A program made the position numbers and the translations under genes. From the NCBI GenBank assembly GCA_018065925.1, contig JAGHSI010000055.1, positions 1 to 35,660 of the forward strand: DNA of 35,660 bases, in the 5' to 3' direction. Positions 1 to 35,660 of this stretch are shown here, piece after piece. The notes beneath the pieces are model-generated. The model was not told the origin of the DNA, searched no databases, and saw only the letters and a program-made list of their open reading frames with translations. Every line of letters starts with the position of its first letter. The stretch's first letter is position 1. This DNA comes from Candidatus Limimonas coprohippi (lineage in GTDB: Bacteria; Bacillota; Clostridia; Oscillospirales; Acutalibacteraceae).

Positions 1-16
1 ATATAAAGAGGCAGAT

Positions 17-679
17 ATGGGAAAGTTAATTGTTATTGAAGGACTTGATGGTTCAGGTAAATCTACACAGACAGAAAATGTTTTAAATTTCATAAAGTCA
101 AAGGGCGTAGAGGTACGTCAGATTAAACTCCCTGATTATGAGTCTGAGTCATCAGCTTTAGTACGTATGTATCTTGGCGGAGAATTTGGTACTCACCCAA
201 AAGATGTCAATGCCTATGCAGCCTCTTCTTTTTATGCGGTTGATAGATATGCAAACTACAACACAAAGTGGAAAGATGATTATCTCTCTGGAAAGGTAAT
301 TCTCGCCGACCGTTATGCGACATCAAACGCAGCACACCAAATGACAAAACTCGACAAGTCCGAGTGGGATGAATACCTCGCTTGGCTTGAAGATTTTGAA
401 TATGTAAAAATTGGAATCCCAAAGCCTTCACTCGTTGTATTTCTTGATATGCCAGTTGAAATATCTCAGAAGCTTATGACTTCTAGATATAAAGGCGATG
501 AGGGTAAGAAGGATGTTCACGAAGCTGATGTCGCTTATCTTCTTGCCTGTAGAGAGGCCGGCATGTATGCCGCTAAAAAGCTTGGTTGGAATATCGTAAA
601 ATGCTATGAAGGTGATGAACCAAGAAGTATCGAAGATATAGCAAGGGACATAGAAGCACTTGTTGCTTCAATCATTTAA
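17..679 (+). CDS. tmk: thymidylate kinase-like dTMP kinase
   Basis: P-loop IEGLDGSGKST at N-terminus, DRY motif (ADRYATSNA), TMPK-like length; RBS-like purine run upstream. Confidence 0.85.
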   Translation: MGKLIVIEGLDGSGKSTQTENVLNFIKSKGVEVRQIKLPDYESESSALVRMYLGGEFGTHPKDVNAYAASSFYAVDRYANYNTKWKDDYLSGKVILADRYATSNAAHQMTKLDKSEWDEYLAWLEDFEYVKIGIPKPSLVVFLDMPVEISQKLMTSRYKGDEGKKDVHEADVAYLLACREAGMYAAKKLGWNIVKCYEGDEPRSIEDIARDIEALVASII

Positions 680-688
680 GGAGGACAT

Positions 689-1552
689 ATGGAACACGTT
701 GTTGAATTTGCAAACAGTGGCGACTTTGAGCATCTTACCGCTCTTTGGCGTATGGCTTTTGCTGACACGGATGAGTATATCCAGTCTTTCTTTGACACAA
801 TGTATAAAGATGGTCATGCTATCGTATCACGCGAAGAGGGAATTGCAGTAGCATGTGCATATCTTTTACCATGCCAAACTGTAATAAATGGACGACTTTA
901 TAGCACATATTATTTGTACGCTGCTACAACTCATCCAAGCCATAGAAACAAAGGACATATGGCTGCCATTATGCGTAAGGTAGAGGAAGTTGCTATAGAG
1001 AGAGGTATCGACTTTATCGTTCTCGTACCTGCTGAGGATTATCTCTTTAACTATTATGCAAAATTCGGTTATCAGACCGCTTTTTATAAGAAGATTCTTC
1101 ACTTCACACGAGAGGAACTCAAAGGTAAGGCGCTGGAACCTGATCTTAAAGATGCTTACTCACTTGATCTCTTGAATATTCGCCAGAGTTGTCTTGGCTT
1201 TGGTGATTATTTGAACTGGGGTACAGAGGGTATTAAGTACGCAATGTATGCGCACAATGCAGGCTCGGGCTCAATAGCCTTCACAAGTGATGGATATGCA
1301 ATGTACAACATGGGTAAAAATGTTGCATATATCAGAGAGATGTGTACTCTCTCTGATCCTGGCGAACTTTATACTATGCTTCTTCTAGAAGAGGAGGCAG
1401 AACGTTTTACTTTTAACTTGCCAGTAAACTCAAATATCCACTCGGCCGATGAGCGTATTACGAGAGTGGGAATGCTTCTAGCCCTTAATGAAAATGCTCA
1501 AATCGGTGCGTCGGAAATGAGAAACGCATATATAGGTCTTACACTTGGTTAA
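689..1552 (+). CDS. GNAT family N-acetyltransferase (Eis-like architecture)
   Basis: GNAT acetyl-CoA motif region THPSHRNKGHMAAIM, about 287 aa with long C-terminal extension; RBS aaggagg just upstream. Confidence 0.75.
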   Translation: MEHVVEFANSGDFEHLTALWRMAFADTDEYIQSFFDTMYKDGHAIVSREEGIAVACAYLLPCQTVINGRLYSTYYLYAATTHPSHRNKGHMAAIMRKVEEVAIERGIDFIVLVPAEDYLFNYYAKFGYQTAFYKKILHFTREELKGKALEPDLKDAYSLDLLNIRQSCLGFGDYLNWGTEGIKYAMYAHNAGSGSIAFTSDGYAMYNMGKNVAYIREMCTLSDPGELYTMLLLEEEAERFTFNLPVNSNIHSADERITRVGMLLALNENAQIGASEMRNAYIGLTLG

Positions 1553-1562
1553 GGAGGAATTT

Positions 1563-2108
1563 ATGGTTTACATTCTTTTGGCAGAAGGCTTTGAAGAAAT
1601 TGAGGCTTTGACTCCAGTTGATGTACTTCGTCGCGCTGGTGTCGATGTTAAAACTGTAGCCGTAGGCAGAGACTACACAGTAATAGGTGCTCACGGTATT
1701 CCTGTAAAAGCAGATATTTTGATTGCGGATGTCAAGGACTCCGATATCACTGCTGTTGTACTTCCAGGTGGTATGCCTGGAACTAAAAATCTTGATGCAA
1801 GTGATGAGGTTCGTGGCCTCGTAAGATTTTGTGCAGATAAGCATTTACTCATCTGCGCTATCTGCGCAGCACCATCTGTACTCGGCCATATGAGACTTCT
1901 AGTTGGCAGAAAAGCAACTTGTTTCCCAGGATTTGAAAGCGAACTTCATAGTTCCATCTTTACTGGCGCATCCGTTACAAAAGATGGAAATATTATTACT
2001 GCAGATGGCCCTGGCAGTGCACTTGGTTTTGCTGAGGCTATAGCTGCAGAATTTGTAGGAAAAGATGCTGCTCATAGAGTCGTTGATTCTATGATGTGCA
2101 GATTCTAA
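1563..2108 (+). CDS. DJ-1/PfpI family protein
   Basis: MVYILLAEGFEEIEALTPVDVLRRAGVDV, VLPGGMPGTKNL, nucleophile elbow CAICAAPSVL; ATG at 1563 preceded by aaggagg. Confidence 0.9.
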   Translation: MVYILLAEGFEEIEALTPVDVLRRAGVDVKTVAVGRDYTVIGAHGIPVKADILIADVKDSDITAVVLPGGMPGTKNLDASDEVRGLVRFCADKHLLICAICAAPSVLGHMRLLVGRKATCFPGFESELHSSIFTGASVTKDGNIITADGPGSALGFAEAIAAEFVGKDAAHRVVDSMMCRF

Positions 2109-2128
2109 TTTGGAGGACATTTTAAGAA

Positions 2129-3628
2129 ATGGCATTTGATGCAGACAAAGAACTCGAAGCACTCATAAATAATTTGAATGCTGAAGATAAACAGGTGGAT
2201 CAGAAAGCTCATGTTGTAGCTCAAGAATGGAAGCCACCTGTTGAAAAGAAGAACAATGAGGAATACTACAGTGGCGAAGTTTACTTCTCCGCTAAGAAGA
2301 CTGCGCGTCCGGATGAGCCTATAGTTAGAAGACAAGCACAGGCACAGACACCTCAGCAGAGAAGACCAATGACTGGCGCTCAAAGACCAAGCCAGGGTCG
2401 GCCTGTAAGACGCGCACAGGGCCAGGGTAGACCAACTCAGGGAAGGACCCAGACTCAAGCTCGTAATAGATACAAATCAAAAACAAGATTTAGCAACACA
2501 AGAAATACAGCACAAAGAGGCGGGGGAGAATTTAATCTTAAGAAATTTATCCAATCCAACGGTACAAAAGGTGCTTTAATTTATGTTGCTGTTCTTGTGG
2601 CAATTTCTGCAATCTTTTCCGTTTACGCTATGTCCTTTGTAAATGATATTCTCGGTAGCAACCGTTCAACAGATGTTGTAACTATAACAGTTTCAGAAAA
2701 CACAACAACAAGTAAACTCATAAACCAGCTTAAGAAGAACAAACTTATCAAGCGTAAAGGTCTTTGTAAGACATTTATGATGCTCACAAGTGGCATGCAT
2801 AAGTCAACTGACTATAAGACATACTTGAGTGGTGTTTATGATCTCTCGCCATCAATGGGTCTTGAGAAGATGCTTCTCTCATGTCAGGAAGTTCAAAAGG
2901 CTGACACTGTAACAGTTACTATCCCTGAGGGATTTAACATTGACCAAATTGCTTTAAAACTTGAAAAGGCAGGCGTTTGTACTTCTGCTGATTTCTATAG
3001 CAATCTTAAAAAAGCTACTTTCGATAACCAAATGCTTAAAGGTATCGAGAATAAGAATGCACGTTATAACTACCTCGAAGGTTACCTATATCCAGATACC
3101 TACGAATTCTATGTTGGTCAGAGCGCAAGCTCAGTAATTAGAAAACTCCTTGAGAATTCAGAGAATAAGTGGACTAAGGAATATTCAACTCAGGCGAAGA
3201 AGATGGGTATGTCCATGGATGAGGTTCTCACTATGGCTTCTATCATTCAGAAAGAGGCCGGTGATGCAGAACAGATGCCAATTATTGCATCAGTATTCTA
3301 TAACCGACTTAAGTCTTCGTCTTTCCGTTGTCTCCAGTCTGATGCTACAACGGTTTATGTTGCAAAATTTATCAAGCCAAATGTCTCAGTCGGTGAGGCT
3401 GATACATACGCTCAGAAATATGATACATATAAGTGCATCGGTCTTCCTGCTGGTCCTATCTGTTGTCCTGGTAACGATGCTATTAAGGCTGTACTTTGGC
3501 CTTCGGAAACTGACTATTATTTCTTTGGACATGATTCATCAGGAAAGATGTACGCTGCAAAGACAGAGTCAGAACGTAATAAACTTATGTATCAATCAGT
3601 GGTAGGTACTGACGATGAAGACAAATAG
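2129..3628 (+). CDS. mltG: endolytic transglycosylase MltG (YceG-like) with Arg/Gln-rich cytoplasmic N-terminus
   Basis: Single TM (GALIYVAVLVAISAIFSVYAM), MASIIQKEAGDAEQMPIIASVFYNRL motif, TVYVAKF...YDTYKCIGLPAGPICCPG. Confidence 0.92.
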   Translation: MAFDADKELEALINNLNAEDKQVDQKAHVVAQEWKPPVEKKNNEEYYSGEVYFSAKKTARPDEPIVRRQAQAQTPQQRRPMTGAQRPSQGRPVRRAQGQGRPTQGRTQTQARNRYKSKTRFSNTRNTAQRGGGEFNLKKFIQSNGTKGALIYVAVLVAISAIFSVYAMSFVNDILGSNRSTDVVTITVSENTTTSKLINQLKKNKLIKRKGLCKTFMMLTSGMHKSTDYKTYLSGVYDLSPSMGLEKMLLSCQEVQKADTVTVTIPEGFNIDQIALKLEKAGVCTSADFYSNLKKATFDNQMLKGIENKNARYNYLEGYLYPDTYEFYVGQSASSVIRKLLENSENKWTKEYSTQAKKMGMSMDEVLTMASIIQKEAGDAEQMPIIASVFYNRLKSSSFRCLQSDATTVYVAKFIKPNVSVGEADTYAQKYDTYKCIGLPAGPICCPGNDAIKAVLWPSETDYYFFGHDSSGKMYAAKTESERNKLMYQSVVGTDDEDK

Positions 3629-4844
3629 ACCGGAATTACTTGCGCCCGCAGGTGACGCTGAGCGCCTCGAGTCTGCGCTCCTTTATGGCGCAGATGCAGT
3701 TTATCTTGGCGGTCAGCTCTTCAACATGCGTGCGGCAACAGAGAGTTTTGACGACAAAACTCTCTATGATGCTGTGAAAAAGTGTCATGATAAAGGTGTT
3801 GCTGTACACCTCGTTGCAAATACACTTCCACGAAATAATGAGGTGCCAGCATTACCACACTTCTTTGAGGTGGCACAGGATGCCGGTGTAGATGCATTTA
3901 TCATCGCCGATATCGGCGTGATGCGTCTCGCTCAAAAGTACGCTCCAAATGTTGACATTCATATGTCAACACAGACTGGTGTCGTAAACTATGAGACCGC
4001 ATCAGCTCTTTACGATCTCGGCGCAAAACGTATAGTTATGGCACGCGAAGTATGCCTTGACGATATCGCGGAGATTCGTGCAAAGACTCCAAAGGAACTT
4101 GAAATTGAATGCTTTGTACATGGCGCTATGTGTATGAGCTTCTCAGGTCGTTGTATGCTCTCAAACTATATGACTGGTAGAGATGCAAATCGTGGTGACT
4201 GTGCACAACCTTGTCGCTGGAAGTATCACCTTGTAGAGGAAAAACGTCCTGGTCAGTATTTTGAAATCACTGATAGTAAGGATGGAACATATATCTTAAA
4301 TTCACAGGATATGTGTATGATCGAGCACATCCCTGAACTCGTTGCTGCAGGAGTTGACAGTTTTAAAATCGAGGGCAGAGCAAAATCTGCCTATTATGCA
4401 GCTGCTGTAACTAATGCTTATCGTGCAGCAATTGACGAGTATAAAAGGAACCCTTCGTCAGATTTCAAACCATCTCAGTGGATTATTGACGAGATGAGAA
4501 AAATCAGTTATAGGGATTATTGCACAGGATTTTATTTTAATAGTCCGAATGAAAATGCTCATGTTTACTACGATGGCATTTATATTCGTGAATGGGATAT
4601 TATCGCAAATGTTTTGGGCACTAAAGATGGATATCTTGAAGTTATTCAAAGGAATCGCTTCTTCAAGGGAGATGAACTTGAAGTCTTGATGCCTGGCACA
4701 GAACCTTTCAAAATCTCGGCAGATGAGATGTTTAATGAGAAGGATGAGCCTATCGACGTTGCACCAAACCCTATGGCGATAATAAAAATCAAATGTGACA
4801 AAGAAATTATGCCGGGAGCTATACTCCGCAAGGAAAAGGAGTAA
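3615..4844 (+). CDS. U32 family peptidase / collagenase-like protein
   Basis: RPELLAPAGDAERLESALLYGADAVYLGG start; ECFVHGAMCMSFSGRCMLSNYMTGRDANRGDCAQPCRW cysteine signature. Confidence 0.93.
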   Translation: MKTNRPELLAPAGDAERLESALLYGADAVYLGGQLFNMRAATESFDDKTLYDAVKKCHDKGVAVHLVANTLPRNNEVPALPHFFEVAQDAGVDAFIIADIGVMRLAQKYAPNVDIHMSTQTGVVNYETASALYDLGAKRIVMAREVCLDDIAEIRAKTPKELEIECFVHGAMCMSFSGRCMLSNYMTGRDANRGDCAQPCRWKYHLVEEKRPGQYFEITDSKDGTYILNSQDMCMIEHIPELVAAGVDSFKIEGRAKSAYYAAAVTNAYRAAIDEYKRNPSSDFKPSQWIIDEMRKISYRDYCTGFYFNSPNENAHVYYDGIYIREWDIIANVLGTKDGYLEVIQRNRFFKGDELEVLMPGTEPFKISADEMFNEKDEPIDVAPNPMAIIKIKCDKEIMPGAILRKEKE

Positions 4845-4846
4845 TT

Positions 4847-5845
4847 ATGTCAAATATTAGGGAAGAAACATTGAGAATTGAGGACTTGGCCCTCAGTACC
4901 AAAGCAATGCATTGCCGAGAAACAAAGGGCAGAGCAGTCTTTGAGGAAGAGGATGATATCCGTACGGCCTATCAGAGGGATAGGGACCGTATTATTCACT
5001 CTGCGGCTTTCCGTCGACTAAAACATAAGACACAGGTATTTTTAGCTCCAACTGGAGATCATTATAGAACAAGACTTACACATACACTTGAGGTATCTCA
5101 AATAGCGAGAACTATGGCTCGAGGCCTCCGCCTTAATGAGGACTTAACCGAGGCTATCGCTTTAGGCCACGACCTTGGTCACACACCATTTGGACGCGCC
5201 GGTGGGCGTGCTCTTAACGATGTGTTCCCTGGCGGGTTCAAACATTATGAACAGAGCCTCCGTGTTGTGGACGTGCTTGAAAAGCACGGTCGTGGCCTCA
5301 ATCTCACATATGAGGTGCGCGACGGTATTGTCTGTCATACAGTAGGTAAAGAATCAGACACCTTAGAGGGTAGACTTGTAAAGGTGGCTGACCATATCGC
5401 GTATATCAACCACGATATTGATGACGCAGAGCGTGCTGGTATTTTAACTGAGGAGGATATTCCAAAGGATCTTCGAATTATACTCGGCGAGAAAAAATCG
5501 CAGCGCATTAATACTATGGTTCGCTCGGTTATCGAAAATTCAACTGACGATATTAGAATGGCTCCAGATATAGAAAAAGCCTATGATGAGATCCATAAAT
5601 TTATGTTTGCAAATGTCTATACTAACCCAACTTGTAAAGGTGAAGAGGGTAAAGCTATGGACATAGTTGTAAAACTTTATAAATACTTCCTTCAGCATCC
5701 AGATGAGATGCCAGAGGATTATCAGATTGTTGCAAAAAATGAGGGCGAAGAGCGCGGTGCTTGTGATTATATCTCGGGTATGAGTGACCATTACGCACTC
5801 GCAACATATAATAAGATATTTGTACCTAAGTTCTGGGTAGAATAA
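4847..5845 (+). CDS. dgt: deoxyguanosinetriphosphate triphosphohydrolase-like HD-domain protein
   Basis: RDRDRIIHSAAFRRLKHKTQVF, RTRLTHTLEVSQIARTMAR, ALGHDLGHTPFGRAGG HD motif. Confidence 0.92.
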   Translation: MSNIREETLRIEDLALSTKAMHCRETKGRAVFEEEDDIRTAYQRDRDRIIHSAAFRRLKHKTQVFLAPTGDHYRTRLTHTLEVSQIARTMARGLRLNEDLTEAIALGHDLGHTPFGRAGGRALNDVFPGGFKHYEQSLRVVDVLEKHGRGLNLTYEVRDGIVCHTVGKESDTLEGRLVKVADHIAYINHDIDDAERAGILTEEDIPKDLRIILGEKKSQRINTMVRSVIENSTDDIRMAPDIEKAYDEIHKFMFANVYTNPTCKGEEGKAMDIVVKLYKYFLQHPDEMPEDYQIVAKNEGEERGACDYISGMSDHYALATYNKIFVPKFWVE

Positions 5846-5878
5846 GAAACTCAAAGTGTTACGAAAGGAGGGGGTACT

Positions 5879-7612
5879 GTGGCCGTAAGACTTAGTGAAC
5901 AGTTCTTAGAACAGCTTCGTGACAGAATTGACATCGAGCAACTCATCGGAGAATATGTTGACCTTAAGCGTGCAGGTAGACTTACAAAAGGTCTCTGTCC
6001 GTTCCACAGCGAAAAGACTCCTTCTTTTGTTGTATATCCTGAAAGTCAGTCCTACTACTGCTTTGGTTGTACAAAGGGTGGCGATGCCATTACTTTCATT
6101 AGAGATATTGAGAATCTTGACTATATTGAGGCTGTAAAATTTCTTGCTGATAAAGCTGGACTCTCAATGCCGACTGAGCAGTACGATGACACGCTTATAA
6201 AAAAGAGAAAACGCATGATTGAGATGAACAAAGATGCGGCACGCTTCTTCCATCAATACATGCTTTCACCAAAAGGACAAAAGGGTCTTGAGTATTGGAG
6301 CGGGCGAGGTCTTACACCACAGACCATCACACATTTTGGTCTAGGTTATGCTCCGGATGATTGGACCACATTTATGTCATATATGCGTAGCAAGGGATAT
6401 TCTGCGCAAGAATTATTTGAGGGCGACCTCTGCAGAAAGTCAGTTAGGGATGAAAAGACCAACTTTTATCCAACTTTTAAAAATAGAGTTATCACTCCAA
6501 TCATTGACTTAAGAGGAAATGTCGTTGCTTTTGGCGGTAGAGTCCTCGATGACTCAAAACCAAAGTATCTAAATACTAGCGATACTTTGATTTATAAAAA
6601 GGGTCAAAACTTATTTGCTATGAACTTCGCAAAGGCATCAAATGAGGATAGCTTGATTCTTTGCGAGGGATATATGGATGTTATTGCGCTTCACCAAGCG
6701 GGATTTACAAATGCCGTTGCGGGCCTCGGTACTGCTTTGACCGAAGAACAGGTGCGACTCATCTCGCACTACTGCTCGAAGGTCTACCTGTCTTATGACA
6801 GTGACGAGGCTGGTCAAAAAGCACTTACAAGTGCTATCGATAAGTTGAATAAAACCGCACTTAGCATTCATCCACTTAAGTATTCAGGTGCAAAAGACCC
6901 TGATGAAGTTATTAAAAAATTTGGTCCAGAGCGTTGGAAGACAATTCTCTCCGGCGCGATGAACGAAATTGAATATAAGCTCCTCACATGCAAAGAGGGA
7001 CTCGACACAACCACAGATGACGGACGGTTGAAATACTTACGCAAGGCCGTGCCTATTTTAGCGCCACTTGGCGCCATCGAGAAGGATATTTATACCTCCC
7101 GTCTATCTGAGGAATTGTCAGTATCAAAGGATGCCATAATGGCACAGGTCAAAGACGCGGAACGACGCCTTAATAGGCGGAATAAGAAAAGTGATTTCAG
7201 CAGTCTTGGCCGAGGCTTTGATGACAAGGTTCGTGCTCATCGAGCAGAGGAGACTATAATTACATCTCTCATGAACAATCCAGATTTCTTAAAGATTGTT
7301 GAACTACAGTTGACACCGGAAGAATTTCCAAGTGATTTTTACAGACATGCATTTATTGTATTCTCTGAAAGAATAAAGTCCGGTCAATCACTTGACTTCA
7401 TATATCTCTCATCTGAATTTTCTAATGAGGAGATGGGACATCTCGTTAAGCTACAGCATAGTGGGGCATTGATATCCAACACAGAGGATGAGGTAAAGGA
7501 CAGTATTAAAGCTCTCAAAGAGGAGAACCAAAAAGCCCAACAAACTAAAGATGTAGTTGAACTCAGTGATGAGGATTTCTTGAAACTATTCAAAAATAAT
7601 AAGGATGTGTAA
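5879..7612 (+). CDS. dnaG: DNA primase
   Basis: Zinc finger [11 protein letters not shown]...[31 protein letters not shown] start at 5879 preceded by aaaggagg. Confidence 0.97.
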
Positions 7613-7614
7613 AC

Positions 7615-8712
7615 ATGGCAGAAGAAAAAGGTTTTAATGTCATTACCGCCCTTGTTGAGAAGGGTAAGGCACAAGGTAGACTCTCAACAAATGACATTGA
7701 CGCAGCAATCGTTGAAGTAGATATGGACATGGAGGAACTTGATCACCTCTATGAAACTCTCGATCAAAATGGTATCGAGATTATCGATGACCTCGGCGAT
7801 GCAGCTCTCGAGTCTTTAAATTTCGACCTTGAAATGCCAAAGGCAGTAGAACTTGGTGCAGTTGACAACTCAAACAAGAATGCTGCAATGGATGACCCAG
7901 TAAAGGTGTACTTAAAGGAAATCGGTAGAGTTCCACTTTTGACACCTGAGGAGGAAATCGACCTCGCTATTCGTATCTCAGAGGGTGATGAGGCAGCTAA
8001 GAAAAAACTTGCTGAATCAAACCTTCGTCTTGTTGTATCTATTGCAAAGAGATACGTTGGCCGTGGCATGAGTTTTCTCGATCTTATCCAGGAAGGAAAC
8101 CTTGGACTTATTAAGGCAGTAGATAAGTTCGACTTTACAAAAGGATTTAAGTTCTCAACATATGCTACATGGTGGATCCGCCAGGCTATTACAAGAGCAA
8201 TTGCTGACCAGGCAAGAACAATTCGTATACCAGTACATATGGTTGAAACTATCAACAAAGTTAAGAAGACAAATTCAATTCTTCTTCATAAGAATGGCCG
8301 TGATCCAACAGCTGAAGAGATTGCAAAGGAACTCGATATGCCTGTAGAAAAGGTTCGCGAGATTCTTCGCGTTGCTCAGGAACCAGTTTCTCTTGAGACA
8401 CCAATAGGTGAAGAGGAAGATTCACATCTTGGCGACTTCATCCCAGATGATGATGCACTCGCTCCTGCAGACGCTGCATCAATGCTTCTCCTTAAGGAGC
8501 AGCTCGCTGAAGTACTTAAGACCTTAACTCCACGTGAGGAGAAGGTTCTCTCACTCCGTTTCGGTCTTGAGGATGGACACCCAAGAACACTTGAAGAAGT
8601 AGGTAAGGAGTTCAATGTAACTCGTGAGCGTATTCGTCAGATTGAGGCTAAGGCTCTTCGCAAGCTTCGTCATCCTTCACGCTCAAAGAAACTTAAGGAC
8701 TTCCTTGATTAA
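7615..8712 (+). CDS. rpoD: primary RNA polymerase sigma factor (RpoD/SigA)
   Basis: [55 protein letters not shown], region 4.2 [30 protein letters not shown]. Confidence 0.98.
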
Positions 8713-8724
8713 GAAGGGTAAAAA

Positions 8725-9456
8725 ATGATTTATTATTTTTCGGGAACAGGTAACAGCGAGTGGGCTGCAAAGGAACTTGCAGTACTCACCAACGATACCG
8801 CTGAATTTATCACAAAAGATACTAAGGCAAAATATGATGAAAAACTTGGAATTATTTTTCCAATTTATGCTTGGGGTGTACCGGGCCCAGTTGAGGATTT
8901 CTTAAAGACTTTAGAAATCCCAGAGGACACATATTTCTATGCTGTTGCAACATGTGGTTCAAACTGTGGACGTGTTGATGATCAGATTATGAAACTCACC
9001 TCACGTAAACTTAATGCCATTCTCTCACTTTCACTTCCTAACAACTATATCCAAGGCGGTGACTGTGATACACCAAAGAAGGCTATCGAGAAGTTTAAGA
9101 AGGCAAAGCCAAAACTTCTTGATTTCGCAAATAGCATTAATAATAAAGAGGTTATTAAAGTTGTCGATAGAGGACCGCTTCCAGGTCTCATGACTGAAGT
9201 TATTCATCCATCTTTTATTAAGTATGCAACTAGTGATAAGAAGTTTAGCGTTAATGATGATTGTTCATCCTGCGGTGCTTGTGTAAATAACTGCCCACTT
9301 GATAACATTACATTAAAAGATGGTAAACCTATTTGGAATGGCAACTGCTCGCAGTGCACATCCTGCATTAACCGTTGCCCAAAGAATGCTATTCAATATG
9401 GCGCTTCAAAACCATCTCGTGTTCGCTATTATTTCAAAGAGGAATATGTAAAATAA
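8725..9456 (+). CDS. EFR1-type protein: flavodoxin-like domain plus 2x[4Fe-4S] ferredoxin domain
   Basis: IYYFSGTGNSEWAAKEL flavodoxin-like start; CSSCGACVNNCPLDN and CSQCTSCINRCPKNAI cluster motifs. Confidence 0.85.
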   Translation: MIYYFSGTGNSEWAAKELAVLTNDTAEFITKDTKAKYDEKLGIIFPIYAWGVPGPVEDFLKTLEIPEDTYFYAVATCGSNCGRVDDQIMKLTSRKLNAILSLSLPNNYIQGGDCDTPKKAIEKFKKAKPKLLDFANSINNKEVIKVVDRGPLPGLMTEVIHPSFIKYATSDKKFSVNDDCSSCGACVNNCPLDNITLKDGKPIWNGNCSQCTSCINRCPKNAIQYGASKPSRVRYYFKEEYVK

Positions 9457-9465
9457 TTAAAAATT

Positions 9466-9497
9466 AAGCCCCTATCATCGTGATAGGGACTTTTTTT
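9466..9497 (+). terminator. rho-independent terminator after the rpoD-EFR1 block
   Basis: CCCTATCA-tcg-TGATAGGG stem followed by acTTTTTTT. Confidence 0.85.
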
Positions 9498-10479
9498 AAC
9501 CTATTATATAATGTAAACCGAGTAGAACGAATAAGAAGATAATGTTTATTGCTGTAAAAACAAGTAAGAATTTACCTTTTTTATCGTTGAACTCTTTTGC
9601 GAAAATTTTGTATGCAATCAAGTTTGCCATAGAGGCAATCAAAGTTCCGAGTCCGCCGATATTTATACCTATTATCATATCGGAGTAATTATCACTAAAG
9701 CCCGATATCATCATAGCAGCTGGAACGTTTGAAATAATCTGTGATGCAAGTATACTGCAGAGCAATTCTTTTCCAAGAATTATCTTTTCAAAGAATGCGG
9801 AAACGGAGGGGATAGCTTGTAAATTGCCTATAAGGATGAAAAAGGCGATAAATGTCAAAAGAAGGAAATAATCCACTCCGGTGAGAGTTTTCTTTAATAT
9901 GTCTCTTCTGTCCACTTCTACAGCAGCTCCCACATCCGATATGCTTGAAGCAGGAATGAAGAAGCCGATGATTAATAAAACTGCAAATGCAAGTGCCCAG
10001 TAGGGTAGAAGTAGATGTATAAAGCCAAAAACAGATAAACCTGAAATTGAGAATGCATAAATATTATGTGGCGCGCCAAAAGGCTGGATCATGCATCCAA
10101 GGTTCGCCGCTACTGATTGGAGGGTTACCGTTAAGATAATCAAATCTTCTCTTTTTACCTTTTTTAATGCTGCTATACAAAATGGTACAAATGTCAAAAG
10201 TGCAATATCATTTGTTATTAGTATTGAAAAGAAAAAACAGGAGAAAACAAGTATGAAGTAGAGCTGTCTGACGCTTTTGACATGGCATAGAAGCTTTCCT
10301 ACAAGCAGGTCAAAAATCCCCATTGCTTTTAGAAACTGAACAATTACCATCATTATTAGAAGAATAACAAGTGTCTTCCAATCAATATAAGAAATTGATG
10401 GCACTGCAAAGAAACAGGAGATTATAGCAAGTATAGTTGCTATAAAGAAGACTGATTCCTTTTTTATTAATTTTATCAT
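9496..10479 (-). CDS. SLC13/ArsB-like (CitM-type) anion permease, multi-pass membrane protein
   Basis: Multiple hydrophobic helices; NDIALLTFVPF and ISNVPAAMMISGFSDNY resemble the ion-transporter superfamily. ATG at 10479 has RBS aaaggtgat; the ORF-track start at 10560 is upstream of this. Confidence 0.65.
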   Translation of the reverse strand: MIKLIKKESVFFIATILAIISCFFAVPSISYIDWKTLVILLIMMVIVQFLKAMGIFDLLVGKLLCHVKSVRQLYFILVFSCFFFSILITNDIALLTFVPFCIAALKKVKREDLIILTVTLQSVAANLGCMIQPFGAPHNIYAFSISGLSVFGFIHLLLPYWALAFAVLLIIGFFIPASSISDVGAAVEVDRRDILKKTLTGVDYFLLLTFIAFFILIGNLQAIPSVSAFFEKIILGKELLCSILASQIISNVPAAMMISGFSDNYSDMIIGINIGGLGTLIASMANLIAYKIFAKEFNDKKGKFLLVFTAINIIFLFVLLGLHYIIG

Positions 10480-10517
10480 TTGATCACCTTTTTGGATTAT
10501 AGCACAAACATATCCAC

Positions 10518-10530
10518 TATGGTATAATAA
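10518..10530 (+). promoter_or_regulatory. extended -10 promoter for the ybaK-like gene
   Basis: TGGTATAAT (TGnTATAAT) at about 10520-10528; ATG at 10544, so the leader would be very short. Confidence 0.5.
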
Positions 10531-10543
10531 ATACGGTGATTTT

Positions 10544-11011
10544 ATGAGTAAAGAAAACAAAACAAATGTAATGCGTGTCTTGGATCAAAAAAAGATTCCA
10601 TACACCGAGCACTTCTATGAGGGGGTTGTATCCGGTGTTGATGTTGCGAATTACCTCGGCGAAGATCCAAAGAGATGCTTTAAAACTTTAGTTACAGTTG
10701 CTGCATCAAAGGCACATTATGTTTTCATAGTTCCAGTTGATAAGACACTTGATTTGAAAAAGGCTGCAAAAGCAGTAGATGAAAAATCAGTCAGCATGAT
10801 AAAGCAGGACGAATTGCTTCCGCTTACGGGATATGTTCATGGAGGTTGTTCTCCAATCGGCATGAAAAAGCAATTTAAAACTGTAATTGACGAGACTGCT
10901 ATAGATAATACAATATTTATTTCTGCTGGAAAAATTGGATATCAGGTTGAACTAAAATATGAGGATTTAAAGAAAGCTGTACCACTTAAAACAGCAGATA
11001 TAACTGTATAA
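10544..11011 (+). CDS. ybaK: Cys-tRNA(Pro)/Cys-tRNA deacylase YbaK/EbsC-type
   Basis: NVMRVLDQKKIPYTEHFY, CFKTLV, HYVFIVPVD, GYVHGGCSPIGMKKQFKTVIDE, FISAGKIGYQVEL typical of YbaK/EbsC. Confidence 0.92.
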   Translation: MSKENKTNVMRVLDQKKIPYTEHFYEGVVSGVDVANYLGEDPKRCFKTLVTVAASKAHYVFIVPVDKTLDLKKAAKAVDEKSVSMIKQDELLPLTGYVHGGCSPIGMKKQFKTVIDETAIDNTIFISAGKIGYQVELKYEDLKKAVPLKTADITV

Positions 11012-11030
11012 AAGTTAGGAGTAAGAAAGT

Positions 11031-11258
11031 ATGGATTTATCAGTGCTTATGAGGGGCAAACAGGCGTGGGATACTTTTAAAACAAATCATCCAAAGTTCC
11101 CACAGTTTTTAAATTATATAAAGACAAAAGGCCTTCCAGTTGATTCTGAGATAAATATTACTGTCACATATCCAGATGGGCAGAATGTCAAATCAACAAT
11201 AAAAGTTAAACCGGAGGACCTTGAACTTCTCTCTATGCTTCAAGGCATGATGAACTGA
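11031..11258 (+). CDS. hypothetical protein, 75 aa
   Basis: ORF with RBS-like gttaggag upstream; tightly linked between the ybaK-like gene and DUF1294. Confidence 0.6.
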   Translation: MDLSVLMRGKQAWDTFKTNHPKFPQFLNYIKTKGLPVDSEINITVTYPDGQNVKSTIKVKPEDLELLSMLQGMMN

Positions 11259-11259
11259 T

Positions 11260-11529
11260 ATGGAAAAGACTATTATTATTTTCTATATACTTATTAATAT
11301 CATTACGTTTTCTCTTTATGGTATTGATAAGTGGAAGGCGAAGCGCCATGCTTGGCGTATACCGGAGGCCACTTTACTCGGCTTCGCCGCCATCGGCGGA
11401 GGCCTCGGCGCCCTCCTCGGCATGTCCGCCTTCCACCATAAAACAAAACATAAAAAGTTCACTTTAACAGTTCCAATAATGTCTACTGTACAAGTTCTAC
11501 TTATGGTGTTATATTTTATTCAAAGATAA
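11260..11529 (+). CDS. DUF1294 family small membrane protein
   Basis: YGIDKWKAKRHAWRIPEATLLGFAAIGGGLGALLGMSAFHHKTKHKKF is the DUF1294 signature. Confidence 0.88.
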   Translation: MEKTIIIFYILINIITFSLYGIDKWKAKRHAWRIPEATLLGFAAIGGGLGALLGMSAFHHKTKHKKFTLTVPIMSTVQVLLMVLYFIQR

Positions 11530-11543
11530 GAGGAGGTACGCTT

Positions 11544-11684
11544 ATGGGACTTTTTGATAAGATTCTTGAACCAATTGAAGATGAAGACGGAAACGTAGAG
11601 CACCTTTTTGACGAACCTCTCTTTGAAGAGGATCTCGACTTTGTGGATGAACTTGAGATACTTGATATGCTTTTTGATGATTAA
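11544..11684 (+). CDS. 46-aa hyperacidic small protein (not in the supplied ORF track)
   Basis: ATG at 11544 after AGGAGG; MGLFDKILEPIEDEDGNVEHLFDEPLFEEDLDFVDELEILDMLFDD; followed by an intrinsic terminator. Confidence 0.65.
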   Translation: MGLFDKILEPIEDEDGNVEHLFDEPLFEEDLDFVDELEILDMLFDD

Positions 11685-11702
11685 AAGAAAAATATCATAA
11701 GT

Positions 11703-11732
11703 AAAGACCGCCGCTGGCGGTCTTATTTTTAT
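11703..11732 (+). terminator. rho-independent terminator
   Basis: AAGACCGCC-gct-GGCGGTCTT followed by aTTTTT. Confidence 0.88.
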
Positions 11733-12187
11733 TTCATATTTTCAACTGCAATTTTTAATGAATCAATTGCAGTTGATAATTTATCAAGATCATCGAGAAT
11801 CTTACTTATTTCTTTTTGCTCGGTGTCGCTGATAACATCGTCAACGCAGATGGCACGGAGTCTCTCTTCCTGTGATTTTATATTATCGAGAGCGACACTT
11901 ACCTCAAGTGCAACACGGGCGAGGTCTTTAACTTCAAGTTCTGGCACATCTCTTATTCCGATAGGGCATTCATGAGAGCAGTAGTAGTTGCGAAGTTCAG
12001 CTTTTTTGTATGCATCTGACATGGCGTTGACATGATCAGGCTGAATTCTTGTATCACCGTTTTCAAGCTTCTCAAGTGTGCTAGGGGAAACGCCGATAAG
12101 CTCGCTGGCTTTTTCTCTTGAAAGATCAAGTTCCTCTCTAGCTAATTGATATACAGTCTTATCATCCTTAACTGACATTCTGCCCAT
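11729..12187 (-). CDS. XRE-family helix-turn-helix regulator with C-terminal helical region
   Basis: YQLAREELDLSREKASELIGVSPSTLEKLENGDTRIQPDHVNAMSDAYK is a Cro/CI-type HTH; RBS cggagg upstream of ATG at 12187. Confidence 0.85.
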   Translation of the reverse strand: MGRMSVKDDKTVYQLAREELDLSREKASELIGVSPSTLEKLENGDTRIQPDHVNAMSDAYKKAELRNYYCSHECPIGIRDVPELEVKDLARVALEVSVALDNIKSQEERLRAICVDDVISDTEQKEISKILDDLDKLSTAIDSLKIAVENMK

Positions 12188-12233
12188 TTTGTGCCTCCGT
12201 TAATAATAAATATGTAATTATAATAACACAAAT

Positions 12234-12267
12234 AAATCTATTTCGCTATTTTTTACGGAATAGATTT
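12234..12267. repeat. inverted repeat in the XRE/DUF4230 divergent intergenic region (candidate operator)
   Basis: AAATCTATTTCG - N10 - CGGAATAGATTT; arms complementary except one T/G pair. Confidence 0.6.
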
Positions 12268-12340
12268 CCTATCTCGCCATCGATTACGTAGAGAAAAGCA
12301 TCTAAAAGGCACATAATGTAGTCGTAAGGAGGAGATAAAA

Positions 12341-13006
12341 ATGAGAAAAATACTTACAATCATCTTAAGCATAACAATGGTAGCAGTTGCAACCTGCGGA
12401 GTTATTAAATATAGGGCAAACGCAGCAATGGATGTAGCAGATGAAGTTGCTGATAATACAAAGGATCTTGCAACTGCAATTGTCTCAGCAGCAAGCACAA
12501 AAGAAATAGTAAATGTTACAAATGTAGAAGTTAAACACGAACTTCAGGAAATCGGTGAGATTTCAACATATGAACTTAAATATGAGGGCACAGATGAGAT
12601 CAATAGCCACAAAGAGAAAATCGGTGTAAAACTTCCTGGTTCAACATATCAAATCAATATCGCATACAAAGGTACAGTAAAAGCTGGATACGATTTTGAG
12701 GAAGTAGAAGTAACAGTAGATAACGAGAATAAAGAGATTACTGTAAAGCTTCCAGAAGCAAAGATTATTCAGAGTGGTGTTGATAATAAGAACTTGAAAA
12801 TCACAGAAAAGACAAGCTTTATAAGCAAAGCAATCAATCCGATTGGTGCGGGCACAGTTTCAAATCGTATCAAGTTGATTGAGAATCAAGAACTTGATAA
12901 GGCAATCAACCAGGATGAAATCAAAACAAAGGCAAGAGAAAACGCAGAGCAACTTATAAAAGAAGTTCTTACAAGCTTTGAGTACGAAGTAGTATTTGAG
13001 GGGTGA
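12341..13006 (+). CDS. DUF4230-like protein with N-terminal membrane anchor/signal
   Basis: N-terminal hydrophobic segment MRKILTIILSITMVAVATCGVIKYRANA; ELQEIGEISTYELKYEG...VDNENKEITVKLPEAKI pattern; RBS aaggagga. Confidence 0.72.
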   Translation: MRKILTIILSITMVAVATCGVIKYRANAAMDVADEVADNTKDLATAIVSAASTKEIVNVTNVEVKHELQEIGEISTYELKYEGTDEINSHKEKIGVKLPGSTYQINIAYKGTVKAGYDFEEVEVTVDNENKEITVKLPEAKIIQSGVDNKNLKITEKTSFISKAINPIGAGTVSNRIKLIENQELDKAINQDEIKTKARENAEQLIKEVLTSFEYEVVFEG

Positions 13007-13010
13007 TAAG

Positions 13011-13130
13011 ATGACCCCTAAACAGAGAGTAGAACTCATAAGACTCAAAGAAAAAATAGAAAGACAAAAAGAATACAGTGAAAAAATCGGCGTAGAAGTC
13101 AAAATGAAAAGGAGACAAAACAATGAATAA
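13011..13130 (+). CDS. 39-aa basic, highly charged small protein (not in the supplied ORF track)
   Basis: MTPKQRVELIRLKEKIERQKEYSEKIGVEVKMKRRQNNE; GAGGGGTGA upstream; 3' end overlaps the next ORF start at 13123. Confidence 0.5.
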   Translation: MTPKQRVELIRLKEKIERQKEYSEKIGVEVKMKRRQNNE

Positions 13131-13323
13131 CGATTATAACAACAAAAGAAAAATGTACGGTATCCTCGCAATCCTCTCAGCAATCCTCTTTGTAAGCCCA
13201 GTTGATCTTATGACAGGCCTTCAGGTAGACGATATCGGATACCTCTTAACAACAATCATCACAACAATTCTTAACTTCAAAATGGCACAGCCGCCAAAAA
13301 ACTACCAGGAGGTAGACAACTAA
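13123..13323 (+). CDS. 66-aa membrane protein with a truncated DUF1232/YkvA-like motif (tentative)
   Basis: AAGGAG RBS; ILSAILFVSPVDLMTGLQVDDIGYLL resembles the YkvA SPxDLIPD...xxDD motif. Confidence 0.6.
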   Translation: MNNDYNNKRKMYGILAILSAILFVSPVDLMTGLQVDDIGYLLTTIITTILNFKMAQPPKNYQEVDN

Positions 13324-13324
13324 C

Positions 13325-13477
13325 ATGGGATTTCTTTGGACAGTAATTGGAATAGCTTTGGTAATAGCTTTCTTCGATTTCTTTGTCGTAGCAATTAAGC
13401 TTACTATCAAGTTTTGGCTTGCTTTTATTATAATCTCCCTAGCGATCAAACTGATTGCAAAAATCCTATTTCTCTAA
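13325..13477 (+). CDS. 50-aa hydrophobic small membrane protein (not in the supplied ORF track)
   Basis: ATG at 13325 after AGGAGG; MGFLWTVIGIALVIAFFDFFVVAIKLTIKFWLAFIIISLAIKLIAKILFL. Confidence 0.6.
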   Translation: MGFLWTVIGIALVIAFFDFFVVAIKLTIKFWLAFIIISLAIKLIAKILFL

Positions 13478-13497
13478 CCCCCAAACGAGAAATTAAA

Positions 13498-13530
13498 GGG
13501 AAAGCGCCCCGCAAGGAGCGCTTTTTCTTT
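13498..13530 (+). terminator. rho-independent terminator ending the DUF4230 cassette
   Basis: AAAGCGCCCC-gcaa-GGAGCGCTTT (one mismatch) followed by TTCTTTT. Confidence 0.8.
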
Positions 13531-14696
13531 TAATCTAATTTACTTACTCTGTCATAAATATCAGTAAAGAACTTCAAAAACTCAGCTTTATCTTCTTTCC
13601 ATCCAAGGTATGACATATGGTCCTTAATCTCAAGTGGCATTACATGCCAGATGCCTGGTGAATAAGACTTAACCTTGCGAACGTCCACTGAAGGGCAGTT
13701 GTCTGGTGCAGTACCAGACACTGTATTAATAACTAGGTCGTTCGCCATCCAAGCCCTAGATGGAACACCAAGTCTATTAACACCCATAGCGAATCCCAAG
13801 ATATTAAGAACAGGGAAGGACTTAGGTCCTGGAACCTGTACAAGGCCGCCTAAAGCCTTTCTAGTTCTCTGTCCTCTATATGAGAAGTAATACACGTTAT
13901 CCCTAATAGGCAACCTACTATTAAGCTCTTTAGCACCCTTACGTGACAAGTCATAGAAGATGTTGTCATGATTAATATCCATACTAAGATACTTCCTTGC
14001 CTTAGGACCAACGTCCTGAGGTGCGAACTTGAATTTGCGAGGTGGAGTAGTTATTCCCCACTGATCCAAGCGAAGATCATATACGCACTGAAGAGGGGTG
14101 TAATCAAGTGCACCAAAGAATCTACATATCAAGATGCAGATTTCTTTCATCACTTTACCAGTTCTCTTCTCACCCAAAGTACATCCGTTATGTGGACTAG
14201 CCAGCGTAGTAATTGAATGAACCCAATCACCCTTGCCACCCGAGAACAAAGGAGATAACTCCCCAGCAGGTGTTCCCTGACGTTCTTCTTCAGAACCGTC
14301 AGCTAACAACTGTAACAACATTCTTGCGGTGGCGCCACCAAAGCTATGGCCTATAAACTCAGCCTTAATCAAGTCACCTTTGCTATCCTTAGTGCCCCAC
14401 TCAGGCAACAATGCCTTGTATGTTCTACCGTACCTTGCATGTCCATACTTCTCTGAGTGAACCTTGCCGTAGTCAACTGTACCGCCGACTAACTGTGCAT
14501 AGCATTCACATGCTCTGTCCCAAGCCCCAGTGAAAGGACCTAAAGAAGGAGCTACAGTATGAACTCCTGCTTTATCAAAAGTCTTCCTAATATGAGTATT
14601 CCAAAGTCCATAATAAGGTAATACTCTTTCAACAATGTCTTGCTGTCCATAGCCAAACATGCCATGGCACAATACTACTGGATATCTGTTTTCCAT
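13530..14696 (-). CDS. alpha/beta-hydrolase lipase of family I.5-like type, no evident signal peptide
   Basis: PVVLCHGMFGYG oxyanion region, GHSFGG nucleophile elbow, AQLVGGTVDYGKVHSEKYGHARYGRTY zinc-lipase-like segment; TAGGAG RBS supports ATG at 14696. Confidence 0.88.
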   Translation of the reverse strand: MENRYPVVLCHGMFGYGQQDIVERVLPYYGLWNTHIRKTFDKAGVHTVAPSLGPFTGAWDRACECYAQLVGGTVDYGKVHSEKYGHARYGRTYKALLPEWGTKDSKGDLIKAEFIGHSFGGATARMLLQLLADGSEEERQGTPAGELSPLFSGGKGDWVHSITTLASPHNGCTLGEKRTGKVMKEICILICRFFGALDYTPLQCVYDLRLDQWGITTPPRKFKFAPQDVGPKARKYLSMDINHDNIFYDLSRKGAKELNSRLPIRDNVYYFSYRGQRTRKALGGLVQVPGPKSFPVLNILGFAMGVNRLGVPSRAWMANDLVINTVSGTAPDNCPSVDVRKVKSYSPGIWHVMPLEIKDHMSYLGWKEDKAEFLKFFTDIYDRVSKLD

Positions 14697-14730
14697 TAAT
14701 ACCAACTCCTAACTTGAAAAACAACACATT

Positions 14731-14756
14731 AATTATACAATAATTGTGGTATAATT
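14731..14756. promoter_or_regulatory. back-to-back divergent promoters / inverted repeat between lipase and EamA genes
   Basis: AATTATAC-N10-GTATAATT perfect 8-bp arms; TATAAT on + at 14750-14755 (TGGTATAAT) and TATAAT on - at 14732-14737. Confidence 0.5.
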
Positions 14757-14778
14757 GAAAATCGAAATATAAAGAGAG

Positions 14779-15201
14779 GTGACTAATGTGTGGATAATTA
14801 TGGCGGTACTCAGTGCAGTATTTGCTGCATTAACAAGTATCCTTGCAAAAGTCGGAATTGAAAATGTTGATTCAACTTTAGCTACAGCAATTAGAACTCT
14901 TGTCGTTGTTGCGATGTCTTGGTTTATGGTCTTGATTACAAATCCAAATCCAGGCCTTTCAGCTGTGGACAAGAAAAGCTGGATTTTCCTTATTCTCTCT
15001 GGTCTTGCAACGGGAGCTTCGTGGCTCTGTTATTATAAGGCTATTCAAATTGGAGATGTATCTAAAGTTGTTCCGATCGATAAATTAAGCGTTGTATTTA
15101 CAATCATACTCGCTGCCACACTTCTCCATGAACAATTAACGGCAAAGTCCATCATCGGCTGCCTTCTCATTGCTGCCGGCACTTTGCTCATGGTGATTTG
15201 A
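14779..15201 (+). CDS. single-domain EamA/DMT family transporter, 140 aa
   Basis: WIIMAVLSAVFAALTSILAKVGIENVDSTLATAIRT and PIDKLSVVFTIILAATLLHEQLTAKSIIGCLLIAAGTLL typical of EamA. Confidence 0.9.
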   Translation: MTNVWIIMAVLSAVFAALTSILAKVGIENVDSTLATAIRTLVVVAMSWFMVLITNPNPGLSAVDKKSWIFLILSGLATGASWLCYYKAIQIGDVSKVVPIDKLSVVFTIILAATLLHEQLTAKSIIGCLLIAAGTLLMVI

Positions 15202-15210
15202 TATGATAAA

Positions 15211-15247
15211 AGAAGCCTGCCGCTATTAAACGGCAGGCTTTTTGATT
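15211..15247 (+). terminator. rho-independent terminator between convergent genes
   Basis: AAGCCTGCCG-ctattaaa-CGGCAGGCTT followed by TTT. Confidence 0.88.
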
Positions 15248-15254
15248 TTTATTT

Positions 15255-15905
15255 TTAATCTTCTGATTTCTTTGAATAGATAAAGAGGAAGAAGACCATA
15301 AAGAGTTCACCAAACATAGTGATGAAGAATGTGAGCTCTGGATGACCAATGGCTGGCGCTATTGCAGCAAAGATAAACATTAAGAAACCAGCAAGGAAGA
15401 GTGATGGTTTTTTCTGCTTAATCCAAGCAATGATACCGGAAATCATAAGTGGAATAACAGTGCCAAATGAAAGTCCAAGGCTTATCATAGTTGCCCATTT
15501 AGGAGTTGTCGAAGCAGATGACATTCTGTTTACTCCAGCTAATTCAACCAGTTCAAGGTCAGTTGCTAAGGCCTCAGCAAGTCCTCCGGCCATCAAAAGA
15601 CCAGTAACTGCCCAAGTAATTATCATACCCTTCTTTTTAAATTTAAGTGCATATGCGCAGATAGGGAAAAGAAGAGGAATTAAAAGACCGTGGAAGATAA
15701 AACGGAATTTACTCATGATGCTGAATAATTTGCCAGGTTTCATAATCGTACCAAGGCTTATACCAAAGGCATCAAAGAAAAGGCCAAAAGTGATTAATGC
15801 CACACAAAGAAGGAAAGGCTTTTTGTCTCCAAAATAGTTTTTACCCATTAATAAGAAAAGAATAAATTCAAGTGCCGCAATTACCCAAATTGTTATAGAT
15901 ATCAT
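15255..15905 (-). CDS. multi-pass membrane protein of unknown function
   Basis: Long continuous ORF, several hydrophobic helices; gaaggagaaa-type RBS upstream. Confidence 0.75.
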   Translation of the reverse strand: MISITIWVIAALEFILFLLMGKNYFGDKKPFLLCVALITFGLFFDAFGISLGTIMKPGKLFSIMSKFRFIFHGLLIPLLFPICAYALKFKKKGMIITWAVTGLLMAGGLAEALATDLELVELAGVNRMSSASTTPKWATMISLGLSFGTVIPLMISGIIAWIKQKKPSLFLAGFLMFIFAAIAPAIGHPELTFFITMFGELFMVFFLFIYSKKSED

Positions 15906-15930
15906 TATTGTTTCTCCTTATTTATTTATT

Positions 15931-16722
15931 TTATGAGCCAGATGGCATCATAGCTATAATTCTGCCGGCAAAATCATTGAAGTTTTGTGTTTGAAGAATG
16001 ACTTTACCCGGACCGGTAAGCTTTGTGAGGAAGAGACCTTCACCACCAAAGAAGATGTTGCTAAAGCCCTTAACTGTCTCAACTTCATAACTAACAGTTT
16101 TTTCAAAACAAACTACGTTACCAGTATCAACCTTAAGCACTTCGCCTGGTGCAAGATCTTTTACAATTTGGTCACCGTCGATTTCAAGGAACACATATCC
16201 GTCACCTTTGATGTCTTGAAGAATAAATCCTTCACCGCCGAAGAGACCAGCTGTGAAACGCTTTGTAAATGCTATACTAACATCAATGCTATTCTCTCCG
16301 CAAAGGAAAGCTCTTTTCTGAGCGATGATACCATTAGTTCCAGTAAGGTCAATAGGAACGATTGCACCTGGAACAGTTGAACCAAATGCGACTTTTGCAC
16401 CATCTTTTGTAGATGTGTATGTTGCCATAAATAAAGATTCACCAGCAAACATACGGCCAAGGCCCTTCATAAGACCACCCTTTGTGTTAGTGGTCATAGA
16501 AATACCTTCAGTCTGCCATACCATACCGCCACTCTGCGTGTATACAGAGTCACCAGCATTAAGTGAAACTTCAACTGCAGGAACTGTTCTGCCTATCAAT
16601 TCATACTTGAGTTTTTGCTTTGGTTTTGCTGTTGGAACTGGGGCATCACTGAGTTTTGTTCCGCATTGAGTGCAGAATTTAACGCCGTCATCTAAAACGG
16701 CTCCGCAATTTGTACAAATCAT
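15931..16722 (-). CDS. zinc-ribbon plus TIGR00266/AIM24-like protein
   Basis: MICTNCGAVLDDGVKFCTQCGTKL zinc ribbon; GDSVYTQSGGMVWQTEGISMTTNTKGGLMKGLGRMFAGESLFMATYTS is AIM24/TIGR00266-like. Confidence 0.88.
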   Translation of the reverse strand: MICTNCGAVLDDGVKFCTQCGTKLSDAPVPTAKPKQKLKYELIGRTVPAVEVSLNAGDSVYTQSGGMVWQTEGISMTTNTKGGLMKGLGRMFAGESLFMATYTSTKDGAKVAFGSTVPGAIVPIDLTGTNGIIAQKRAFLCGENSIDVSIAFTKRFTAGLFGGEGFILQDIKGDGYVFLEIDGDQIVKDLAPGEVLKVDTGNVVCFEKTVSYEVETVKGFSNIFFGGEGLFLTKLTGPGKVILQTQNFNDFAGRIIAMMPSGS

Positions 16723-16743
16723 TATGAATCCTCCTAAAATTAT

Positions 16744-17814
16744 TTACCATTTAAGTGTTACTGTCTCACAGAAGGCGTATTCGTCTTTGAGAGTGATTAC
16801 TGTACCGTCATCAAGGGTGAGAGTACCAGACCATTTTCCGTGACATTGATGGTTCTTTGCACCGGCAATACCTAATTCAAGCCACATTGAATTATCAAAG
16901 GTTGGAACCATTGTCATTTCGAAGCGTCCGTTTTCTTCATGGAAATGCCAAGGATTGTCCTTTGGATGTTTCTCATCGTAGGTGATTTCTACATTGCCAA
17001 GCTTATGTGCTTTTCCGTCATAGAAGATACAAGTTTCAGCAGCTCTTGAGTCATCTGCGATATCGTATGTAACTTCCCAACCGAGGAGTTTGTCGCCTAA
17101 GTTTACTGTACCGTTTGACCAGAACCAGTGCATCTTGTGAGCCATTACGCCGCGGGCCCAGTCGAGTACTGCAAATGTTTTGTCTGGTGTGAATTCAAGC
17201 TTCTTCCAACCGATTTTTGCATAGCCAGTAACTGGGATGCAGTTGATCTTATTTGTGTAGAAGAAATGATCCTTGTAGTGGTTTGAACCTTTCTTATCGC
17301 GAAGAGTCCAAGGAGTTACGATGGAGATTGATTCCTGCTCAATTGGATCTTCAAGAGTGTAATCGAGTTTGAATTTGAAACCAAGAGGCCAAATTGCTCT
17401 ACCTTCAGCAACAAGGTGACGGGTGTGCTTTCCGTCATATGATTCATTCATGGTGAAAATGCCATAGTTACGGTCAACTTCATACTTTTCACTTGAAGAA
17501 CGTGGGAGTTGATATGTCTTAACAGTGTAAGGGTGGAGGAGTGCAGCACAGAGAACAATATGTCCGTTTGTGATATCTGTGATTGTTACACAACCTGCCT
17601 CTGCGAGTGAAACGTTCGCTATTGTGAATTGTGTCATGTACCTTCCATCGCAGATCTGATAGAAGTCCCACTCTTTGATTCTGAATTTGTTTGCAGAGAT
17701 GTTCTCACGATTATAGGTGAATAGGTCGTTGTGACGAGCCCAACCTGGTTCGAGAACATAGCCTTTTTCATCAAGTAAGTCAGTCTTTTTTGTAATTTCA
17801 TGCTGAATACTCAT
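16744..17814 (-). CDS. DUF2804 domain-containing protein
   Basis: N-terminal LLDEKGYVLEPGWARHNDLFTYNRENI and KEWDFYQICD are DUF2804-like. Confidence 0.82.
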   Translation of the reverse strand: MSIQHEITKKTDLLDEKGYVLEPGWARHNDLFTYNRENISANKFRIKEWDFYQICDGRYMTQFTIANVSLAEAGCVTITDITNGHIVLCAALLHPYTVKTYQLPRSSSEKYEVDRNYGIFTMNESYDGKHTRHLVAEGRAIWPLGFKFKLDYTLEDPIEQESISIVTPWTLRDKKGSNHYKDHFFYTNKINCIPVTGYAKIGWKKLEFTPDKTFAVLDWARGVMAHKMHWFWSNGTVNLGDKLLGWEVTYDIADDSRAAETCIFYDGKAHKLGNVEITYDEKHPKDNPWHFHEENGRFEMTMVPTFDNSMWLELGIAGAKNHQCHGKWSGTLTLDDGTVITLKDEYAFCETVTLKW

Positions 17815-17827
17815 GACGTTATCTCCT

Positions 17828-20800
17828 TTATATTAACTTTATTTCTTTGTCCAAACTAAAAGCGTAGAGATAAGCTGATTTGACAGGTTTTCCAAGAACT
17901 TTTTCCAAAGCATCTGCATATATGCGAAGCTGAGGTGTGTGTCTCTCTTTTAACACTTCTTCGTTCTTTGTTCGGTCAGTCTTATAGTCTACTATTACAA
18001 GTTCATTATCCTCTTCAAATACTAAGTCTGCAATACCCTGAATAAGAATTTTTTCATCCTCAAATTCATTTTCAAGTGCAGGAATTAGAACAGAGAATTT
18101 CTTTTCTTTGTAGACTTTAGGACTATTTTTAATACGATTATATATGTCGGATTTTAAGAAACCTTTAACTTTTTCAAAATCGATTATTTCAAGTTCCTCA
18201 GTTGTGAGGAACTTTTTATTTTTAATGCGTTCTATCTCTTCATCAAGATCTTTTTCAGTGTTGAAATACTGCATAAATTTGTGGAGACATGTACCGCGCT
18301 GAGCTGGGGTGAAATAATCATCATTTAGGAAGTTTGGCTTTGATGTTGCAAAGAATTCATCATCATAGATGTCCTTATTAACTTTTGATGCTGCAAGCTT
18401 TGTGGACACTTTGCTAAGAGGAAGATATTTGTATTCAAAACTTATTCTGTTTTGAAGCTCGGTAAGGAGATCCTTATCAACTTCTTTGCTCCTTGGTGCA
18501 AGTTCTACCTGCTGCTGTTCACCAGGTTGGTGAACCTCACAGATTAAGTCAAAGTCGCTAGGGAGTACTCCGATTGGGGTATCTGTGAGGTCGCGAAGCG
18601 GCTTTGCAGCAGGGTGTCTTATGGTTGCGAGGATTAACCAGTCAAAGAAGTTCTTCTTTGATAGTAGCTCAGAGTAATGAATTTTTGTTTCATCGCTTGA
18701 CAGAGCAAATTTATCAAAGTAGTTATCTTTTTTAACTGAGCCTACAATTACAAGCTTTTCTTCGGCTCTTGTAAGCGCAACATAGAGAACTCTTAAAAAT
18801 TCCGAGTAGAGTTTTTGCTTCTTTGCAAGACGTATAGCAACATACATGAGAGTAGGGTATGTTGAACCCGTATTTCTATTTCGTCCCTTTATGCCAAGAC
18901 CATAATCGGAGTCAAAAAGAACACTCTCATTTAAGTCATTTGTGTTGAATTCGTGTCGAGTATTCAAAAGGAAACAGTATTTGAACTGAAGTCCTTTACT
19001 CTTATGAATGCTCATAATTCTTACAACATTATCTGTACCTGAGGAGAGAGAAGCGGTTTGAAGTTCTCCATTGTTCTCTTCTATACTCTCAAGGTAACGG
19101 ATGAATGATGAGATGCCGAATGAATTTGTTTGGTCAAAACTATCGGCATAGTCGAGGAAGAGAAGAAGGTTTGCAATTCGCTGTGAACCATTTGGCATGG
19201 CCCCAACGATTTGAGCAAAGCTTGTATCCTCGTATATCTTACGGACAAGTTCACCTGCTGGAAGCGAGATGCTGAGTTGTCTATATTTGCTGAGATCATT
19301 TAAAAATTTTGAAATCTTTGCATCTTCGTCCTTTAAGTCTTGAAGTTTAGCAAAGAACGTTTTTTGTTTACTTTTAATCTTGATGTTTGCAATCTCATCT
19401 GGTGTGAATGAGTAAATAGGTGACATCAGGACTGCAAGAAGAGGGATATCAAGTGTTGGATTATTTATGCACTTGAGGAACGATGTCACAATCATAACGT
19501 CAGCAGTTTCAAGGAAAGTAGAACCAGTTTCCGAATATACTGGTATACCTCTTTCCTTTAAAATACGTTCAACTTTCGGTGCAACATCACTGGTCTTTTG
19601 CATGAGAATAGCAAAATCAGAGTATTTTGCGCCGCAGTTGTTGATCTTATCAAAAATATAGTCGGCTGCAAAATTGGCCTCCTGCTCGACATTGTCGGCA
19701 TCTTTTTCGAGACTAAATACATGAAGTTCAGTCTCTGGCTCAGTAACTTCTTTGTCTTTGCCTTTGAATTTATTGTTGTCCTCGTTGAAATTAAGACGCT
19801 CATTTTCGTCGTAGTCTACATCGCCAAGTGTTTTTGACATGAGTTGGTCAAAGACGAAGTTGATATAGGCAAGTATGCCTTTGCGACTTCTAAAGTTGTC
19901 ACTGAGATTTATTGTATAGAATTCATTTTTCTTTCGGTTGAAGATTTCAGGCATGGCATTACGGAAGCCGTAGATACTCTGTTTGATATCGCCAACCATG
20001 AAAAGATTCTCTTCATTTTTTGAGAGCTTTCTAAAGATGGTATCTTGAAGATCGTTGGTGTCCTGATACTCGTCAATTAATATCTCTTCATATTGAATAG
20101 GCTTGAAATCGTGATATTGGAGAAGCTCGTAGGCATAGTGCTCTACATCTGCAAAGTCGAGTGTTGATTGGCCGAGTTTCAATTCCATGAATCTCTCGTC
20201 GAGTTCAAATACGATTTTAATAAGAAGAGTGAGGGCAGGGAGAATTGTTTTGATATCGTCATGCACTTCCTGCTCGTTTTCACAGAAGAGTGAAGGGAGA
20301 GCGAGGATGTCCTTCTTTAAGTCGTCCCTTGCCTTCTTTAAGTTTTTATAAAGGTATGGATTTTCATCAAGGGCAAAACCTTTGCTCTTTCTACTCCAAG
20401 TGCTAAAAGTGAAAAGTTCTATATTATCAACATCGTTTTTGAAGATTTTTTCAATTAGTTCCTCTGTATATGAGATGAGACTTGTCACTTCAATGTAGTT
20501 TGGGTGAGTAGCATAAAGAGGATTTAATTTATCTATTTGAATTACTGCGCTGTTAAGCTTTGACAAATTATATGTGAGAAGATCAATAGCAGAAACTTTG
20601 ATTATTTTAAAGTAATCGGATGTCTCATACGAGAAGTCATTTTTATACTCCTGTAGAGATGTTTCAAGGATCTGCCTTGGTTCAGCAAAGGCTCTTGAGA
20701 AGTTGTAAATCTTAAGAATGGTATCCTCAATGGCTTTGTCATTTTTGCCTGATATGAAGAGCTCTACAAGATTTTCAAAATCTTTATCCTTGCTTGAATA

Positions 20801-21271
20801 ATAGGTTTCAAGAATCTCCTCGAGTGCTTGTTTTAAGAGCTCTTGAGCCCCTGATTCATCTATGAGAGTGAAATCTGGAGCGAGGCCTAAAGTTTCAAAG
20901 TTTTCACGTACAAGGTTTTGACAAAAAGCGTCAATGGTATAGATATTTGCGCTAGGAATAAGCATCTGCTGGCGCTTTAAGTGGTCGAATTTTTTCTTGA
21001 AATCCTTATCATCTTTATTCTTTAAAAGTTCCTTTAAGGATGCTGAAACAGCAGTGAAAAGACGCTCTCTAATCTCAGCTGTCGCAGCACGAGTAAAGGT
21101 TACGATTAGCAATTTATCGACATCGCAAGGGTGATCTAAATCTGTGATTTTTGTGATGATTCTCTCGATAAGAACAGATGTCTTACCAGAACCGGCAGCA
21201 GCGCTGACGATTATGGTTTTACCACTTGTATTAATGGCAAGTTTTTGGTTTTCTGTGAGTTTATCAGCCAT
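17828..21271 (-). CDS. addA: ATP-dependent helicase/nuclease subunit A (AddA)
   Basis: UvrD-type motif LTENQKLAINTSGKTIIVSAAAGSGKTSVL, LIDEYQDTND, GDIKQSIYGFR, nuclease motif LVIVDYKTDR. Confidence 0.96.
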   Translation of the reverse strand: MADKLTENQKLAINTSGKTIIVSAAAGSGKTSVLIERIITKITDLDHPCDVDKLLIVTFTRAATAEIRERLFTAVSASLKELLKNKDDKDFKKKFDHLKRQQMLIPSANIYTIDAFCQNLVRENFETLGLAPDFTLIDESGAQELLKQALEEILETYYSSKDKDFENLVELFISGKNDKAIEDTILKIYNFSRAFAEPRQILETSLQEYKNDFSYETSDYFKIIKVSAIDLLTYNLSKLNSAVIQIDKLNPLYATHPNYIEVTSLISYTEELIEKIFKNDVDNIELFTFSTWSRKSKGFALDENPYLYKNLKKARDDLKKDILALPSLFCENEQEVHDDIKTILPALTLLIKIVFELDERFMELKLGQSTLDFADVEHYAYELLQYHDFKPIQYEEILIDEYQDTNDLQDTIFRKLSKNEENLFMVGDIKQSIYGFRNAMPEIFNRKKNEFYTINLSDNFRSRKGILAYINFVFDQLMSKTLGDVDYDENERLNFNEDNNKFKGKDKEVTEPETELHVFSLEKDADNVEQEANFAADYIFDKINNCGAKYSDFAILMQKTSDVAPKVERILKERGIPVYSETGSTFLETADVMIVTSFLKCINNPTLDIPLLAVLMSPIYSFTPDEIANIKIKSKQKTFFAKLQDLKDEDAKISKFLNDLSKYRQLSISLPAGELVRKIYEDTSFAQIVGAMPNGSQRIANLLLFLDYADSFDQTNSFGISSFIRYLESIEENNGELQTASLSSGTDNVVRIMSIHKSKGLQFKYCFLLNTRHEFNTNDLNESVLFDSDYGLGIKGRNRNTGSTYPTLMYVAIRLAKKQKLYSEFLRVLYVALTRAEEKLVIVGSVKKDNYFDKFALSSDETKIHYSELLSKKNFFDWLILATIRHPAAKPLRDLTDTPIGVLPSDFDLICEVHQPGEQQQVELAPRSKEVDKDLLTELQNRISFEYKYLPLSKVSTKLAASKVNKDIYDDEFFATSKPNFLNDDYFTPAQRGTCLHKFMQYFNTEKDLDEEIERIKNKKFLTTEELEIIDFEKVKGFLKSDIYNRIKNSPKVYKEKKFSVLIPALENEFEDEKILIQGIADLVFEEDNELVIVDYKTDRTKNEEVLKERHTPQLRIYADALEKVLGKPVKSAYLYAFSLDKEIKLI

Positions 21272-24200
21272 TTGATAATTCCTCTAAAATTTCTTTGTTC
21301 TTCTTGTTCTTTATCTCTGTGATAGGGTCACCCTGTTCAAAACCGCAGATTGCATGATAATCACAAAATGCACAAGCATTGTCATAAGATGATTTGTAAA
21401 CTGGTTGAACTTCGATATTACCTTTGTGGAGTTCAAGGCCAAGTTGTCTAATTTCCTCTTCTACAGTCTCTTTAATCTTACCGAGACCTGCAAGAGAAAC
21501 AACAGAGTCTTCGTTCATTGGAATGAAGATGCCTTGTTGGCCGTGCTCCATTGCCTCGAGGATAAAATCATCGCCGCGTATCATACCGCTCTCTTTATCT
21601 TTCTTACGTTTTTCAGCAAGTATATCCTGATCTTTTCTATTTGCAGCAATAGTTGCGCGAAGTGCAGGATAGTAGAGGATGCCGGTAGATTCAATATTAC
21701 CGCCATAATAATCTCTTCCGTTCTCTTCGATGGCGAAAAGGTAGATGAGCATCTGCATGTTGAGTCCGTGAAGGATCTCCGAAAGTTTGAACTCTTTACC
21801 TCCGGATTTGTAGTCGATTACACGGATGTAAGTAACTCCGTCTTTTTCATATTTATCTACACGGTCTACGCTTCCGTAGATGTCGATACTTCCACCTTCG
21901 TCGCCAAGGTCAATATGGTATGGCTTTATGCCTTCTTTGTCACTGAGTGGAAGTTCAAAATCACAAGGCTCAAAGTCGGTGAGTGAGAATTCCTCACAGA
22001 GTCTGTCGACGATGTCAAGAAGGTGGACTTTTAGTCTGTTATAGAGATAAAGGAAGCGTGCAGTCTTTCCCTCAGTGCCCTTGAAGAAGACATTCATGTA
22101 TTCTTCAAGCCATCTACCGACGGCTTCTTCACGTTCGTCTCTGCTTGATTTTATAAGGTTTTCTTTACCTTTTTCTTTAATAATATTTTCAAGTACATAG
22201 TGGATTACTGTACCACTGATAGCTGGAGTGATTTCGGCTTTTTCGCGCGGATAGGCTCCGAGACCGTACTGGCAAAAATATTTGAACTTGCATTTGTAGA
22301 AAGTTTCGGTACGAGATGCAGAGAGACCAATATTTTTGCCGAAGAGCCTCTCCGCGATTTTTGCGTTTTGAATCTGTTTTGGCCTATTTTCAATTATTTG
22401 ATCAATAGCCTCAACTTTATCACCGTATTTTTTTGATGCTATCTCTCGGAGCGCATTTATCTTCTCTTGGTTTTCGTTTGAAGCTTTTGGAATTGATTCG
22501 GCATATGAGAGGAAGGTTGAATACTCTGTCTCTGCAAGGTAGTCACACTCCTGCTCGGAGAGGATGAATTCAGGCATTCCGTCAGCATATAAATTCTTTA
22601 CTGCGTTGTAAATAATTGATGGCTTTTTGTCGTCGCGAGGGTAGGAGATGTATACCTTCTCAGAGGCTGCAGATAACGCAGTATAAGCGATAAAGCGCTC
22701 TTCGGCCGCCTGCTTATCAACAGGTGGGGAGAGAGAGATGTTGGCGCTTTCTTCGAGCAATCTGCGCTCTGCATTTGAGAGAAGTCCCGAGGATGAAATA
22801 GTCCTTGGGAATATGCCTTCAGCACAGCCTGCAACAAATACAACTTTTGGAGAATCCGGTCTTATACGATCGGCTGAACCGATGATTACTTCGTCGAGTC
22901 CGTGAGGTATTGAACCGAGAGTTGAAATACTAACCACGGCATCAAAAAGTTCAAGGAAAGTTTTTGGTTTTATACGGTTTTCACCATAGACAGTTGCTAT
23001 CTTATCAAGGATATCCATGAGGATATCCCAAACTCTATCTTGCTCCTCGGCAAGAGCGGCAAAATCGTTATCACTAAGGGATTTTGCGGAGTCTTTAAGG
23101 CGAATTCCTGTGCCTGTTTCAATGAGGAAATTGTAGAGTGAATTCGCTGCTTTGAAAGCGTTGGTATCATCTTTGAACTCTCTCTCAAGTTTTAAGAGAG
23201 GAGTGATAACTTGCTTTCTCAAATCTTCAAGATTTAAGAAGGCTTCTTCAGCGGCCTCAGCCTCTTTTTCATTTCTTGGTTCCTTGAGTCCGAGAGGGCT
23301 GTTTTCTTTTAAAAATCCTTTTCTCCAAATATCGCCTTTGATGTTCCAAATCAGGGCATAATTTTCAAGTTCTGAGATGTCATCAAGTGAGATGGGAGAG
23401 AGGCCTGTTTTGAGATAATTTAAGATATTTTCAGTTGTAAATCCGTTTACAAGTATGCGAAGAACGCTTCTGATAAGGGCAATTACAGGTTGATTCGTAA
23501 TTGGCTGACGAACGTCCTCATAAACTGGAATATCATACCTGTTAAAGGCTGATACAAGTTCGCGATTATACTCGGTCTCATCTCGGACAATTATAGCGAT
23601 ATCAGAAAGTTTTAAGTCCTCAGTTCTGATAAGTTTTCTAATGGTTGCAGCGATGAAGTTACACTCGGCACGTTTGTTGTCTGCTGTACAGAGCGTGATG
23701 TTTTTTGGATATTCTGTAAGAGGTGTAACCTCGGCTTCAAAAATATTCTTTTCCAAGTGGAGAAGATCATCATTTTTGAAACGGAGAGATGATGACATTT
23801 TTATGATATTTGGTGTCGCGATTCTCTCAAGTCTTGCTTTGGTGTCCTCTACAGATTCAAAGATCATCGATGTGTCAAGGTCCTTATCAGTTGGGTCGAG
23901 ACAGAGGGTCAAGAACACATCATTTGCCTGCTTAATAATGATCTCTATAATTTGGAGTTCTTGGGCCGTAAAGCCTTTAAATGCGTCGATTGCTACGGTG
24001 TAACCCTCAAAGAAGTTTGTCTCTCTTGTAAGGCTTGCCAATTCATCAAGGATGGTGTTGTCGTTGGTGAATCTCTCTCTCAAAATTGAGTCATAGTTTC
24101 TATATATTTTTGAGAGTTCAAGGATTTTTTCTTTAATTTGAATTTTCTCTGCGGCAGCGTCAAGCATATCAGGTGTTACCTGTTGCATATAGAATTCTGT

Positions 24201-24572
24201 TGTGAGATAGAGAAGCTGCTGGGCGAGAGAGGTACTGTTTGTATGATGCTTATAAAACTCGAGTTCACCATCGAGCTCATGTAAAGTTTTAAGCATTAAA
24301 ATGAGTTTCGCTTTGTCGTCGGCATAGGAAGTTGGTAAACCGCCAATAGCGCGGTTTACGTAGTCGACGAGACGAGTGAAACTCAGTACTTCTATACGGT
24401 TTGCTACCTGTGGGCCGTGCTCTAAGAGCAAAGCGCGCTCACAAGTATACGAAAACTGCTCGGGTACAATATAAAGGAGCTTTTCGTTGCCCGCTTTTGC
24501 TTTGTCACCAAGTATTTTTCTGACATATTCTGTTTTTCCAGAGCCAGCACGGCCCACAATTAAATTAAACAT
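21264..24572 (-). CDS. addB: ATP-dependent nuclease subunit B (AddB)
   Basis: MFNLIVGRAGSGKTEYV start; nuclease RVIDYKSGGKEF; cysteines ETFYKCKFKYFC and ACAFCDYHAICGF consistent with the AddB Fe-S site; overlaps addA. ATG at 24572 preferred over the tracked start at 24662. Confidence 0.94.
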   Translation of the reverse strand: MFNLIVGRAGSGKTEYVRKILGDKAKAGNEKLLYIVPEQFSYTCERALLLEHGPQVANRIEVLSFTRLVDYVNRAIGGLPTSYADDKAKLILMLKTLHELDGELEFYKHHTNSTSLAQQLLYLTTEFYMQQVTPDMLDAAAEKIQIKEKILELSKIYRNYDSILRERFTNDNTILDELASLTRETNFFEGYTVAIDAFKGFTAQELQIIEIIIKQANDVFLTLCLDPTDKDLDTSMIFESVEDTKARLERIATPNIIKMSSSLRFKNDDLLHLEKNIFEAEVTPLTEYPKNITLCTADNKRAECNFIAATIRKLIRTEDLKLSDIAIIVRDETEYNRELVSAFNRYDIPVYEDVRQPITNQPVIALIRSVLRILVNGFTTENILNYLKTGLSPISLDDISELENYALIWNIKGDIWRKGFLKENSPLGLKEPRNEKEAEAAEEAFLNLEDLRKQVITPLLKLEREFKDDTNAFKAANSLYNFLIETGTGIRLKDSAKSLSDNDFAALAEEQDRVWDILMDILDKIATVYGENRIKPKTFLELFDAVVSISTLGSIPHGLDEVIIGSADRIRPDSPKVVFVAGCAEGIFPRTISSSGLLSNAERRLLEESANISLSPPVDKQAAEERFIAYTALSAASEKVYISYPRDDKKPSIIYNAVKNLYADGMPEFILSEQECDYLAETEYSTFLSYAESIPKASNENQEKINALREIASKKYGDKVEAIDQIIENRPKQIQNAKIAERLFGKNIGLSASRTETFYKCKFKYFCQYGLGAYPREKAEITPAISGTVIHYVLENIIKEKGKENLIKSSRDEREEAVGRWLEEYMNVFFKGTEGKTARFLYLYNRLKVHLLDIVDRLCEEFSLTDFEPCDFELPLSDKEGIKPYHIDLGDEGGSIDIYGSVDRVDKYEKDGVTYIRVIDYKSGGKEFKLSEILHGLNMQMLIYLFAIEENGRDYYGGNIESTGILYYPALRATIAANRKDQDILAEKRKKDKESGMIRGDDFILEAMEHGQQGIFIPMNEDSVVSLAGLGKIKETVEEEIRQLGLELHKGNIEVQPVYKSSYDNACAFCDYHAICGFEQGDPITEIKNKKNKEILEELSNG

Positions 24573-24652
24573 AATAAAACACCGTTTATATTTTAACACA
24601 TTTGTTAGCGCTGTGCGAGTTATTAATGGGACATCGCAGACAAATATTTTTG

Positions 24653-24670
24653 AATTGTACACAATTTGTC
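24653..24670. promoter_or_regulatory. operator-like palindrome copy 1 (addB side)
   Basis: AATTGTACACAATTTGTC, identical over 18 bp to the copy at 24742-24759; core AATTGT-AC-ACAATT is palindromic. Confidence 0.65.
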
Positions 24671-24734
24671 GTTTATTTTATTGATATTGTGTTGTATACT
24701 CTTCTAGTCTATAAAAGGTATTATTTTTTATAGA

Positions 24735-24740
24735 TATAAT
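24735..24740 (+). promoter_or_regulatory. TATAAT -10 element for the murC operon
   Basis: agaTATAATaa immediately upstream of operator-like copy 2; the -35 is weak. Confidence 0.45.
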
Positions 24741-24759
24741 AAATTGTACACAATTTGTC
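24741..24759. promoter_or_regulatory. operator-like palindrome copy 2 (murC side)
   Basis: AAATTGT-AC-ACAATTT-GTC; overlaps the expected transcription start next to the TATAAT. Confidence 0.65.
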
Positions 24760-24776
24760 TATTATGGAGGCAATTC

Positions 24777-26177
24777 ATGAATATTGACAGCTTGCTCAAA
24801 AGCATTAAGAGAATTCACTTTATAGGAATTGGTGGCTCGGGCATGTGTCCCTTAGCAGAAATTCTTATCGCTAATGGATACGCTCTGACAGGCTCTGATA
24901 ACAACCCTGGTGATAACATAAATAAACTTAGAGATTTAGGTGCAGAGATTGCTATGGAACAAGTTCCTGAAAATCTCACAAAGTTTAATCCTGAACTTAT
25001 TGTTTATACAAACGCTATCTTACCAGGCAACCCAGAACTTAGTGCAGCTATGAACGGTGAAGTTCCTTGTGTTGAGAGAGCGGTACTCTTTGGTGCTATC
25101 TCTCGTATGTTTAACAACTGTATCGGTGTGTGTGGTACACATGGCAAAACATCAACCACATCACTTCTTTCACAACTCTTACTTGAAAACGGCAAGGATC
25201 CTACACTTGTAATCGGTGGCATACTTCCTTTAATTGATAGCCACGGCAGATCTGGTAAATCTGACACTATGGTCTGTGAGGCGTGTGAGTTTAAAGATAC
25301 ATTCCTTGAACTTTCACCGGACACTTGCATTATCTTAAACATCGATAATGACCATATGGAGTATTTTGGTACTATCGAAAACAGCATTCGTTCTTTCACT
25401 AAATTTGCTGACATGACAACAAATCTTGTTGTTTATAACGGTGATGATGAAAACACTCTCACTGCTATTAAGAATATGACAAATACTTCTGGTAAGAAGT
25501 TTATTTCTTTTGGCTTTGATAGTTCTAATGATTACACTGCTGCAAATATCACTTTTGTTCGAGGAGCTTATCCTGAATTTGATGTTATTTATCGTGGAGA
25601 TAAAATCGGACATGTTGCATTGGGATTCCCAGGTATGCACTCTGTAATCAACTCTCTGTCTGCTATTGCTGTAGCTTTGGAAAATGGTATTACTATGGAA
25701 CAGATTTCTGCTACTATTGGAAACTTCAAGGGAGCAGGCAGACGTTATGAAATTTTGGGTGAAATAGGTGGCATAACTATAGCTGATGATTATGCACATC
25801 ATCCAACAGAACTTTTTGCAACTTTGAATACTGTAATGCGTATGCAATTCAACCACGTTTGGGCTGTATTCCAACCATTTACATATTCAAGAACGAAAAC
25901 TCATATGAAAGCATTCGCAGAGGCACTGTCAATCCCTGACCACTGTGTAATGACTGAGATTATGGGTTCACGTGAAATAAATACAGATGGCGTTTATACA
26001 TCTCAACTTGCTGAACTTATTCCAGGTAGTGTTTGGTTTGAAACACAAAAGGAAGTTGCAGATTATGTAATGTCAAAAGCCGAACCAGGCGATCTTATTA
26101 TTACTCTTGGCTGTGGTGATATTTATAAAGCCGCACAGTATATGCTCAAGACTTATGAGGAGAGATTAAATGGCTAA
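24777..26177 (+). CDS. murC: UDP-N-acetylmuramate--L-alanine ligase
   Basis: IHFIGIGGSGMCPLAEIL, GVCGTHGKTSTTSLLSQLL, DDYAHHPTE; ATG 24777 preceded by tatggagg. Confidence 0.95.
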   Translation: MNIDSLLKSIKRIHFIGIGGSGMCPLAEILIANGYALTGSDNNPGDNINKLRDLGAEIAMEQVPENLTKFNPELIVYTNAILPGNPELSAAMNGEVPCVERAVLFGAISRMFNNCIGVCGTHGKTSTTSLLSQLLLENGKDPTLVIGGILPLIDSHGRSGKSDTMVCEACEFKDTFLELSPDTCIILNIDNDHMEYFGTIENSIRSFTKFADMTTNLVVYNGDDENTLTAIKNMTNTSGKKFISFGFDSSNDYTAANITFVRGAYPEFDVIYRGDKIGHVALGFPGMHSVINSLSAIAVALENGITMEQISATIGNFKGAGRRYEILGEIGGITIADDYAHHPTELFATLNTVMRMQFNHVWAVFQPFTYSRTKTHMKAFAEALSIPDHCVMTEIMGSREINTDGVYTSQLAELIPGSVWFETQKEVADYVMSKAEPGDLIITLGCGDIYKAAQYMLKTYEERLNG

Positions 26178-26958
26178 GTACACAAGAAACACAAATAAGA
26201 ATAAGTACAGGAATAGACATCAAGAGATGATGCGTAGACGTCGTGTCACGACTATTGTGGTTCTCTTTATCTTTGTACTTATTTTTGCACTTATTCTTAA
26301 AAGTTGCTTTTCTTCGGATAAGAAGAAAGATAAGAAAGAGGATACGTCCTCAAAGACAGAATCATCTATGACAACAGATGGTACAACTGAACCAGTTACT
26401 TATGAGCGTGATATTGCATTTGATACGGACAGCTCATATGCATCAAATCATAAGTACTGTGTAGGCGTAAATAGAAAAGAAAATGTTGTTACTGTTTATG
26501 CTAAAGATTCAGAGGGCTTCTTTACTGAAGCAGTCAAAGCTTTCACTTGCTCTTGTGGTAAGGAAGGTCACGAAACTCCTCTTGGAACTTATACCACATC
26601 TGAAAAGTATGAGTGGCTTAAGATGGTCGACGGCTCATATGCTCAGTACACACTTCATATCAATGATCAGATTTGGTTTCACTCAGTACCATACACAGCA
26701 AAGGACAAGGGATCACTTGAGTACGACGAGTTCAACAAACTTGGAACTGCGGCTTCACTTGGATGCGTAAGACTCGCTGCAGCGGATGCTAAATGGATCT
26801 ACGATAATATTGAGTGGAAGACCATGGTATTCATCTACGATAGTGAGACACCGGGACCACTTGGTAAACCTGAGACAGTTAAAATTGATACTAACAATAG
26901 AAACAAAGGTTGGGACCCTACGGATCCTGACAAAGCAAATCCTTGGGCAAAGAAATAG
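26170..26958 (+). CDS. L,D-transpeptidase (YkuD domain), membrane-anchored
   Basis: N-terminal TM; IWFHSVPY ... LGTAASLGCVRLAAADAKWIYDNI active-site motif (HX..SxGCxR). Confidence 0.93.
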   Translation: MAKYTRNTNKNKYRNRHQEMMRRRRVTTIVVLFIFVLIFALILKSCFSSDKKKDKKEDTSSKTESSMTTDGTTEPVTYERDIAFDTDSSYASNHKYCVGVNRKENVVTVYAKDSEGFFTEAVKAFTCSCGKEGHETPLGTYTTSEKYEWLKMVDGSYAQYTLHINDQIWFHSVPYTAKDKGSLEYDEFNKLGTAASLGCVRLAAADAKWIYDNIEWKTMVFIYDSETPGPLGKPETVKIDTNNRNKGWDPTDPDKANPWAKK

Positions 26959-26969
26959 GGGAGAAAATT

Positions 26970-28718
26970 ATGAATACAAATAAAGCACTTTATGATGTTC
27001 CACAGGTTAAGAACTTTAAAGAACTCATTGAAAATTCAGTAAAGCTTTACGGTAATGAACCAGCTTTTAAACTCCGTAATTCTGATGGTTCTCTTTACGA
27101 CATTAACTATATTTCATTCAAAGAAGATATTTACGCTTTAGGCGCTGCTATTACAGACCTCGGTTGGCTTGGTAAGCAGGTGGCTATTATGGGTCTTAAC
27201 TCATACAATTGGGTTATGACATATCTTGCGGTTCAAATCGGTGGTGGATGTACAGTTCCTATCGATAAGGAACTCTACTTTGAGGATATCAATACTATTC
27301 TTGAGGTTTCGGAGACTGATATTTTCTTCCTTGATACAAAGGCTTATAAGAAGATTATTGAGCATAAGAATGAACTCTCTCACGAGATTACTTTTGTTGT
27401 ACTCGATGCCAAAGAACCAAGTGATGATTTTATGATGTTCTCTGACGTTTTGGAGAGAGGCCGTACATTAGTAACTGCTGGATCTGAATGCGTTGCTACA
27501 TATTCTGCTATCGATGCGGATCCTAACAAGATGAGCGTGCTCAGCTTCACATCGGGTACTTCTGGTCTTACAAAGGGCGTTATGCTCACACAGGGAAATA
27601 TTTGCTTTGCTGTAACAAGTAACTGTTCCGTTGCAAAGTGTGGCCCTGGTGACCAGTATCTCTCAGTTTGCCCATGCCATCACACTATGGAAATGACAGA
27701 AGGCATTTTGATTCCTCTCTATACAGGTTGCTGCATTGCTTTTAATGATAGCCTTCTTCACCTTATGAAGAACCTTCAGGAAATCAAACCAACAATCTTT
27801 GTATGTGTTCCACTTATGATGGAAAAATTCTGGCTTAAGATTATGTCAGCTGTTTCTGAAAAGAAGGGCGGTAAACTTAAACTTACATTTGGTAAGCTCG
27901 TTGCTGAGGCTACAAATGCAGTTGGTATTAATATGAATGACCGAATCTTTGAGGAAATCACAAAGAACTTCGGTGGTAGACTTCGTCTTTTCGTTGTAGG
28001 TGGTGCTGCTGTACCTCCACAGCCTGTTAAGGACTTTAAGACTTTCGGTGTTGATTCATATATCGGTTATGGTATGACAGAGTGTGCACCACTCATTGCT
28101 TGTAATCACGATGCTCTCTTTACAACCGATTCAGTTGGTAAGCCAATTCCAGGTGTTGACGTTAAGATTATCAATGAGGACTCAAACGGCATTGGTGAGA
28201 TTTGTGTTAAGGGTCCAAATGTAATGCTTGGTTACTATAAGGATGAGGCATTGACTAAGGAGACTATCGACGAATTTGGATATCTCCATACAGGTGACCT
28301 TGGTTCTATGGATTCAGAAGGCATTCTTCGTATTCACGGTCGCATCAAGAACGTTATTGTTACAAAGAATGGTAAGAATATCTATCCAGAAGAGCTTGAA
28401 TATCACCTCAATAATAATCCTCTCGTTGCAGAGTCAATGGTAGTTGGCTTTGAAAATGAGGAGGAGGATGACACTATCGTTGAGGCAAAGATTTTCCCTG
28501 ATTTTGATGCTATCAAGAAGAAGTATCAGGAGAAGGGCAAGGATGTCCCAACAGGTATTGAACTTGAAAAACTCTTTGATGATATGATTAAGGAACTTAA
28601 CAAGAAACTTCCAAATTACAAAAACATCAAAAAGGTTACACTCCGTGATAATGAATTTATCAAAACTACAACTATGAAAATTAAGCGTTATGCAAATATG
28701 GATAACGAAAAGGAATAA
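26970..28718 (+). CDS. AMP-binding long-chain acyl-CoA synthetase-like ligase
   Basis: LSFTSGTSGLTKGVMLTQGN P-loop, YGMTECAP, YLHTGDLG, RIHGRIKNVIVTKNGKNIYPEELE. Confidence 0.93.
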   Translation: MNTNKALYDVPQVKNFKELIENSVKLYGNEPAFKLRNSDGSLYDINYISFKEDIYALGAAITDLGWLGKQVAIMGLNSYNWVMTYLAVQIGGGCTVPIDKELYFEDINTILEVSETDIFFLDTKAYKKIIEHKNELSHEITFVVLDAKEPSDDFMMFSDVLERGRTLVTAGSECVATYSAIDADPNKMSVLSFTSGTSGLTKGVMLTQGNICFAVTSNCSVAKCGPGDQYLSVCPCHHTMEMTEGILIPLYTGCCIAFNDSLLHLMKNLQEIKPTIFVCVPLMMEKFWLKIMSAVSEKKGGKLKLTFGKLVAEATNAVGINMNDRIFEEITKNFGGRLRLFVVGGAAVPPQPVKDFKTFGVDSYIGYGMTECAPLIACNHDALFTTDSVGKPIPGVDVKIINEDSNGIGEICVKGPNVMLGYYKDEALTKETIDEFGYLHTGDLGSMDSEGILRIHGRIKNVIVTKNGKNIYPEELEYHLNNNPLVAESMVVGFENEEEDDTIVEAKIFPDFDAIKKKYQEKGKDVPTGIELEKLFDDMIKELNKKLPNYKNIKKVTLRDNEFIKTTTMKIKRYANMDNEKE

Positions 28719-28719
28719 T

Positions 28720-30600
28720 ATGAAAAGAATTATTAGTATTATCCTCTGTGTGGCTTTGGTACTTAGCTTCGCTGGTTGTAGTTCACACTTCACAGAGGAA
28801 GGCCTTAAAGTTGTTGCGGCGACTGCCATGGGTGCCGGATTCCATACTGCAATTCCCGAGGATTACAGTACGGCCATGAAATCCGGCCTTTATGAGCTTC
28901 TCATTGATGAGAAGAACAGCGCCATCGCCGCAAAAGATACAACAGGCAAAATATGGTATGCACTTCCAACCTCAGAGAACTCAAAGGGTTCTATGCTGAA
29001 TCTTGAAGTAACTGATGGTAGCAAGTGGTACAAACTTAATTCACAGGATAATGCTGTAGCTTTTGGTAATGCTAAGTGTGTTGCATCTGATTCTGCTATA
29101 AGTATTGAATATACTTTCAGCGATAAAGCAACTAATCCAACTTTTAGTATCCCTGTAACTTTGACACTTAAACTTGTTGATGGTGTCTTTGTCGCATCGG
29201 TCGACGCATCAAAAATTGGAGTAAACTCCGGTTGGACAATTATAAACGTTGAGATTCTTCCAACATTTGGTGCAGTATCAAGCCCAGAGGGGGAGGATTT
29301 CATCGTCATCCCTGATGGCCCTGGTGCTATGATTGATCTTTCGGGAGCTGGTGAAACATCATATGTGCTTGATACATATGGCAGTGATCCTTTAAAAACT
29401 GAGGATAACTTGCATCCTGCAGTTATCGGCGCATTTGGCCTTAAAGCTGGTAGCAGCGCCTTTGCCGGTATTGTTACAGGCGGCGACGCCATATCTAAAA
29501 TCAAAGCAGAGACAGGTGCTTTGAACACTGTCGGAGCCTCATTCTCATATCCAACAAATGAGAACTTATCTCTCTCTTATAAGTTTATTTCCGGCTCGGC
29601 TGCAACCTGTTCTACACTTGCATCTATGTGTCGTGAACAGCTTACCCGTGACGGCATGTTATCAACCCGTATAATTTCGGCTGAGGACAGCCTTCCTGTA
29701 AATATTACTGTAAATGCAGATAAAGATAACAAGTTTGAGAATACAGAGGACTTGATTTCAATTCTCAAGGCGAAGGGTATCAATGATATTAATCTTCGCT
29801 ATGACAATATCATTAAGTCTTATAAAGTTCAGTCAAAGATGGGAAAAAGTGAAGAACTTGAATCCCTTCGTGCATATCTCTCGTCTCAAGGATTTGGTTT
29901 TTATCCAACTGTTAACTTCTTTGATTCAAATGTTGCAACAACAAATAAACTTGCTTCAAATGTTGTTTCTTTCATGAAAAATGCAAAGAAACTTGGCTTT
30001 GAAGGATACTGTATTGGCGATGCTGGCAGTGAACTTTCTTCATCGTCATCTACAGGACGACAGGAGTTTGCTGAGGGAATTTTCTCACAGTCAATTACTC
30101 TTTCAACTAATAAGAATCTTATGGTTGACCACGGTAACCTCTACACTTTAAAGAATGCAAATATCGTTTCTGGTCTTCCAATATTTACATCGTATGAAGA
30201 GAATGATCACTATGAGGCAACTCCATTTGTACAAATGATTCTTCGTGGCGTTGTTGAGTATACTGGCACTTACTTAAACAATGTAGAGGACTATGACCAG
30301 GCTCTTCTCCGTTGCCTTGAATATGGCGCAATGCCATCATACATGCTCTCCCTTAATGAGAAGGACGAGAAGTATTACTACGAGAACTGGTCTGCAAAAG
30401 CACTTAATGCATATGAGTTGTTTGACAAATCTATGGCAGATCTTCGCTCGGCAAGAATGACAGATCATAAAAAAATTCAAAAAGGTCTCTATCTCACAGA
30501 GTATAACAACGAGACTTATATCTATGTAAACTTCACAGGAGATACACAGCATTACAATGGCCTCACAATTGGACCACTTACTTATCTCCGTGTAAACTAA
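28720..30600 (+). CDS. DUF5696-like lipoprotein, about 626 aa
   Basis: Signal and lipobox MKRIISIILCVALVLSFAGCSS; large extracytoplasmic domain; family assignment by resemblance only. Confidence 0.65.
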   Translation: MKRIISIILCVALVLSFAGCSSHFTEEGLKVVAATAMGAGFHTAIPEDYSTAMKSGLYELLIDEKNSAIAAKDTTGKIWYALPTSENSKGSMLNLEVTDGSKWYKLNSQDNAVAFGNAKCVASDSAISIEYTFSDKATNPTFSIPVTLTLKLVDGVFVASVDASKIGVNSGWTIINVEILPTFGAVSSPEGEDFIVIPDGPGAMIDLSGAGETSYVLDTYGSDPLKTEDNLHPAVIGAFGLKAGSSAFAGIVTGGDAISKIKAETGALNTVGASFSYPTNENLSLSYKFISGSAATCSTLASMCREQLTRDGMLSTRIISAEDSLPVNITVNADKDNKFENTEDLISILKAKGINDINLRYDNIIKSYKVQSKMGKSEELESLRAYLSSQGFGFYPTVNFFDSNVATTNKLASNVVSFMKNAKKLGFEGYCIGDAGSELSSSSSTGRQEFAEGIFSQSITLSTNKNLMVDHGNLYTLKNANIVSGLPIFTSYEENDHYEATPFVQMILRGVVEYTGTYLNNVEDYDQALLRCLEYGAMPSYMLSLNEKDEKYYYENWSAKALNAYELFDKSMADLRSARMTDHKKIQKGLYLTEYNNETYIYVNFTGDTQHYNGLTIGPLTYLRVN

Positions 30601-30608
30601 GGTGAATT

Positions 30609-30866
30609 ATGAGTAAGATTTATTTGCCACGCTTTGATTATATGTGCCAAAAGAACACATATGTTGGAAGCGTTGGAACATTCAGATACAGACTTAGCCC
30701 ATTAAAAAAGGATGATATTGAAAATGTTTTTCTTGCATCCTTCTACCATAACAATTGTTATGAAGTTGAACTTGAGGCTGGTAGAGTAACTGAAAAAGAA
30801 TTTGAGTATAGTCAAGAAGGAATCGATGCTGCGGAAGCTTGGTTCGTTCTTCAGTTAGGTGATTAA
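30609..30866 (+). CDS. hypothetical protein, 85 aa
   Basis: ORF between DUF5696-like lipoprotein and lepA; ggtgaatt upstream. Confidence 0.6.
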
Positions 30867-30867
30867 T

Positions 30868-32676
30868 TTGTCCGATTACAAACAGAACATAAGAAACTTT
30901 TCTATCATTGCACACATTGACCATGGTAAGTCAACTTTGGCTGATCGTTTGCTTGAACTCACTGGAATGGTAGCCAAGCGTGACATGACAGAACAGATTC
31001 TTGATGACATGGATTTGGAGCGTGAGCGTGGTATCACTATCAAAGCTCATGCTGTTAAGCTTGACTATAAGGCATCTGATGGTCAAGTTTATGAACTTAA
31101 TCTCATTGACACTCCGGGCCATGTCGATTTTAACTATGAGGTATCTCGTAGCCTTGCTGCTTGCGAGGGTGCGGTACTTATCATTGACTCCACACAGGGA
31201 ATAGAGGCTCAGACACTTGCAAACACATATCTTGCACTCGACCATGACCTTGAGATTTGCCCTGTAATTAATAAGATTGACTTGCCTGCTGCTCATCCAG
31301 AAGAGGTTTGCCAAGAGGTGGAAGATGTTATAGGCCTCGACTGTTCTGAAGCACCTCGCGTTTCAGCAAAGACAGGTGAAAATGTAGAGCAGGTACTTGA
31401 ACAAATTGTAAAGATTGTTCCACCTCCACAGGGCGATGAGTCTGCTCCTTTACGTGCCTTGATCTTTGACTCGATTTATGATAGCTACAAGGGCGTAATT
31501 GTATATGTGAGAATTGTGGATGGTACCATCAAAGCCGGTGATACTATGCGTCTTATGTCAACAGGCGCTGAATTCACAGTTGTTGAAGTTGGATATATGC
31601 GTGCAACATCAATGCAACCTGCTGCTTGTCTTAAGGCGGGTGAGGTAGGATATATCACTGCTTCAATTAAAACTGTATCAGAGGCACGTGTTGGTGATAC
31701 CGTAACTACTGTTGATAAACCAGCTGATGCGCCATTGCCGGGATATCGTAAGGTTAACCCTATGGTATTTTGTGGTATTTATCCAGCAGATGGCGCTGAT
31801 TATGAGGCTTTGAAGGAAGCCCTCGCAAAGCTCCAGCTTAATGATGCGGCTCTCTCTTTTGAGCCGGAGACATCCGGAGCTTTGGGCTTTGGCTTCCGTT
31901 GCGGTTTCTTAGGTCTTCTTCATCTTGAAATTATTCAAGAACGACTTGAACGAGAGTATGATTTGGATCTCGTTACAACTATCCCATCAGTTATCTATAA
32001 AATTCATTTGACTGATGGCACTGTAGTTGAAATTGACAACCCATCTAATTATCCAGATCCAGCAACGATTCAGTTCTCCGAGGAGCCAATTGTAAATGCT
32101 CATATCTTCTCGCCACCTGAATATGTTGGCCAGATTATGGATCTCTGTCAGGAGAGACGTGGCGTATTTAAAGATATGCAGTATATAACTCCTGACCGTG
32201 TGGATATTCATTACGAACTTCCACTCAATGAGATTATCTATGACTTCTTTGATGTTCTTAAGTCACGCACTCGTGGCTATGCATCCCTCGATTATGAAAT
32301 CTTGGGATATCAGGAGTCTGACCTTGTAAAACTCGATGTTCTCTTGAATGGCGATCAAATTGATGCTCTCTCGTTTATCATTCATTCAGAGAAGGCATAT
32401 GCAAAGGCTCGTAAAATCGCTGAGAAGCTCAAGGATAATATTCCACGCCAGCTCTTTGAAATTCCTATTCAGATGGCTATTGGCGGAAAAGTAATCGCTA
32501 GAGAGACCGTTAAGGCTATGCGTAAAGACGTACTTGCAAAGTGCTACGGCGGTGATATCACTCGTAAGAAGAAACTTCTTGAAAAACAGAAAGAGGGTAA
32601 GAAGAGAATGCGCCAGTTTGGTACTGTTGAGGTGCCACAGGAGGCATTCATGGCAGTTCTTAAACTCGACGAATAG
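30868..32676 (+). CDS. lepA: elongation factor 4 (LepA)
   Basis: [50 protein letters not shown] at 30868 is best placed relative to the AGGTGA RBS. Confidence 0.96.
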
Positions 32677-32683
32677 GATTTTT

Positions 32684-33766
32684 ATGGAATCTTCAGGACT
32701 TTACATCCACATACCTTTTTGTAAGTCCCTCTGTCCTTACTGTGATTTTTATAAAGTGAGATTTGATGAGGAACTAGAGAAGAAATACGTAGAGGCAGTA
32801 GAAAAATCTACTGCCTCTCTTGGTATTTCATATTCCTCTGAAGCTTTTGATACTGTTTATTTCGGTGGTGGAACACCATCCTGTTTAAGCGGGGAGAGTA
32901 TTGTGAAGATACTTGATGCTCTGCGCTTAAACTTCAACATATTACCGGATGCAGAAATAACTGTTGAGTGCAATCCGTCGTCAAATCTTGAGATTTTTAT
33001 TCCAGTAGTTGCAAATGCTGGAGTCAACCGTATATCTTTAGGCCTTCAATCGGCAAATGAGAATGAACGCCGTTTGCTCGGTCGTATTTCTGGAACAGAA
33101 CGTGTACGTGAAGTCTTAGATATATGTAAAAACTCTGGCATCACAAATATCTCACTTGATTTGATGCTCGGTGTTCCGGGCCAGACACTTGATTCTTTAA
33201 AAGATTCATTAAACTTTTGCCTTGACTCAGGTGTAAGTCACGTCTCGGCATATATGCTAAAAATTGAGGAGGGCACAGTTTTTTATAAGAGACAGGAGAC
33301 CCTTGATTTGCCATCTGAAGATTTGGTCTGTGATATGTATGAACTTACATGCAAAACTCTAAATGATGGTGGACTGTCTCAATATGAGATTTCAAACTTT
33401 GGGCTCCCATCAAAACATAATATTAAGTACTGGAGAGATGAGACATATCTTGGAATAGGACCTGGCGCCCATTCGTATATGAATGGTAAGAGGTTTTATT
33501 ATCCAAAGGATATAAACGCATTTATTAATGGTGATTTAAAAGAAGTGCCTGATGGAGACGGCGGTGCGATAGAAGAAAAGGTTATGCTCGGGCTTCGTCT
33601 TACATCTGGAATAGGTTTTCTTGAACCGGCGACACTAAAATTAATCAGTAATGACAAAAGCATTGAACCGTTTATAAGCATAGATGAAGGAACCTTGTCT
33701 TTAAATCAAAATGGCTTCTTAGTTTCAAATGCTGTGATTTTGAAAATACTTGAGTATATAAAATAA
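32684..33766 (+). CDS. hemW: radical SAM heme chaperone / coproporphyrinogen III oxidase-like HemW
   Basis: LYIHIPFCKSLCPYCDFYK radical SAM CxxxCxxC, FGGGTPSCL, GVPGQTLDS; ATG 32684 just after the lepA stop. Confidence 0.93.
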   Translation: MESSGLYIHIPFCKSLCPYCDFYKVRFDEELEKKYVEAVEKSTASLGISYSSEAFDTVYFGGGTPSCLSGESIVKILDALRLNFNILPDAEITVECNPSSNLEIFIPVVANAGVNRISLGLQSANENERRLLGRISGTERVREVLDICKNSGITNISLDLMLGVPGQTLDSLKDSLNFCLDSGVSHVSAYMLKIEEGTVFYKRQETLDLPSEDLVCDMYELTCKTLNDGGLSQYEISNFGLPSKHNIKYWRDETYLGIGPGAHSYMNGKRFYYPKDINAFINGDLKEVPDGDGGAIEEKVMLGLRLTSGIGFLEPATLKLISNDKSIEPFISIDEGTLSLNQNGFLVSNAVILKILEYIK

Positions 33767-33798
33767 AGAGGAAGAGCAGTGCTCTTCCTCTTTTGTTA
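33765..33798. terminator. bidirectional rho-independent terminator between hemW and a convergent gene
   Basis: AAAGAGGAAGAGC-agt-GCTCTTCCTCTTT, perfect 13-bp arms with T-rich flanks on both strands. Confidence 0.9.
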
Positions 33799-34482
33799 TT
33801 GGTTTTTGTTTTCACTGTTTTGTGCGAGACGGTTTATGTCTGGAATAGCATCCATAGCGGCTTTTCTGCTAGCACTGTAGGCTTCGGCAGCTTGTTCCTC
33901 ATTTCGTTCATCAATATTCTTAATGAAGTCATATTCGTTAGGATCAAATCTTGTTCCACCTATAACATCATTTGCTCGAACCTTTAAAGTCTCTTGAGCC
34001 CTTTCGGTAATAGTTGAGGTGTGAAGTTCGAATTTTCCTTTTTGCAAGTCGAAGGTGTCATCGATGATAAATACGGATGAGAGGAAAATTGAGATGATAG
34101 GAATAGCGAATGTTGCTTGGAATGTAAAATAAACATTTCTAAGATCTAAAAGGTAGAGGCCACCAATGGTCAATGTACATATGAGCCAGTTGAGGCACAT
34201 AGTTATAAATGTCAAAAGTGTAGGCCATTTTCTGTCATAGAAGAGGAAGAAAGTTGTAATGCACATGGCAAGTTCTGTAATTCCTGCGACTGAACAAAAA
34301 TAGAAATAATATTTGTTAAAAAATGCAACAATTTTTTCAAATCCGGTAAGATCAATAGTGTCGATTAATACCGGCATGTTACCAATCGTAGTTAAGAAAA
34401 ATACTAATTGACATAGCAAAAATATAAAAGTAAAGAAAACTGAGAACCATTTTGCTGGCAATGGCTTTTGTTTTTTGACCAT
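33796..34482 (-). CDS. membrane protein of unknown function, 228 aa
   Basis: Several hydrophobic helices and a charged cytoplasmic-like C-terminus; immediately downstream of the LCP gene. Confidence 0.75.
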   Translation of the reverse strand: MVKKQKPLPAKWFSVFFTFIFLLCQLVFFLTTIGNMPVLIDTIDLTGFEKIVAFFNKYYFYFCSVAGITELAMCITTFFLFYDRKWPTLLTFITMCLNWLICTLTIGGLYLLDLRNVYFTFQATFAIPIISIFLSSVFIIDDTFDLQKGKFELHTSTITERAQETLKVRANDVIGGTRFDPNEYDFIKNIDERNEEQAAEAYSASRKAAMDAIPDINRLAQNSENKNQ

Positions 34483-34520
34483 TTTATCACCGCCCCCAAC
34501 TACTTTTTAGTTTACCAAAA

Positions 34521-35549
34521 TTATTTTGCTTCGGCAAGAGGGCTAATATCATTGTATATATAATTATAAAGAATTTCTGATGTTTCATTTACATCGAATA
34601 CAAGACAGAGTCCACACGATTTTGACTGTGAAGTCCATTTGTTGTCGAGAGGAATACCGAGAGATTCAATGTCATATTTTAAATATTTGATAATGGCATT
34701 GAAGCCTAATGTCAACATCTCTGAGCTTGTTATATCTGTCTCGATATTTGGAAGAACACCGTTTGCGAGTTTTATAAGTTCAACTGGATTTGTATGCATG
34801 AGTTCGTGCTTAATTGAAGAGATAGTATCACGCTGACGTCTTGTACGCTCAAAATCAGAGTCGAGTTTACGAATACGGCAGAACATCAAAGCTTCCTCAC
34901 CGTTTAAGTGAACGCTATCACCATAGTCATAGTTAAGTTCATTGCCCGTAAGTGTCCATTTGTACCAAGTATCGTTTAAATAACTTGCTTCCTTTTCAGT
35001 GATTGGAACATCTACACCACCGAGGGCATCAATCATCTTTTCAAATGCAATAAAGTCAACCATCATATAGTTGTCGATCTTGATTTTAAAGTTGTATTCG
35101 AGTGTGTCCCAAAGGAGATCGATTCCGCCCCAAGTCATTGAGGCGTTGAGTTTGTTGTAGCCATGTTCTGGAATTTCGACATAACTATCACGAAGGAAAG
35201 AAGTGATTTTCATCTTCTTTGTCTTTTGGTTTATAGATACAATCATCATAGAGTCGGAGCGGGATACAGTCTCGCCCTCACGAGCATCTACACCTACAAG
35301 AAGTATGTTCTTAACATCCTCGTCGGAGTAGAGTTCATCCTCGCTAATATAAGGATTTACATGTTCTGCTGTCTCAGCGTGGGAAAGTTTACTGTATATG
35401 CTCAATATTAAAATTGCAAAGAGAAGGATAACAGCTAAAATGATAATTCCAATAGCTTTTACAACTCTCTGCTTAAAACTTTTCTGCTTTTTAGGTTTTG
35501 TATCTGAATATATATCTTCATATTCAAAGTCATCATATTGTTTTGGCAT
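34521..35549 (-). CDS. LytR-CpsA-Psr (LCP) family protein
   Basis: TM anchor then ILLVGVDAREGETVSRSDSMMIVSINQKTKKMKITSFLRDSYVEIPEHGYNKLNASMTWGG, FCRIRKLDSDFERTRRQRDTI. Confidence 0.95.
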   Translation of the reverse strand: MPKQYDDFEYEDIYSDTKPKKQKSFKQRVVKAIGIIILAVILLFAILILSIYSKLSHAETAEHVNPYISEDELYSDEDVKNILLVGVDAREGETVSRSDSMMIVSINQKTKKMKITSFLRDSYVEIPEHGYNKLNASMTWGGIDLLWDTLEYNFKIKIDNYMMVDFIAFEKMIDALGGVDVPITEKEASYLNDTWYKWTLTGNELNYDYGDSVHLNGEEALMFCRIRKLDSDFERTRRQRDTISSIKHELMHTNPVELIKLANGVLPNIETDITSSEMLTLGFNAIIKYLKYDIESLGIPLDNKWTSQSKSCGLCLVFDVNETSEILYNYIYNDISPLAEAK

Positions 35550-35660
35550 ATTACACCTCCAAATTTGATTTTATTTATTTTATATCTATCCATATTATTT
35601 AGCAGGTTTTAGAGCAAGATGTAAGATACTCGTAAGAATTGTTGAGTTTATGTTATTTTT

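Follow-up and report, generated by a model that had tools for sequence, protein, structure and literature searches.

The XRE regulator SinR of Bacillus subtilis is tuned by SinI, a very small protein encoded next to it. In the phage-shock and Lia systems (PspA, PspC, LiaI-LiaF, Toastrack and Band-7/flotillin), a local regulator likewise lies beside small membrane proteins, and flotillin/Band-7, LiaF and Toastrack count among the partners of the envelope response known as phage shock (PMC11237479). In Actinobacteria, the ClgR-PspA-PspM-PspN operon encodes a Cro-like HTH regulator together with membrane-stress proteins (PMC11237479). XRE regulators are not mentioned in two surveys of phage-shock systems (PMC11237479 and another).

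Here, we describe a cassette in which an XRE-family regulator is encoded beside a microprotein and several membrane proteins. It lies in a 35,660-nucleotide stretch of DNA (the window) from the Candidatus Limimonas group (Acutalibacteraceae), the assembly of which comprises 1.33 Mb and is 96% complete. The cassette is probably the form that a local regulatory unit takes in Limimonas, namely an XRE–microprotein switch that controls membrane or envelope-stress proteins. Its layout (Table 1) is as originally predicted: a minus-strand XRE gene diverges from a plus-strand DUF4230 gene and three micro-ORFs, each at the expected position and each start preceded by a Shine-Dalgarno-like stretch. The plus-strand genes are tightly packed, with a gap of 4 nt between the DUF4230 and 39-aa genes, an overlap of 8 nt between the 39- and 66-aa genes and a gap of 1 nt before the 50-aa gene, and the set is bounded on each side by a strong terminator hairpin. 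A search for RNA elements gave no Rfam match. Upstream of the cassette, positions 11031-11684 hold a short gene set (a 75-aa protein, DUF1294 and a 46-aa acidic protein), which is kept alongside the cassette in the sister species G206. An AIM24 protein whose N terminus carries a zinc ribbon is encoded 2.5 kb from the cassette, at positions 15931-16722 (minus strand), and the region before its gene showed no strong operator-like site. The related unit at locus L098 includes AIM24 in its cargo.

Table 1. Features of the cassette and of two protein families at related loci. Positions without a locus prefix are those of the window.
Feature	Position	Strand	Remarks
Intrinsic terminator hairpin	11704..11724		between upstream gene set and XRE 3' end; z -4.5
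XRE-family regulator, 152 aa	11729..12187	-	HTH at residues ~16-61
Putative XRE promoter, -10 (TATAAT)	12217..12222	-	predicted from the sequence
Inverted repeat AAATCTATTTCG-N10-CGGAATAGATTT	12234..12267		likely regulator binding site (predicted)
Core dyad TATTTCGC-N8-ACGGAATA	12239-12262		within inverted repeat
Possible third half-site TATCTCGC	12270..12277	+	putative weak match to the third TATTTTGC half-site elsewhere
Putative operon promoter	12289..12317	+	-35 TAGAGA, -10 CATAAT; -10 kept in sister species
DUF4230 protein, 221 aa	12341..13006	+	one N-terminal membrane segment; exchangeable cargo
39-aa basic microprotein, family F39	13011..13130	+	consensus MxPxxRIxAIRLxEKxxxNPEYAKxLGIEVK
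66-aa membrane protein	13123..13323	+	shortened distant relative of DUF1232
50-aa hydrophobic protein	13325..13477	+	last gene; present in G206 and G040
Intrinsic terminator hairpin, operon end	~13495..13530	+	z -3.7
~313-aa coiled-coil family	L098:2139-3089; L129:4638-5579; L134:1789-2715; L142:2760-3701
78-85-aa protein	L012:4467-4724; L064:2327-2563; L066:4983-5219	-; +; -

The regulator matches Pfam HTH_3 (1.7e-10). The HTH is followed by the motif Y-C-x3-C-x-I-G (C70 and C74), which is invariant in 17 aligned relatives and could sense redox state or a metal. At the thresholds used, XRE relatives with this motif were found in 22 of 200 genomes of the family and in 24 of 290 genomes of the order. 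The unit was defined as an XRE gene with the motif and an adjacent gene of the microprotein family F39, and the window contains both. The best PHROG match of the regulator, to phrog_6499, spans its full length (6.8e-39, 133.8 bits, residues 6-150 of 152), more distant relatives lie beside integrases, in Faecalibacterium phages or in integrative elements, and the location of the cassette differs between species. These features would suit the regulator of a phage or mobile-element remnant that has captured its neighbors, which was one reading offered by the original prediction. It is improbable, as no integrase or phage structural gene surrounds the window copy or its close relatives, most of which occupy ordinary chromosomal contexts, and as regulator, microprotein and dyad stay together across the families of the order in the manner of a functional host unit.

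The widely conserved core of this unit is the regulator and the 39-aa protein. The most conserved partner of the regulator is the 39-aa protein, which the original prediction had not recognized, and not DUF4230 or the 50-aa ORF. The 39-aa protein belongs to a family, F39, with members of 33-52 aa that match no Pfam, NCBIfam or PHROG family convincingly. An F39 profile trained on five Limimonas sequences only was run on 34 loci of other genera, 32 of them with an XRE gene, and retrieved 12 relatives in 11 loci (E 9e-13 to 6e-3); the reversed-sequence control gave 0 matches. Ten of the 12 are on the same strand as the XRE gene, 132-167 nt downstream of it. A blind, class-level search of 196 whole genomes produced one new member, which is outside the order of the window and follows an XRE gene at a distance of 155 nt. 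Two other whole-genome searches are not counted as blind, because most of their matches were profile members that had been chosen beside an XRE gene. No confident F39 member away from an XRE gene was found in about 400 genomes. The pairing of F39 with the regulator reaches beyond the genus, into further families and one other order. Against the model, roughly two in three XRE loci read outside the genus showed no F39 gene. A match of the F39 profile to RecA in the PDB was discarded as an artefact, no aligned stretch passing by itself.

Since F39 is encoded in the regulated operon and is tied to the regulator, it is most simply viewed as a feedback partner of the latter. The 39-aa ORF could also be a leader peptide that couples translation to the next gene, rather than a protein partner of the regulator: its stop overlaps the 66-aa start in the window and in the sister species, and F39 often opens the operon. 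We consider this unlikely, however, as the amino acid pattern is conserved across genera despite differing operons and next genes, and as the window 39-aa gene comes second, after DUF4230.

The intergenic region between the regulator and the operon contains an inverted repeat, which is found at the same place in the sister species; two further members of the genus share its TATTYC-N12-GRAATA geometry, also at this place. No pattern close to the dyad occurs elsewhere in the 1.33-Mb genome. Among 18 regulator/operon gaps, the pattern TATTT-N14-AAATA matches at no fewer than nine of ten positions in eight, versus 0-4 at other spacers, and its summed score of 152 exceeds all shuffles (mean 127.6, maximum 136), the pattern itself having come from an all-spacer dyad count and thus having been chosen partly on the data used to score it. 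In 11 of 13 loci, the dyad center lies 74.5 nt upstream of the predicted transcription start; in the window the distance is 73.5 nt, all starts being read from sequence. The -10 used ranked first in nine loci and lower or tied in L064, L066 and L051, and L052 did not fit the fixed spacing with the site first chosen. Promoter scan counts by themselves were not above those of shuffled sequences.

Alignment of the gaps on the -10 reveals a third half-site, giving the element TATTTTGC-N8-TGGAAATA-N8-TATTTTGC. A matrix of this element scored 37.9 in L046, 36.5 in L135, 33.1 in L131, 29.8 in L132, 24.8 in L141, 22.1 in L140 and 20.4 in L048, all of them loci outside the training set, versus a shuffled maximum of 12.7 in any tested non-training locus. 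It also found a site scoring 23.7 before the hydrophobic gene of L087, a locus with no XRE gene nearby and one elsewhere in its genome. The window dyad itself has nine of ten TATTT-N14-AAATA matches (p = 0.09 by itself). With a dyad-only matrix from other genera, it ranks 44 of ~71,000 positions and is the best in its own intergenic region. Its sequence is divergent, and geometry, position and conservation within the genus are the grounds on which it appears to belong with the others.

Activation is typically seen where a regulator site keeps a constant spacing of about seven helical turns to the promoter, and the fixed distance from dyad to -10 suggests activation here, possibly via higher-order assembly on the three half-sites. 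In the window, the dyad also overlaps the predicted -35 region of the XRE gene, which together with the divergent arrangement suggests autoregulation.

Recurrence had been proposed as a check, and the cassette was found in other Limimonas species, in differing chromosomal surroundings. In the sister species G206, the cassette is complete and its left flank matches that of the window. G040 has XRE, DUF4230, 41-, 61- and 50-aa genes in different surroundings; G205 and G207 have XRE, DUF4230, 43- and 69-aa genes; and G160 and UBA1227, which lack DUF4230, have XRE with a 39-aa-like and a 74-aa gene. None of the seven Limimonas loci read has lost the 39-aa or the 66-aa gene. A search of 84,980 species genomes found relatives of the 66-aa protein only in these six, which are all metagenome assemblies, as are most genomes compared; one is labelled Candidatus Limimonas egerieequi (Acutalibacteraceae). 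Several Limimonas genomes without the 50-aa gene have a 78-85-aa protein (...FIEMYAHARAQGKRFDWSKLLPPQPSYYKIGID...) accompanying the unit, the 85-aa form of which had no Pfam match.

Relative to G206, pN/pS is 0.13 for XRE, 0.32 for DUF4230, 0.26 for the 39-aa gene and 0.08 for the 66-aa gene, and the 50-aa ORF has four synonymous and no nonsynonymous differences, its protein being 100% identical. Decay of the micro-ORFs, named at the outset as a sign against the prediction, is therefore not seen: the frames are not lost and pN/pS is not near 1 in this comparison. Judged by these substitutions, the micro-ORFs are more than chance frames and are under purifying selection. Nucleotide identity to G206 is 95-98% over 13251-13490, as compared with 52-87% along most of the rest compared, and the jump has a sharp edge inside the 66-aa ORF. 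It may be a recent recombination patch, an assembly artefact at a contig end or extra constraint at the nucleotide level, so that the complete identity of the 50-aa protein in this pair may partly reflect recombination.

The DUF4230 protein scores well above the curated cut-off of PF14014 (E 1.4e-21, 77.6 bits versus 27). Its membrane segment was assigned from hydropathy, and the core of its AlphaFold model has a pLDDT of 83.5. Fold comparison with two models gave no PDB match at E <= 0.001; the weak matches were mostly to TULIP lipid-binding proteins (BPIFA1, juvenile-hormone binding protein) with TM-scores of ~0.16-0.32, and are a lead only. Clean deletion of the Streptococcus mutans DUF4230 gene SMU_1803c caused no significant biofilm defect (PMC13041782). 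No such regulator adjoins the DUF4230 genes of the family's other genera, and the window DUF4230 therefore looks like recruited cargo, in the slot that flotillin or AIM24 fills elsewhere. The same observation could mean that the XRE gene just happens to lie close to DUF4230 and the small ORFs, which would then form an ordinary set of chromosomal genes. This is very improbable, as XRE adjoins DUF4230 at five loci of the genus in different contexts, a recurrence that largely refutes it, and as the micro-ORFs appear to be under purifying selection and the dyad is unique in the genome.

Searches with Pfam, NCBIfam and PHROG-type profiles gave no match for the three window micro-ORFs. The 66-aa protein has no Pfam match of its own, DUF1232 (PF06803) included; its residues 14-61 are 46% identical to a 106-aa protein of another genus that passes the DUF1232 cut-off. 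The 50-aa protein occupies the same last position as hydrophobic proteins of 70-78 aa at related loci and is thus their positional counterpart. Homology between them found no support, as a profile built without Limimonas does not find the window protein. Three of the five new whole-genome matches of the 70-78-aa family adjoin an XRE gene (L096, L097 and L098).

An XRE gene accompanied by small hydrophobic ORFs, and a weak, partial HTH similarity of this XRE to antitoxins of the MqsA and HipB type, could point to a toxin–antitoxin or toxin-like module in which the 50-aa protein is toxic and is restrained by XRE and its neighbors. Such a module, also raised in the original prediction, is rather implausible here. 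No toxin or defence family reached a meaningful score in Pfam, NCBIfam or PADLOC and no toxin partner was found for the XRE; of the seven Limimonas loci, three lack the 50-aa ORF and a fourth is cut off by a contig edge, with the XRE, F39 and 66-aa genes retained; and the neighbors elsewhere are flotillin and AIM24.

The cargo varies between related loci. L096 has the order XRE, F39, flotillin, DUF2500 and hydrophobic protein, and L098 has XRE, a 316-aa coiled coil, AIM24 and hydrophobic protein. L050 combines XRE with SPFH, LiaF-like and Toastrack DUF4097 proteins, and in L048 flotillin is divergent from XRE. The coiled coil of L098 is common to L129, L134, L142 and L145. This family of ~313 aa recurs beside the XRE regulator, and the member tested had no Pfam family above cut-off. 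An RNase_T protein follows F39 in L147, with a similar protein in L133, and some XRE loci of other genera have no obvious membrane cargo.

Of the self-contained accessory unit first proposed, it is the XRE-controlled membrane module that is supported, by recurrence in different contexts, purifying selection on the micro-ORFs, the conserved dyad and the membrane-stress genes found in the slot elsewhere; the phage-remnant and toxin-like versions are not. In the model that we favor, the XRE regulator with its invariant C-x3-C would bind the dyad ~74 bp upstream of the start of the adjacent operon. The operon encodes the ~40-aa microprotein, its putative partner, along with membrane proteins, here the DUF4230, DUF1232-like and 50-aa hydrophobic proteins. 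The microprotein most likely binds and tunes the regulator, by analogy with SinI and SinR, and a signal may be sensed through the cysteines. Both signal and output are most likely tied to membrane or envelope stress, a role suggested by gene association. More tentatively, and with somewhat less than even confidence, these loci may represent an undescribed class of one-component envelope-stress switches in Clostridia. This would consist of a cysteine-containing XRE activator, a dedicated ~40-aa microprotein, an operator of three half-sites at constant spacing from the -10 and, as a part of the same tentative reading, interchangeable membrane-protection cargo comprising flotillin, AIM24, DUF4230, DUF1232-like and small hydrophobic proteins.

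The unit offers a testable common context for DUF4230, the 39-aa family and the small hydrophobic proteins. As the microprotein has only 33-52 aa, the regulator–microprotein pair is easily missed by annotation. Its novelty is relative to the literature searched and to Pfam, NCBIfam and PHROGs; flotillin, AIM24 and the operon were not found together in that literature, which excludes most subscription papers and preprints.

The likeness to SinR/SinI is by analogy: in both, a very small protein is encoded next to an XRE regulator, which in the window unit it is proposed to tune. The cargo differs, and none of 16 F39 members matched the SinI family in Pfam. The regulators of phrog_6499 resemble the window XRE over its full length; unlike them, the window copy and its close relatives are chromosomal, with F39 and membrane genes, and not in prophages. 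The ClgR operon shares the combination of an HTH regulator with membrane-stress proteins, whereas the window unit has F39, lacks PspA and has its C-x3-C regulator in a separate or divergent transcription unit. Flotillin/SPFH, LiaF and Toastrack, which are known from the phage-shock and Lia systems, are cargo in relatives of the window unit, and no PspA/IM30 or PspC core domain was found in the window ORFs or in the related cargo scanned, coiled coil included. In contrast to these systems, the regulator is an XRE protein with C-x3-C and not PspF, LiaRS or HAAS-PadR, and it comes with a dedicated ~40-aa microprotein and with DUF4230 and DUF1232-like cargo. If the model is correct, the unit would be an envelope-stress switch of gut Clostridia that stands outside the phage-shock and Lia systems.
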